From Paracoccaceae bacterium (GTDB lineage Bacteria > Pseudomonadota > Alphaproteobacteria > Rhodobacterales > Rhodobacteraceae): a stretch of DNA of 64,000 bases. The first letter of the stretch is position 1; every line of letters begins with the position of its first letter. Both the position numbers and the translations under genes were made by a program. Location of the stretch: assembly GCA_020832655.1 (NCBI GenBank), contig JAFIEF010000001.1:87284-151283 (forward strand). Reading direction: 5' to 3'. Below the pieces are notes generated by a model that was given only the letters and a program-made list of their open reading frames with translations, did no database searches and was not told the origin of the DNA. This document shows positions 1 through 64,000 of the stretch, in pieces.

Positions 1-1116
1 GGGCTTGCCGTGACCGCCGCCTTGCGCCAGCGCGGGGCAGATGTGCTGGTGCTGGAACAGGCCGGCGGCTTTCGCGAGGTCGGCGCTGGTTTGCAGATCA
101 GCCCCAATGGTGCGCGGGTGGTCCGGGCGCTGGGGCTGGCCGGCGCGCTTGACCAGATGGCGCTGCGCAGTCAGGCGGTGGAATTGCGCGCCGGGCATGA
201 TGGCGCGCGGGTGTTGCGGATCGACCTGCCGCAGGATGGCGCGGGCTTTCATCTGATCCACCGTGCCGATCTGATCGATCTGCTGGCGCAGGGGCTGGAC
301 GGGGCCGAAACCAGGTTCGTGGCCCAGGTGGCTCAGGTCAATCCGCAAGGCCCGCGCCCCTCGGTCATGCTCAAAGGCGGCGAGGCGCTCTCGGCCGATC
401 TGGTGGTTGGGGCGGACGGGCTGCATTCGGTGTTGCGCCCGGTATTGCAACCCGGCACGCCGAAGACGCCTTTCTTCACCGGGCAGGTGGCGTGGCGCGC
501 CGTGATCCCCGGCGATGATGGCGCGCCAGAGGCGCAGCTTTTCGCGGGGCCGGGGCGGCATCTGGTCAGCTATCCGCTGCGCGGGGGCAGCCTGCGCAAC
601 ATCGTCGCGGTCGAGGAACGGCGCGGCTGGGCCGCAGCCGAAGGCTGGAACCATCCCGACAGCCCCGCCAATTTGCGCACGGCTTTTGCGGGTTTTGGCG
701 GTCCGGTTCCGGGCTGGCTGGCGCAGGTCGAGAAGCTTTATCTGTGGGGGTTGTTCCGGCACCCGGTGGCCACGCATTGGCATCAGGGCCATGCCGCGAT
801 TCTGGGCGATGCGGCGCATCCCACGCTGCCTTTCATGGCCCAAGGCGCGAATCTGGCGCTGGAAGACGCCTGGGTTCTGGCCGCGATGCTGGACCGGCAC
901 CCGATTGCACAGGCGCTGGCGGCCTATCAGCAGGCCCGCCGCGCGCGCGCAGCCCGCGTGATAGAGGCCGCCAACCGCAATGCGCGCAACTACCATTTGC
1001 GTGCGCCGCTGGCGCGGGTCGCGCATGGCATTCTGCGCGTGTCGTCGCGGCTGCAACCTGACGGGATGCTGAAGCGGCTGGGCTGGATCTATGATTTCGA
1101 TGTCACGCAGCCGTGA
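1..1116 (+). CDS. FAD-dependent monooxygenase (salicylate/3-hydroxybenzoate hydroxylase-like), 5' truncated by window edge
   Basis: Reading frame open from base 1 (GLAVTAALRQRGADVLVLEQ..FREVGAGLQISPNGARVVRALGL; VVGADGLHSVLRP; GDAAHPTLPFMAQGANLALEDAWVLA), typical class A flavin monooxygenase motifs. Confidence 0.88.
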   Translation, partial: GLAVTAALRQRGADVLVLEQAGGFREVGAGLQISPNGARVVRALGLAGALDQMALRSQAVELRAGHDGARVLRIDLPQDGAGFHLIHRADLIDLLAQGLDGAETRFVAQVAQVNPQGPRPSVMLKGGEALSADLVVGADGLHSVLRPVLQPGTPKTPFFTGQVAWRAVIPGDDGAPEAQLFAGPGRHLVSYPLRGGSLRNIVAVEERRGWAAAEGWNHPDSPANLRTAFAGFGGPVPGWLAQVEKLYLWGLFRHPVATHWHQGHAAILGDAAHPTLPFMAQGANLALEDAWVLAAMLDRHPIAQALAAYQQARRARAARVIEAANRNARNYHLRAPLARVAHGILRVSSRLQPDGMLKRLGWIYDFDVTQP

Positions 1117-1178
1117 AGCCGCTTGGCTTTGCCAATCGGCGGGGCCAGATATGATGCAATCGGGCAACGAGGAACATC

Positions 1179-1763
1179 ATGGACAGCGACCAGATTGCAC
1201 GGCTGATCTATCTGGGCCTGTGGGGCACTGTGCTGATCAGCTATGTGCTGATCGCGCGGCGGCAGAATATCGGCCAGAGCCTGCGCCATGCGCTGCTGTG
1301 GGGGCTGTTATTCGTGGGCGTCGCGGCCGGCTATGGGCTGTGGCAGGATATCGCGGGCAGCAATCAGGTCAGTGTCACGGGCGAGGGGGCTGTTGTGCTG
1401 CGCGCGCAGCGCGACGGGCAGTTCCACCTTACCCTGAATGTCAACTCCGAACCTGTGCGCTTCATCATCGACACAGGTGCCACCGATCTGGTGCTGTCGC
1501 GCAGGGATGCCGAAACGGTCGGGCTGGACCCGGACAACCTGGCCTATCTGGGGCAGGCGCGCACCGCCAATGGCATTGTCGGGCTGGCGCGGGTCACGCT
1601 GGACGAGGTCACGCTGGCCCATGATGATCTGGTGATAAGCGACCAGAATGTGCCCGCCTTCGTAAATGAGGGGCAGCTTGATGTCTCGCTGCTGGGGATG
1701 GGTTATCTGCGCCGCTATGCACGCATTTCGATTGAAGGCGAACGGATGATCCTGGAACGCTGA
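1179..1763 (+). CDS. Membrane-anchored retropepsin-like clan AA aspartic protease
   Basis: N-terminal TM segments followed by [18 protein letters not shown] (DTGA active-site motif) and [10 protein letters not shown] near the C-terminus. Confidence 0.85.
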
Positions 1764-1848
1764 GCCATTGGGCCGCCTGCCGCCATTTTCCTTGTCTGGC
1801 TTGGCCAAGCCCGCTAGGACGAAGCAAACCAGCCAGAGGACGCCGCCA

Positions 1849-3075
1849 ATGCCTGACGACCTGATCAACTCCTTTCTGACCGGCCCGGATGAACAGGGCC
1901 GCTTCGGTATTTTCGGGGGCCGCTTCGTGTCGGAAACCCTGATGCCGCTGATCCTTGATCTGGAAGCCGAATATGAACGCGCCAAGACCGACCCGGATTT
2001 CTGGGCGCAGATGGATGATTTGTGGACGCATTATGTCGGCCGCCCCTCGCCGCTCTATTTCGCCGAACGGCTGACCGAGCATTGCGGCGGCGCGAAGATT
2101 TATCTGAAGCGCGACGAGCTGAACCATACCGGCGCGCACAAGATCAACAATGTGCTGGGCCAGATCCTGCTGGCGATGCGCATGGGCAAGACCCGCATCA
2201 TCGCCGAAACCGGGGCCGGGCAGCATGGTGTGGCCACCGCCACGGTCTGCGCGCGTTTCGGGCTGAAATGCGTGGTCTATATGGGCGCGCATGATGTCGA
2301 ACGCCAGGCCCCCAATGTGTTCCGCATGAAGCTGCTGGGCGCCAAGGTAGTGCCGGTGAAATCCGGCCGCGGCACGCTTAAGGATGCGATGAATGATGCG
2401 TTGCGCGACTGGGTGACCAATGTGCGCGACACGTTTTACTGCATTGGCACTGTGGCAGGGCCGCACCCCTATCCGGCGATGGTGCGCGATTTCCAGGCGA
2501 TCATCGGCAAGGAAACCCGCGAACAGATCATGGCGCGCGAGGGGCGCCTGCCCGACACCATCATCGCCGCGATTGGCGGCGGGTCGAATGCGATGGGGCT
2601 GTTCTATCCGTTTCTGGATGACAAGGACGTCAACATCATCGGGGTCGAGGCTGGTGGCAAGGGCGTCGATGACCGCATGGAGCATTGCGCCAGCCTGACC
2701 GGCGGTCGCCCCGGCGTGCTGCATGGCAACCGCACCTATCTGTTGCAGGATGAGCATGGCCAGATCCTCGAAGGGCATTCGATCAGCGCGGGGCTGGATT
2801 ACCCCGGCATCGGCCCGGAACATGCCTGGCTGAAGGATGTCGGGCGCGCGGAATATGTCTCGATCACCGATGATGAGGCGCTGGCGGCGTTCCAGACCTG
2901 TTGCGCGCTGGAAGGCATCATCCCGGCGCTTGAACCCAGCCATGCGCTGGCGCATGTGCTGAAGATCGCGCCGGATCTGCCATCTGATCATCTGCTGGTG
3001 ATGAATATGTGCGGGCGCGGTGACAAGGATATCTTCACGGTCGCGCGACATCTTGGCTTTGAAATGGCGGGATAA
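1849..3075 (+). CDS. trpB: Tryptophan synthase beta subunit
   Basis: ORF 1768-3075; likely start ATG at 1849 (MPDDLINSF). [20 protein letters not shown] and [14 protein letters not shown] are diagnostic. Confidence 0.97.
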
Positions 3076-3429
3076 ACTTTAGTTTATTGCTGCAATTTAA
3101 ACTTTGGCTCAATAGATCGGCCAGGTGATGCGAGGTAGGAATAGGGCGTCGACGGCATGATCATGCCCTCTACACCTCGTTGTTCTGAGTTCGCGGCTTA
3201 AGGGGTTTGATGTCGTTTCTGGTGACGATGATCCGGCCCATGTCGGGATAGGGGCGTGATGCGCAAGCTGTTTTCGGCTTCATGGTGCATCATCTGTGCC
3301 CGATCCGTGTTGCGTAATGAGTGTCTGAAGTAGGGCCGCTCCTGTTTGCCACGGCAGATGGGGGCGGCTTTGGTGTTTTGGGGTTTCGATGTGCAAGCAC
3401 GCTTCGCCGCCCCTGCTGAGGGCTGGCCT

Positions 3430-3789
3430 ATGACGGCGCTTCGACAATTGCGACATCTGGTTGTGCTGCTGGCCATGCTGGTCGTGATCCCTGCCCCTGC
3501 GGATGCGGGAAATGGTGACAGGATCACACCAGAGATGGTGCGCGACGCCTTGCAGGGGCAGGGCTATGCGGTCGAATCTTTCACGCGCACCCTGCTGGGG
3601 CGGGCGCGGATCGTCGCATCCAAAGGCGAGATCTGGCGCGAGGTGGTGCTGGATATTTCCACTGGCCAGATCCTGCGCGACTATGCTGTCGAATTCACCC
3701 CGTCAGACCTGCCGCAGCGACGCAGCGACGCCATGCCGCGCGGCGGAACCATGCTGGAGCAGGGTACATTGCCTGATCTGAGGAATTGA
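3430..3789 (+). CDS. Small secreted PepSY-like hypothetical protein
   Basis: Start ATG 3430 (MTALRQLRHLVVLLAMLVVIPAPADA signal peptide), then ITPEMVRDALQGQGYAVESFTRTLLGRARIVASKGEIWREVVLDISTGQILRDY. Confidence 0.6.
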   Translation: MTALRQLRHLVVLLAMLVVIPAPADAGNGDRITPEMVRDALQGQGYAVESFTRTLLGRARIVASKGEIWREVVLDISTGQILRDYAVEFTPSDLPQRRSDAMPRGGTMLEQGTLPDLRN

Positions 3790-3851
3790 TTGATGCTAAG
3801 CGCTATTTCACTGCCGACCTGTCTTGCCTGCCAGCCACGACGAGGTGAGAT

Positions 3852-4370
3852 GTGAAGCTCAAGCTTATCATCCTGTCGATGGTATTGGTGCAGGCAGTGG
3901 GGGCGCTGTTCTTTATCAGCGATATCGCCATGTCGGTGATGGGGATCAGGCGCCAGCCGATTGACTGGCGGCTGCGCGAGATGATGGAGATCGGCGCCGC
4001 CGTGGCGCTGGTGATCGGGCTGATCATGTCGGCGGTTCTGCTGATGCAATCGCAGATCCGGCTGGGGCGGGCCGAAGCGCAGCTGCGCCGGGCCTCGGCG
4101 GCCTTCATGGAATTGCTGGAAGACAGCTTTGCCGAATGGGGGCTGACCCCGGCCGAACGCGATGTCGCGTTCTTCGTGCTCAAGGGTTTCAGCACACAGG
4201 AAGTCGCGCGGTTTCGCAACACATCCGAAGGCACCGTCAAGGCGCAGACCAATGCGATCTATCGCAAGGCCGGGGTGAGCGGGCGCGGGCAGTTGATGAG
4301 CCTGTTCATCGATGACCTGATTGCCGATTCGCTGCCCGAACGCCAGCAGGACAAGACTGACATAGAATGA
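3852..4370 (+). CDS. Membrane-tethered LuxR-type helix-turn-helix regulator
   Basis: Two N-terminal hydrophobic segments, then LTPAERDVAFFVLKGFSTQEVARFRNTSEGTVKAQTNAIYRKAGVSGRGQL (LuxR HTH). Confidence 0.8.
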   Translation: MKLKLIILSMVLVQAVGALFFISDIAMSVMGIRRQPIDWRLREMMEIGAAVALVIGLIMSAVLLMQSQIRLGRAEAQLRRASAAFMELLEDSFAEWGLTPAERDVAFFVLKGFSTQEVARFRNTSEGTVKAQTNAIYRKAGVSGRGQLMSLFIDDLIADSLPERQQDKTDIE

Positions 4371-4424
4371 TCCGGGCAGGGCAGGGGCAGTGCAGGACCG
4401 GGCCTTGCTGCGGCCGTGTCGGCG

Positions 4425-4808
4425 TTATGTCATGTCGATGGCATGGGTTTTGAGCAGTTCCAGCGGCACGATGTCCAGCGCGCGCCGATGCGTGGCGGCC
4501 AGCCGAATCCTCGAGGCGACATTTTCGTGGCAGGCTTGCATGAAGCGCGCGGCGCAAAGACACCAGTGGTCGCCGGGTTTCAGGCCGGGAAAGGCATATT
4601 CGGGCCTTGCGGTTGACAGGTCGTTGCCCAGATATTTCGAATAGGCTAAGAACTCTGCCGTCATGACAGCACAGACAGTGTGGCTGCCGTGATCCTGGGC
4701 GCAGGTATCGCAGGCGCCATTGCGAAAAAAGCCGGTCACCGGATCGCGGGAACAGGCCTGCAATGCGCCACCCAGAACATTCACCGATGGGTCAGGTTTT
4801 ACCTGCAT
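4425..4808 (-). CDS. DUF2237 family protein
   Basis: NVLGGALQACSRDPVTGFFRNGACDTCAQDHGSHTVCAVMTAEFLAYSKYLGNDLSTARPEYAFPGLKPGDHWCLCA matches my recollection of the family. Confidence 0.8.
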   Translation of the reverse strand: MQVKPDPSVNVLGGALQACSRDPVTGFFRNGACDTCAQDHGSHTVCAVMTAEFLAYSKYLGNDLSTARPEYAFPGLKPGDHWCLCAARFMQACHENVASRIRLAATHRRALDIVPLELLKTHAIDMT

Positions 4809-4889
4809 CTCTGCCCTCCGCGTTGCCAGTGCCCAATCAGGTAATTCCGCCGGCCCCGCTGTCCAGTTGCGGTATCCGGGTTGCGCGTA

Positions 4890-5585
4890 TCACTTGAAGC
4901 GGTCGATCAGTTTTTGCAGGGGGCTGCGGGCATCCGCTGGCGTGGTCTGGGCCGCAGGGGGCGCAGCGGCTGGCGTGGTCGCGGGCGCCGCCTTTGCTGT
5001 GGGCCTGCCGGGTCTTGACGGCGCAGTGCGCAGCGCCACCGCATTGGCAAAGCGCGCGCCATCGCCCGCAGCCAATGCCACCGCCCCGTCGGATATCCCG
5101 TGCAGCAACGCCTCTAGCCAGTCCTGATCGGATTTGGCGAAATCCGACAGCACATAGGCCGAGACGCGATCCTTCCGGCCGGGATGGCCGATGCCCAGCC
5201 TTACCCGCGCATGTTCCGGCCCCAGATGCTGATGGATCGAGCGCAACCCGTTATGACCGGCATGCCCACCCCCTTGCTTGAGGCGCATCTTGCCCGGTGC
5301 AAGGTCAAGCTCGTCATGAAACACGATGATGTCGGCAGGGGCGAGCTTGTAGAAATGCGCGGCCTCTGCCACGGCCTGGCCTGAAAGATTCATGTAGCTC
5401 ATCGGCTTGAGCAGGATGACTTTCTGGCCACCCAGCCGCCCCTCGCTAAGTGCGCCGCCGAATTTGGATCGCCACGGCGCAAAGCCATGATCCTGCGCGA
5501 TCCGGTCCAGTGCCATGAAACCGATATTGTGACGGTTCCCGACATATCTTGCACCGGGATTGCCCAGCCCGACAAAGAGTTTCAT
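4890..5585 (-). CDS. pth: Peptidyl-tRNA hydrolase (Pro/Ala-rich C-terminal extension)
   Basis: [69 protein letters not shown]. Confidence 0.97.
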
Positions 5586-5675
5586 ACCTGCCCTCTATTC
5601 GCGTGATGCCAATCTATCGAAGCCGCTGGTGCCTGCCAAGTCGCGCCAACCCCGCCTGTGCCCAGGCATACGCGA

Positions 5676-5704
5676 AAGGGGCAGCCAATTTTTGGCTGCC
5701 CCTT
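5676..5704 (-). terminator. Strong hairpin downstream of rplY
   Basis: AAGGGGCAGCCAA-TTT-TTGGCTGCCCCTT: perfect 13-bp stem, 3-nt loop, just beyond the rplY stop. Confidence 0.65.
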
Positions 5705-5729
5705 CAATACATCATCCATGACAGACGGA

Positions 5730-6353
5730 TCACTCGGCCTCGACCGCGCTTTCTTCTTCGCCGTCATCATCGGCCGCCGCCAGAGCGCGTGGCGCGGCCA
5801 GGGTCGCGATCATGAAGTCGCGATCAATGGTCGGCTTGGTGCCTTCGGGCAGGGCGATATCCGAAATGGTGATGGTGTCACCGATTTTCAGGCCGGACAG
5901 ATCAGCCACCAGCTTTTGCGGAATTTCCCCGGCCAGCACATTCAGCTCGACCTCGGAACGGACCACGGTCAGCGTACCGCCGCGCTTCAGGCCGGGGCAG
6001 GCGGCTTCATTGACGAACTCCACCGGGATGAACAGGTTGATCCGGCTGGTGCGGCGCAGGCGCATCAGATCGACATGTTCGGGCAGGCCATTGACGACAT
6101 TGCGCTGCACGCCGCGGCAGATGACGCGGACATCTTCCTGACCGTCGACCTTCAGGTTGAACAGCGTCGACAGGAAGCGCCCTGCCTTCAGCTTCTTGAT
6201 CAGGTAGTGATAGTTGAAACTGATCGGTTGCGGGTCAACGCCGCCGCCATACACAATACCGGGCACCTTGTGCTCTCTGCGAGCTTGACGGGCGGCCCCC
6301 TTGCCTGTCCCCGTGCGTGCCTCGGCCATAAGATCCGGGATCTCGCCAGCCAT
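5730..6353 (-). CDS. rplY: 50S ribosomal protein L25/general stress protein Ctc
   Basis: Start [38 protein letters not shown]; Ctc-type L25 with long C-terminal domain, adjacent to pth. Confidence 0.95.
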
Positions 6354-6488
6354 TGCAATTCTCCATATGTTGCAAGTTGAACAGCCCGCCTCCAAGGGTG
6401 CGGGCTGCAAGTGCGCTGGCTATAGGGCAGATTCGCGGGAAAGGAAAGGGGGCTTTCCGCCCCCTTTTGGGCCTGCGGCCCAATTCAC

Positions 6489-6516
6489 CCCCGAGGATAT
6501 TTTTTCAAGGATGAAA
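6489..6516 (+). repeat. Intergenic GAGGATATTTTTT-CAAGGATGAAA element (copy 1)
   Basis: CCCCCGAGGATATTTTTTCAAGGATGAAA, preceded by GC-rich inverted repeats. Confidence 0.65.
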
Positions 6517-6527
6517 TCAGATCTGGA

Positions 6528-7697
6528 TCACAGCTGGACTGTCGGGTCGCCAAAGCCCTGCGGCACATAAAGCATATGCGGGCCGACATTTCGGATGTCG
6601 GTCTCCCCGCACAGCGCCATCGACACATCAAGTTCCTTGTGGATGATCTCCAGCGCCTTGGTCACACCAGGCTGGCCCATCGCCCCCAGCCCATAGGTGA
6701 ATGCGCGCCCGATATAGGTGCCCTTGGCCCCCAGCGCCAAGGCCTTGAGCACATCCTGACCTGAACGGATGCCGCTGTCGAGATGCACCTCTACCTTGTC
6801 GCCCACCGCATCCATGATCGCGGGCAGCATGCGGATCGAACTGACCGCGCCGTCAAGCTGGCGGCCGCCGTGATTGGACACGATGATCGCATCGGCTCCG
6901 ATTTCGGCGGCGCGGCGGGCATCTTCGGGTTCCATGATTCCCTTGACGATCAGCTTGCCGCCCCACCATTCCTTGAATTGCGCAATCCGCTTCCAGTCGA
7001 GCGAGACATCGAAGGCTTCGGCGGTCCAGGTTGACAGCGAGGCGGGGTCGCTGACGCCCTTGGCATGGCCCACGATATTGCCGAAGAAGCGCCGCTTCGT
7101 GCCCAGCATTTCCAGCCCCCAGGGGATCTTGGTCATCATATTGGCAATGGATCTTGCCGTCAGCTTGGGGGGCGCAGAGAGGCCGTTCTTCAAATCCTTG
7201 TGGCGCTGGCCCAGAACCTGCAGATCGACCGTGACCACAAGCGCCGAGCATTGCGCGGCGCGGGCGCGGTCGATCAGGCGGCGCATGAAATCATCATCCT
7301 TCAGCGTGTAGACCTGAAACCAGAAGGGTTTTGTGGTGTGTTCGGCCACATCCTCGATCGAGCAGATCGACATGGTGGACAGGGTGAAGGGCACGCCGAA
7401 AGCCTCGGCGGCGCGCGCGGCCTTGATCTCGCCATCAGCCGATTGCATGCCGGTCAGCCCCACCGGGGCCAGCGCTACAGGCATCGCCACATCCTGTCCG
7501 ACCATCTGCGAACGGGTCGAGCGGTTCGACATGTCCACCGCGACACGCTGCCTGAGGCGGATATGGCGAAAATCCGAGATATTCTCGCGGAAAGTCTGTT
7601 CCGTCCAACTGCCTGATTCCGCATAATCATAGAACATGCGGGGTGTGCGGCGTTCGTAAATCCGGCGCAGATCCTCGATATTGGTAATGACAGCCAT
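6528..7697 (-). CDS. lldD: FMN-dependent alpha-hydroxy-acid dehydrogenase (L-lactate dehydrogenase-like)
   Basis: Start MAVITNIEDLRRIYERRTPRMFYDYAESGSWTEQTFREN; IVSNHGGRQLDGA; GDKVEVHLDSGIRSGQDVLKALALGAKGTYIGR. Confidence 0.88.
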   Translation of the reverse strand: MAVITNIEDLRRIYERRTPRMFYDYAESGSWTEQTFRENISDFRHIRLRQRVAVDMSNRSTRSQMVGQDVAMPVALAPVGLTGMQSADGEIKAARAAEAFGVPFTLSTMSICSIEDVAEHTTKPFWFQVYTLKDDDFMRRLIDRARAAQCSALVVTVDLQVLGQRHKDLKNGLSAPPKLTARSIANMMTKIPWGLEMLGTKRRFFGNIVGHAKGVSDPASLSTWTAEAFDVSLDWKRIAQFKEWWGGKLIVKGIMEPEDARRAAEIGADAIIVSNHGGRQLDGAVSSIRMLPAIMDAVGDKVEVHLDSGIRSGQDVLKALALGAKGTYIGRAFTYGLGAMGQPGVTKALEIIHKELDVSMALCGETDIRNVGPHMLYVPQGFGDPTVQL

Positions 7698-7813
7698 GAT
7701 GCCCCCCTGAAATTGGTCAAATTTTATTACCAGACTTGTTGGGCATACGCAAGAAGCCGAGATATGCGCAAGAGTCGTTGACGGCGCCAACAGAGTATGG
7801 CGTATATCCGTGC

Positions 7814-8479
7814 ATGCCCCGTCCCATCTTGCGCAGCAGCGCTGCGACTGACCCGCCCAATGTTTCGGCACATGATCGTGTCTACCGTGCTTTGCGCCAG
7901 CAGATCATGCATGGCGATCTGCCGCCGGGCCACGCGCTGACCTTGCGCGGGATCGGCCATTCGCATTCGGTCAGCATGACGCCTGCGCGCGAGGCCGTGC
8001 GCCGGCTGTCGGCCGAGGGGGCGCTGACCCTGTCGGCTTCGGGACGGGTGAGCACCCCGGAGTTGAGCAATGAGCGTCTGGAAGAGCTTGCCTCGATTCG
8101 CGCGCTGCTGGAACCGGAACTGGGCAGCCGGGCATTGCGGCGCGCGCATCTGTCGCTGATCGACCGGATGGAAGCGATCAATGACGCCAATGCGCGCGCG
8201 GTCAATCAGCAGAACCCGGTCGACTATATCCGCACCAATCTGGAATTTCACCGCACGCTGTATCTGCGTGCGCAAAGCCCGGCAATGCTGAGCATTCTGG
8301 AAACCGTGTGGTTGCAGCTTGGGCCGACCATGCGCGCGCTTTATACCAGACTGCGCCGCACCACGGCCCCGCCGCATCACCGGCTGATCCTGGAGGCATT
8401 GCGCGCGGGCGATGACGCGGCCTTGCGGCTGGCCTTGCGCACAGATGTGACGCAGGGTTTGCGCCACTTGCAGGGATAG
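7814..8479 (+). CDS. GntR family transcriptional regulator (FadR/FCD type)
   Basis: HDRVYRALRQQIMHGDLPPGHALTLRGIGHSHSVSMTPAREAVRRLSAEGALTL winged HTH followed by an FCD-like helical domain. Confidence 0.9.
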   Translation: MPRPILRSSAATDPPNVSAHDRVYRALRQQIMHGDLPPGHALTLRGIGHSHSVSMTPAREAVRRLSAEGALTLSASGRVSTPELSNERLEELASIRALLEPELGSRALRRAHLSLIDRMEAINDANARAVNQQNPVDYIRTNLEFHRTLYLRAQSPAMLSILETVWLQLGPTMRALYTRLRRTTAPPHHRLILEALRAGDDAALRLALRTDVTQGLRHLQG

Positions 8480-8532
8480 CGCAGCCCGCATTGGACGCAA
8501 AACGCGGCAGCGCGTCTGCAATCCGCAATGCA

Positions 8533-8560
8533 AAGACCCCGCCGGATCGGGCGGGGTCTT
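8533..8560. terminator. Bidirectional terminator hairpin between convergent gntR and ftsH
   Basis: AAGACCCCGCC-ggatcg-GGCGGGGTCTT: perfect 11-bp stem in the convergent intergenic region. Confidence 0.75.
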
Positions 8561-8587
8561 GTTATGCAGACAGATGCGACGGGCGCG

Positions 8588-10510
<1,923 letters not shown>

Positions 10511-10659
10511 GGGGGTCTCCTTTGTATCGGTATGATCTGGCGCGTCGTATCACGCTGCTTGGCAGGCGGATTACCCAGATCGGAAGCGGATCACGCCACA
10601 GGCGCGGTTCTTTACATTGTTACATAGCGATTATGGCAGTGCAATCAATCGGCGTATGC

Positions 10660-11943
10660 TCACAATCTTGCGGCAGGGATAGCGGCAGGCGGTGAAAATG
10701 GCCAGTCTTCGCAAGGCTGCGCGCGCCAGCCGCGTGCCAGCCCGGCAAGCGGGGCGGCAATCAGCGTGTCATCGTGCCACAGGGCAGGGCTTGCCAGCAA
10801 CGAGGCACGGGGCAGCAGCCGGTCGTCTTTCGGTCCGCAGTGGCGCAGCCCGTCCGGCCCAAGGGCACGGATTTGCATCTGCGCGGTTTCTATGGCGCCC
10901 GACGCATCCGGCGGGGGCGTCAGCCGCCAGCGCCCGTCCCACTGCTCGCCGACAGGGGTGCGGCAACTGGCCACGGCGTTGTATTCGCGGGTGATGCGCA
11001 GCGTGGTGGCGTTGCGGGTCATCAGGCAGCCATGCAGCGTGGTGCGGCGCGCATGCAGCGCATCCATCAGCGCGCGCAGGCGGGGGCGGTATCCGCTGCC
11101 CGAAATGACACAAAGCACGCGCGCTACCAGCCTGTTGCGCGTATCCGTTGGCAGGGCGTCCAAGAAAGCTGCGTCAAACAGGTAATCGCCATGTTCCCGC
11201 CGCAGGCCGGAGGCGGCACTTTGCGCGGCCAGATAGTCAAGGCTGTCGCGCGCTTGCTGCATCCTGTCGGCGGTTTCGGCCAGCCGTGCAGCCCCCAGCC
11301 CCAGCGGGGCCAGATGCGCCAGCGCCTGACGGGCCTTGATACGGTCAAAGCCGGTGTCGTGATTGCTGGGATCCTCGACCCAGTACTCGGACAGGGCACG
11401 CAGATAGTCGCGCAGCGCGGCGCGCGGCACCCCCAGCATCGGGCGCAGCCACAACATGCCGTGGCTCTGGTCGCAAGGGGCCATTGCTGCCAGCCCTTCA
11501 ACGCCCGACCCGCGTGCAAGGCGCATCAGCAGGGTTTCGGCCTGATCGTCCAGCGTGTGGCCCAGCACAACGGCGTCCAGTCTACCTGCACGCGCCCAGC
11601 CTGACAGCAGCCGCTTGCGCGCCTGCCGGGCCGCATCCTGCAAATTGCCGCTGCCCGACCAGCCCTGCCAGCGCAAGATCTGGTGGGGCAGGCCAAGCGC
11701 TGCGGCGCGTTTGGCGACCAGCGCGGCTTCAGCGGCCGCTTCTGCACGCAGCCCGTGATCGACAGTTGCGACGGCAAGCTGTACCCCGCGCGGGCCTGCC
11801 CAGCCCTGCGCCAGTCGCATCAGCGCCATCGAATCCCCGCCGCCCGACACCGCCAGCCCCAGCGCGCGCAGCGATGCCGGCGCGATCTGCGACATGGCCT
11901 GTTCAAAGGCTTCGATCAGCGATGCGCCAGCTTCGGGGGACAT
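10660..11943 (-). CDS. tilS: tRNA(Ile)-lysidine synthase
   Basis: Likely start MSPEAGASLIEAF (11943); PP-loop LGLAVSGGGDSMALMRL; VVLGHTLDDQAETLLMRLARGSGVEGLA. Confidence 0.93.
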   Translation of the reverse strand: MSPEAGASLIEAFEQAMSQIAPASLRALGLAVSGGGDSMALMRLAQGWAGPRGVQLAVATVDHGLRAEAAAEAALVAKRAAALGLPHQILRWQGWSGSGNLQDAARQARKRLLSGWARAGRLDAVVLGHTLDDQAETLLMRLARGSGVEGLAAMAPCDQSHGMLWLRPMLGVPRAALRDYLRALSEYWVEDPSNHDTGFDRIKARQALAHLAPLGLGAARLAETADRMQQARDSLDYLAAQSAASGLRREHGDYLFDAAFLDALPTDTRNRLVARVLCVISGSGYRPRLRALMDALHARRTTLHGCLMTRNATTLRITREYNAVASCRTPVGEQWDGRWRLTPPPDASGAIETAQMQIRALGPDGLRHCGPKDDRLLPRASLLASPALWHDDTLIAAPLAGLARGWRAQPCEDWPFSPPAAIPAARL

Positions 11944-11947
11944 CCGC

Positions 11948-12745
11948 TCAGAAACAGCCCAGCTCGGTGCCCGCCTGCTGCGCCGCTTCTGCCTGCGCGC
12001 TGTCGGGGAAGTTCTGGCGCAACTCCTCGAACATGACGCAGGCTTCGCTGCGCTGGTCCAACCGCGCAAGGCTCTGGCCCAGTTCCAGCAGCGCCACTGG
12101 TGCATGCGGGCCGGTGGTGTCGGACAGATACAGGTTCAGATAGCTGCGCGCGGCATCGGCTTCCGCCCCCATCTCGCGCTGGGTCTTGGCCAGTGCAAGG
12201 CTGGCTTGCGGCCCCAGCGGGCTGCCGGGATAGGTTTCCAGAAACACGGCCAGCGCGCTGGCCGCTTCCGACATCTCGCCACTGTCGATCAGCGCCCGTG
12301 CCGCGTCAAAGGCGGCCTGTTCGCCCTCGGCCAGTTGTGGCGCTTCGCCAGTGGGTTCGGCGAACGCCCCGCCGCCCAGCGGGCGGGTGGCGGGCAGGGC
12401 GGTGGGGTCGCCGCCTTCCAGTTCGGTCAGGCGGAACTCTATATCGCCGATGCGGTTCGAGGCATCCTCGACCACGCGGCGGATGCGGTGCTCCATCTCT
12501 TCGCTGCGTGCGGTCAGGCGCGAAAGCTCCTCGCGGATGCGTTCCACCCGGTCGATCAGGCTGCCGTCAAACCCCGGCTCTGCCTGCGCGGCCTCGCCCG
12601 ATGACAACTCCTGCGCCAGATCAGCGACAATGGCGCTTAGCGCGCTGATCTCGCTGCGCAGCTGGGCCAGACTTTCGGCCCCCGCCGGGGCCGTGAACGG
12701 CCCAAGCAAGGCGATGGAAATGACAAAGGCTTTGATCACGCGCAT
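11948..12745 (-). CDS. cpoB: Tol-Pal system protein CpoB/YbgF
   Basis: Signal peptide MRVIKAFVISIALLGPFTAPAGA, coiled coil, C-terminal TPRs (AFDAARALIDSGEMSEAASALAVFLETYPGSPLGPQA); next to pal. Confidence 0.9.
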   Translation of the reverse strand: MRVIKAFVISIALLGPFTAPAGAESLAQLRSEISALSAIVADLAQELSSGEAAQAEPGFDGSLIDRVERIREELSRLTARSEEMEHRIRRVVEDASNRIGDIEFRLTELEGGDPTALPATRPLGGGAFAEPTGEAPQLAEGEQAAFDAARALIDSGEMSEAASALAVFLETYPGSPLGPQASLALAKTQREMGAEADAARSYLNLYLSDTTGPHAPVALLELGQSLARLDQRSEACVMFEELRQNFPDSAQAEAAQQAGTELGCF

Positions 12746-12750
12746 CGGGG

Positions 12751-13287
12751 TCAACTTGTCCGGCCGCCCGAAATCACGGTCACTGCGCGGCGGTTCAGAT
12801 CCCAGCAGCGCTGCGCGGCGCAAGCCTCGACCGGGCGTTCCTTGCCATAGCTGACCGTACGCATACGATCACGGCTGATGCCCTGGCTGACCAGATACTG
12901 CATCACCGCATTGGCGCGACGCTCGCCCAGCGCGACGTTATATTCGCGCGTGCCGCGTTCATCGGCATGGCCTTCGATGATGATCGGGAAATGCGGGTTG
13001 GCGGTCAGCCAGCGCGCCTGCGCGTTGAGGGTCTGGCGGCCTTCCTCGCTGATGCTGGAACTGTCGGTGGTGAAATGCACCCGGTCGCCGATGCGCTGGT
13101 TGAAATGCGCAATCGAGGTCGGGTCATTGGGGTCGCCCAGCGCCTGCGAGCTGATCCCCTGATCATACCCGCCGAACCCGTCGGCCCCGCCGCCGCCGAA
13201 CATGCCGGGGCGCGGGTTGTTGCACGCCGCCAGCGCGAGCGTGGCCAGCAGAAGGGCTGTCTTGGTCGTGAAATTCATGTCGGTCAT
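12751..13287 (-). CDS. pal: Peptidoglycan-associated lipoprotein
   Basis: Lipobox LAAC; OmpA-like domain IIIEGHADERGTREYNVALGERRANAVMQYL. Confidence 0.97.
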   Translation of the reverse strand: MTDMNFTTKTALLLATLALAACNNPRPGMFGGGGADGFGGYDQGISSQALGDPNDPTSIAHFNQRIGDRVHFTTDSSSISEEGRQTLNAQARWLTANPHFPIIIEGHADERGTREYNVALGERRANAVMQYLVSQGISRDRMRTVSYGKERPVEACAAQRCWDLNRRAVTVISGGRTS

Positions 13288-13317
13288 GTCCCTTGGTTCA
13301 GGTGGTTGTTTATGTGC

Positions 13318-14640
13318 TCAGGGCCGCAACGGTCCCCAGGCAGGGTCAGAGGCCGGTCCCGGCGTTGGCAGCCGCCGCAGATTGCGCCCGGTGATATCGA
13401 CGGAATACAGCGCCGGATCCCCCCCTGCTGCTTCGCGCGTGAACATCACGACGCGCCCATTGGGTGACCATGTCGGGCCTTCGTCAAGAAAAGATGCCGT
13501 GAGCAGCCGCTCTTCGGAGCCGTCAGTGCGCATGACCCCGATATGAAAGCGCCCGGCATGGGATTTGGTGAACGCGATCAGATCCCCGCGCGGCGACCAG
13601 ACCGGGGTGGAATAGCGCCCCTGCCCGAAGCTGATGCGCCGCGCCTCGCCGCCAGAGGCGGGCATGACATATAGCTGACTGGTGCCAGAGCGGTCGGATT
13701 CAAACACGATCTGGCGCCCATCGGGCGAAAAGCTGGGTGCTGTCGCGATCGAGGGCGAAGAGGTCAGCTGGCTCATCTGACCCGAGCGCATGTCAAGGCG
13801 GTACAGATCGGTATTGCCCCCGCGCGCGGCCGAAAACACCAGCGATTGCCCGTCAGGCGCAAAGCGCGGCGAAAATGTCATCGCACCGGGGATTTCGCCG
13901 ACAAGCTGGCGCTGGCCGGTGGCAAGCGTCATCAGCCCGATGCGCGGGCTGCCGGTTTCATAGGTGGTGTAGACCGCGCGTTCCCCATCGGGCGAGACGC
14001 GCGGCGCGATGACAAGGCTGCGTCCATCGGTCAGGTATTCGACATTCTCGCCATCCTGATCCATGATCGCCAGCCGCTTGGCGCGGTTTTCACGCGGGCC
14101 GGATTCGGATATGAACACCACGCGGCTGTCGAAATACCCGTCTTCGCCGGTGATCCGGCTATAGACTGCATCCGACACCTTATGCGCCATGCGCCGCCAG
14201 TTGCTGGTCGATCCGCCAAATTGCAGCCCCTGGCCCATCTGCTGGCCCGAGACCACATCAAAGAGGCGAAACTTCACCTCCATCCGGTTGCCGGAAACCG
14301 ATACCGCGCCGGTGATCAGCGCCTGCACATTGATCGCGCGCCAGTCGGCATAGCTGACGCCTGCATCAAAGCTGCTGACCCGCGCAATATGGGCCGAGCG
14401 CGGCACTTCGCGAAACAGGCCAGTATTGGCCAGATTATTGGCGACCACCCGCCCCAGCGCTTCGTTGTATTGCTGGCCTGCGTTGTTTTCGGCCACGAAA
14501 TCGGGCATCGCGAAGGGCATGGGTTCGATCACCCCTTCGGTGATCTGCAACCGCAGGGGTTGCGCCTGCGCCGCATCGGGCGGGGCAACAAGCCCCAGAA
14601 ACAGCACCATCAGGGGCGCAAGAAGGGACAGCCGTGTCAT
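13318..14640 (-). CDS. tolB: Tol-Pal system beta-propeller protein TolB
   Basis: Repeated [23 protein letters not shown] / [12 protein letters not shown] propeller repeats; N-terminal TolB domain; operon context. Confidence 0.97.
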
Positions 14641-15833
14641 CTTAGCCTCATGCCTTCAGGGTTGAATGTAATCTCTATATCACGCCATGCATCATATTGC
14701 TCGGGCGGCAGACCATAGCCATCCCCGGCGCAGCGGATGATTGCGCGCCGTGCGGCCTCGAACGCCTGCGACACCGCGGCCTCGGACCCGCCAGAGGCTT
14801 CGATCACGCGGATCGTGCCTGCCTCCGGCATTGCCGAGGGGGTCATGGAAAAGCCCAGCGTCACAGTAACCTGAAGCGCGTCGGTCGACAGTGCGCCGAT
14901 ATTCCAGCATTGCTGGATCGCCAGCCGCAGCGCATCGGCCTGACCTGCCGACAGTGAAGCCGATCTGCTGGCGGACGCGGGGTTTGCAGGTTCCGACATC
15001 GCCGCAGCCAGCGCATCGGCGATGGCTTGCGCGGCAGGGTCATCGCGCTCTGACGCCTGGGGCGTTGGCGCGGGGGGGGCGGGAGGTGTCGGTTCCGCCT
15101 CGGTGGTTTCAGTCGGTTCGGGCGCGGGGGCTGGCGGGTCGGGGCGCGCAGGGCGCGCGCGCGGGCGCTGGCTTAGATCAGGGGCCGCTGCCGCGCGCTC
15201 CATCGCGCTGTCATCGGTTTCGGTGGCTTCGGTCACGATCTCGGTCGTGGCCTCTGGCGGCGCGGTCTCGGTCTGTTCGGGTTCGGCCAGCGTGACATCG
15301 GCCTGCGGGTCAGGGCGCGCTGCGGGCTGGGCGGCGATGTCGGTCTCGGCGGTATCGGGGGGCGCTTCGGTCGGGGTCGGGGCGACGCGATCCACCGGGC
15401 GCGGGCGCGGGCGCTGGCTGACCCCCGGTGTCGGCAGCGGGGCGAACACCACCCCGCCAGCGGGGGGCGTGGCTGGTTCCGGCTCTGGCGCGGGGGTGGG
15501 GGCGGGTGCCGGAACAGGTTCCGGCGCGCGGATTTCCGGCTCCGGGGCCGGGACCGGTTGTGGCTCCGGCTCCGGCTCTGGCTCTGGCGCGGGGGGTGGC
15601 GGGGCCGGGTCCGGCGCGGGGGCGGCGGGTTCCGGCATCGGGCGCGGCGCGCTCAGCGCGGCGAATTCTTCAACCGAGATCAGCGAGACATCGGTCACCG
15701 GCGTTGCGCGGTCGCGGGTCGGTGCCTGAAAGATATCAAACAGCATGACCCATGCAATCAGGCCAAGATGCGCCACACCCGAGACCTTCTGTCCCGTGTC
15801 CATGCGCGCCCATATGTCCCTTGCGCCTGTCAT
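14637..15833 (-). CDS. tolA: TolA-like cell envelope protein with Pro/Glu/Ala-rich linker
   Basis: N-terminal TM ([17 protein letters not shown]), long PEPEPEP linker, C-terminal domain [33 protein letters not shown]; between tolR and tolB, 4-bp overlap with tolB. Confidence 0.85.
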
Positions 15834-15871
15834 CTGCCAGAAATGGCCTTTACCCTGGAACTCTGGATGCC

Positions 15872-16342
15872 CTAGTCAGCGCTGCCATCAAAACGCGGCC
15901 CGCCCTGATCGGTGACCAGCCCGATATTGTTGAACCCGCCCGCATTCAGCGCGCCCATCACCTGCACCACGCGCTCATAGGGGATGGCCCCGTCGGCGCG
16001 CAGAAACACGCGTGTGTCGCGCCGCTCGGCAGCGATGGCGCGCAGTTGCGGAATCAGATTGGCGGCCTCGACTTCCTCTGACATGATCATCACCGCGCCG
16101 TCATTGGTCAGGGTGATCGCCAGCGGCTCTTCCTGCTCTGCAGGCAGCGCCCCGGCTGAAGTGCGCGGCAATTCCACCGGCACGCCCACGGTCAGCATCG
16201 GCGCTGCAACCATGAAGATGATGAGCAGCACCAGCATTACATCGACAAAGGGCGTGACGTTGATTTCGGACATGCGCGCGGCCCCGCCGCGGCGCCTGCG
16301 CCGCCCGGTCCCGCCGCCCTTTTTCATGAACTGCGCGCCCAT
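15872..16342 (-). CDS. tolR: Protein TolR (ExbD family)
   Basis: MSEINVTPFVDVMLVLLIIFMVAAPMLTVGVPVELP. Confidence 0.97.
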   Translation of the reverse strand: MGAQFMKKGGGTGRRRRRGGAARMSEINVTPFVDVMLVLLIIFMVAAPMLTVGVPVELPRTSAGALPAEQEEPLAITLTNDGAVMIMSEEVEAANLIPQLRAIAAERRDTRVFLRADGAIPYERVVQVMGALNAGGFNNIGLVTDQGGPRFDGSAD

Positions 16343-16345
16343 TAC

Positions 16346-17056
16346 TCAGGCCGCGTCCAGTTGCCGCGACAGGATGGTGTTGAACTCATCGGCAAAGCCT
16401 TCATAGCCTTGGATGATCTCGTCACTGTCATCGGTCAGCTTGTTATAGAAAATCGTCGCCGGAATTGCCGCAAGCAGCCCCAGCCCGGTGGCCAGAAGCG
16501 CCTCGGCGATGCCCGGCGCGACAACGGCCAGATTGGTCGATTGCGCCAGCGCGATTTCCTCGAATGCGTGCTTGATCCCCCAGACAGTGCCGAACAGCCC
16601 GATAAACGGGCTGGCAGAGCCCACCGAGGCCAGGAAGGTCAGCCCGCTGGTCAGCCCGCGCGCCTCGCGGGTGATGGCCACATCCATTGACCGGTCAATG
16701 CGCGCCACCGCACCGGGGATCAGCCGCCCATCGGCACGATGCGAGCGTTGCCATTCGGTCATGCCCGCGGCAAACACGCGCTGCGGCGAGGTGCCGGGGT
16801 TGGGGCCAAGCTGCTGATACAGCTCGTCCAGCGGCTCGCCCGACCAGAAGGCCAGGTCGAACTCCTCTGCCTGTGCGCGCGCGCGGCGATAGACCAGATG
16901 TTTCTGGATGATGATGGCCCATGACCAGAACGAGGCCACGATCAGGATGATCATCACCAGCTGCACTGTCAGGGTGGCACGCGCAAACAGCGCGATGAGG
17001 GAGAAATCAATCTCCTGCGTCAGGGTAACAGTTGTCGGGTCCATGTCACTGCTCAC
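16346..17056 (-). CDS. tolQ: Protein TolQ (ExbB family)
   Basis: LASVGSASPFIGLFGTVWGIKHAFEEIALAQSTNLAVVAPGIAEALLATGLGLLAAIPATIFYN. Confidence 0.97.
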   Translation of the reverse strand: MSSDMDPTTVTLTQEIDFSLIALFARATLTVQLVMIILIVASFWSWAIIIQKHLVYRRARAQAEEFDLAFWSGEPLDELYQQLGPNPGTSPQRVFAAGMTEWQRSHRADGRLIPGAVARIDRSMDVAITREARGLTSGLTFLASVGSASPFIGLFGTVWGIKHAFEEIALAQSTNLAVVAPGIAEALLATGLGLLAAIPATIFYNKLTDDSDEIIQGYEGFADEFNTILSRQLDAA

Positions 17057-17150
17057 TCAAGAAGGGCCGCCTCTGGCGGGCGGTTTGCTTTGCGCCAGAG
17101 CATACAGGAAATAAAGCCCCACACCAACACAAGCGTGTTATAGTTTTGGT

Positions 17151-17567
17151 TTATGGGTCTGCGCCCTGGCCTGGATTTTGCGGCAGATGCGCGGTCAGTT
17201 GCCGGGGCAGGGGCCGGGGGCGGCCAGTATCGCCCAGACAAACCAGCGTGACCTGCGCATCAAACAGCAACCGACCCGCGCGCAGCACTTGCTGGGCCAG
17301 CACCAGCCGCGCACCGGAATGGCTGACAGGGGCGGTAGTGACATCAAGCAGATCATCGAAATGCGCTGGCGCCAGATAATCGGCCTCGACCCGGCGCACG
17401 GCAAAGACGCCTTCGCCCGCAGCCTTCATCGCCGCCTGATCAAACCCGAGAGCGCGCACCCATTCGCTGCGCGCGCGTTCGATGTATTTCAGGTAATTGG
17501 CGTAATAGACAATGCCCGCAAGGTCGGTGTCTTCGTAATAGACGCGGATCTGGTGGGTGTGGGTCAT
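17151..17567 (-). CDS. ybgC: Tol-Pal associated acyl-CoA thioesterase
   Basis: HQIRVYYEDTDLAGIVYYANYLKYIERARSEW hot-dog thioesterase motif; upstream of tolQ. Confidence 0.95.
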   Translation of the reverse strand: MTHTHQIRVYYEDTDLAGIVYYANYLKYIERARSEWVRALGFDQAAMKAAGEGVFAVRRVEADYLAPAHFDDLLDVTTAPVSHSGARLVLAQQVLRAGRLLFDAQVTLVCLGDTGRPRPLPRQLTAHLPQNPGQGADP

Positions 17568-19162
17568 TTGATGTTATCCGTCTTGATCAGCCCCGAAAAA
17601 CCCGCCACCGCAAGCAGGGTCAGCGCCCAGCCTGCGATGATATGCAGCCAAAGATAGAACCTTGCGAACTTGCCAAATGGCTGCGAGTCGTCGGGGATCC
17701 AGTAGCTTTGCATTTCCAGCGACAGGATCGGAAGCAAGCTGTCTGCGGAATAGATATACGGGTTGAACTGCGGATGGCCGCGTCCCTCGGGTGTTGTGTG
17801 AAAACACTCCAACCGGCCTTGGCCTTTCTGCCGCAACCCGCTTGTGGCTTCATTATCCCCAACCAGCCTAACCGTTTCGGTGGCATCAACGCCGCACAAG
17901 ACCCATTCTGCCGAGCGTTGGATTTGCGGCAGATTTGGCTTCACTTCGTCGCGCGCAAAGGCCGTTCCGAATATCCAGACACCCAACAGATATGGAACCA
18001 GCAACCAAGCGGCGGCCAGCAGCGGCCTGCGCCCGTAAGCGACTGTAGCACCAAGGATGCGATCCCAGAACGCGAACCAGTAGTAATCCTCGAACAGATA
18101 CGCGCGGCGCAACCGGTGGCGCCGCGCCTCGCGCTGCAGGCGCTCCTTTTCGATCAGGATTTTCGTGGCCTCCGCCCCATGCCCCATCTCGCGTAGCACC
18201 TTGGCGCAGTGCTCATAGGGGTCGGGCCAGAAATCTTGGCCGTAGTCTTGCGGTTTCTGTAGTGCCAGCCATGTCTTTCGGGTTTCTGCGTCTATAGGCG
18301 AGCGCCCCAGAAACGCGCCAAAGCGGCAACGCTTTAGAATCAATTCCGGCGGCCAGCAGGCCGGATCGTCATTGATGGCCCCCAAACTCGCGCCGGTCAG
18401 GTCAATGCAGCCGCTGACCTTGGCCCCTTCGCGCAAGAAAAATGTGCCAGTTATCTTGGCCCCGTCACAATTCAGTGCCTTGCTCTTGGCCTGCAACTCC
18501 GCGCCGGTGCAGGACAGATCGCCCCCCAGTCGCGCGCCCAGCAGCCGCACCTCGCCCGCGATTTTGGCATTGCTCAGAAAGACACTGCCCTCGGCCTGCA
18601 TCCCGTCACACCTCAGCGCATTGCCCTTGGCCTGCAACTCTGCGCCGGTGCAGGACAGTTCGCCGCCCAGCCGCGCGCCCAGCAGCTGCACCTCGCCCGC
18701 GATTTTGGCCTCGCGCAGAAAGACGCCGCCCTCGACCTGCAAGCGATCTGCCGTAATGGCGGCTTTTACGTCAGAGCTATGCAGAAACAGGTTTTTGAGC
18801 TTGGCAGAGCGCAGGATGATCGGGTCAGGGATATGGCAGAATACCAGCGCCAGATCATGGGGCAGGGTGGCGCCTTCGAAATCCAGCCCTTTGGTGCCTC
18901 CGCTGTTGTCGTCATCGCCAAGAATATACGCCCCCCAAACCCGCAACCCCGTTTCCGGCAGTCGGCAAGCGTCGCAGCCGCCAAGGGCAAGGAAGCGGAT
19001 GAAACTGGCGCGCAGGGTTACTTCCTCGGTGGCGCTGACCGGCACGCTGTTTGAGACCCTAAAGACCTTGCGATTGCCCGCTTGCAGCCATTTGACCAAC
19101 GCGTCTTCGGCAGGGGTGAAGGGCGCGAAGTCTTGCAGCGCTTTTCCCTGCCCGCCGCTCAT
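17564..19162 (-). CDS. Predicted beta-helix (pentapeptide-like/bactofilin-like repeat) protein with C-terminal transmembrane domain; function unknown
   Basis: Two 47-aa repeats ([47 protein letters not shown] / [47 protein letters not shown]), third degenerate unit, then hydrophobic helices ([46 protein letters not shown]). ATGA overlaps with lolD and ybgC. Confidence 0.8.
18455..18736 (-). repeat. Two tandem 141-bp coding repeats (47 aa each)
   Basis: Period measured directly, e.g. TTGGCCTGCAACTC at 18486 and 18627; 36/47 aa identical between units. Confidence 0.9.
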
Positions 19163-19851
19163 CCCGAAGCCCCTTTTGTGATCCGGCCATCCGCCATCCG
19201 CAAGACGCGATCCATGCGGCGGGCAAGGTCAAGATTATGGGTGGCGATCAGCGCTGACAGGCCGGTATCGCGCACCAATGTCATCAGCGCGTCAAACACC
19301 TGATCAGAGGTCGCGGGGTCCAGATTGCCGGTGGGTTCATCGGCCAGAAGCAGGCTTGGCCCATTGGCCAGCGCGCGGCAGAACGCAACCCGCTGCTGCT
19401 CTCCCCCCGACAGCGCGGCGGGGCGGTGATCTGCGCGCGCACCCACCCCCACACGGGCCAGCAGATCGCGCGCGCGGGTTTCGGCCTGCGCTTTGGGCAC
19501 GCCATTGGCAAGCTGCGGCAGCACCACATTTTCCAGCGCGCTGAATTCGGGCAGCAGATGGTGGAACTGATAGATGAACCCCACCTGACCCCGCCTTGCC
19601 GCCGTGCGCGCACCATCGCCCAGCCGGGTCATGTCGGCCCCGTTGATCACCACTGCCCCCTGATCAGGGGTATCGAGCAGCCCGGCAATGTGCAGCAATG
19701 TCGATTTGCCCGCGCCCGAAGGGGCCACCAGCGCCACCACCTCGCCCCGGTCCAGCGTCAGCGCGGCCCCATCCAGCACCCGCACCTCATTCGGGCGGCC
19801 CTTGTTGTAGGTTTTGTGGATGTCCTGCAACAGCAGCGTCTGGTCATTCAT
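19159..19851 (-). CDS. lolD: Lipoprotein-releasing ABC transporter ATP-binding protein
   Basis: [60 protein letters not shown]. Confidence 0.95.
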
Positions 19852-21130
19852 AGCGCAGCGCCTCGACCGGGTTCATGCGCGCGGCGCGGCGCGCGGGAAA
19901 GATGGTGACGATGAACGACAGCGACAGCGACAACCCCACGGCTTTCAGCACATCTTCCAGCCGCAACTGCGCGGGCAGGGCATAGATCCCCCGGATCGAG
20001 GGATCCCACACCCCGCCACCGGCGACATAATTCACGAAGCTGAAGATCTGGTCGATATAGATTGCGAACAGGCAGCCAAGGATCACCCCCGCAATCGTGC
20101 CCAGCACCCCCACACTGGCCCCGCAGATGAAGAAGACACGCAGCACCGATCCTTCGCTTAGCCCCATCGTGCGCAATATGCCGATATCGCGGCCCTTGTT
20201 CTTGACCAGCATGATCAGGCCAGAGATGATGTTCATCGCCGCGATCAGCACCAGGATCGACAGGATCACGAACATCACATTATCCTCGACATCCAGCGCG
20301 CGCAGGAACGACCCGGCGCTGTCGCGCCATGTCCACAGCATCGCGCGTTCGCCGCCGGCGCGCAAAAGCGTATCGCGCATGGCCTCGATCTGGTCGGGAT
20401 TGGCGACCATCACCTCGATCTCATCGGCGACCCCGTCGCGGTTGAAGTAAAGCTGGGCCTCTGCAAAGGGCATATAGATGCGGGTGCGGTCGATGTCATA
20501 GCGCCCGGCGGTGAAGATATAGACCACCTCATAGGCCGAAATCCGCGGGCTGGTGCCGAAAGCCGTGCGTACCCCGTCAGGCGAGATCACGCGCAGCGTA
20601 TCGCCCAAGCCCACCCCCAATTCGCGCGCCACGCCGGAACCGATGGCGATGCCTTCGCTGAAGCGCTCGATATCGCCCTGAGCGGTTTCCGGGTCGGCCA
20701 CGCGCGGGATGGTGCGCAGATCATCGGCGCGGATGCCGAACACCTCGACGCCTGCATTGCGCCCATGCGCCGAAACCATCACCTGCCCCTTGATCAGCGG
20801 GGCCGCGCGGGTGACGCCGGGCACCGCAAGCAGCCGCTCGACCATATCGTCATAGGCGTCCATCGCGCGGCTGGTGCGTCCGGCCTCATCAACATGAACG
20901 GCGGAATAGACGGTTACATGGGCGTTTGCGCCCAGAATTGTGTCTACAAATTCCGCCCGAAATCCTGACCGCACCGAGAGCGTGGCAATCAGCGCGAACA
21001 CCGCCAGCGTGATGCCGACAAAAGAGATCACGGTCATCGCGCTGACCCCGCCCTCGGCGCGGCGCGCGCGCAGGTAACGCCAGGCGATCATCCACTCGAA
21101 GGCGGCAAAGGGGGCAGTCTGTCCGGTCAT
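19844..21130 (-). CDS. lolC: Lipoprotein-releasing ABC transporter permease LolC/E family
   Basis: Start [45 protein letters not shown]-terminal FtsX-like permease domain. Confidence 0.93.
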
Positions 21131-21278
21131 GCGGCAACGATCCTGTGGCGGGTCCGGGCGCACCCTCAACGGAATTGCCCCGCAAGGTCAAGGTCAAACC
21201 CTGTCACGCAAGGGTGAGAGGCCGGACAGGGGGTTGGGCATGCGGCAGGGTGGAAAGTGGGTTTGAGGGAGTGATTAG

Positions 21279-21488
21279 ATGCCCCAAAGTGGAATGGACT
21301 GGTGGGTCATTGCCGGGGTGATCATTGCAGCCATTGCAGCAATTATTGCATGGCGGCAGTTGCGCGGGGGTGCAGCCCGCACCAAGAACACAACCATCGA
21401 TGGCGACAACAACACCCAGACGGGCGGCAAGGGTCAGACTGAAAACACCATTGAACGGGGCAGAAACAACAAACAAGGCGGCGCATGA
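21279..21488 (+). CDS. Small single-TM protein with DGDNNTQ motif
   Basis: MPQSGMDWWVIAGVIIAAIAAIIAWRQLRGG..TTIDGDNNTQTGGKGQTENTIERGRNNKQGGA; 4-bp overlap with the next ORF. Confidence 0.65.
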   Translation: MPQSGMDWWVIAGVIIAAIAAIIAWRQLRGGAARTKNTTIDGDNNTQTGGKGQTENTIERGRNNKQGGA

Positions 21489-22612
21489 TCGGGCCTAAGA
21501 CAGATAACAGCATATCCGATTGCGACAATAATACGCAGGTCGGGCATAACGCTGGAACGATCACGGTTGGCCTGACATTCGAACAGCACGAAGCCGCAAT
21601 GGAACGCGCCATCGCCCGCAAGGAGGCAGACCTGGGGCGCGCCCATACCGCCGAAAAAGCCCTGATCCAGCGCGAACTGGATGAATTGCGCAGACGAATG
21701 CTGGATTTGGGCGCAGACTATCAAGCCCGCCTGACGGAATTGGCCGACACCAAGGCCATGCTGGCGCGCTACGACAACCAGATCGAACGCACGCGCTTTG
21801 ATCAAGCCATCGCCGCGCTGGACAATGATGATGAATCGCTTGCCGTCGAAATCCTGACCGAATTGGCACAGGCCAAGGCCCGCCGCCGCGAGGATGAGGC
21901 CATCGAAGAAGCGAAAATTCAATTCAAACTGGGCGAAATCGCTGAATCCCGCGTGGAATGGGCCAGCGCCGCGCAGCACTACACCCGCGCCGCAGAGCTG
22001 CACCCGAGCTATGACAACCTGTTCAAAGCGGGAGTATTGCTCCTTCATGCAGGGGAATATGACGCCGCCTTGGAAAAGAACAAGAAACTCGTCGCCCTGT
22101 CGCGCCACGAATATGGCCCCCGCGATGCCCAAACCACCACCGCACTGAACAATTACGCTGAATCGCTGCGCGCCGCGGGTAGCTACCCCGAGGCCGAGCC
22201 GCTTTACCGCGAGGCGCTGGCGATTTCCCGCGCGACACTGGGCGACCGCCACCCAGACGTGGCGAGCTATCTCAACAACCTCGCGGAGTTGCTGCACGCC
22301 ACGGGGCGCACTGAGCAGGCCGAGCCGCTTTGCCGCGAGGCGCTGGAGATTGGCCGCGAAACACTGGGCGGCCGCCACCCCGCTGTGGCGATCAGCCTCA
22401 ACAACCTCGCGCTGTTGTTGGACGCCACCGACCGCGCCGGTCAGGCAACGCCGCTATATCTTGAAGCGCTGGGCATTTTCCGCGCCAGCCTTGGCGATAA
22501 CCACCCCGATACCAAAACTATTGCCGGAAACACCCTGCGCCACCTGCGCCAACACGCCCCCGACCACCCCGATCTGGCACAATTACAGGCGGTCTATGGG
22601 GCTGCGCCCTAA
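21485..22612 (+). CDS. Coiled-coil/tetratricopeptide (kinesin-light-chain-type TPR) repeat protein with N-terminal DNNTQ motif
   Basis: ISDCDNNTQVGHNAGTITVG, charged coiled coil, then TPRs such as DVASYLNNLAELLHATGRTEQAEPLCREALEIGRETLGGRHP. Confidence 0.85.
   Translation: MIGPKTDNSISDCDNNTQVGHNAGTITVGLTFEQHEAAMERAIARKEADLGRAHTAEKALIQRELDELRRRMLDLGADYQARLTELADTKAMLARYDNQIERTRFDQAIAALDNDDESLAVEILTELAQAKARRREDEAIEEAKIQFKLGEIAESRVEWASAAQHYTRAAELHPSYDNLFKAGVLLLHAGEYDAALEKNKKLVALSRHEYGPRDAQTTTALNNYAESLRAAGSYPEAEPLYREALAISRATLGDRHPDVASYLNNLAELLHATGRTEQAEPLCREALEIGRETLGGRHPAVAISLNNLALLLDATDRAGQATPLYLEALGIFRASLGDNHPDTKTIAGNTLRHLRQHAPDHPDLAQLQAVYGAAP
22130..22507 (+). repeat. Three tandem 42-aa (126-bp) TPR units
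   Basis: Aligned units ending ..TLGDRHP / ..TLGGRHP / ..SLGDNHP at 42-aa period. Confidence 0.85.
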
Positions 22613-22625
22613 ATGCAGACGCCGC

Positions 22626-23189
22626 CTAGAACCGCAGCGCGTGGTGCAGGATGACCGGCACCACCAGGTCTTCCTCATCGATCAGATGGCGGTTCAAAAA
22701 CCCCCCGAACGCTTCCAGCCGCTGCAACATCGCGCCTGCGCTGTCGGTTGCATCCTTGCCCTGCGACAGGCGGCGCAGATGGGCGTTTGCGGCCGCGGTC
22801 AGCGCCTGCAATTCACCACCCAGCGCGTGGTGGTCGCCGTCCAGCAGCTCAAAGCCGTGGGCAAGGCGCTGTTCGGCGGCGGATAGCACCGGGAAGTAAT
22901 GCGCGTCTTCTATCTGGTGGTGGCCGTGCAGTTCGTTGATCAGGAACCCCCCGATCCGTGCGGTCATCTGGCCATGTGTGCGCGCGTCGCGCCCCTTGTC
23001 CAGAAAGCCGCGCGTGTCGTCCTGCCATTGCGCCAGCGCATGACGGAACATCAGATGCCGTTCCAGCCAGAACCGGGTCAGCCCGTCGAAATTCTTGTGG
23101 CTTTCCCACAGCGCGCGCGGGTATTGTTCCAGCAATATGCGCAACGCATCGGGCAGTTTTTCGCGCTGGTCAAGCGTGGTCTGGCGCAT
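22626..23189 (-). CDS. Hemerythrin HHE-domain protein
   Basis: DGLTRFWLERHLMFRHAL; GGFLINELHGHHQIEDAHYFPVLSAAE; ELLDGDHHALGGELQALT; FLNRHLIDEEDLVVPVILHH. Confidence 0.85.
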   Translation of the reverse strand: MRQTTLDQREKLPDALRILLEQYPRALWESHKNFDGLTRFWLERHLMFRHALAQWQDDTRGFLDKGRDARTHGQMTARIGGFLINELHGHHQIEDAHYFPVLSAAEQRLAHGFELLDGDHHALGGELQALTAAANAHLRRLSQGKDATDSAGAMLQRLEAFGGFLNRHLIDEEDLVVPVILHHALRF

Positions 23190-23243
23190 GGGGGCGTGCC
23201 TTTTTTCTGCGATGCACCCCAGCTAATTCGCTGACAGGCAGGG

Positions 23244-24392
23244 TCAATCGCTAAGTGCCTCGACGCTCTGGATCGTGGGCAGGTGGCGGGCGATTTCCAG
23301 CCAGCTTGCGCCCTCGTCGAAACTGCCGAAGACAGAGCCGCTATTGGTGCCGAAATACACCGCCGGACATGCCCCCTGATCGCTGGCCATCGCCTGACGC
23401 AGCACCGTGAAGAAGCAAGATTCCCGCGGCAGCCCGTCGCCCTGTTCGTGCCATGTGTCGCCCCCATCATTCGAATGCCACACAGCGGCGCGTCCATCCG
23501 GGGGAAAGCGCCCCTGCATGTCGCCATTTAGCGGAAACACCCATAGTTTCTGCGGGTCATGCGGGTGCAGTACGATTGGGAAGCCGAAGGTCGAGGGCAG
23601 CCCCTCTGTCACATCCTCCCAGGAGCGCCCGCCATCGCGGCTGCGCCAGACCCCGTGATGGTTCTGCTGATAGAGCAGATCACCCTTTGCGGCGCCGGCG
23701 CGCGCAAGGCTGTGCACGCAATGGCCGATCTCGCCCCCTGACGGGGCTGCCGGATGGTGGTGATGCGCGCAGGCTTCCGCATTGGACAGCCGGTTGCGCC
23801 GGTGCCAGGTGGCGCCGCCATCCTCGGTGGCAAAGACGCCTGACGCGGAAATGCCCAGCCACAGCTTGTCGGGAGTGTCGGGGTCCGAGGCGATTGAATG
23901 CAGGATCAGCCCTGCCGCGCCGGGTTGCCATTGAGGGCGTGACGGATGCGCGCCCAACCCCTCGACCCGCGCGAAGCTGGCACCATCATCGTGGCTTTCC
24001 AGCAGATCGGCAGGTTTGGTGCCTGCATAAAGCCGATCATTCACCCGGTGCAGCGACCAGATCTGCGACAGATCCGCTTCAAAGGGAAGATCGCTTTTCT
24101 GCCAGCCAATCATCGCGGCGAATTCGGCGTCCTGTGCGGCCCATTCATCCATCTGGCCGGGTGACAGACGGGTGAGCGTCCAGCTTTCCCCGCCATCGTG
24201 CGAATGCCAGACCCCGGCGCCGAACCACTCTCCGCCACCCCCGGCCCACAGCTTTGACGTACCAGGTTCGCCGATGACATGATTTATGGGCCAGCCATCG
24301 CAATGCGGACCGCTGACCGTGAAGCTGCCATCGGCCTGCTGGAGCAGAATGAAGGTTCCCTTGGTGGTTCCGATCAAGACCTTGCGCGCCAT
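23244..24392 (-). CDS. BNR/Asp-box repeat (sialidase/VPS10-like beta-propeller) protein
   Basis: Repeated S-x-D-x-G-x-x-W motifs: SHDGGESWT, TEDGGATWH, SRDGGRSWED, SNDGGDTWHE, SFDEGASW. Confidence 0.85.
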   Translation of the reverse strand: MARKVLIGTTKGTFILLQQADGSFTVSGPHCDGWPINHVIGEPGTSKLWAGGGGEWFGAGVWHSHDGGESWTLTRLSPGQMDEWAAQDAEFAAMIGWQKSDLPFEADLSQIWSLHRVNDRLYAGTKPADLLESHDDGASFARVEGLGAHPSRPQWQPGAAGLILHSIASDPDTPDKLWLGISASGVFATEDGGATWHRRNRLSNAEACAHHHHPAAPSGGEIGHCVHSLARAGAAKGDLLYQQNHHGVWRSRDGGRSWEDVTEGLPSTFGFPIVLHPHDPQKLWVFPLNGDMQGRFPPDGRAAVWHSNDGGDTWHEQGDGLPRESCFFTVLRQAMASDQGACPAVYFGTNSGSVFGSFDEGASWLEIARHLPTIQSVEALSD

Positions 24393-24478
24393 GACTGCCT
24401 CCTGCATCTGATAGGGCAGGATGTCGCAGCCAGCCCTGCCGCGTCAAGCGTCGTGGTCACGCCTCGCGTCTGCGCGGG

Positions 24479-25819
24479 TCAGTGCCCGGCGTAAATCTGC
24501 GCAAGCCGGTCCACCGCCGCTTCGGGCGACATCTCTTCGCTTTCGCCCGTCCGGCGGCTGGTGAGTTCCACCACGCCCTTTTCCAGCCCGCGCGGCCCGA
24601 CGGTGATACGCCAGGGCAGGCCGATCAGATCCATCGTGGCGAATTTTGCGCCTGCGCGCTCGGTCCGGTCGTCATAAAGCGGCTCCAGCCCTTTTGCGAC
24701 AAGCGCCCGGTACAGCCCGTCGCAGGCTGCATCTGCGGCCGCGTCGCCTTGTTTCAGATTCACAATCCCCGCATGAAACGGCGTCACCCCTTCGGGCCAG
24801 ATGATGCCGCGATCATCATGGCTGGCCTCGATGATCGCGCCTAGAAGCCGCGAGACGCCGATGCCGTGGCTGCCCATATGCACCGGTGTCCGTTGGCCAT
24901 CGGGGCCGACAACCGTCGCGCCCATCGCGTCGGAATATTTCGTGCCGAAATAGAAGATCTGCCCGACCTCGATCCCGCGCGCGCGCTTGCGGCGCTCCTG
25001 GGGTACCTGGGCATGAAAGGCGGCCTCGTCATGGGTTTCGTCGGTGCGCGCATAGCGCGAGGTGAACTCTTCCAGCACCGCCTGACATTCCGCCACGTTG
25101 TCATAATCCACATCGCGGTCGCCAAAGCGCAGATCGGTGATCTGGCTGTCATAAAAGACTTCCGACTCGCCGGTTTCGGCCAGTACCAGAAATTCATGGG
25201 TGTCATCGCCGCCGATCGGGCCGCTATCGGCGCGCATCGGGATTGCTTGCAGCCCCATGCGTTCATAGGTACGCAGATAGCTGACCAGATGGCGGTTATA
25301 GGCGTGCAGCGCGGCATCCTTGTCGATGTCGAAATTATAGCCATCCTTCATCAGGAATTCGCGCCCCCGCATCACCCCGAAACGAGGGCGGATTTCATCG
25401 CGGAACTTCCACTGGATGTGATACAGCGTCAGCGGCAGTTCCTTGTAGCTGCTGACATGGGCGCGGAAGATGTCGGTGATCAGTTCCTCATTGGTCGGGC
25501 CATAAAGCATGTCGCGTCCATGCCGGTCGGTGATGCGCAGCATTTCCTGGCCGTAATCTTCATAGCGCCCGCTCTCGCGCCACAGATCGGCCGATTGCAG
25601 CGTGGGCATCAGCATCGGGATGTGGCCTGCGCGGATCTGTTCTTCATGAACGATCTGTTCGATCCGACGCAGCACCTTGAAGCCCAGAGGCAGCCAGGAA
25701 TAGATGCCCGCACTGGCCTGCTTTATAAGCCCCGCGCGCAGCATCAGGCGGTGGCTGACGATCTGGGCCTCGGACGGGGTTTCTTTCAGGACAGGCAGGA
25801 AATAGCGGGTCAGGCGCAT
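24479..25819 (-). CDS. proS: Prolyl-tRNA synthetase (short alphaproteobacterial type)
   Basis: Start [70 protein letters not shown]. Confidence 0.96.
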
Positions 25820-25999
25820 CGGCGGGCCTCTTTGCAGGGGACAGGCATTTGCGACGGGTTTAGGCGAGGAAGCGCGGCAGGGCAAGGCGAGCTTTGCGCC
25901 TGCGTGCGATTGCGCGGGCCGGGGCTACCGGCGCCACCAGAAGGTAGTTTCGCAACCCAACTGCAAGGTTCTGGGCAAGCCTGCGGCACCGCGTAGAGT

Positions 26000-26299
26000 T
26001 CAGAATCCATGAAACAGCATGTCGAGCGCGGATGTAATGAGATCAAACTGAGCCGACAGATCCCCTGTTGGCGTTTTCAGAATGCTTGCAGGCACAGCGG
26101 CGATATATTGCGTCATCATCACATGCGCCGCCCCGTCGATTTCGAACACAGGATTCAGGCGGCTTGCGGCGGCTGGCGCATCGCCTTGCGGCAGAAGCGG
26201 CACCACTGCGCGCACATTCAGCACTTCCAGCAGGTCGCTTTGCACGTCCAGCAGAAAGTCCCCGCCGGACGGATTCAGGAACAGCTCATATTGCGCCAT
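26000..26299 (-). CDS. ccdB: CcdB-family toxin
   Basis: QYELFLNPSGGDFLLDVQSDLLEVLNVRAVVPLLP...HVMMTQYIAAVPASILKTPTGDLSAQFDLITSALDMLFHGF. Confidence 0.88.
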   Translation of the reverse strand: MAQYELFLNPSGGDFLLDVQSDLLEVLNVRAVVPLLPQGDAPAAASRLNPVFEIDGAAHVMMTQYIAAVPASILKTPTGDLSAQFDLITSALDMLFHGF

Positions 26300-26520
26300 C
26301 AGAACCGCCGATACTGCGCCAATGGCAGGCCGTGCTCCTTCACCCAGTCATTCGAGCTTTGCAGCGCGGCGCGGTTGTCTTCCAGCCATTGCGCGGCCTT
26401 GCGCGCACGCACGGCCTCGCGCAGGCTGGCCTCGAATGTGGCAGACAGATTGATGCCAAGACCGCGCGCTTCATCCAGCAGGGCGGGATCTACGGTCAGA
26501 TTGGTTGCGCGCTTGGTCAT
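26299..26520 (-). CDS. ccdA: CcdA-family antitoxin
   Basis: MTKRATNLTVDPALLDEARGLGINLSATFEASLREAVRARKAAQWLEDNRAALQSSNDWVKEHGLPLAQYRRF; directly precedes ccdB. Confidence 0.88.
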   Translation of the reverse strand: MTKRATNLTVDPALLDEARGLGINLSATFEASLREAVRARKAAQWLEDNRAALQSSNDWVKEHGLPLAQYRRF

Positions 26521-26586
26521 CCGGGCCTCCTGCGGGTGGATCATGCGCATTGATAGCACATATCGACCATGCTGCCCAAGTCCCCG

Positions 26587-27249
26587 TCACCCCGGAAGCT
26601 TTTCCCGCAGGAAGGACAACGCCAGTGACAGCCCGTCATGGGCAATGCCGTGGGCGGTGCCTTTGGACATATGGGCATATGTTTCAAACCCCGCTTCGGT
26701 CAGTGCGTCGGCGGCTTCGGCCAGGCTGGCAGGGGGGACGACATCATCGCTGTCGCCATGCACCAGCAGCACCGGCGGGTGCGAGACGGCCTCTGCCGAA
26801 AGCTTTTCAGGCTGCATCAGCCGCCCCGAAAACCCCACCAGACCGGCCAGCGCGGCCGCGCGGCGCGGCGCGATATGCAGGCTGATCATAGTGCCTTGCG
26901 AGAACCCGACCAGCGCCAGCGCCTCTGGCCCCAGCCCCTCGCGTGCCAGCACCTCATCGACAAATGCGTTCAGATCGGCAGCGGCAGCGTGCAGACCGGC
27001 CAGCGCGGCCGCTTCCGATGATCCGTCCAGCCAGGGGATCGGAAACCACTGAAAGCCAAGCGGGTTGGCAGGGCATTTTTCCGGCGCGTTCGGGGCGTAG
27101 AAGGCCGTATCCGGCAGATGCGGTCCCAGCGGATCGGCCAGCCCCAGAAGATCGGCCCCGTCGGCGCCATAGCCATGCACGAAGATCACGGCGGATTTGG
27201 CCTGGCCAAGGGGGGCGCCCTTGCGTTCGGAATTCAGCTTGCGGGTCAT
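26587..27249 (-). CDS. Alpha/beta hydrolase (phospholipase/carboxylesterase family)
   Basis: AVIFVHGYGADGADLLGLADPLGPHLPDTAFYAPNAPEKC; GFSQGTMISLHI; LLVHGDSDDVVP. Confidence 0.88.
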   Translation of the reverse strand: MTRKLNSERKGAPLGQAKSAVIFVHGYGADGADLLGLADPLGPHLPDTAFYAPNAPEKCPANPLGFQWFPIPWLDGSSEAAALAGLHAAAADLNAFVDEVLAREGLGPEALALVGFSQGTMISLHIAPRRAAALAGLVGFSGRLMQPEKLSAEAVSHPPVLLVHGDSDDVVPPASLAEAADALTEAGFETYAHMSKGTAHGIAHDGLSLALSFLREKLPG

Positions 27250-27875
27250 GTGATGCCTTCTCTGTCTGTTTCCACGCGGTAATAGGCCCATAACAGCCCC
27301 GCTGCAACGCTGCGCCAGGGCGACCAGTCGGCGGCCATGCGACGAAACGCGGCCTCGCGCGGGCGCTCGGGCAGGGCGAACAGGCGGCGTGCGGCTTCCT
27401 GCAAGGCCAGATCGGCGGGGGCAAACACATCGGCACGGCCAAGGCTGAACATGGCATAGATTTCCGCCGTCCAGCGGCCAATGCCGGGCACTTCGGTCAG
27501 GGTGGCGATGACGTGTTCATCGGGGGCATCGCGCAGGGCCGCGAAATCAATGCCCGCCGCAGCCAGCGCGCGGGCATAGCGCATCTTCTGTTGCGACAGC
27601 CCCGGCGCGCGCAAGGCGCTGTCATCGGCGGCCAGCACGGCTTCAGGCGTGGTCAGCCCGGCGGCTTCCATCCGCCCCCAGATAGCGCGGGCGGCATGGG
27701 TGCTGACCTGCTGGCTGACAATCGCGGCCAGAAGCTGGGCAAACCCGTCGGGGCGGCGGCGCAGGGGGGGCGGGCCGGTCAGCGCCAGCGCATGGGCAAA
27801 GCGCGGCTCTTGCCTTGCCAGCCATTCCGCCCCTTCGGCCATGCAGGTCTCTGACTTCAGAATGCGCCCCACCAT
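27246..27875 (-). CDS. DNA-3-methyladenine glycosylase II-like HhH-GPD protein (start uncertain)
   Basis: LLAAIVSQQVSTHAARAIWGRM; LTEVPGIGRWTAEIYAMFSLGRADVFAPADLALQ. Confidence 0.88.
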   Translation of the reverse strand: MVGRILKSETCMAEGAEWLARQEPRFAHALALTGPPPLRRRPDGFAQLLAAIVSQQVSTHAARAIWGRMEAAGLTTPEAVLAADDSALRAPGLSQQKMRYARALAAAGIDFAALRDAPDEHVIATLTEVPGIGRWTAEIYAMFSLGRADVFAPADLALQEAARRLFALPERPREAAFRRMAADWSPWRSVAAGLLWAYYRVETDREGIT

Positions 27876-27949
27876 CAGCGCTGCGCCATATTGTTGCACA
27901 TGTAAAACACCCCTTTTCCTTGCCCTGCGCTTTGTCTAGTGATGCGCGC

Positions 27950-29167
27950 ATGGAAAGCATAGTTGCAACCCCCGATGACAGACGCGCCAGGCGCAATGTG
28001 GTGATCCTTGTTGCCGCGCAGGCGGTTGTGGGGGCGCAATTGCCGGTGATGTTCATCATTGGCGGGCTGGCGGGCACGATGCTGGCGCCCAACCCCTGCT
28101 GGGCGACGCTGCCGATTTCGCTGATCGTGCTTGGCTCGATGCTGGCGGCAACGCCGCTGGCCAGCTTCATGCAGGCCTATGGGCGGCGCGCGGGGTTCTG
28201 GGTGGCCTGCGTGGCGGGCGCTGTGGGCGCGGCGATTGCCGCCTATGGGCTGATGGCCGGGTCGTTTGCGATCTTTCTGCTGGGGTCACTGCTGAGCGGT
28301 GTATATATGTCGGCCAATGGGTTTTACCGCTTTGCTGCAACCGATACCGCCAGCGCGGAATTCCGCCCCAAGGCGATTTCCTATGTCATGGCAGGGGGCT
28401 TGCTGTCGGCGGTGTTCGGCCCGCAACTGGTCTCTGTCACCTCTGACGCGATGCCGATCACCTTTCTGGCGACCTATCTTGCCGTGATCGGTCTGAACAT
28501 TGCAGGCATGGTGATCCTGGGCTTTCTGGACATCCCGACCCCGGCCAAGCCCCGGACCGATGCCGCGCCGACCCGTTCGCGGCGCGAATTGCTGAGAACG
28601 CCGGTGATCGCCGTGGCCGTCATCTGCGGTACCGTTTCTTATGCGTTGATGAACCTGGTCATGACCTCGACCCCGCTGGCGGTGGTGGGGTGCGGCTTTG
28701 ACACATCGGATGCGGCCAATATCGTCTCGGCGCATGTGCTGGCGATGTATGCGCCTTCTTTCGTCACCGGCCATCTGATCGCGCGGTTCGGGGCGCGCAA
28801 CATCGTGGCGCTGGGGCTGGCCATTCTTGCGGCTTCGGGGGGCGTGGCGCTGAGCGGGGTCGAGCTGGAGCAGTTCTATATCGCCCTGATCCTGCTGGGG
28901 GTGGGGTGGAATTTCGGCTTCATCGGCGCGACCTCGATGCTGACAGCCTCGCATGACCCGGCAGAGCGCGGGCGGGTGCAGGGGATGAATGACATGATCG
29001 TCTTTGGCGGGGTGTTCGTGGCCTCGCTTTCATCGGGGGCGTTGCTGAACTGCTCTGGCGGGACAACCGAAACCGGCTGGCAGCTTGTCAATATCTCGAT
29101 GGTGCCGTTTCTGGTTCTGGCCGGGGCGGCGCTGATCTGGCTGTCACTGCGCCCGAAAGAGGCGTGA
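27950..29167 (+). CDS. MFS transporter
   Basis: Start MESIVATPDDRRARRNVVILVAAQAVVGAQ; about 12 hydrophobic segments; GWNFGFIGATSMLTASHDPAERGRVQGMND. Confidence 0.88.
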   Translation: MESIVATPDDRRARRNVVILVAAQAVVGAQLPVMFIIGGLAGTMLAPNPCWATLPISLIVLGSMLAATPLASFMQAYGRRAGFWVACVAGAVGAAIAAYGLMAGSFAIFLLGSLLSGVYMSANGFYRFAATDTASAEFRPKAISYVMAGGLLSAVFGPQLVSVTSDAMPITFLATYLAVIGLNIAGMVILGFLDIPTPAKPRTDAAPTRSRRELLRTPVIAVAVICGTVSYALMNLVMTSTPLAVVGCGFDTSDAANIVSAHVLAMYAPSFVTGHLIARFGARNIVALGLAILAASGGVALSGVELEQFYIALILLGVGWNFGFIGATSMLTASHDPAERGRVQGMNDMIVFGGVFVASLSSGALLNCSGGTTETGWQLVNISMVPFLVLAGAALIWLSLRPKEA

Positions 29168-29407
29168 CACCAGCGCGCAGATGACCCGAAGCCCCCCCGC
29201 ATTGCGCCCCGGTCGCCGCATCATGCGCGGCCCGGAATGCGGCTGCGCGCGGGGCATCCGCCGGATCGGCCGCCCCGTGAATTTGAGTCGTCGCTGCAAC
29301 AGCTTCGGAAAACCGAATCGACCTGTCTTGACTTCACGGCACCATTCAATCCTAATCGGCGGCAAGTTGCGCAATACATGACGCGACAGAATATTGAGAG
29401 GCACAGG

Positions 29408-30250
29408 ATGAGCAGGTTTTTGGTAGTGCCCCCATTGCTTGGGGCAGCCTTGGTCGTTTCGGCATGCAGCGGTGGTGGCTCGGGCGGCGCGGGGGCGGTT
29501 GTCAGCAGCGCTTCTGGTGTTCTTAGTCAGAATGTCGGCCAGCAACAGGCCGCATCGCAGGTGCTGGCATCGCGACATGCCTCTGGCAAGGTTCAGTTCC
29601 TGTTCGAGGATGGGCCGCTGGCCGACATGGTCGTCCTGTGTGATGATCATTCGGGTGCGAGTTGCAGCGTGGTGGGTGGCCCCGAGGGCACGCAGCAGGC
29701 CGCCAAGCTGGAAGGGCGCATGGCAGGTGATCATGCCTATGCCGGTAGCCTGAGGCTGGGCCATCAGAAGAATGGCGCAATCGAATACTCCTATCATCGG
29801 CTCTATCAGGCTACGCCCGATGGCTCGGACCGGGCGCCCGGCCTGCCAGGTGGCGTGCATCAGTATCAGGGTGATTTCATGGCCGGGGCCATCGTCGATG
29901 GCGAAGGCGGCATTGCCGAGGGCGGTATCACCCTGCTGGTCAATTTTGATGCGGGGCTGTTGTCGGGAAGCATGGCTGGCAAGATGCGCGACAGTACGAC
30001 CCAGCTCTGGGGGGATTTCAACAAGGTCACGATTGACGCCCAAACCGGGGAGTTCGCCGCCGGTCCGGGCAGCACCTTCACCTTCCGCGATGCAGTGGCC
30101 GGAGGCGCGCTGGAGGGGGGCTTTTACGGCCCCGATGCCAACGAGGCCGCCGGAGCGTTCGAATTCGGCGTCGATCAGAATAACGGCATAAGCGGCGTGT
30201 TCCTTGCCTGCGGTGCCGACAAGCCCAACTGCGTGTCCCACAGCCAGTAA
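29408..30250 (+). CDS. Transferrin-binding-protein-like surface lipoprotein
   Basis: Lipoprotein signal MSRFLVVPPLLGAALVVSACSGGGSGG; C-terminal beta-barrel-like GGALEGGFYGPDANEAAGAFEFGVD resembling Lipoprotein_5/TbpB barrels. Confidence 0.65.
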   Translation: MSRFLVVPPLLGAALVVSACSGGGSGGAGAVVSSASGVLSQNVGQQQAASQVLASRHASGKVQFLFEDGPLADMVVLCDDHSGASCSVVGGPEGTQQAAKLEGRMAGDHAYAGSLRLGHQKNGAIEYSYHRLYQATPDGSDRAPGLPGGVHQYQGDFMAGAIVDGEGGIAEGGITLLVNFDAGLLSGSMAGKMRDSTTQLWGDFNKVTIDAQTGEFAAGPGSTFTFRDAVAGGALEGGFYGPDANEAAGAFEFGVDQNNGISGVFLACGADKPNCVSHSQ

Positions 30251-30415
30251 CTGGCTGCGGGCAAACATCGCAGGCGGTATCTTGGGCCATCGCACCGGTC
30301 AGGATGTGGCATGGCGTCGGTCACAGCCTTCATCACGCCCCCGGTTTTCGCTGGCCAGCGCAACGGTTTTCTGGTTTGCTGGGTCCGACAATCTGCAACC
30401 GGATGAGGGGTTCCC

Positions 30416-31000
30416 ATGCGCGCCGTATTTCTGGCCATTCCTGCCGCGGTGGTTCTGTCCGCCTGTGTCGAAGCCGATATGACGATTGAAATTCTGGGCG
30501 AGGATCAGGCGCGCGTGACAGGCTTCATGCAGATGCAGCGCATGATGTTCGACATGAGTGGCGGGGATGAGTCGTTCTGCCCTGCCGAAGATGGCGGCAC
30601 ATTGACCCTGACCGAAACCCATGCACGCTGCGATTTCGACCATACCGGCAGCTTTGACGAGATCATGAGCGCGGATGCGGATGCGGATGAGGATATGCCT
30701 GCCGACCTTCACGGCACGATCACGCATCTTGGCGGGGATCGGGTGCGCGTGCTGATGCCGCTTGGTGGCATGTTCGAGGAAATGGGCGATGTCGAGGACG
30801 ACCCGCAAATGCTCGCGATGGTCCAGCAGATGATGGCAGGCATGTCGATCACCATGCAGGTCAAGGGGCGTCAGATAGAGGAATCGACCGGCACCATCTC
30901 GGCCGATGGCACCCGCGCCTATATCACGATGGATGTCGATACGATCTTTGCCCCGGCGGATCAGCGCATCGGCGATTTCGACACGATCTTGCGTTACTGA
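30416..31000 (+). CDS. Hypothetical lipoprotein
   Basis: MRAVFLAIPAAVVLSACVEADMTIEILGEDQARVTG; lipobox LSAC. Confidence 0.65.
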   Translation: MRAVFLAIPAAVVLSACVEADMTIEILGEDQARVTGFMQMQRMMFDMSGGDESFCPAEDGGTLTLTETHARCDFDHTGSFDEIMSADADADEDMPADLHGTITHLGGDRVRVLMPLGGMFEEMGDVEDDPQMLAMVQQMMAGMSITMQVKGRQIEESTGTISADGTRAYITMDVDTIFAPADQRIGDFDTILRY

Positions 31001-31171
31001 GCCTTGCTTGCCAAGGGTGTCCGGTTCGACGCGTTTCAGCACGCGCCGGGTCAGGCGTTGTGCCGCTTCGCCATGCACCGGGACGACGCCATAGCAACCG
31101 GGGGGCAGTGCCTGTCCAGACAGGCCACCGCCCCTTCATTGAAGGCCAAGGCAGCGCTGGCGTGTCGGCGC

Positions 31172-32776
31172 TCAGCCCTGCGCGCGGATATAGTCCACAA
31201 GCTGGCGGGTAGAGCCGTCCTTGCCCCCCGCATCGCCCCCGTCCAGTACAGGGCCAAGCGCGGTGGCCAGTTCCTTGCCCAGCTCCACCCCCCATTGATC
31301 GAAGGAATTGATGCCCAGGATGACCCCTTCGACAAAGACGCGATGTTCATAAAGCGCGATGATCTGGCCCAGAATGAAGGGGGTCAGTTTCGGGTAGATC
31401 AGCGTGATCGAAGGGCGGTTTCCCGGAAAGACGCGGTGGCGTGCCTGACGGTCAAGCTCGGCCCCCTCCAGCCCCTTGGCGGCCATGATCGCGCGCGCTT
31501 CATCCAGTGACCGCCCGCGCAGCAATGCTTCGGATTGCGCAAGGCAATTCGCCGCCAGCAGGCGGTGCTGATGCGCCAGTTCCGGCTCATGCCCGCTGGC
31601 GGCCAGCACAAACTCGCAGGGCACTACCCGCGTGCCCTGATGGATCAGCTGGAAAAAGGCGTGCTGGCCATTGGTGCCGGGTTCGCCCCAGACAATGGGG
31701 CCAGACTGGCGCTGCAGATCGCGGCCCTCCATATCGACGCGCTTGCCGTTGCTTTCCATCTCCAATTGCTGAAGATAGGCGGGCAGGCGGGCCAGACGCT
31801 GGTCATAGGGCAGCACGGCGCGGGTGGCGTGGCCGCAGATCTGGTTGTGCCAGATGCCGGTCAGCGCCAGCAGTACCGGCATGTTCTGCGCAAAAGGCGC
31901 AGTCAGGAAATGCTGATCCATCGCGCGCCCGCCGGCCAGAAAGCGGTCGAAATCCTGCGCGCCAATGGCGATCATCAGCCCCAGCCCGATCGGCCCCCAC
32001 ATCGAATAACGCCCGCCCACCCAATCGGCAAAGCCAAACACCCGCTCTGGCGCAATGCCGAATGCGGCGGTTTTGTCCTGCGCCGTGGACACAGCCGCAA
32101 ACTGCGCCGCAGGGTCAGCCACCCTGGCGGCCATCCAGTCGCGGGCGGTGCGTGCATTGGTCATGGTCTCGATGGTGGTGAAGGTTTTCGACGCCACGAT
32201 CACCAGTGTCGTTTCCGGGTTCAGCCCGCGAAGCGTGTCAGTGATATGCGCGCTATCGACATTGCTGACATAATGCAGCCGCGGCCCGTCATGGTAAGGG
32301 GCCAGCGCCAGCGTCGCCATTGCCGGGCCAAGATCGGACCCGCCAATGCCGATATTGACAACATCGGTGACGGCCCCACCTTGCGCGGTGAAGCGCCCCG
32401 CGCGCACATCCTCGGCGAATGCGTAAGCCCGCGCACGGGTGGCGCGCAGCTCTGGCATGACGTCGGCCCCATCGACATGGATCACCGACGCGTCATCGGC
32501 GCGCTGGGCCACATGCAGCACTGCGCGGCCTTCGGTTTCATTGATCTTCTCGCCCGCGAACATTGCCGCGCGGCGTTCGGCCAGCCCAGATGCCTCGGCC
32601 AGCGCCACCAGAAGCGCACGGGTTTCGGCATCCAGATTGGTCTTGGAATAATCCAGCAGCATCTCCCCGCACCGCACCGAGAACCGCCCCGCGCGACCAG
32701 GGTCATCAAACAGGCTCAGAATTTGGCGCGCTTCGGTCGCGCGCTGATATTTCGCCAGATCATTCCAGATGCTCAT
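31172..32776 (-). CDS. pgi: Glucose-6-phosphate isomerase
   Basis: [67 protein letters not shown]. Confidence 0.97.
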
Positions 32777-32790
32777 CTGATCCCTTCATG

Positions 32791-32815
32791 TTTCATCTTG
32801 CCAAAAATACTCAAA
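32791..32815 (-). repeat. Intergenic TTTGAGTATTTTTGGCAAGATGAAA element (copy 2) upstream of pgi
   Basis: + strand TTTCATCTTGCCAAAAATACTCAAA. Confidence 0.7.
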
Positions 32816-32840
32816 AGCCGACCCTGGCCATGTAGCGGCA

Positions 32841-33512
32841 TCATGCGGCCCAATGTACCTGCGCCTGATCCAGGAGCGCGGCAATCGGTGCCTGATCGGG
32901 CGACAGCTTGCGCGCGCGTTCAAGGGCCGCGCGCTTTTCCGCCCCGGTTATCAACACATGCACGTGCAGGGCCGCGCGCAGCACTGGCAGGGTCAGCGTC
33001 ACGCGCGGCTCGCCTGCGGCATCAGCGCGCATGGCCATCAGCGGCGGTGCATCAGAGGCCATTGCCGCAGCAAGGTTGTCGGCGCCGGGAAACAGGCTGG
33101 CGGTGTGCATATCCGCGCCCATCCCCAGCAGCAGCACCGAGATCGGCAGATGCGGGTGCAGCCCCTCGGCCAGCGCATCCAGCGCGTCTTCGGGGCTGGG
33201 GGCGTCGGCATAGAGCGGCACCAGCGTTGCCGCGCCCGCATTTCCGGTCAGCAGGCGCTGGCGCAACAGCGCCGTGTTCGAGCGCGGGCTGTCTTCGGGC
33301 ACCCAGCGTTCGTCATTCAGCACCACCGCGATATTGGCCCAGTCCAGATCAGTGCCGCTGAGCGTGTCGAAGACCGGCCCCGGCGTGGAGCCACCGGGCA
33401 CTGACAGCGTTGCGCGGCCTTCGCTGCGCAAGGTCTGCCCCAGCTCCGAGGAGATGCGTTGCGCCACGCGCAGCATCATCATCTCCTGATCGGGGTAGTC
33501 ATGAAATTCCAT
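32841..33512 (-). CDS. pgl: 6-phosphogluconolactonase
   Basis: LSVPGGSTPGPVFDTLSGTDLDWANIAVVLNDERWVPEDSPRSNTALLRQRLL; LLGMGADMHTASLFPG. Confidence 0.96.
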   Translation of the reverse strand: MEFHDYPDQEMMMLRVAQRISSELGQTLRSEGRATLSVPGGSTPGPVFDTLSGTDLDWANIAVVLNDERWVPEDSPRSNTALLRQRLLTGNAGAATLVPLYADAPSPEDALDALAEGLHPHLPISVLLLGMGADMHTASLFPGADNLAAAMASDAPPLMAMRADAAGEPRVTLTLPVLRAALHVHVLITGAEKRAALERARKLSPDQAPIAALLDQAQVHWAA

Positions 33513-34957
33513 CAGCGCACCTCTCTCCAGCGTCTGCCATCCTTGTGCAACAGCATAAGCGCCCCTTCCGGCCCGGTCGAGCCGGGTTCATAGGGTTCAG
33601 GCGTATCCCCGCGCGCCTGCCAGACCGCAATCACCGGATCGACCCAGGCCCAGGCAGCCTCGACCTCGTCGCCGCGCATGAACAGGGTCTGGTTACCGCG
33701 GATCACATCCATGATCAGCCGCTCATAGGCGTCGGGGATGTCCAGATCATCGCCCAGCGCTTCGGCAAAGCTCATGTCAAGCGCGACATCCTTCAGCCGC
33801 ATCCCGCCGGGGCCGGGTTCCTTGATCATGACGCGCAGATCCATGCCTTCATCCGGTTGCAGGCGGATTACCAGCACATTCTCGCGCCACGGATTTTCCG
33901 CGCCAAAGATCGAATGCGGGGGTTCCTTGAAGATGACCGCGATTTCAGAGACGCGCGATTTCAGCCGCTTGCCGGTGCGCAGATAGAAGGGCGTGCCCTT
34001 CCAGCGCCAGTTCGATACATGCAGCTTCAGCGCCACGAAGCTTTCGGTGCGGCTGTCGGGATTGCCGCTTTCGGCCAGATAATCATCTCCATCGGTCCCG
34101 CGATACTGCCCGCGCACCACATCTGCCGCGCTGACAGGGTCAAGCGCGCGGATCACTTTCAGCTTTTCATCGCGCATCGCGTCGGGGTCGAAATGATGCG
34201 GCGGCTCCATCGCGATCAGGCAAAGAAGCTGCATCAGATGGTTTTGCACCATGTCGCGCATGGCGCCGGAATGGTCATAATATTCGCCCCGCCCCTCGAC
34301 CCCGACCGTTTCTGCCACCGTGATCTGCACATGATCGACATATTGCGCATTCCATAGCGGTTCGAACAATATGTTGGCAAAGCGCACCGCCATCAGGTTC
34401 TGGACCGTTTCCTTGCCCAGATAATGGTCGATGCGATAGATCTGATCCTCGTGGAAATAGGCCGCCAGCGTGGCATTGAGCGCACGCGCAGAGGCCAGAT
34501 CATGCCCAAAGGGTTTTTCCACCACGATACGTGATTGCCGATGCGCAATGGCATGGTCATGCAGCCGCTGCGCCAGATCGCCAAACAGGGCGGGCGCGAC
34601 CGAGAAATAGAAGGCGCGCACCTTGTCGGTGCGCATCCTGGCGGCCAGTTCCTGCCAGCCATCGGTGCCGCGCGCATCGATCGGCACATAATCGAGCATC
34701 GCCAGAAACCCGGCAACCTTGTCGCTGTCCAGCTCTTTGGCAGGCAGATATTTCTGCAACGCCGATTTTGTGGTGCTCAGAAACTCGTCCAGGGTCACGT
34801 CGCTGCGCGCCGCGCCGATAATGGTCGATCCTTCGGGGATCTGGCCTTCTTTCCAGCGCCGATACAGCCCCGGCAGGATCTTGCGCTGCGCCAGATCACC
34901 TGTCGCACCGAAAATGACAAGATCGAACAGATCGACCGGAATGACGCGTGCGACCAT
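33512..34957 (-). CDS. zwf: Glucose-6-phosphate 1-dehydrogenase
   Basis: LVIFGATGDLAQRKILPGLYRRW; VVEKPFGHDLASA; YRIDHYLGKETVQNLMAVRFAN. Confidence 0.97.
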   Translation of the reverse strand: MVARVIPVDLFDLVIFGATGDLAQRKILPGLYRRWKEGQIPEGSTIIGAARSDVTLDEFLSTTKSALQKYLPAKELDSDKVAGFLAMLDYVPIDARGTDGWQELAARMRTDKVRAFYFSVAPALFGDLAQRLHDHAIAHRQSRIVVEKPFGHDLASARALNATLAAYFHEDQIYRIDHYLGKETVQNLMAVRFANILFEPLWNAQYVDHVQITVAETVGVEGRGEYYDHSGAMRDMVQNHLMQLLCLIAMEPPHHFDPDAMRDEKLKVIRALDPVSAADVVRGQYRGTDGDDYLAESGNPDSRTESFVALKLHVSNWRWKGTPFYLRTGKRLKSRVSEIAVIFKEPPHSIFGAENPWRENVLVIRLQPDEGMDLRVMIKEPGPGGMRLKDVALDMSFAEALGDDLDIPDAYERLIMDVIRGNQTLFMRGDEVEAAWAWVDPVIAVWQARGDTPEPYEPGSTGPEGALMLLHKDGRRWREVR

Positions 34958-35080
34958 GATACCCTCCTGACAGCAATCCGCATGGCGCAATGCCAGCCCG
35001 ACCTTGTGGGCCTGACGTTAGCGCTATCAGCGGTGATCTAACGCAGTGACGCGGCGCTGTCCAGCATGCAGCGCAATCTT

Positions 35081-35665
35081 TCAGGCTTCAAGCTCGGTAT
35101 CCCAATACAGGTAATCCAGCCAGCTTTCATGCAGGTGATGGGGCGGGAAACGGCGACCCAGATTGCGCAATTTCTCGGCATCGGGGCGGAAAGGTTGCTG
35201 GCGCAGCTTCATTCCCGCCTCGCGCAGCGTCTTGGAGCCTTTCTTCAGATTGCATGGCGCACAGGCCGCGACAACATTTTCCCAGCTTGTGATCCCGCCC
35301 AGCTTGCGCGGCAGCACATGGTCAAAGGTCAGATCCTGGTGTGATCCGCAATACTGGCAGCAAAATTCATCGCGCAGGAACAGGTTGAAGCGGGTGAAGG
35401 CCACGCGCTTGCGTGGTTTGACGTAATCGCGCAGCACCACCACTGAAGGCACGCGGATCTCCATGTGCTGGCTGCGCACGACCTGTTCATATTCGGCCAG
35501 TATGTCAACGCGGTCCAGAAACACCGCCTTGACTGCATCCTGCCAAGCCCACAGCGACAGCGGGTAGTAGGACAGCGGGCGATAATCGGCATTCAGGACC
35601 AGCGCTGGCATCTGCCGCAGCGGAACCTTGTCGCGCACGAATTCAGTTCTGAAATCACCATCCAT
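35081..35665 (-). CDS. HNH endonuclease
   Basis: CCQYCGSHQDLTFDHVLPRKLGGITSWENVVAACAPCNLKKG. Confidence 0.9.
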   Translation of the reverse strand: MDGDFRTEFVRDKVPLRQMPALVLNADYRPLSYYPLSLWAWQDAVKAVFLDRVDILAEYEQVVRSQHMEIRVPSVVVLRDYVKPRKRVAFTRFNLFLRDEFCCQYCGSHQDLTFDHVLPRKLGGITSWENVVAACAPCNLKKGSKTLREAGMKLRQQPFRPDAEKLRNLGRRFPPHHLHESWLDYLYWDTELEA

Positions 35666-35965
35666 CAGCGCAGCCTTTCACACGGGCAGCCGACCGGGAG
35701 CGCGCGCGCCCCGCAGGGCTGAGGTCATCGCCATGTTTCGGTGACGACACGCCAAGACTATATATTGCGTTTGAAATCTGGCAAGCCCCAATGGCGCACC
35801 AGATATCGCAGTGTTTTCATAGGCAGCATTTGTAACATCTGCGCGACATGCAATTGCACAGAATCTGTCCTTGTGCCCGTCTTTGCAGCGGCAAGATGGG
35901 GCAGGGGCTGGTCAGACGTGGAGTTTGCGCCTAGCTGATGGGGCAGAACCGGCGGGGCGTTTGCG

Positions 35966-37396
35966 ATGACACTACCCTTCGAGCACAGCTATGCGCAGCA
36001 ATTGCAGGGGCTTTACGTGCCCTGGCAGGGGCAGGAATGGCCTGATCCGCAACTTGTGGCGCTGAACACCAGGCTTGCGCAGGCTTTGGGGCTTGACCCG
36101 GACGCGCTGGATGCCGCGCTGCTGTCAGGCCACAGCCTGCCCGACACGGCGCGGCCGCTGGCGATGGCTTATGCCGGCCACCAGTTTGGCGGTTTTTCCC
36201 CGCAGCTTGGCGATGGCCGCGCGATACTGCTGGGCGAGATCGTGGCCCCTGATGGTGCGCGCCATGACATCCATCTGAAAGGGTCGGGCCGCACGCCCTT
36301 TGCGCGCGGGGGTGACGGGCGCGCGGTGCTGGGGCCGGTTCTGCGTGAATATCTGGTGTCAGAGGCGATGGCGGCGCTGGGTGTGCCCACCACCCGCGCG
36401 CTGGCTGCCTGCACCACTGGCGACAAGGTGCTGCGCCAGAACGGGTTGGAGCCGGGCGCCGTGCTGGCGCGGGTCGCGTCCAGCCATATCCGCATCGGCA
36501 GCTTCCAGTTCTTTGCCGCGCGGGGCGAGCAGCGCAGGTTGCAGATGCTGCTGGATTATACCATTGCCCGCCATGACCCGGATCTGACCGATACGCCCGA
36601 CCGCGCGCTTCAGCTTCTGGCGCGGGTGGGCGCGCGGCAGGCGCGCACTGTCGCGCAATGGATGGGGCTGGGCTTCGTGCATGGGGTGATGAACACCGAC
36701 AACACCGCGATTTCGGGCGAGACCATCGATTACGGCCCCTGCGCCTTCATGGACCGCTATGATCCGGCGACCTGCTTCAGTTCGGTCGACCAGATGGGGC
36801 GTTATGCCTATGGCAACCAGCCTGCGGTGTTGTTCTGGAACCTTGCGCGCCTGGCCGAGGCGCTGCTGCCCTTGATCGATGCCGATGAAGACCGCGCCAT
36901 TTCGCGCGCGACAGAGGTGATCGAGGAGGGGCAGCGCCAGTATCGCACTGCCTGGCTGGACGAATTTGCGCGCAAGCTGGGGCTGGACAAGCCCGATGCC
37001 GCGCTGATCGAAGGGATGCACCAGCTCTGGGTCGGGCAGGGCGTCGATTTCACGCTGTTCTTTCGCGCGCTTCCCGATGCGCTGCACGGCAATGACGCGC
37101 CGCTGCGCGCGCTGTTTGATGATGACAGCGGCCTGGGTGACTGGCTGGCGCAGTATCGCCACGCTGCGGGTGCGCAGACGCCAGACAGGGTGGCACAGGC
37201 CAACCCGATCTATATTCCGCGCAACCATCTGGTCGAGCAAGCCTTGCATGACGCCAGTTTCAGGAATGATTTCAGTACATTCCATCGCATTCTTGAACTT
37301 GTACAAGAACCTTTCAAACCGGTTTCGGGGGCTGAAGAACATGCCCGACCCGCCCCGCGCGAAGCCCCCGCAATTGTGACCTATTGCGGCACCTGA
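35966..37396 (+). CDS. selO: Protein adenylyltransferase SelO/YdiU family
   Basis: AYAGHQFGGFSPQLGDGRAILLGEI; DIHLKGSGRTPFARGGDGRAVLGPVLREYLVSEAM; GVMNTDNTAISGETIDYGPCAFMD. Confidence 0.95.
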   Translation: MTLPFEHSYAQQLQGLYVPWQGQEWPDPQLVALNTRLAQALGLDPDALDAALLSGHSLPDTARPLAMAYAGHQFGGFSPQLGDGRAILLGEIVAPDGARHDIHLKGSGRTPFARGGDGRAVLGPVLREYLVSEAMAALGVPTTRALAACTTGDKVLRQNGLEPGAVLARVASSHIRIGSFQFFAARGEQRRLQMLLDYTIARHDPDLTDTPDRALQLLARVGARQARTVAQWMGLGFVHGVMNTDNTAISGETIDYGPCAFMDRYDPATCFSSVDQMGRYAYGNQPAVLFWNLARLAEALLPLIDADEDRAISRATEVIEEGQRQYRTAWLDEFARKLGLDKPDAALIEGMHQLWVGQGVDFTLFFRALPDALHGNDAPLRALFDDDSGLGDWLAQYRHAAGAQTPDRVAQANPIYIPRNHLVEQALHDASFRNDFSTFHRILELVQEPFKPVSGAEEHARPAPREAPAIVTYCGT

Positions 37397-37450
37397 TATC
37401 GCGCGTCGGGCCAAGGCCGTCGGCTTGATCCGCGCCAAATGGTCACAGAC

Positions 37451-37873
37451 TCAGCCCTGCGGCAACCCGCCCATCTGGCAGATCAGCGCCCATTCTTGCG
37501 GCCCCACAGGCTGCACCGACAGGCGCGACTGGCGCAAAAGCGCCATTTCCGCCAGCGCCGGGGTGGCCTTGATCTGTTGCAGGCTGACCGGCTGCGGTAG
37601 CGCCTGCACGGCGCGGATATCGACGCATTCCCAGCGCGGGTCATCACTGGTGCTGTCGGGATGCGCTTCTGCGATGATTTCGCAGATGCCCACTACCGCC
37701 TTGTCGCTCTGGCTGTGATACAGGAAAGCGCGGTCGCCCAGGCGCATCTCGCGCATGAAATTGCGCGCCTGATAATTGCGCACGCCGTCCCATTCCTCGC
37801 CCGCATCGCCCTTGGCCACCAGATCATCCCAGCCAAACACTTCGGGTTCGGATTTCATCAGCCAGTAGCGCAT
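37451..37873 (-). CDS. EVE domain-containing protein
   Basis: MRYWLMKSEPEVFGWDDLVAKGDAGEEWDGVRNYQARNFMREMRLGDRAFLYHS. Confidence 0.9.
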   Translation of the reverse strand: MRYWLMKSEPEVFGWDDLVAKGDAGEEWDGVRNYQARNFMREMRLGDRAFLYHSQSDKAVVGICEIIAEAHPDSTSDDPRWECVDIRAVQALPQPVSLQQIKATPALAEMALLRQSRLSVQPVGPQEWALICQMGGLPQG

Positions 37874-38148
37874 CAGCCGATAACCTTCTTCCATTCCTGT
37901 ATGCGCACGCTTTCAAACAGCCCGGCCTGGGCATAGGGGTCATGCGCGCCCCATTGCTTGGCTGCGTTCATCTCCGCCACATCCAGCACGATCAGCGAGC
38001 CTGCCATTTCGCCTGCCTCATCCAGCAATGGCCCCGCCAGATGCACGCAGCCGGTTTGCGCGATATAGGCCAGATGGGCCTCGCGATTGGCCTTGCGGAT
38101 CTCCAGCGCGCCCGATTTGTCGGTGCACAGCATCATGTAAAGGGGCAT
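37873..38148 (-). CDS. YCII-related domain protein
   Basis: MPLYMMLCTDKSGALEIRKANREAHLAYIAQTG..HDPYAQAGLFESVRIQEWKKVIG. Confidence 0.88.
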   Translation of the reverse strand: MPLYMMLCTDKSGALEIRKANREAHLAYIAQTGCVHLAGPLLDEAGEMAGSLIVLDVAEMNAAKQWGAHDPYAQAGLFESVRIQEWKKVIG

Positions 38149-38175
38149 GTCCCGGTCCTTTCTCTCGTGGTCAGC

Positions 38176-39129
38176 CTATTCATCGGTCAGCGGGCGGCTC
38201 AGCAGCGCCTCGCGGGCCTCTGTCAGGGTGATCTGTCCTTCAACCAGCGCGGCCACCATCGCGGTGATCGGCATTTCCAGCCCTTGCGCGCGTGCCAGTC
38301 GCGCCACGGCGCGGGCTGTGGCTGCGCCTTCGACCGTGGTGGCGGTGTCGAAATCGCGCCCCGCGCCAAGCGCCAGCCCGAAGCGGAAATTGCGCGATTT
38401 TTCCGACCCGCAGGTCAGGATCAGATCGCCCAGGCCCGACAGCCCGCCCAGTGTTTCGGGCTGCGCGCCAAGATGCACCGCCAGACGCTGCATTTCGGCA
38501 TAGCCGCGCGCCATCAGCGCCGCGCGCGCCGATTCGCCCAGACCCGCGCCGATCACCACCCCGGCGGCAATGGCGATGACATTCTTGAGCGCGCCGCCCA
38601 GCTCTGCGCCGACAAGATCGGCATTGCGGTAAAGCCGCAGATCAGGGGTGGACAGACGGTTTTGTAGCGCCGTGCCCAGCGCGGCGTCGCGGCAGGCCAG
38701 CGTCAGCGCAGTGGGCAGGTGGCGGGCGATATCCTCGGCAAAGCTGGGGCCGGTCAGCAGGGCTGCGCGCGCATCGGGCAGAACCGTTTCGATCACGCCC
38801 ACAGGCCCGCGCAACAGTTCCAGATCAACCCCTTTGGAGCAGGCCACCAGAATGCGCCCGCCAAACCGGGCGCGATGGTCTTGCAGAAACTGGCGTATCG
38901 CCTGCATCGGCATCGCCAGCAACACGATCTCGGCGCGGATCTGCGCCAGATCCGCAGTCACCTTCACCCCTGCGGGCAGGGGCACCCCGGCCAGACGCTG
39001 GCGGTTCTCGCGCGCCTCGGCCATCGCTTTGGCATGACCTGCATCGCGCGCCCAGAGCGTGGCCTCGCCCAGCGCGCAGGCCAGCGCCGTGCCAAAGGCT
39101 CCCGCGCCCAGAATCGCAACACCGCTCAT
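38176..39129 (-). CDS. gpsA: Glycerol-3-phosphate dehydrogenase [NAD(P)+]
   Basis: [62 protein letters not shown]. Confidence 0.96.
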
Positions 39130-40232
39130 GCCTTGGCCCCTTTCTTGCCCGATCCAAGCATGGGGGCGGCAGTGCTGTCCAGTGGCCAGCGCGGGCGCGC
39201 GGCAAGGCGCATGTCATCGCGGTGCCCGGCGCGCAGCAATTCGGCACCGGCGAAAGCGATCATCGCGCCGTTATCGGTGCACAAGCTCAGGGGCGGGGCA
39301 AGGAAACGCAGCCCCTTTTCCTGCGCCAGCGCTTGCAGGCTGGCGCGCAATTCAGCATTCGCGGCCACCCCGCCCGCAACGGCAAAGACCGGTGCGGGCG
39401 GGTCCAGCGCCAGATAGGCGTCAATCGCGCGGCGGGATTTGGCGCTCAGCAATTCGGCCACCGCGCGCTGGAACGCGGCGCACAGATCGGCGCGATCACG
39501 CGCGCGCAGCCCGCCATGTTCGGCCACCAATTGGTCGCGACAGCGCAGCACAGCGGTTTTCAGCCCCGAAAAGGACAGGTTGCAATCGGGCCTGTCCAGC
39601 AGCGGGCGGGGCAGGGGGAAGCGGTCAGCATCGCCGGTCTGCGCCTCTGCCTGCACCGCCGGTCCACCGGGTTGCGAAAGCCCCAGAAGCTTGGCGGTCT
39701 TGTCAAATGCCTCGCCCGGCGCGTCGTCGATGGTGCCGCCAAGGCGGGTGAAGTCATCGGCGCCGCGCGCGATCAGGAACTGGCAATGCCCGCCAGAAAC
39801 CAGCAGCATCAGATAGGGAAACGCCACATCATCGGTCAGGCGCGGGGTCAGCGCGTGGCCTGCCAGATGGTTGACGCCGATCAAGGGCAGACCAGTGGCC
39901 GCCGCCAGCCCCTTGGCCAGCATCACCCCCGACAGCACGCCGCCAATCAGCCCCGGCCCTGCGGTGAAGGCAATCGCATCCAGCGCATGCAGGGGCAGCC
40001 CGGCCTGCGCCAGCGCGGCCTCGACCGCAAGATCAAGCTTCTCGGCATGCGCGCGCGCGGCCAGTTCGGGCACCACCCCGCCAAAAGCCGCGTGCAATTC
40101 GCACTGCCCCAGAACGACATTGGACAGGATCTCGGGTCGCGCAGGCGGGGCATGGCGGATCACGGCTGCGGCGGTGTCATCGCAGCTGCTTTCAATGCCC
40201 AGAATGGTCAGCGCGGTATCAGGGGTGATCAT
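39126..40232 (-). CDS. tsaD: tRNA N6-adenosine threonylcarbamoyltransferase
   Basis: Start [61 protein letters not shown]. Confidence 0.96.
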
Positions 40233-40326
40233 CTTGCCGGTTGCCCTTGTCAGAACCTTCCAGCTACCATCTGGCCCAGGCGCGCACAATCCCGCAGCGT
40301 GCGCGACACCAGACAGGCAGGGTGGC

Positions 40327-41067
40327 ATGGTCGCGACATTATTGCTGAGCAGACCGCAAGAAAGTTCCGAGCGTTTTGCCCGCGAGATGCGCGCGCTTGG
40401 CTGGGCGGGGCCGGTCATGATCGCGCCGCTGCAACGTATCGTGCTGCACCTGCCTGTGCGGCAAGATGTCGCTGGGGCGGAAAGTCTGATCTTCACATCG
40501 CAGCACGCGGTCGCGGCCTGGCAGGCGGCGGGGCTGGACTGTGACCTGCCGGTCTGCTGTGTCGGGCCGCGCAGCGCCGAGGCCGCGCGCGAGGCGGGCT
40601 TTGGCAATATCCGGCAGGCACCGGGCGGGGATGCGGTGTCGCTGCTGGCGATGATCAGCGCTGATCCCCCGCCCGCGCCAATGCTGCATCTGCGCGGGCA
40701 GCATGTCGCCATGCCGCTGGCGGAAAAGCTGGCAGAGCGCGGGATAGAAGCGCGCGAGCTTGTGGTCTATCGGCAGGAGGTTCTGCCGCTGCAAGCGGCC
40801 GCGTGCGAATTGCTGTCGCGCCCCGGCGATGTTGTGGTGCCGCTGTTTTCTCCGCGTTCGGCGCGGCTTTTCGCGCAGGCGTTCGGCCCGCTGCCGCAGT
40901 TGGCCGCGCGGCTGCATGTCGTGGCAATTTCACCGGCCTGTCTGCAAGGGGCGATTGCGAATTTTGCGCCCCGGCCCCGCATCGCCCGCACACCGGATGC
41001 GCAAGGCGTCGCGGACGAACTTGTTGCATTGCAGCGTGAACTTGTGGAGCGCGGAAAGCCGCGATAA
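40327..41067 (+). CDS. hemD: Uroporphyrinogen-III synthase
   Basis: [70 protein letters not shown]. Confidence 0.85.
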
Positions 41068-41116
41068 GGTGCTGTGAACAGTGCGGCTGCACGCAGCTAT
41101 CAGATTTCAAGAGGGG

Positions 41117-42811
41117 TTGGTTTTGGCGCGCAAGACGACAGGCAGGGGAAAAGGTGCGGCTGCGGCTGACGATACGGCGCAATCGGGGTCGGAAAGCCCC
41201 AGGACAGGTGCCGCTGGCAAGGCCACCACATCTTCAGAGAGCAGCAAGGCCGCGCCAAAGACAACGGCTGCGGCACGCAAGACCACCGGCAAGGCGGGCA
41301 CCGCTGGCAAGGATAGCGCGCCACAGACCCCTGACGCAGCCAGCCCCGCCACCGCTAGCGCCGCGCCCAAGGGGGGGCGGGGCGCCCCGGCCACCGGAAG
41401 CGCGCCACCCAAGGGCCAGATCAGCCCCCCCGCAGCGAAGCCAGCCGTTGCTGCGACAGCCAGCCCCGCCACTGCAAGATCCGCCGATGAAACCACTGGC
41501 GCACCATCGAAGGCAGCACCGGCTGCGCCCATAGCTGGCAAGGATGCTCAGACGCCCGACAGCAAGGGTAAACCCGCAGCCCTGACAGGCACGGCGCAAG
41601 ACAGCGCCAGGGACAAGCCCGACGCGCCTGCGCCGAAACCCGCAGCCGCGACCAACGCTGCCACCACCACCAGCAAACCCGCATCTGACGACACGGCCGC
41701 GGCACCCGCAAAACCGGACAGGCCAGCGGGCAGCAACAAAGACACCGCCCCCCCTTCGGCCGAGGCGACGGCCCGCCCGGAACCGCCATCCACGCAGGAC
41801 GCGCCATCGCGCGCTGGGTCGCCCGTTGCGCCGCCCCCGGCCACAGCCGATCCGGCACCGCGCAGCCCGTTTATTCCCCTGCTGCTGGGGGGTGTTCTGG
41901 CCGGTGGTCTTGGCTTTGGCGCGCATTACCTGATTTCCGAGCCGCCCGCCGACAGCGTCGAAATCGCCGCGCTGCAATCCGAACTGGCCGCGCTGCGCGC
42001 CGATATGGAACAGGCCATATCAGAACAACCCGCTTTCGACCCGGCCCCGCTGCAAGCGCAGATCGATGATCTGCGCAGCGATATGCTGCAACAGCTTGCG
42101 GAACTGGCGGGACAGGTTCCCGATGCCGCCCCCGGTGCCGAGGTGATTGCTGATCTCGATGCGCTGGCACATGGGCTGGAGGCCGTGCAACAGCAGATGG
42201 CCGCGCTGGAGCAAGACGGCGAAAGCCGCGCGACAGCGATGGCGGCACTTCAGGCCGAAATGGCCGATCTGCGTGACCTGGCCACCCGACGGGTGGCAGA
42301 GGCGGAAGCGGCGGTGGATCAGGCGCTTGCAATGGCCGCGCTGGACAGCCTGCGCGCAGCGCTGACCACGGGGGCCGCGTTTTCTGACCCTGTGGCGCAG
42401 CTTGCGCGTTCGGGGGTAGAGGTGCCGGATTTGCTGGCAGGGCGCGCCGAGAGCGGCATTCCCACCGAAGATCAACTGCTGGCGGGGTTTGCCGCCGCAT
42501 CACGCGCAGCCCTGCGTCAGAGTCTGACTCAGGCACCGGCAGAATCGACAGTTGACCGGCTGACAAATTTCCTGCGCGCGCAGACTGGCGCACGCTCGAT
42601 CGTGGCGCGGGACGGGGATGACCCGGATGCGATCCTGTCGCGCGCCGGGGCCGCGCTGGAACGTGGCGCGCTGTCCGATGCGCTGGGCGAACTTGACGAC
42701 CTGCCCGAAGACGCGCGCGCGGCCATGTCGGACTGGCTGGGCGGGGCACAGGCGCGTGCGCAGGCGGCGGATGCTGTTGCCGCGCTCGCCCGGACGATCA
42801 CGAAGGAATAG
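41117..42811 (+). CDS. Mitofilin/Mic60-like membrane protein with long disordered N-terminus (exact start uncertain, TTG candidates)
   Basis: Ala/Pro/Thr/Lys-rich N-terminus, single TM (FIPLLLGGVLAGGLGFGAHYLI), coiled coil, C-terminal domain; between hemD and hemY-like gene. Confidence 0.78.
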   Translation: MVLARKTTGRGKGAAAADDTAQSGSESPRTGAAGKATTSSESSKAAPKTTAAARKTTGKAGTAGKDSAPQTPDAASPATASAAPKGGRGAPATGSAPPKGQISPPAAKPAVAATASPATARSADETTGAPSKAAPAAPIAGKDAQTPDSKGKPAALTGTAQDSARDKPDAPAPKPAAATNAATTTSKPASDDTAAAPAKPDRPAGSNKDTAPPSAEATARPEPPSTQDAPSRAGSPVAPPPATADPAPRSPFIPLLLGGVLAGGLGFGAHYLISEPPADSVEIAALQSELAALRADMEQAISEQPAFDPAPLQAQIDDLRSDMLQQLAELAGQVPDAAPGAEVIADLDALAHGLEAVQQQMAALEQDGESRATAMAALQAEMADLRDLATRRVAEAEAAVDQALAMAALDSLRAALTTGAAFSDPVAQLARSGVEVPDLLAGRAESGIPTEDQLLAGFAAASRAALRQSLTQAPAESTVDRLTNFLRAQTGARSIVARDGDDPDAILSRAGAALERGALSDALGELDDLPEDARAAMSDWLGGAQARAQAADAVAALARTITKE

Positions 42812-42821
42812 GGATTTAACG

Positions 42822-44339
42822 ATGTTGTGGATGCTTGTGAAACTCCTTGTCTTCGTGGCGGTCGTGATCGGGCTGGCCTATGGCGCGGGGCTGCTGATGG
42901 ATAGCGGCCAGAGCGTGGGGCTGCGGGTGCTGAATATGGAGTTCGAGCTTGGCCCGATACAGGCGCTGATCGCGCTGGCGCTGCTGGTTCTTGCCGTCTG
43001 GCTGGTGCTGAAACTGCTGGGGCTGATCATCGCCGTGCTGCGCTTCATGAATGGCGATGAAACCGCTGTGCGGCGCTATTTCATGCGCAACCGTGAAAAG
43101 CGCGGGATGGATGCGCTGCTGGCCTCGATGCTGGCGCAGGCGGCAGGCGATGGCAAGCTGGCCATTGCAAAGGCGGAAAAGGCGCATAAGCTGCTCAACC
43201 AGCCCCAGATGACCAACCTGCTGATCGCCCAGAGCGCAGAGATGAAAGGCAACCGCGCGCTGGCCGAAGAGCATTACAAGCGGCTTCTGTCCGATACGCG
43301 CACGCGTTTTGTCGCCGTGCAGGGGCTGATCCGCGCCAAGCTGGACGAAGGCGACAGCGACAAGGCGCGCAAGCTCGCCGAAAAGGCGCTGGCGATCCAG
43401 CCCGCGCATGAAGAAACCCAGAACACGTTGTTGCAGCTTCAGACCCAGGCCGAGGATTGGCAGGGCGCGCGCAAGACGCTGAAGGTCAAGAAATCCAGCG
43501 GCTATCTGCCGCGCGATGTGTATCGGCGGCGCGACGCGATTCTGGCCTTGCAGGATTCGGATCGTCTGGCGGCCGAAGGCAACATGACCCGCGCGCGCGA
43601 AGCCGCGATAGAGGCCAACCGCCTGTCGCCCGACCTGATCCCGGCAGCGGCGGCGGCAGCGCGGGCGCTGGTGGCGCAGGGCAAGGGCAGCTACGGCGCG
43701 CGCGTGATCAAGAAAGCCTGGAAGGTTGCGCCGCATCCTGAACTGGCCGCAGCCTTTGCCGCGATTGAACCGGGCGAAAGCCCGACCCAGCGGCTGCAAC
43801 GCTTTGGCAAGCTTCTGGGCTATCACGCTGATGCCGCCGAAACCAGAATGCTGCGCGCCGAGTTGCTGATTGCTGCGGAAGATTTCCCCGCCGCGCGCCG
43901 CGCGCTGGGTGATCTGGCGACTGCGGCACCAAGCATGCGCGCGCTGACCATCATGGCCGCGATCGAGCGCGGCGAAGGCGCGGATGACGCGGTGGTGCGC
44001 GGCTGGCTGGCGCGCGCGCTGACCGCGCCGCGCGGCCCGCAATGGATTTGCCAGAAATGCCAGCATGTGCATGCAAGCTGGCAGGCGATCTGCGACAATT
44101 GCGCGGCCTTTGATACGCTGGAATGGCGCGATGCGCCCGACAGTTCCGGCCCCTCTGCGACGCAGACCGAACTCTTGCCGCTGATCATCGGAAGCCTGCC
44201 CGGACCAAAAGAGACCAGTGCCGATACCCCCGATACTGCGCCCGAGGCCGAGGTGCTGGAGGGCGATGCCAGCCCGGCTGATGAGGCGGCGCAAGAGGCC
44301 AGCGCGGGGGATGAAAAATCTTCCGAAAAAGCGTCATAA
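42822..44339 (+). CDS. hemY: HemY-like TPR membrane protein with C-terminal rubredoxin-like zinc ribbon
   Basis: MLWMLVKLLVFVAVVIGLAYGAGLLMDSGQSVGLRVLNMEFELGPIQALIALALLVLAVWL; TPR body; WICQKCQHVHASWQAICDNCAAFDTLEW. Confidence 0.85.
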   Translation: MLWMLVKLLVFVAVVIGLAYGAGLLMDSGQSVGLRVLNMEFELGPIQALIALALLVLAVWLVLKLLGLIIAVLRFMNGDETAVRRYFMRNREKRGMDALLASMLAQAAGDGKLAIAKAEKAHKLLNQPQMTNLLIAQSAEMKGNRALAEEHYKRLLSDTRTRFVAVQGLIRAKLDEGDSDKARKLAEKALAIQPAHEETQNTLLQLQTQAEDWQGARKTLKVKKSSGYLPRDVYRRRDAILALQDSDRLAAEGNMTRAREAAIEANRLSPDLIPAAAAAARALVAQGKGSYGARVIKKAWKVAPHPELAAAFAAIEPGESPTQRLQRFGKLLGYHADAAETRMLRAELLIAAEDFPAARRALGDLATAAPSMRALTIMAAIERGEGADDAVVRGWLARALTAPRGPQWICQKCQHVHASWQAICDNCAAFDTLEWRDAPDSSGPSATQTELLPLIIGSLPGPKETSADTPDTAPEAEVLEGDASPADEAAQEASAGDEKSSEKAS

Positions 44340-44386
44340 GGGGACTGGTCTGCACGCAAAGGCGGTGCTAAAGACACCGCCACGGT

Positions 44387-44462
44387 GCCGCTGTAGCTCA
44401 GCTGGTAGAGCACGTCATTCGTAATGATGGGGTCGGGGGTTCGAGTCCCTTCAGCGGCACCA
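44387..44462 (+). tRNA. tRNA-Thr (anticodon CGT), CCA encoded
   Basis: GCCGCTG..CAGCGGC acceptor stem; anticodon arm CGTCA-TTCGTAA-TGATG; T arm GGGGGTTCGAGTCCC-type; ACCA tail. Confidence 0.95.
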
Positions 44463-44579
44463 GTAGCAGCCGGGTTCGGCCCTTTACAGATCAAGCGACC
44501 CCTGATTGCCCCCGCTTTCGCGTCTGGCTTTCCTGAACGCATCATCGCGGCGCGCGGGCAGGCGCACGGCGCGGCTTCC

Positions 44580-44978
44580 TCAAATGCTGCGAAACTTAGC
44601 CCCCTTATTGATAGGTAACACGAATAGCCCGTTTGCCTGTGTCGCTCTCTGGCGCACAATTGCGCCCCACTGCCACAATATGGTTGCGGCCTGCTGGCTT
44701 ATTGCAAGTTTTTCAACGGATGGTGATAAGAAGATTGCAACGACACCGGAAGTCAATATGGCTGCACGCTCCGGGGGACGTTTCGCTTGGGTAACATCTT
44801 TTGAAATAACGATCCAATCTCCACCCTGCCCAAGCTGTCGATACAGATCGACATCCTTGATATCCACTGGAAAGCGGTCTCGGAGAGCGTATGCGCTATG
44901 GCCATCTATTGAGACGATAGTGTGAACAGCGCGCGCGATCACCGGCGGCATGTTATGGTCAAACAGAACCTTGACCAC
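44580..44978 (-). CDS. DUF5615-like PIN toxin (VapC45-like), probable GTG start
   Basis: VVKVLFDHNMPPVIARAVHTIVSIDGHSAYALRDRFPVDIKDVDLYRQLGQGGDWIVISKDVTQAKRPPERAAIL; overlaps the 3' end of the upstream DUF433-like gene. Confidence 0.78.
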   Translation of the reverse strand: MVKVLFDHNMPPVIARAVHTIVSIDGHSAYALRDRFPVDIKDVDLYRQLGQGGDWIVISKDVTQAKRPPERAAILTSGVVAIFLSPSVEKLAISQQAATILWQWGAIVRQRATQANGLFVLPINKGAKFRSI

Positions 44979-45657
44979 CGGTGACACTCTCTTTGCGATC
45001 CAATGTCTTTTCAAACTTGATTGCGTCGCGAACGAAGCGCTCATCAACTTCATACAGCCGACTGATATATTTAATGCTTTTTGATCTCTGCCATTCTGTG
45101 AAGATTGTTTGTGTGGAAATACCAATGTTATCGATCACAGGGGTTCCGAACGACCTGTTCGGATCAAGTACGACATGTTCCACGATGGTTGGCCGCCATC
45201 TCTCCGGGCGCTGGTTTTTGTATTCCAGCCCCGAAAGTGATTGATCGATGATCTTCCGAAACACCTTTTGGCCGGGGCGCTTCTTTGACAAGCTGATCAA
45301 ATGGCCATCGTTTTCCGTTGCGTCAACCAAAATCTCCGGGCCATCAGTCTTGAAGCTCAAGGTGGAGAGCGGTCGGTCGATTGCTAGCTTTGCCTTTGCA
45401 TACTCAATTGCATAGCGAATAGCCTGCAGAGATACTCCGTTCGAGCGCAAAGCGCGCACTACGCGCAACTCTACCAGATCTATGAAAGAAATCTCGGTGG
45501 ATTCATCAACGAATTGGTAATGCCCAGTCCAGATTGGTGCATTCGGGCCACTTCCTCGGGTCCATCTTAGGATTTCCTGCGGTGTTGTCCCAATCAGACG
45601 CGCCGCCTCTCGCGGTTTGTAAATTCCTTCGCCAAAGATCGGGCCATCAAGCGGCAT
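44959..45657 (-). CDS. DUF433/MerR-like HTH antitoxin (VapB45-like)
   Basis: YKPREAARLIGTTPQEILRWTRG...ISFIDLVELRVVRALRSNGVSLQAIRYAIEYAKAKLAIDRPLST; gene order antitoxin-toxin with 20-bp overlap. Confidence 0.78.
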   Translation of the reverse strand: MPLDGPIFGEGIYKPREAARLIGTTPQEILRWTRGSGPNAPIWTGHYQFVDESTEISFIDLVELRVVRALRSNGVSLQAIRYAIEYAKAKLAIDRPLSTLSFKTDGPEILVDATENDGHLISLSKKRPGQKVFRKIIDQSLSGLEYKNQRPERWRPTIVEHVVLDPNRSFGTPVIDNIGISTQTIFTEWQRSKSIKYISRLYEVDERFVRDAIKFEKTLDRKESVTGGQGSV

Positions 45658-45865
45658 AACCTCATTCTCCTCCGATACCCTGTTTCATATACCTGCTGTT
45701 GCGTTTCGGTCTAGTCACATCTTGGCTGAACCTACCTTATGCTGGCTCTACCTGTCACATCACGGTGTTGTCCGGCGTTTCGATCTGCGGCGCAGATTGT
45801 CGCCATAGTAAAGATGGTTGGTCATGCGCGCTCAGCCTGCCTGTTGAGGGTTAAGAAATGCTTGG

Positions 45866-45977
45866 GCCAGCGGCGCGGGGCCGCTGGCAAGGGTGGTGGC
45901 TCGGATTGATCGCGAATGCCCTATGTCGCCGCAGGCGACAAACCGTGTCCGCCCGCCCCCACCACGGGCGGACACGG
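45866..45977. repeat. Cluster of three inverted repeats downstream of the peptide-binding protein gene
   Basis: GCCAGCGG-N7-CCGCTGGC (45866-45888), GTCGCC-GCA-GGCGAC (about 45925-45939), CCGTGTCCGCCCG-N9-CGGGCGGACACGG (45943-45977). Confidence 0.7.
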
Positions 45978-46002
45978 GTTGTCTGCGGGCAGCGATCAAG
46001 CC

Positions 46003-47820
46003 TCACTCTTCCCACCACCACACATCGGGTTGAAAGCCGATCCAGTCGCCATAGATGGGCAGCTTTTCGGGGAAGCGCAATTCGCGCGCATGGGCGATGC
46101 GGGCGCGGTCATTGAACCAGAACGGCACCACATAGCGCCCTGCGGTCAGTACCCGGTCCAGCGCGCGGGTGGCGGCGACAAAATCCTGCTGCTCGGTCGA
46201 TGTCACAAGCCGCTCGATCAGCGCGTCGATGGCGGGGCTTTGCACGCCCATCCAGTTGCGCGTGCCCTCGGTCCCGGCGGCCTCTGACCCCCAGTAAAGC
46301 CGCTGTTCGGCGCCGGGCGACAGCGACAGCCCGCGCAGGTAATAGGTCATGTCGAAATCATAGGCCATTGTGCGTTCATTATACTGCGCCGAATCGATCT
46401 GGGTGACGCTGACCTGCATGCCCAGCCTTTCCAGCGCCTGGGTGTAGATGTCAGAGATTGCCAGCACCTCGGATGAGCCTTGCCGCAGCAGAATGGTAAA
46501 GCGGAAGGGCTGGCCATCGCCATTGCGCAGCACGCCCGCATCATCGGCCTCCCAGCCGGCTTCGGTCAGAAGATCGGTGGCCGCGCGCATATTGGCGCGG
46601 TTGGCGACAGAGCCGTCAGAGCCGGGCAGGGTGTAGCCTTCCAGCGTGCCGGGCAGCAGATCATCGGCGAAGGGGGCCAGAAACTCGACCACGCGCCCTT
46701 CGGCGGGGCCGGGGCGCATGCCCAGCACCGAATTGCCGAAATAGGATGTGATGCGCGGGTCTTCGCCACCATTGATGATCTGGCTGACATATTCGAAATT
46801 GAAGGCGTGGATCATCGCCTCGCGCACGCGCCAGTCTTCGAATAGCGGGTTGCGCGTGTTCATCACGAAGCCTGCAATGCCCGAGGGGCGCTGATGCGGG
46901 ATTTCGGATTTGACGATCTCGCCCGCCTGCACGGCGGGGAAGTCATAGCGCGTGTTCCAGGCATTGGCGTTGGTCTCGCGCATGGTGTTCAAGAGGCCGG
47001 AGGTGAAGGCCTCGAACATCGCCGTGCCATCGCCAAAGAACTCCATTCGGATTTCGTCAAGATTGGCCTGACCGCGCATGAAGGGCAGATCATTGCCCCA
47101 GTAATCGGGGTTGCGCTTGAGATAGACATAGCGCCCGGCCTCGAACCGGTCGATGACATAGGGGGCAGTGGCAATCGGAATGACCGAGGTGCCCGATTCG
47201 GCGAAATCCAGCCCCTCCCATTGCGCCTTTTGCAGGATCGGGCGCAGACCCAGGATCAGCGGCAATTCGCGGTCGGGTTCGCTAAAGGTGAAGCGGATCG
47301 CGCGTTCGCCCGTGATCTCGGCACTCTCCACCCGCGCCCATGTCCCGTGAAAGCGCGGATGACCGATGGTGCCCAGCGTTTCATAGGACCACAGCACATC
47401 TTCCACCGTGACCGGGCTGCCGTCAGAGAATCGGGCCTCTGGGCGCAGGGTGAATTCCACCCAGGAACGCGCCTCATCGGTTTCAACCGATTCGGCCAGA
47501 ACCCCGTAAAGCGCGAAAGGTTCATCCCAGTTACGCCCCATCAGGCTTTCATAGGCCAGATATTGCAACTGCCACGGCGTGCGCCCTTTCAGGATATGCG
47601 GGTTGAGTGAATCGAAGCTGCCAACCTCACCCTGAACGATCCGCCCGCCCTGCGGCGCGTCGGGGTTAACATGCGGCAGATGCGCAAAATCTGGTGGAAG
47701 GGCAGGGTCGCCATACATAGCTATGCCGTGCTTTGGCTGCGCGGTTGCGGGCATGGCTGTCAGGGACAGCCCTGCAAGCGCGAATGTGAAGAGAAGGGTG
47801 TGACGAATTGGGGCTGCCAT
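46003..47820 (-). CDS. ABC transporter family 5 extracellular solute-binding protein
   Basis: Signal peptide; GIAMYGDPALPPDFAHLPHVNPDAPQGGRIVQGEVGSFDSLNPHILKG, YejA/oligopeptide-binding-like. Confidence 0.92.
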   Translation of the reverse strand: MAAPIRHTLLFTFALAGLSLTAMPATAQPKHGIAMYGDPALPPDFAHLPHVNPDAPQGGRIVQGEVGSFDSLNPHILKGRTPWQLQYLAYESLMGRNWDEPFALYGVLAESVETDEARSWVEFTLRPEARFSDGSPVTVEDVLWSYETLGTIGHPRFHGTWARVESAEITGERAIRFTFSEPDRELPLILGLRPILQKAQWEGLDFAESGTSVIPIATAPYVIDRFEAGRYVYLKRNPDYWGNDLPFMRGQANLDEIRMEFFGDGTAMFEAFTSGLLNTMRETNANAWNTRYDFPAVQAGEIVKSEIPHQRPSGIAGFVMNTRNPLFEDWRVREAMIHAFNFEYVSQIINGGEDPRITSYFGNSVLGMRPGPAEGRVVEFLAPFADDLLPGTLEGYTLPGSDGSVANRANMRAATDLLTEAGWEADDAGVLRNGDGQPFRFTILLRQGSSEVLAISDIYTQALERLGMQVSVTQIDSAQYNERTMAYDFDMTYYLRGLSLSPGAEQRLYWGSEAAGTEGTRNWMGVQSPAIDALIERLVTSTEQQDFVAATRALDRVLTAGRYVVPFWFNDRARIAHARELRFPEKLPIYGDWIGFQPDVWWWEE

Positions 47821-47900
47821 CTGGTCCTCTGTCTGCTGGGGTTTCGGCTTTGGTTTCCCGCAACGCTACAGTCCGTTCACAGCATTATCAAACTTTTAGC

Positions 47901-47929
47901 TTGGAACAGCCGGTCACAAGCGATATATA
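47901..47929 (+). promoter_or_regulatory. Sigma70-like promoter
   Basis: TTGGAA - 17 bp - TATATA. Confidence 0.5.
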
Positions 47930-47935
47930 TGACTC

Positions 47936-48009
47936 ACTGCTCGATAGGTTTCTTGCCTGTATGAAACCTGCCTCAATAACTGACGCCCGCCTTGTGCGGG
48001 CGTTTTTTT
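47936..48009 (+). ncRNA. Candidate small RNA / terminated leader upstream of bdhA
   Basis: Promoter-like -35/-10 upstream, hairpin AGGTTTC-N10-GAAACCT (47946-47969) and Rho-independent terminator within about 74 nt; no supported ORF. Confidence 0.5.
47983..48009 (+). terminator. Rho-independent terminator
   Basis: ACGCCCGC-CTTGT-GCGGGCGT followed by TTTTTT. Confidence 0.85.
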
Positions 48010-48084
48010 CTGTCCGCACCCTACTGGCATTCGTCGTCCCAACAGCTATGCTGCATGGCAGAGAGATCAGCCAGGGAGCGGAAG

Positions 48085-48858
48085 ATGCAGCTAACGGGAA
48101 AACGCGCGATTGTTACGGGATCGAATTCCGGCATCGGGCTGGGGGTTGCGCGGGAACTGGCGCGCGCCGGTGCGCAGGTGGTGCTCAATTCCTTCACCGA
48201 CAGCGCCGAGGATCACGCGCTGGCGGCAGAGCTGGCGGCAGAGACCGGCGCAAGCGTGCGCTACATCCAGGCTGACATGTCCAAGGCGCAAGAGTGCCGC
48301 GCGCTGGTCGCGCGCGCGGGCGGGTGCGATATTCTGGTCAATAATGCAGGCATCCAGCATGTCGCCCGGATCGAGGAATTTCCGGGCGAAAAATGGGATG
48401 CAATCATCGCCATCAACCTGTCATCGGCCTTCCACACCACCGCCGCCGCGCTGCCGGGGATGTATGAAAATGGCTGGGGGCGGGTGGTCAATATCGCTTC
48501 GGCGCATGGGCTGACCGCCAGCCCCTATAAGTCGGCCTATGTCGCGGCCAAGCATGGCGTGGTGGGGCTGACCAAGACCACGGCACTGGAAGCCGCAGGC
48601 AAGGGCATCACCTGCAACGCGATCTGTCCGGGCTATGTGCTGACGCCGATTGTCGAAAAACAGATCCCCGACCAGATGAAGACGCATAACATGGACCGCG
48701 AAACCGTGATCAGGCAGGTGATGCTGGCGCGCCAGCCCTCGGGCGATTTTGCGACGGTGGAACAGATCGGTGGAACGGCCGTGTTCCTGTGCTCGGATGC
48801 TGCGGCGCAGATCACCGGCACCACGATCTCGGTCGATGGGGGCTGGACCGCCCTGTGA
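48085..48858 (+). CDS. bdhA: 3-hydroxybutyrate dehydrogenase (SDR)
   Basis: MQLTGKRAIVTGSNSGIGLGVARELA; DILVNNAGIQHVARIEEFPGEKWDAIIAINLSSAFHTT; YVAAKHGVVGLTK; GYVLTPIVEKQIPDQ. Confidence 0.92.
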   Translation: MQLTGKRAIVTGSNSGIGLGVARELARAGAQVVLNSFTDSAEDHALAAELAAETGASVRYIQADMSKAQECRALVARAGGCDILVNNAGIQHVARIEEFPGEKWDAIIAINLSSAFHTTAAALPGMYENGWGRVVNIASAHGLTASPYKSAYVAAKHGVVGLTKTTALEAAGKGITCNAICPGYVLTPIVEKQIPDQMKTHNMDRETVIRQVMLARQPSGDFATVEQIGGTAVFLCSDAAAQITGTTISVDGGWTAL

Positions 48859-48888
48859 GCTGTGCGCCAGTGGCAGAGGCCGGGATTT

Positions 48889-48910
48889 GAGTATTTTGGG
48901 CAAGATGAAG
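48889..48910 (+). repeat. Intergenic GAGTATTTTGGGCAAGATGAAG element (copy 4)
   Basis: Direct match to copy 2 in the bdhA-patatin gap. Confidence 0.7.
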
Positions 48911-48954
48911 CCGCAGGGGAGGCGCAGCCGCGCCAAAGACAATGAGGGCCGAAA

Positions 48955-49989
48955 ATGACCAAACGCATCAATCTTGCCCTTCAGGGCGGGGGCGCGCATG
49001 GGGCATTCACCTGGGGTGTTCTGGACCGCCTGTTGCAGGACAGCGATATCGAAATTGCGGCGATTTCGGGCACGTCGGCGGGCGCGCTGAATGCGGCCGC
49101 GCTGAAGGCGGGCTGGTCCGAGGGCGGGCGGCAGGGCGCGCGGGTGCTGCTGGATCGGATCTGGCATCAGGTGGGGGCGGTGCATGATTTGCGCCTGACC
49201 GGCTGGATCGCGCAAGCCCTGCCCCCTGTCGGCATGCTGAATTCCTGGGCCGAGGCGCTGATGCCGGTCTCGCCGATGGACATGGCGGCGCTGGTGACAA
49301 GCCCCTATCAGTACGGCGCGCTCTATCGCAATCCGCTGGAGCCTGTGGTGCGTTCCCTGCGCTTTGATCAGGTCTGCGCAAAGGATGGGCCGGAGCTGCA
49401 TATTGCCGCGACCAATGTCCGCAGCGGCAAGATCCGCGTCTTTTCGGGCAGCGAAGTGTGCTGCGAGGTGATCCTTGCCTCGGCCTGCCTGCCGACGCTG
49501 TTTCAGGCGGTGGAACTGACCGACCCCAAAACCGGCGAGGTCGAGGCGTTCTGGGATGGCGGCTATACCGGCAACCCGGCGCTGTTTCCGCTATTTGATG
49601 CGCATCTGCCCGATGATGTGCTGGTCGTGAATATCAATCCGCTGCGGCGCGACAGCATTCCGCAAACGGCGCAGGAGATCCAGAACCGGATCAACGAGAT
49701 CAGCTTCAACTCCTCGCTTCTGCGCGAATTGCGTGCGATTGCCTTCGTCAAGCGGCTGATTGCCGAAGGGCGGATGGAGCGGGGCAGCATGAAGGATGTG
49801 CTGATCCACATGATTGCCGATGATGATCTGATGACAACGCTTTCAGTGACCAGCAAGGTGACCCCGACGCCCTATCTTCTGCACAGTCTGAAGATCGCGG
49901 GGCGGGCGGCCTGCGAGCGGTTTCTGGACGCGCATAAGGCGGATCTGAACATCTCCGCCACGGTTGATCTGGCGGCGATGTTCGACTGA
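48955..49989 (+). CDS. Patatin-like phospholipase
   Basis: LALQGGGAHGAFTWGVLDRLL; SGTSAGALNAAAL (GxSxG); DGGYTGNPALFPL. Confidence 0.93.
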   Translation: MTKRINLALQGGGAHGAFTWGVLDRLLQDSDIEIAAISGTSAGALNAAALKAGWSEGGRQGARVLLDRIWHQVGAVHDLRLTGWIAQALPPVGMLNSWAEALMPVSPMDMAALVTSPYQYGALYRNPLEPVVRSLRFDQVCAKDGPELHIAATNVRSGKIRVFSGSEVCCEVILASACLPTLFQAVELTDPKTGEVEAFWDGGYTGNPALFPLFDAHLPDDVLVVNINPLRRDSIPQTAQEIQNRINEISFNSSLLRELRAIAFVKRLIAEGRMERGSMKDVLIHMIADDDLMTTLSVTSKVTPTPYLLHSLKIAGRAACERFLDAHKADLNISATVDLAAMFD

Positions 49990-50000
49990 CGCGCTGCGCG

Positions 50001-50702
50001 CTACGGTTTCGGCGCGTCAGGCTGCGTCGGCAGCGCCGGGCGGCGCGTTCTTGCGCGCTTGCCGCGCGGGTCGGGATAGACCAGCCCGGCCGAGATCACC
50101 AGCTTGGCGGCATCCTCGATCTCCATCTCCAGCTCGATCACGTCGCGGCGGGGAACGAACAGCAAGAACCCCGAAGTGGGGTTGGGTGTGGTTGGCAGGA
50201 AGATCGAGATCATCTCTCCGTTTTCGGCCAGATGCTCGCCGATTTCCCCGCGTGTGGTGGTCGAGATGAAGGCCACCGCCCAGATGCCGGGGCGCGGATA
50301 TTGCACCAGACAGGCGCGGTCGAATGTCGGGGTCTGGCGCGAAAGGATGGTTTCGGCGATCTGCTTGACGGCGTTATAGATCGAGCGCACCACCGGCATC
50401 ACCTCGACAATGCGCTCGCCCCAATGGACCAGCGTGCGCCCGATCAGCCCCTTGGTGAAATACCCCATCACCAAGGTAAAGATCAGGAACACCACCACCC
50501 CCACGCCGGGAACATCCCAGCCCAGCATGGTTTGCGGGTGAAAGCGGCGCGGAATGAAGTTCAGGACAATCCCGTCCATCCAGGTGATGACATTCCATAC
50601 CAGCCAGATCGTCAGAACCCCCGGTGCAATCACGGCCAGCCCGGCAATGAAATTGTTGCGGATCGATGCCAGCAGGCCGCGTTTGTTGTGGTCGGGACTC
50701 AT
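50001..50702 (-). CDS. DUF502 family membrane protein
   Basis: Start MSPDHNKRGLLASIRNNFIAGLAVIAPGVLTIWLVWNVITWMDGIV; VGVVVFLIFTLVMGYFTKGLIGR; TPNPTSGFLLFVPRRDVIELEM. Confidence 0.92.
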   Translation of the reverse strand: MSPDHNKRGLLASIRNNFIAGLAVIAPGVLTIWLVWNVITWMDGIVLNFIPRRFHPQTMLGWDVPGVGVVVFLIFTLVMGYFTKGLIGRTLVHWGERIVEVMPVVRSIYNAVKQIAETILSRQTPTFDRACLVQYPRPGIWAVAFISTTTRGEIGEHLAENGEMISIFLPTTPNPTSGFLLFVPRRDVIELEMEIEDAAKLVISAGLVYPDPRGKRARTRRPALPTQPDAPKP

Positions 50703-50834
50703 CATCTGCCTTTCGCGATAGCGTTGCGCGCATAGATGGTGAAGCGCGCGGGGGCTTGCAAGCCTCTTTGGCATATCCGCGCGCGCGGCAAAACCGGTTT
50801 CCTGTCCGGTGCGACCGGGATATAGCCCTGTCCC

Positions 50835-51395
50835 ATGTATGAAGATTTCTCGGAACGGCTGTTTGCGCATTATGTCGGCGGCGCGTGGCGCGCGCCCTTC
50901 GGCACTAAAGCCGCAAGCGTAGTTACGCGCGACGGGCAGATGCTGGGGCAGGTGATTGCGGCAGAGTGCCGCGATGTCAGCCGCGCCCTTGCGGGGCTTC
51001 GCGAGGCCGGGGACGGGGCGCGGCGCGATTTTGCCGCGCTGGTCGCGCAGCAGGCCGAAGATCTGGCCGAAGGGCTGGCCGCGCAGGGCGCGCGCCCCTC
51101 CACCAGCGCTATTTTGCATTTCGCAGCTGCGTTGGCCGGGCAGGAACCGGTCGCGGCGCCGGTCGCGCTGATCCGTCCGGCGCGTGATGATCTGTCGGTA
51201 CTCGGTCAAGCGCTGGGGCGCGGTCTGGGCGCGGGGGTGATCCATTGCCCCCCTGTTTCCGAAGCGATCTTCGCCACCCAGCTTGCGCGTTGCGCGGCGC
51301 AGGCGGGTTTGCCCGCAGGCGCCTTTACCTTGCTGCATTGCCCGACAGCGGCGGCGCAGAAATTGCTGCGCCATTCCGGCATCACCGTTCAGTAA
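50835..51395 (+). CDS. Short aldehyde-dehydrogenase-like protein lacking catalytic region
   Basis: YVGGAWRAPFGTKAASVVTRDGQMLGQVIAA and HCPPVSEAIFATQLARCAAQAGLPAGAFTLLHCPTAAAQKLLRHSGI resemble ALDH coenzyme-domain segments; ORF stops at 186 aa. Confidence 0.55.
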   Translation: MYEDFSERLFAHYVGGAWRAPFGTKAASVVTRDGQMLGQVIAAECRDVSRALAGLREAGDGARRDFAALVAQQAEDLAEGLAAQGARPSTSAILHFAAALAGQEPVAAPVALIRPARDDLSVLGQALGRGLGAGVIHCPPVSEAIFATQLARCAAQAGLPAGAFTLLHCPTAAAQKLLRHSGITVQ

Positions 51396-51402
51396 GCATG
51401 CC

Positions 51403-51627
51403 TCAGCAGGCGTGGAAGCGCGCGCCCAGTACCATTGCGGGGATATCTGCGCGCGTCAGGCCCAGTTCTGCAAGTTCGGCATCGGATTTGGCGTTGTAAT
51501 ATTCAAGCCGCCGATAGCTGGGCGACAGTTGCGCCATGCGCTGCAGCAGGGGCAGGATGACCCGGTCCAGAAAGCTGCTGTCATCTTGGTCCATCGCCGG
51601 GATGGTGTTGGTGCTGATGCTCGTCAT
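51403..51627 (-). CDS. DUF1127-type small protein
   Basis: RRLEYYNAKSDAELAELGLTRADIPAMVLGARF. Confidence 0.8.
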   Translation of the reverse strand: MTSISTNTIPAMDQDDSSFLDRVILPLLQRMAQLSPSYRRLEYYNAKSDAELAELGLTRADIPAMVLGARFHAC

Positions 51628-51792
51628 CTGGAAACCCTTTCCTTGGTGTTTCCTCCCGCAACTCAAGATAGGTCAGCCTGTTTGACCTGGCTACGGCCAA
51701 TGAAGAAACCCCGCCTTGCGTCTGGCGCAGGGCTGGATGCAAGACTTTGTTAACCAAAACCGGGCAGAGTTAATGCGGCATGCAGGAAAATA

Positions 51793-51807
51793 GTTCTCGA
51801 TTTGTTC
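51793..51807. promoter_or_regulatory. LexA (SOS) box upstream of recA
   Basis: GTTC-TCGATTT-GTTC exactly matches the alphaproteobacterial GTTC-N7-GTTC consensus. Confidence 0.88.
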
Positions 51808-51886
51808 ATATTCATGTTGTAGGAATATTTCGTGAACAAAGCTGCGATTGCTGCATGTGGCGCAGTATGGAATAAGGGGCCAGGGA

Positions 51887-52954
51887 ATGACTGTAGTGGA
51901 TTTGCTGACAATGACTGACAAGCGGACAGCGGAAAAACAGAAGGCACTCGATTCGGCGCTTGCGCAGATCGAGCGGCAATTCGGCAAAGGCTCGATCATG
52001 CGGCTGGGGGCCGACAGCCCTGTGGCAGAGATCGCGTCCACCTCGACCGGCTCGCTTGGGCTGGACATTGCCCTTGGCATTGGCGGCCTGCCCAAGGGAC
52101 GGATCGTCGAAATCTACGGCCCCGAATCCTCGGGCAAGACCACGCTGACGCTACATGCGGTTGCCGAGGAACAGAAAAAGGGCGGTATCTGCGCCTTCGT
52201 CGATGCCGAACATGCGCTGGATCCGCAATATGCCCGCAAGCTGGGCGTCAATCTGGACGATCTGCTGATCTCGCAGCCCGATACCGGCGAACAGGCGCTG
52301 GAGATTGTCGATACGCTGGTGCGTTCGGGCGCAGTGTCGATGGTGGTGGTCGATTCTGTCGCCGCCCTGACACCGAAATCGGAACTCGAAGGCGATATGG
52401 GCGACAGCAGCGTGGGGGTTCATGCCCGGCTGATGAGTCAGGCCATGCGCAAGCTCGCTGGCTCGATCTCGCGCACCAATTGCATGGTGATCTTCATCAA
52501 CCAGATCCGTATGAAGATCGGCGTCATGTTCGGCAGCCCCGAAACCACCACGGGCGGCAATGCGCTGAAATTCTATGCCTCTGTGCGCTTGGATATCCGC
52601 CGCATCGGCGCGATCAAGGACCGCGATGAAGTTGTGGGCAACCAGACCCGTGTCAAGGTCGTGAAGAACAAGGTCGCCCCGCCCTTCAAGCAGGTCGAAT
52701 TCGATATCATGTATGGCGAAGGGATTTCCAAGACCGGCGAATTGCTGGATCTGGGCGTCAAGGCCGGCGTGGTAGAGAAATCGGGCGCATGGTATTCCTA
52801 TGGCGATGAACGTATCGGGCAGGGGCGTGAAAACGCCAAGAGCTTCCTGAAGGAAAACCCCCAGCGCGCGCTGGAGATCGAGGACAAGATCCGTGCCGCC
52901 CACGGGCTGGATTTCGCGGCCGATGATTCAGACGCCGCGATTGTCGAGGATTGA
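51887..52954 (+). CDS. recA: Recombinase A
   Basis: [59 protein letters not shown]. Confidence 0.98.
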
Positions 52955-53329
52955 GGCAAGGCGCCAACCTCATATGCGAGGCGCACCAGCCGCGCGCGCC
53001 ACGACCCGATGAAGCGAAGACCCGCCAGGCGCGTTGCGACAAGCTGATCGTGCCCCGGCGTGGATGCATGGGCACGGTCCTGCCCCCCTTGCCAGCCTGA
53101 TGCAGATGCCACAGGCAGCGCGGTCAAGACCGGGTGCGATGGCAGGCGCGGGACCGTGTTGCGGCTGCTGCTGCTTGCCATGCGCGCCAGGTCGCGGGCG
53201 CCAATGCGCGCGGTGCCGCGCCGGGTCGCGCATGGCCGGGATGGATGCGGGTGCGGTTGAATGGTGGACACGGTCGCGTCGCAGGGCTAAACGAGGCAAA
53301 ATCGCCCCAATCTGCCCGCGAGGACCGCC

Positions 53330-55990
53330 ATGACCAGCCTCAATGATATCCGCTCGACCTTTCTGGATTTCTTCGCCCGCAATGGCCATGAGGTGGTCGA
53401 CAGCTCGCCCCTGGTGCCGCGCAATGACCCCACATTGATGTTCACCAATTCGGGCATGGTGCAGTTCAAGAATGTCTTCACCGGTCTGGAACATCGCGAC
53501 TATAACCGCGCGACAACGTCGCAGAAATGCGTGCGCGCCGGTGGCAAGCACAATGACCTTGACAATGTCGGCTACACCGCGCGCCATCACACCTTCTTCG
53601 AAATGCTGGGGAATTTCAGCTTTGGCGATTACTTCAAATCCGACGCGATTCCCTTCGCATGGGAACTGTTGACCCGCGATTTCGACATCCCCAAAGACCG
53701 GTTGCTGGTCACCGTCTATCACACCGATGACGAAGCGGCGGATATCTGGAAGAAGGTTGCAGGGCTGCCCGATGAGCGCATCATCCGCATCCCGACGGAT
53801 GACAACTTCTGGCGCATGGGGCCAACCGGACCGTGCGGCCCCTGCACCGAAATATTCTTTGACCACGGTCCCAGCATCTGGGGCGGCCCTCCGGGCAGCG
53901 CGGAAGAAGATGGCGACCGTTTCATCGAGATATGGAATCTGGTCTTCATGCAGAATGAACAGCATGAAGATGGTCGCCTGACCGAATTGCCCCGCCAGTC
54001 GATCGATACCGGCATGGGGTTGGAACGGATCGGCGCGCTGTTGCAGGGCAAGCATGACAATTACGACACCGATCTGATGCGCGCGCTGATAGAGGCCAGC
54101 GCGCATGCCACCAGCTCTGACCCCGATGGCCCCGGCAAGACGCATCATCGCGTCATCGCCGATCATCTGCGCGCCACCTCCTTCCTGATCGCCGATGGCG
54201 TGATGCCCGGCAATGACGGGCGCGGCTATGTGCTGCGCCGGATCATGCGTCGCGCCATGCGCCATGCGCATATGCTGGGCGCGCAAGACCCGCTGATGCA
54301 CCGGCTGGTGCCCGCGCTGGTCACGCAGATGGGCGGGCATTTCACCGAGTTGCGCGCGGCACAGGCGCTGATCACCGAGACCCTGCGCGCCGAGGAAACC
54401 CGCTTCCGCCAGACGCTGGATCGCGGTCTGAAACTGCTTGATGCAGAGTTGGAAGGGCTGGCCGAAGGCGCGACCCTGCCCGGCCAGACCGCCTTCAAGC
54501 TTTATGACACTTATGGCTTTCCGCTTGATCTGACGCAGGATGCGCTGCGCGAACGCGGTCGCGCGGTCGATGTTGCGGGGTTTGACGCGGCGATGGCCGA
54601 ACAGAAGGCGCGCGCGCGTGCCAGCTGGGCCGGTACCGGCGAGGCGCAGGATGCCGCGATCTGGTTCGATCTGGCCGATACGCATGGCCCGAGCGAATTT
54701 CTGGGCTATGATATGGAAACCGCCGAGGGGCAGATCCTTGCGCTTGTCGTCGATGGCGCGGCCTGCGCGCGCGCGCAGGGCAGCGTGCAAATCATGGTCA
54801 ACCAGACCCCGTTCTATGCCGAAGCGGGCGGGCAGGTCGGTGATAGCGGCTTCATCCGCTCGGCCACCGGCGTGGCAGAAATTTCTGACACGCGCAAACA
54901 GGCGGGTGTCTTCGTGCATATTGGCCGTGTGATCGAAGGCGAGATCAGCACCGGCCAGCCCGTCAAGCTGGAGGTTGACCACCGCCGTCGCAGCGCCATC
55001 CGCGCCAATCATTCGGCCACCCATCTGCTGCATGAAGCGCTACGCCGTGCATTGGGGGATCACGTGGCGCAGAAAGGCTCGCTCAACGCGCCGGATCGGC
55101 TGCGCTTCGATTTCAGCCATTCGGCGGCGCTCAGCGCATGGGATCTGGCCGCGATCGAGGCAGAGGTAAATGCCTTCATCCGCCAGAATAGCCCAGTCGA
55201 AACCCGCATCATGACCCCCGATGAGGCTCGCGCCATCGGCGCACAGGCGCTGTTTGGCGAAAAATATGGCGATGAGGTGCGCGTCGTGTCAATGGGCCAA
55301 CAGGCCAATTCCGGCAAGGGGCAGGATGGCAACACCTATTCGATCGAACTCTGCGGCGGCACCCATGTCGTGCGCACCGGCGATATCGGCGCCTTTGTCT
55401 GTCTGGGCGACAGCGCCTCTTCGGCAGGGGTACGCCGCATCGAGGCGCTGACCGGGCAGGCCGCGCTGGACTATCTGCGGGCGCAAGAGGCGCGTCTGGC
55501 AGAGGTAGCGGGCGCGTTGAAAGCACCTGCGGGCGATGTGCCCGCGCGGGTGCGCAACCTGCTGGATGAACGCCGCGCGCTGCAAAACGAAATAGCACAG
55601 CTCAAGCGTCAGATCGCGATGGGCGGGGGCACCGAGGCTGATGAGCAGATCAGCACCATTGCGGGCATCCGCTTGATTGCAAGGGTCATGTCAGGGGTGA
55701 GCGGCAAGGAACTGCCCGCGCTGATCGATGCGATGAAGGAAAAGCTGGGTTCCGGCGCCGTGGTGCTGATCGCCGATACCGGCGCACGCCCGGCGGTCGC
55801 GGCAGGGGTGACGGCTGATCTGACCGACCGGCTTTCGGCCATCGATCTGGTGCGCGCCACTGTGGCGGAACTTGGCGGCAAGGGCGGCGGCGGCCGGCCT
55901 GATATGGCACAAGGGGGCGGGGTCGATATCGCCGGGGCCGACAAGGCGCTGGAAGCCGCGCGCGTCGTGATCGAAGGGGTGGATGCATGA
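53330..55990 (+). CDS. alaS: Alanyl-tRNA synthetase
   Basis: [85 protein letters not shown]. Confidence 0.98.
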
Positions 55991-56274
55991 GCGCGCTCTG
56001 GATTGCCCATGTCACTGTCACCGATCCCGAGGCTTATGGCGAATATGCCAGCCGCGCGACTGCGGCGATTGGCGCGCATGGCGGGGTCTTCCTTGCGCGG
56101 GCCGGGCGCTATGTCCAGCTTGAAGGACGCGAACGCAAGCGCAATGTCGTGGCGCGCTTTCCTTCGGTCGAGGCGGCAGTTGCCTGCTACAATTCGCCCG
56201 AATACCAAGAGGCGCTGAGCTTTGCCAAAGACGCCGCAGAGCGTGATCTGGTGGTGGTCGAAGAAAACAGCTGA
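55987..56274 (+). CDS. DUF1330 family protein
   Basis: [76 protein letters not shown]. Confidence 0.9.
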
Positions 56275-56277
56275 ACT

Positions 56278-56352
56278 GCGTTTTCAGCCTTGCCAAAATA
56301 TCCTCGGGGGGGTCCGGCCCACGGGGCCGGACGGGGGGCAGACAGCCCCCCA
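56278..56352 (-). repeat. Intergenic GC-hairpin + CCCCGAGGATATTTTGGCAAG element (copy 3)
   Basis: On the - strand: GGGGGGCTGTCTGCCCCCCGTCCGGCCCCGTGGGCCGGACCCCCCCGAGGATATTTTGGCAAGGCTGAAAA. Confidence 0.7.
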
Positions 56353-56358
56353 ATTCCG

Positions 56359-57132
56359 TCACGGCCCGGCAAACGGGTCGGCGGCATAGCCCACCCCGGT
56401 CAGGCACAACCCGTCCGGCGGGCTGACCGGCCCGCAGGCTGCGCGGTCGCGCGCCTTGAGCGCCTGTCTGACATCCTCGGGCTGCCATGCGCCCGCGCCC
56501 ACGCGCTCCAGCGTGCCGACAATGCTGCGCACCTGATTATGCAGGAAAGAGCGCGCGCGCAGATGAAAGCGGAACTCGGTGCCATGCGGGATCGCGACGG
56601 CTTCAACTGTCAGCGCGTCAAGCGTCTTGACCGCCGAGGCCGCCTGGCACTGGCTGGCGCGGAAGGTGGTGAAATCATGCTGGCCGATCAGATGTTGCGC
56701 GCCCTGCTGCATCGCGGCCAGATCCAGCCCGCGGCGGATATGCCAGACCTGCCCTGCCGCCAGTGTGGGCGGCGCGCGGCGCGACAGCAGGCGAAACAGA
56801 TAGCGCCGCTCCAGCGCGGAAAAGCGCGCATGGAAGCTGTCATCCACCTGAGCGCAGGCCAGCACCGCCACCGGGGCCGGGCGCAGATGGTGATTGAGCG
56901 CCTCCATCAGCCGGAACGGATCCCAGTCGCGGCGCATGTCGCAATGCGCCACCTGTCCGGTGGCATGCACCCCGGTATCGGTGCGCCCTGCCGCCGCGAT
57001 GCGCGGCAGATCGGGTTCCAGCCGCGCCAGCGCAGCCTCTATCGCGCCCTGAACCGAGGGCCGGTCGGCCTGCGCCTGCCAGCCGCAAAAGGGCCGTCCG
57101 TCATATTCGATTTTCAGTGCATATCGGGGCAT
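56359..57132 (-). CDS. truA: tRNA pseudouridine(38-40) synthase
   Basis: [71 protein letters not shown]. Confidence 0.97.
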
Positions 57133-57168
57133 GGCGTCCGAGGTAGCGCGCGCGCGCGGCCAATGCAA

Positions 57169-58020
57169 TCAGCCTTCCGCGCGCAAAATCGCGGCCAGCC
57201 CGGTCTGATAGTCGCGATAGCGCAGTTTCAGCCCCAGCTCTGCCTTGATGCGGTCATTGCGCACGCGCTTGCTGTCGGCATAGAAAGATCGCGCCATTGG
57301 CGAAAGCGCGGCCTGCTCGAACGGCACTGCGGGCGGTGGGGGCAGGCCCAGCAGATGCGCGGCATGTTCCAGCACATCTTGAGGCGGGGCCGGGGCGTCG
57401 TCGCACAGATTATAGATACGGGCGCCGATATCCGATTTGATCGCCAGTTCCAGCGCCTGACCGATATCGTCGCAATGAATGCGCGAAAACACCTGCCCCC
57501 GCTTGATCACCCGCTGCGCGCGCCCGCTGCGCAGCTTTTCGAACGGGCCGCGACCGGGGCCGTAAATCCCGGCCAGCCGGAAGATATGCAGCCGCAGCCC
57601 TGCCGCATCGCACAGCGCTTGCCAGCGGGCTTCGGCGGCAACGCGCGCGCGCGCGCGCTCGGTGCTGGGGTTGGGGGGGGTGGTTTCATCGACCCAGCCG
57701 CCCTGTGCATCGCCATAAACCCCGATGGTTGACAGATAGCCCACCCAGTCCAGATGCGTGGCCGCCGCGATCTGCGGCCCGCAGGCATCCAGCACCGGCT
57801 CGCTGCTTCCCGGCGCGACAGAGCTGAGCAGATGGGTTGCGCGTTTCAGCGGCAGATCGGTTCCGGGCCAGATCAGCGCTTCGATGCCGCGTGCTTCCAT
57901 TGCGCGGGCTTTCTGGGCGCTGCGCGTGGTGGCAATGATGTGCCAGCCCTTGGGCTGCAAACGGCGCGCCAGCGCCTCGGCGCTATAGCCATGCCCGATG
58001 GAAAGAAGTGTCTTGGTCAT
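57169..58020 (-). CDS. NAD(P)-dependent epimerase/dehydratase (SDR-e)
   Basis: MTKTLLSIGHGYSAEALARRLQPKGWHIIATTRS; YLSTIGVYGDAQGGWVDETTPPNPSTERARARVAAE; RLAGIYGPGRGPFEKL. Confidence 0.9.
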   Translation of the reverse strand: MTKTLLSIGHGYSAEALARRLQPKGWHIIATTRSAQKARAMEARGIEALIWPGTDLPLKRATHLLSSVAPGSSEPVLDACGPQIAAATHLDWVGYLSTIGVYGDAQGGWVDETTPPNPSTERARARVAAEARWQALCDAAGLRLHIFRLAGIYGPGRGPFEKLRSGRAQRVIKRGQVFSRIHCDDIGQALELAIKSDIGARIYNLCDDAPAPPQDVLEHAAHLLGLPPPPAVPFEQAALSPMARSFYADSKRVRNDRIKAELGLKLRYRDYQTGLAAILRAEG

Positions 58021-58140
58021 GGCGCCGAGTATCGGATTGCGGCGCGGGCGGCGCAAGGGGGCGCGCGCCTTTTCGCTGGCGGTGCCTGCGTCAAGCTGGC
58101 AATCTGCCGCCATGCCAAAGCCCCCTTCGGATGGAACGAT

Positions 58141-58596
58141 ATGTCACCTGACACTGTGAAATACGCCATCGTCATGCTGGCCGCCGGGGTGGGTGTACCG
58201 GTTCTGGCGGCGCTGAACGCCCAGATGGGCGCGCGGATCGGTTCACCCGCGGCCGCGGCGGCGGTGATGTTCGTGCTGGCCGCGGCTGTGGCAGGGGTGG
58301 TCGCGCTGGCAATCGGGCAGGGCGGCGGTTTTGCCCAGCTTTCCGCGCAGCCGAAATATCTGTTTCTGGCAGGGGCGCTGATTGCTTTCTACCTGTTGTC
58401 GATTTCTTGGGTCGCGCCACATTTCGGGGTCGGCAATGCGGTGATCTTCGTGTTGCTGGGGCAAATCCTTGCGATTGCCGTGATAGATCATTTCGGCCTC
58501 TTTGGTGCGCGGCTGCGCCCGATGGACTGGCCGCGTCTTGCCGGGATTGCGCTGATGATGCTGGGCGTCGTATTGGCGCAGCGCCCGATGCAATAG
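58141..58596 (+). CDS. DMT family transporter (YdcZ/DUF606-like)
   Basis: VMLAAGVGVPVLAALNAQMGARIGSPAAAAAVMFVLAAAVAGVVAL; ISWVAPHFGVGNAVIFVLLGQILAIAVIDHFGLFG. Confidence 0.88.
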   Translation: MSPDTVKYAIVMLAAGVGVPVLAALNAQMGARIGSPAAAAAVMFVLAAAVAGVVALAIGQGGGFAQLSAQPKYLFLAGALIAFYLLSISWVAPHFGVGNAVIFVLLGQILAIAVIDHFGLFGARLRPMDWPRLAGIALMMLGVVLAQRPMQ

Positions 58597-58651
58597 CGCA
58601 CTGTTGCCTGACGGCAACGCATCGTTTTCATTGTGACCTGCCGCGCGCGAA

Positions 58652-58665
58652 TTGATCAGTATCAA
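58652..58665. promoter_or_regulatory. FNR/FnrL-type box upstream of ppk2
   Basis: TTGAT-CAGT-ATCAA, perfect match to the TTGAT-N4-ATCAA consensus. Confidence 0.7.
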
Positions 58666-58735
58666 TGACAGCTTTTCCGCTGCGTGTCAGTTGAGCACAG
58701 AACCAGTTGCAATGGGATGTGGATAGGAGAACCGA

Positions 58736-59797
58736 ATGAAAGATGCCGCGATTGCCAAGACCAGTTCAGCCCCCGGCGCAGAGGAAAGCAAGCTGCCCGA
58801 GCCAGAAACAGCGGCAATCACCGCTGTGGCTGCGGCGCAATCGCACCCGGCAGAGTCGCCCCCGGTTTCTGAGAATCCGATCAGTAAGCTGACGATAGGC
58901 GAAAAGCTAAAGACCGCCCCCAAATCGCATAGCTGGCGACCCGACCCGGATGAACTGACCACCGAGGAAATCCGGCAGTTCTTCGAATCCGACCGCTACC
59001 CCTATCGCTACAAGATGGCGCGCAAACCCTATGAGGCGGAAAAGGCGCGCCTTCAGGCCGAATTGCTGAAGGTCCAGAAATGGGCCATTGAAACGGGTGA
59101 GCGGTTCGTTTTTCTGTTCGAAGGGCGCGACGCGGCCGGCAAGGGCGGCACCATCAAGCGTTTTAATGAGCATTTAAACCCGCGTTTTGCGCGGGTGGTC
59201 GCGCTGAACAAGCCCTCTGACAAAGAGCGCGGAGAATGGTACTTCCAGCGCTATATCGAGCATCTGCCGACATCGGGGGAAATGGTGTTCTACGACCGGT
59301 CCTGGTATAATCGCGCCGGGGTCGAGCGTGTGATGGGGTTCTGCACCCCGACGGAATATCTGGAATTCATGCGTCAGGCACCCGAGTTCGAGCGCATGAT
59401 GGTGCGCTCGGGCATCCGGCTATACAAATTCTGGTTTTCGGTCACGCCCGAAGAACAGCGCCGCCGCTTCGCCTCGCGCGAAACAGACCCGCTCAAACGC
59501 TGGAAGCTGTCGCCCATCGACAAGGCCAGCCTTGGCAAATGGGATGAATACACCCAAGCGAAAGAGGCGATGTTCTTCTACACCGATACCGCCGACGCGC
59601 CCTGGACAGTGATCAAATCCAAGGACAAGAAGCGCGCGCGTCTGGAATGCATGAAGTACTTCCTGTCAACGCTGGACTACCCCGGCAAGGATCCCGAAAT
59701 CGTGCGCAACCCCGATCCGCTGATTGTGGGGCGCGCGCGGCATGTGGTGCTGTCGGGGGCGGAACTGTCCCATGTCATGGGCGCATCGGCAGGCTGA
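58736..59797 (+). CDS. ppk2: Polyphosphate kinase 2
   Basis: VFLFEGRDAAGKGGTIKRFNEHLNPRFARVVALNKPSDKERGEWYFQRYIEHLPTSGEMVFYDRSWYNRAGVERVMGFC. Confidence 0.97.
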   Translation: MKDAAIAKTSSAPGAEESKLPEPETAAITAVAAAQSHPAESPPVSENPISKLTIGEKLKTAPKSHSWRPDPDELTTEEIRQFFESDRYPYRYKMARKPYEAEKARLQAELLKVQKWAIETGERFVFLFEGRDAAGKGGTIKRFNEHLNPRFARVVALNKPSDKERGEWYFQRYIEHLPTSGEMVFYDRSWYNRAGVERVMGFCTPTEYLEFMRQAPEFERMMVRSGIRLYKFWFSVTPEEQRRRFASRETDPLKRWKLSPIDKASLGKWDEYTQAKEAMFFYTDTADAPWTVIKSKDKKRARLECMKYFLSTLDYPGKDPEIVRNPDPLIVGRARHVVLSGAELSHVMGASAG

Positions 59798-59836
59798 TAT
59801 GGCCGGTGCCGGATGGGCTGACAGGCGGGGGCGATG

Positions 59837-59871
59837 ACCCGCCTGTTCGTGGCCCGAATGGTCAGGCGGGT
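59837..59871. terminator. Hairpin between convergent ppk2 and small ORF
   Basis: ACCCGCCTG-N17-CAGGCGGGT followed by TTC. Confidence 0.55.
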
Positions 59872-60059
59872 TTCTGCCCCGTCGCGCCAGCCTGGTGCTG
59901 TGTCCTGAAAGCAGCAACCAGCGCTGCCCATATTTTCGCGGTCTGGGCGCGAAGGAACTCTGCGCGCAGCCGTCTGGCTTCGAATTCAAGCTGGGTGACA
60001 TCTGTCAGGGACGGATGCGTGTTTGTGCCTTGTGTCATCTTCTTGATACCTGTGTTCAT
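59862..60059 (-). CDS. Small alpha-helical protein (RSP_7527-like family)
   Basis: MNTGIKKMTQGTNTHPSLTDVTQLEFEARRLRAEFLRAQTAKIWAALVAAFRTQ; start uncertain. Confidence 0.55.
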   Translation of the reverse strand: MNTGIKKMTQGTNTHPSLTDVTQLEFEARRLRAEFLRAQTAKIWAALVAAFRTQHQAGATGQKPA

Positions 60060-60255
60060 GCCATCTTGTGGCCCTGCGTCGAAATAGACGCTGCGACGCA
60101 GCATTACGAGGTGCATGAACGAAATCCCGCCATGCAAGTGATGCAAGGCTGTGACGGGCTGTTGCCTTGATAGCGCTAACGGATTATATGCTGCCCCAGA
60201 ACGCGCAGCCAGGGCACAGGCACGCCGCGCGGGCGTGCCAGCCAATGGAGGGAAG

Positions 60256-62061
60256 ATGCCGCTCAATCCGCAGATCGAAGCCATCACCGACCGCATCCGC
60301 AGCCGGTCGACCGAACGCCGCACGGCCTATCTGGACCGCATGCGCAAGGCTGCCGAGGCCGGCCCGGCCCGCGCCCATCTCAGTTGTGGCAATCAGGCCC
60401 ATGCCTATGCCGCAATGGGCGCGGACAAGGACGCGCTGGCCGAAGGCCGCGCGCCCAATCTGGGCATCGTCACCGCCTATAACGACATGCTCTCGGCGCA
60501 TCAGCCCTTTGAAAATTATCCCCAGATCATCCGCAGCGCGGCGCGCGCGGCAGGCGGCACCGCGCAGGTGGCGGGTGGTGTGCCAGCGATGTGCGACGGT
60601 GTCACCCAGGGCCAGCCGGGGATGGAGCTGTCGTTGTTCTCGCGCGATGTTATCGCGCTTTCGGCCGGGGTGGCGATGTCGCATAACTGTTTTGACGCGG
60701 CGGTCTGGCTGGGGGTCTGCGACAAGATCGTGCCGGGTCTGGTGATTGCGGCGGCGACATTCGGCCATGTGCCCGCCGTCTTCATTCCCGCAGGGCCGAT
60801 GACCAGCGGCCTGCCCAATGATGAAAAGGCCCGCGTGCGCCAGCAATTCGCACAAGGGCAGGTCGGGCGTGACAAGCTGATGGAAGCAGAGATGTCCAGC
60901 TATCACGGCCCCGGCACCTGCACCTTTTACGGCACCGCCAATACCAACCAAATGCTGATGGAGTTCATGGGCCTGCACCTGCCAGGAGCCGCCTTTGTCA
61001 ATCCCGGCACGCCGCTGCGCGAGGCGCTCACCGCCGCCGCCACTGAACGCGCGCTGGCGATTACCGCGCTGGGAAGTAACTATCGCCCCGCAGCGCAGGT
61101 GCTGGATGAATGCGCTTTCGTCAATGGCATTGTCGGGCTGATGGCCACGGGCGGGTCCACCAATCTGGTGCTGCATCTGCCCGCAATGGCGCGCGCGGCG
61201 GGAATTGAACTTACACTTCAGGATTTCGCAGAGATCTCGGATCTGGTGCCGCTGATGGCCAAGATCTATCCCAACGGTTTGGCAGATGTGAACCATTTCC
61301 ACGCTGCGGGGGGTTTGGGCTTCATGATCGGCGAGTTGCTTGATGCCGGGCTGCTGCATGAGGATGTCTGTACCGTGGCAGGCGACGGGCTGGCGCGCTA
61401 TGCGCAGGAACCCAAGCTGCGCGACGGGCGGCTGGTCTGGGAAGCCGGGGCGGAGTGCAGCGCCAATGACCGCATCCTGCGTCCGGCATCCGACCCGTTC
61501 CAGCGCTCGGGCGGGCTGAAACAGCTTTCCGGCAATCTGGGGCAAGGGGTGATCAAGACCTCTGCCGTGGACCCCGCGCGCCATGTCATCGAGGCCCGCG
61601 CGCGCATCTTCCATGATCAGCACAGCGTCAAGGCGGCGTTCCGCGCCGGGGAATTCACCGAAGACACCATTGTTGTCGTCCGCTTTCAGGGACCAGCGGC
61701 GAACGGCATGCCAGAGTTGCATTCGCTGACCCCGATCCTGTCGGTGTTGCAGGATCGCGGGCTGAAAGTGGCGCTGGTGACCGATGGGCGCATGTCGGGG
61801 GCCAGCGGCAAGGTGCCCGCTGCGATCCATGTCGCGCCCGAAGCCGCGCGCGGCGGGCCGCTGGCGCGGCTACGCGAAGGCGATCTTTTGCGGCTGGATG
61901 CGGCGGCGGGCAGGCTGGATGTGCTGGAAGATGGCTTTGCCGAACGCGCGCCGGTCATGGCCGATCTTGCCGACAACCAGACCGGCATCGGGCGCGAGCT
62001 GTTCGCGGCGTTCCGCGCCAGTGTGGGCGATTCAACCGATGGGGCCGGGGTGGTGGTGTAA
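60256..62061 (+). CDS. edd: Phosphogluconate dehydratase
   Basis: [93 protein letters not shown]. Confidence 0.96.
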
Positions 62062-62148
62062 CCTTTCGGCAGGGCCGGAGGGCGAAAGCCCGACGCGGCC
62101 CGCGCCCCCCTGGATGGGGGGCAAGGGACGCCCCCCTCTGCGCTTCGC

Positions 62149-62844
62149 TCAGCCGCCCTCGGGCGAGAGCTTCCATTTCGCCTCGTTCTCCTCGATCGCG
62201 CGGATGCGGTCGTCGGTCTTGGGGTGCGACATCAGCCAGGCCGGCATCCCGCCCCCCATCCCGGTCAGCCCTTCGAGTTTGCGAAACAGGCTCTTTTGCG
62301 GCCCGGTGCCGATCCCGGCCTTGACCAGCAGCGCCGAGGCATAGGCATCAGCCTCGTATTCATCATTGCGGCTGAGTTTCGCGGCCAGCATCGTGACCAC
62401 GAAATTCGCGATCACCGCCCCCAGACCCGGCAGGAAGCGGTTGAACACCGTGGCCAGCACCATGCGTACCGCATTGGTGCCGGAAAAATCGATCATCCGC
62501 TTGCGCGAATGCCCCAGCGCCACATGCCCCAGCTCATGGGCGATGACACTTGCCATTTCCTCGGCGGATACCTCGCCCTGGCGGTATTTGTTGTAGAACC
62601 CGCGCGTGATGAAAATCCGCCCATCGGGGGCGGCCAGCCCGTTCACAGGCTCGATCTCGTAGACATGCACGCGGATCTGACCAACGCCCACGGCATCGGC
62701 AAAACGGTCGGTCAGATCCTTCAGCCGCTTGTCGGCCAGCAGGCTGGAGCGCGCGTCAAGCTCGTTACGCGTGCGCCAGGCAGAGAACCAGTACATGACC
62801 AGCCCGTAACCGATGATCAGCAGGATCGGGATCAGTTTTGTCAT
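62149..62844 (-). CDS. M48 family metallopeptidase
   Basis: [20 protein letters not shown] (HExxH); N-terminal [25 protein letters not shown]. Confidence 0.92.
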
Positions 62845-63047
62845 AGGCCAGATATGGGGCATGGACCGGCATGGGGCAATGATCAATCTGCCGCTTTGTG
62901 ATATGTGCGATGGGATGCCGCGCGGCGAGCACGGTTTCGCGGGCAAGGGCATGAAGCCGGACCGGCAAGCACAAGCCTCGATCACATGAAGCTGAGCCGC
63001 CACTGCCGCAGTGCAGCCTGACTGATGCAGCAGATAGGGGATTTGCC

Positions 63048-63461
63048 ATGCCCGAAGACACCATTCGACACGCGCAATGTTCGTGCGGTCAGTTTCGAGT
63101 AACCGTCAAAGGAGATCTGGAATGGGTCAATATTTGCAACTGCTACGATTGCCAGCGTCGCAGCGGAAGTGCTTTTCACATCGCAGGATTCTTCCGCGAA
63201 GAACAGGTAACAGACAATCTCGGCGAGCGACGAGAGTATAGAAGGCCCACAAATGAAGACAGAACACTGGATCTTGAGTTCTGCCCGATTTGTGGGGTTT
63301 CGCTGTTGTTTCGCTTGAAATTGCGGCCGGGAATGGTTGCAATTCATGGCGGTTGTTTTGCTGATCGCAACTTTCCGGCACCCGACAGGATATGGTTTGC
63401 GCATAGGGCGCATCCTTGGGTGGTTTTGCCTCCTGGCGAAAACATGACGCCATCACCGTAG
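63048..63461 (+). CDS. GFA (glutathione-dependent formaldehyde-activating) family protein
   Basis: AQCSCGQFRVTVKGDLEWVNICNCYDCQRRSGSAFHIAGFF...LEFCPICGVSLLFR. Confidence 0.9.
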   Translation: MPEDTIRHAQCSCGQFRVTVKGDLEWVNICNCYDCQRRSGSAFHIAGFFREEQVTDNLGERREYRRPTNEDRTLDLEFCPICGVSLLFRLKLRPGMVAIHGGCFADRNFPAPDRIWFAHRAHPWVVLPPGENMTPSP

Positions 63462-63897
63462 TCGCAAAATGAAGTGACGCGGGGTTCAGGACGCCAGTGT
63501 CTTGCCTTTCTGGGAAGTTCATTGTCCGTGATCGCGCGTGGCGGGGCCGCGCAGCAGACGCCCGACCCCGCGCCCTGTAGGTTGCGCCATGTCCTGCCAG
63601 CGTGCGCGGGCCGGGCGGCAGACCTGCAGCGCGATCACCCCGGTTCGGCCAAGGCGCGGGAACTGCGCCAGCGATGCCTGTCGGCCCATTCCGGCACTGA
63701 TCAGATCCCGATCAGGCCGGTTCCTGCGCGCCCACGCGAACAGCAGGTCGCTGGCACCATCGAAACCGGTGATCGTCCAGTCCTTGCCCAGCCCCTGATC
63801 TTTCTGACGCAGCATCTCGCATTGCTTGCCGGTGGGGCAGGCTTCTGCTAGCGCCGATGGCTGACGGGATTATGGGCAGCCTTTGGGAATACGCGGC

Positions 63898-64000
63898 ATG
63901 GCAACATCATCAGCAGTCAAGATCGCGCTTCTGACCACGCTCGCAATGGTGGCCTTTGCCGCGAACTCGGTTCTGAACCGTATTGCACTGGCCGAAGGTG
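63898..64000 (+). CDS. EamA/DMT-type transporter N-terminus, truncated by window end
   Basis: MATSSAVKIALLTTLAMVAFAANSVLNRIALAEG. Confidence 0.65.
   Translation, partial: MATSSAVKIALLTTLAMVAFAANSVLNRIALAEG

Follow-up and report, generated by a model that had tools for sequence, protein, structure and literature searches.

The window, i.e., the whole stretch of 64,000 nucleotides of a Paracoccaceae genome (GCA_020832655.1) that was analyzed, carries a two-gene cassette between lolC and proS. The first gene encodes a 69-aa membrane anchor, P0001, and the second a 375-aa coiled-coil/TPR protein, P0002 (Table 1). The sequence-only reading of this DNA had described a 69-aa single-TM ORF and a 375-aa ORF with a 4-bp overlap, and both were recovered where it had placed them, the overlap being 4 nt (ATGA). 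The three 42-aa kinesin-light-chain (KLC)-type TPRs that it had claimed were located in P0002 both by Pfam and as a direct repeat.

Table 1. Features of the cassette and its leader in the window (positions are those of the whole stretch).
Feature	Position	Strand	Basis or remark
Leader, lolC to cassette	21170..21278	+	Alignment with L021, L022, L024
Gene P0001, 69-aa membrane anchor	21279..21488	+	TM helix, basic stretch, polar tail; SD-like GAGGGAG upstream
TM helix of P0001, residues 6-29, then RQLRGGAARTK	21294..21365	+	AF2 model; sequence
Motif copy r1, RTKNTTIDGDNNTQTG, in P0001 tail	21378..21425	+	
Motif copy r2, QTENTIERGRNNKQGG	21435..21482	+	Pseudo-repeat of r1 (p = 0.003)
Gene P0002, 375-aa coiled-coil/TPR protein	21485..22612	+	ATGA overlap with P0001 gene
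Motif copy r0, KTDNSISDCDNNTQVGHNAGT, P0002 N-terminus	21497..21559	+	Disordered in monomer model
Coiled-coil part, P0002 residues 25-105	21557..21799	+	Related to other-genus split proteins, not to same-genus fused ones
TPR body, P0002 residues 141-357	21905..22555	+	Related to own genus's fused proteins; AF2 pLDDT > 90
Three 42-residue KLC-type TPRs, P0002 residues 217-342	22133..22510	+	Pfam; 126-nt direct repeat

P0002 matched TPR_12 (5.5e-44) and TPR_10 (8e-30) in Pfam, and only TPRs and a coiled coil were detected in Pfam and in the AF2 model. Its best sequence match in the PDB was KLC1 (3e-32), and in the fold comparison KLC1 and KLC2 ranked first, with the bacterial BtubC lower. The monomer model had a mean pLDDT of 89.7, with values below 50 for residues 1-24 and helices from residue 32 onwards. 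For P0001, the AF2 model, of modest confidence, contained one helix (residues 6-29) with the remainder unstructured, and the polar tail is predicted to be cytoplasmic from the positive-inside rule. Pfam and other family searches gave no match for P0001 above the cut-off, and no homologue was detectable in 249 genomes of the family; matches in G192 and G267 were spurious, being TM stretches of unrelated proteins. The Rfam search yielded no match at the gathering threshold, and the promoter scan one weak site against 0.6 expected.

The proposed insertion of the cassette between lolC and proS proved right but incomplete, as a hemerythrin gene and a gene with BNR/sortilin-like repeats (22626-24407, minus strand) also lie between the cassette and proS. 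The hemerythrin gene accompanies the fused homologue described below in three relatives. Further on, a CcdA/CcdB toxin-antitoxin pair (26003-26559, minus strand; Pfam 4e-27 and 2e-27) is located between proS and an esterase gene. A 532-aa protein is encoded between lolD and a 4HBT thioesterase gene (17564-19162, minus strand); it has weak pentapeptide-repeat similarity and C-terminal hydrophobic stretches, with no family above the cut-off in Pfam and other searches. Among the 29 genera examined, the lolC-proS interval measured 44-179 bp in five and 650-1366 bp, with other genes inside, in six. The near-empty sites come from five other genera of the family, and no empty site can be defined within the genus of the window, since in its other members examined the gene after lolC is not proS. 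Besides, in three other genera (L135, L141, L145) the interval holds related TM proteins of ~180-195 aa, indicating that it accepts different cargo.

The sequence-only reading had also pointed to a polar motif common to both proteins, which was confirmed. TTIDGDNNTQTGG occurs in the tail of P0001 and SISDCDNNTQVGHNAGTITVG at the start of P0002, and the Gly/Asn-rich match between tail and N-terminus (RTKNTTIDGDNNTQTG / KTDNSISDCDNNTQVG) reached a local score of 48 (p = 4.5e-4 in 20,000 shuffles), a p-value that is post hoc since the motif itself had drawn attention to the pair. The P0001 tail consists of two pseudo-repeats (p = 0.003), a feature absent from the sequence-only reading, so that the membrane protein has two copies and the TPR protein one. 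The two sides encode DNNTQ with different codons (GAC AAC AAC ACC CAG and GAC AAT AAT ACG CAG), and thus the match is not a recent DNA copy. A strict DNA pattern for GDNNTQxG was found only in the window's own genome among the 249 genomes. What is conserved in other genomes is the two-gene layout, and not the DNNTQ sequence.

Further split pairs were detected in four genomes, two of another genus (G265 and G671) and two of another family (G332 and G691). In G265 (Rhodobacteraceae bacterium isolate OB9), a 69-aa TM protein, MWESIS...GGVIVEGDVKGNVTT, overlaps (ATGA) the gene of a soluble TPR protein with GAVIADKVDGNVTIG; the end of the small protein reads GGVIVEGDVKGNVTTNPSRKRKK and the start of the TPR protein MRANNTASKGAVIADKVDGNVTIGLTFEQH. 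Its congener G671 has the same layout. There, the small TM ORF, which is on the reverse strand of L055 just upstream of base 1844, is interrupted by an in-frame TAG that follows the TM helix, and the motif beyond it is conserved; an assembly error, a pseudogene or readthrough could account for this. In G332, a two-TM protein ending in GGVVINGDVAGNVGGSASPDPAPKKR lies upstream of a TPR protein with GGVVVIGNVGGSVGLTP, the motifs of the pair being GGVVINGDVAGNVGG (small protein) and GGVVVIGNVGGSVG (TPR protein), and the layout is repeated in its congener G691. The TPR protein of G691 (L070, from ~base 1853) has an apparent extra hydrophobic N-terminus, MSRLATLLIGAALVSLVPAVVIAA, before the motif, which seems to imply a different topology unless a later start is used. 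The motif matched within the pair in both G265 (p = 1.3e-3) and G332 (p = 5e-5) by shuffling, and since these pairs were found through the TPR protein, they give independent support for the motif match. The small ORFs are under purifying selection (dN/dS of 0.15 for G265/G671 and 0.38 for G332/G691), which shows that they are real genes.

The motifs differ between pairs. The window motif scored 17-21 against those of other pairs, compared to 48 within its own, and the motifs of G265 and G332 cross-match while that of the window does not, pointing to at least two motif classes. The small-protein tail of G265 scored 59 against the TPR N-terminus of G332 and 38 against its own partner, thus partner specificity is seen only for the window pair versus the others.

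The split pairs belong to a wider family, which we define here by a conserved TPR body carrying a fused TM, a split TM plus motif, or a helix-turn-helix (HTH) N-terminus; all of these were found. Members occur in 13 other genomes of the sample of 249, which holds nearly always one genome per genus, and most of them are TM fusions, some located beside mraY, nusB or proS. TM-TPR fusions directly follow mraY in four genera (L059, L061, L064 and L042, the last a remnant), so that this position in the cluster of division and cell-wall genes recurs. In G113 (L058, 5933-7426), an N-terminal XRE-type HTH (PF13560, 3e-6) replaces the membrane anchor, a variant through which the coiled-coil/TPR architecture may be brought to DNA as well. 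The fusions in G060 and G257 have a Gly/Asn-rich linker between the TM and the coiled coil, and G332, besides its split pair, has a paralogue (L075) that is a TM-TPR fusion with the linker GGNNVSVGNGGVGAGGSMTGNSI. The motif is thus not exclusive to split forms.

Fused counterparts also occupy the same chromosomal sites as split pairs. A strong homologue of P0002 adjoins proS in four of the 35 other members of the window's genus (G012, G018, G021 and G025); it is also beside lolC in three of them, lolC being ~29 kb away in G025. All four homologues are single genes with the order TM helix, linker, coiled coil and TPR, and are devoid of the DNNTQ motif, so that fused and split forms are found at the same site within one genus. 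The non-coding leader upstream of the gene is common to the window and the fused relatives, including the conserved element GTGGGTTTGAGGG (21257-21269), which corresponds to GTGGATTTGAGGG in the latter. In the genus of G265, both the split form of G265 and the fused form of G667 are found downstream of the same Dyp-peroxidase gene. In G721, of the family of G332, the TM domain of the small G332 protein (45% identity, E = 4.7e-7) is fused directly to a coiled coil and TPRs, and the motif is missing from this fusion. Fusion in one species of chains that are separate in another is a classical sign of joint action.

The two parts of P0002 have different relatives. Compared with the fused proteins of its own genus, P0002 was only 23-32% identical over residues 25-100 and 61-75% over residues 216-375, while compared with the split proteins of G265 and G671 these values were 42-65% over residues 25-100 and 39-55% over the TPR array. 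G265 exhibited the mirror pattern of N-terminal and TPR identity in its own genus. AU tests on trees of 18 sequences and short segments rejected both a forced grouping of the P0002 N-terminal module with its own genus (p = 8e-7) and a forced grouping of the TPR body with the split proteins (p = 1.6e-5). The identity pattern and the AU tests indicate that the small TM gene, the motif and the first coiled coil behave as one exchangeable module. This module appears to have taken the place of the TM-coiled-coil start in the resident gene, from the start codon to ~21800, and as the leader element at 21257-21269 is kept in the fused relatives, the left edge of the swap lies beside the start codon. 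A long-standing polymorphism of two starts would give the same trees, which give no direction of exchange.

Based on these observations, we consider it fairly probable that the two proteins make up the fused membrane scaffold in non-covalent form, with the matched motifs as the joint. P0001 would span the inner membrane and expose its polar tail to the cytoplasm, where its two motif repeats would pair with the N-terminal motif of P0002, probably as stacked beta-strands, as the composition and the analogy with other systems suggest. This pairing would tether the coiled-coil/TPR body to the membrane in the same way as the covalent TM fusion does in the relatives, and the TPR groove would bind a partner that may so be recruited to, or clustered at, the membrane. 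The N-terminus of P0002 would then be an exchangeable adaptor slot, which can be filled by a fused TM, by a split TM plus motif, or by an HTH. The relatives with both halves in one protein suggest that the tags replace the direct link and thus act as a detachable joint. Co-assembly through the shared motif, as put forward by the sequence-only reading, is supported by the fused TM-TPR relatives at the site, the recurrence of matched pairs, the G721 fusion, and the exchange of the motif-bearing N-terminus onto resident TPR bodies. On the other hand, the motif is a short, low-complexity sequence that the monomer models show as disordered, Gly/Asn-rich linkers are also present in fused members, the G265 tail matches the G332 protein better than its own partner, P0001 is without a detectable homologue in the 249 family genomes, and the small ORF of G671 contains an in-frame TAG.

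The matched motifs could, alternatively, act by amyloid-like templating, in which the N-terminal motif of a TPR sensor, once a ligand has caused clustering, seeds the motifs of the P0001 tail, and the seeded P0001 forms assemblies in the membrane that harm the cell or arrest it, i.e., a BASS/HET-S-type device without an NLR. BASS pairs, which combine a BELL effector with an NLR, were reportedly first described by Dyrka et al. in 2020. The layout of the window pair is that of published BASS pairs, in which the genes are adjacent or overlap and the motif is located C-terminally in the small TM protein and N-terminally in the receptor (PMC7889193), one of the partners bearing repeats; as in those pairs, the motif differs between lineages and matches inside a pair. 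A membrane protein with two pseudo-repeats facing a receptor with a single motif copy also fits, as repeated motifs on the effector side have been reported for HET-S-type proteins (PMC7889193) and for BASS4 (PMC8086366), and comparable motif pairs have previously been found by local alignment of neighboring genes. However, Pfam detected no NTPase or NLR domain (NACHT or NB-ARC) in P0002, P0001 is modeled as a single helix and not as a BELL-type bundle, with no match in Pfam or PADLOC, and the two BASS3-type peptides compared, taken from PMC8086366, were not significantly similar to the window motifs (p 0.17-0.94). The host, moreover, is neither actinobacterial nor cyanobacterial, and the existence here of permanently fused TM-TPR relatives favors a tether that acts constitutively over a killer that has to be induced. 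We therefore regard templating as possible but rather unlikely. An NLR-free amyloid-type pair in Alphaproteobacteria, with a TPR sensor lacking an NTPase, a 69-aa single-helix membrane effector and a new motif class, is accordingly a tentative proposal; if true, it would be a candidate answer to the question of whether signaling amyloids occur in NLR-independent bacterial pathways (PMC7889193).

The motif match might also be a by-product without a binding role, if a fused TM-linker-TPR gene whose Gly/Asn linker was repetitive split into two and each half retained part of that linker. Linkers of this kind are indeed present between the TM and the coiled coil in the fused proteins of G060, G257 and L075. 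Nevertheless, the motif has been kept at the amino acid level while its codons changed synonymously, and purifying selection acts on the small ORFs. In addition, the N-terminal modules of split proteins from two genera cluster together despite being attached to different TPR bodies, and the independent split pairs all retain the match on both sides. We consider such an origin without function quite improbable.

A dedicated anti-phage two-gene system, the defense role suggested by the sequence-only reading, is very unlikely: the patchy distribution (13 other genera of 248 in the family), the exchangeable N-terminal modules as in conflict systems (PMC7159879) and the CcdA/CcdB pair ~3.4 kb from the cassette speak for it, but the loci are housekeeping ones throughout (lolC-proS, mraY, nusB, hisH and Dyp peroxidase) with no sign of a defense island, and PADLOC returned only a generic TPR model for the cassette, the LolD matches fitting generic ATPase homology. 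The ten neighboring window genes gave no convincing PADLOC match either. Relatives of P0001, P0002 or the G332 proteins were not found on plasmids and viral contigs, and among phage records P0002 matched only TPR/ankyrin proteins of Wolbachia phage WO. The suggestion of a defense system is thus unsupported.

With respect to known systems, the nearest conceptual relatives of the pair are the EAD and EACC1 systems, with which it shares the logic of coupling by fusion or by adaptors. EADs couple proteins through homotypic adaptor copies encoded on adjacent genes, which are closest to each other, and in the EACC1 system a 5' gene with a single TM helix precedes a 3' partner usually carrying a caspase domain (PMC7159879). 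Such closeness within the pair holds for the window (48 versus 17-21) but not for G265 versus G332. EADs are folded alpha or alpha+beta domains, in contrast to the Gly/Asn-rich tails found here, and Pfam detected no caspase or cyclase domain in P0002. The Pfam matches included neither EACC1 nor an EAD family, EACC1 being absent up to E = 10 in a library in which the presence of its model is unconfirmed. The pair also resembles KLC-type TPR proteins, including BtubC, in its 42-residue TPRs and its KLC-like sequence and fold, but differs from them by the N-terminal adaptor slot and the membrane anchor, and no tubulin context was seen.

The close relatives described here provide one protein in natural forms that either have or lack a covalent link, at the same chromosomal sites. 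If the motifs replace that link, the pair would be a small, exchangeable two-chain tether in which the matching of partners is testable. A membrane tether of this type would give bacteria a means of switching a scaffold between the membrane and perhaps, where an HTH is present, DNA. It would also mean that motif-coupled gene pairs are not confined to NLR and VMAP systems but include a plain TPR scaffold.
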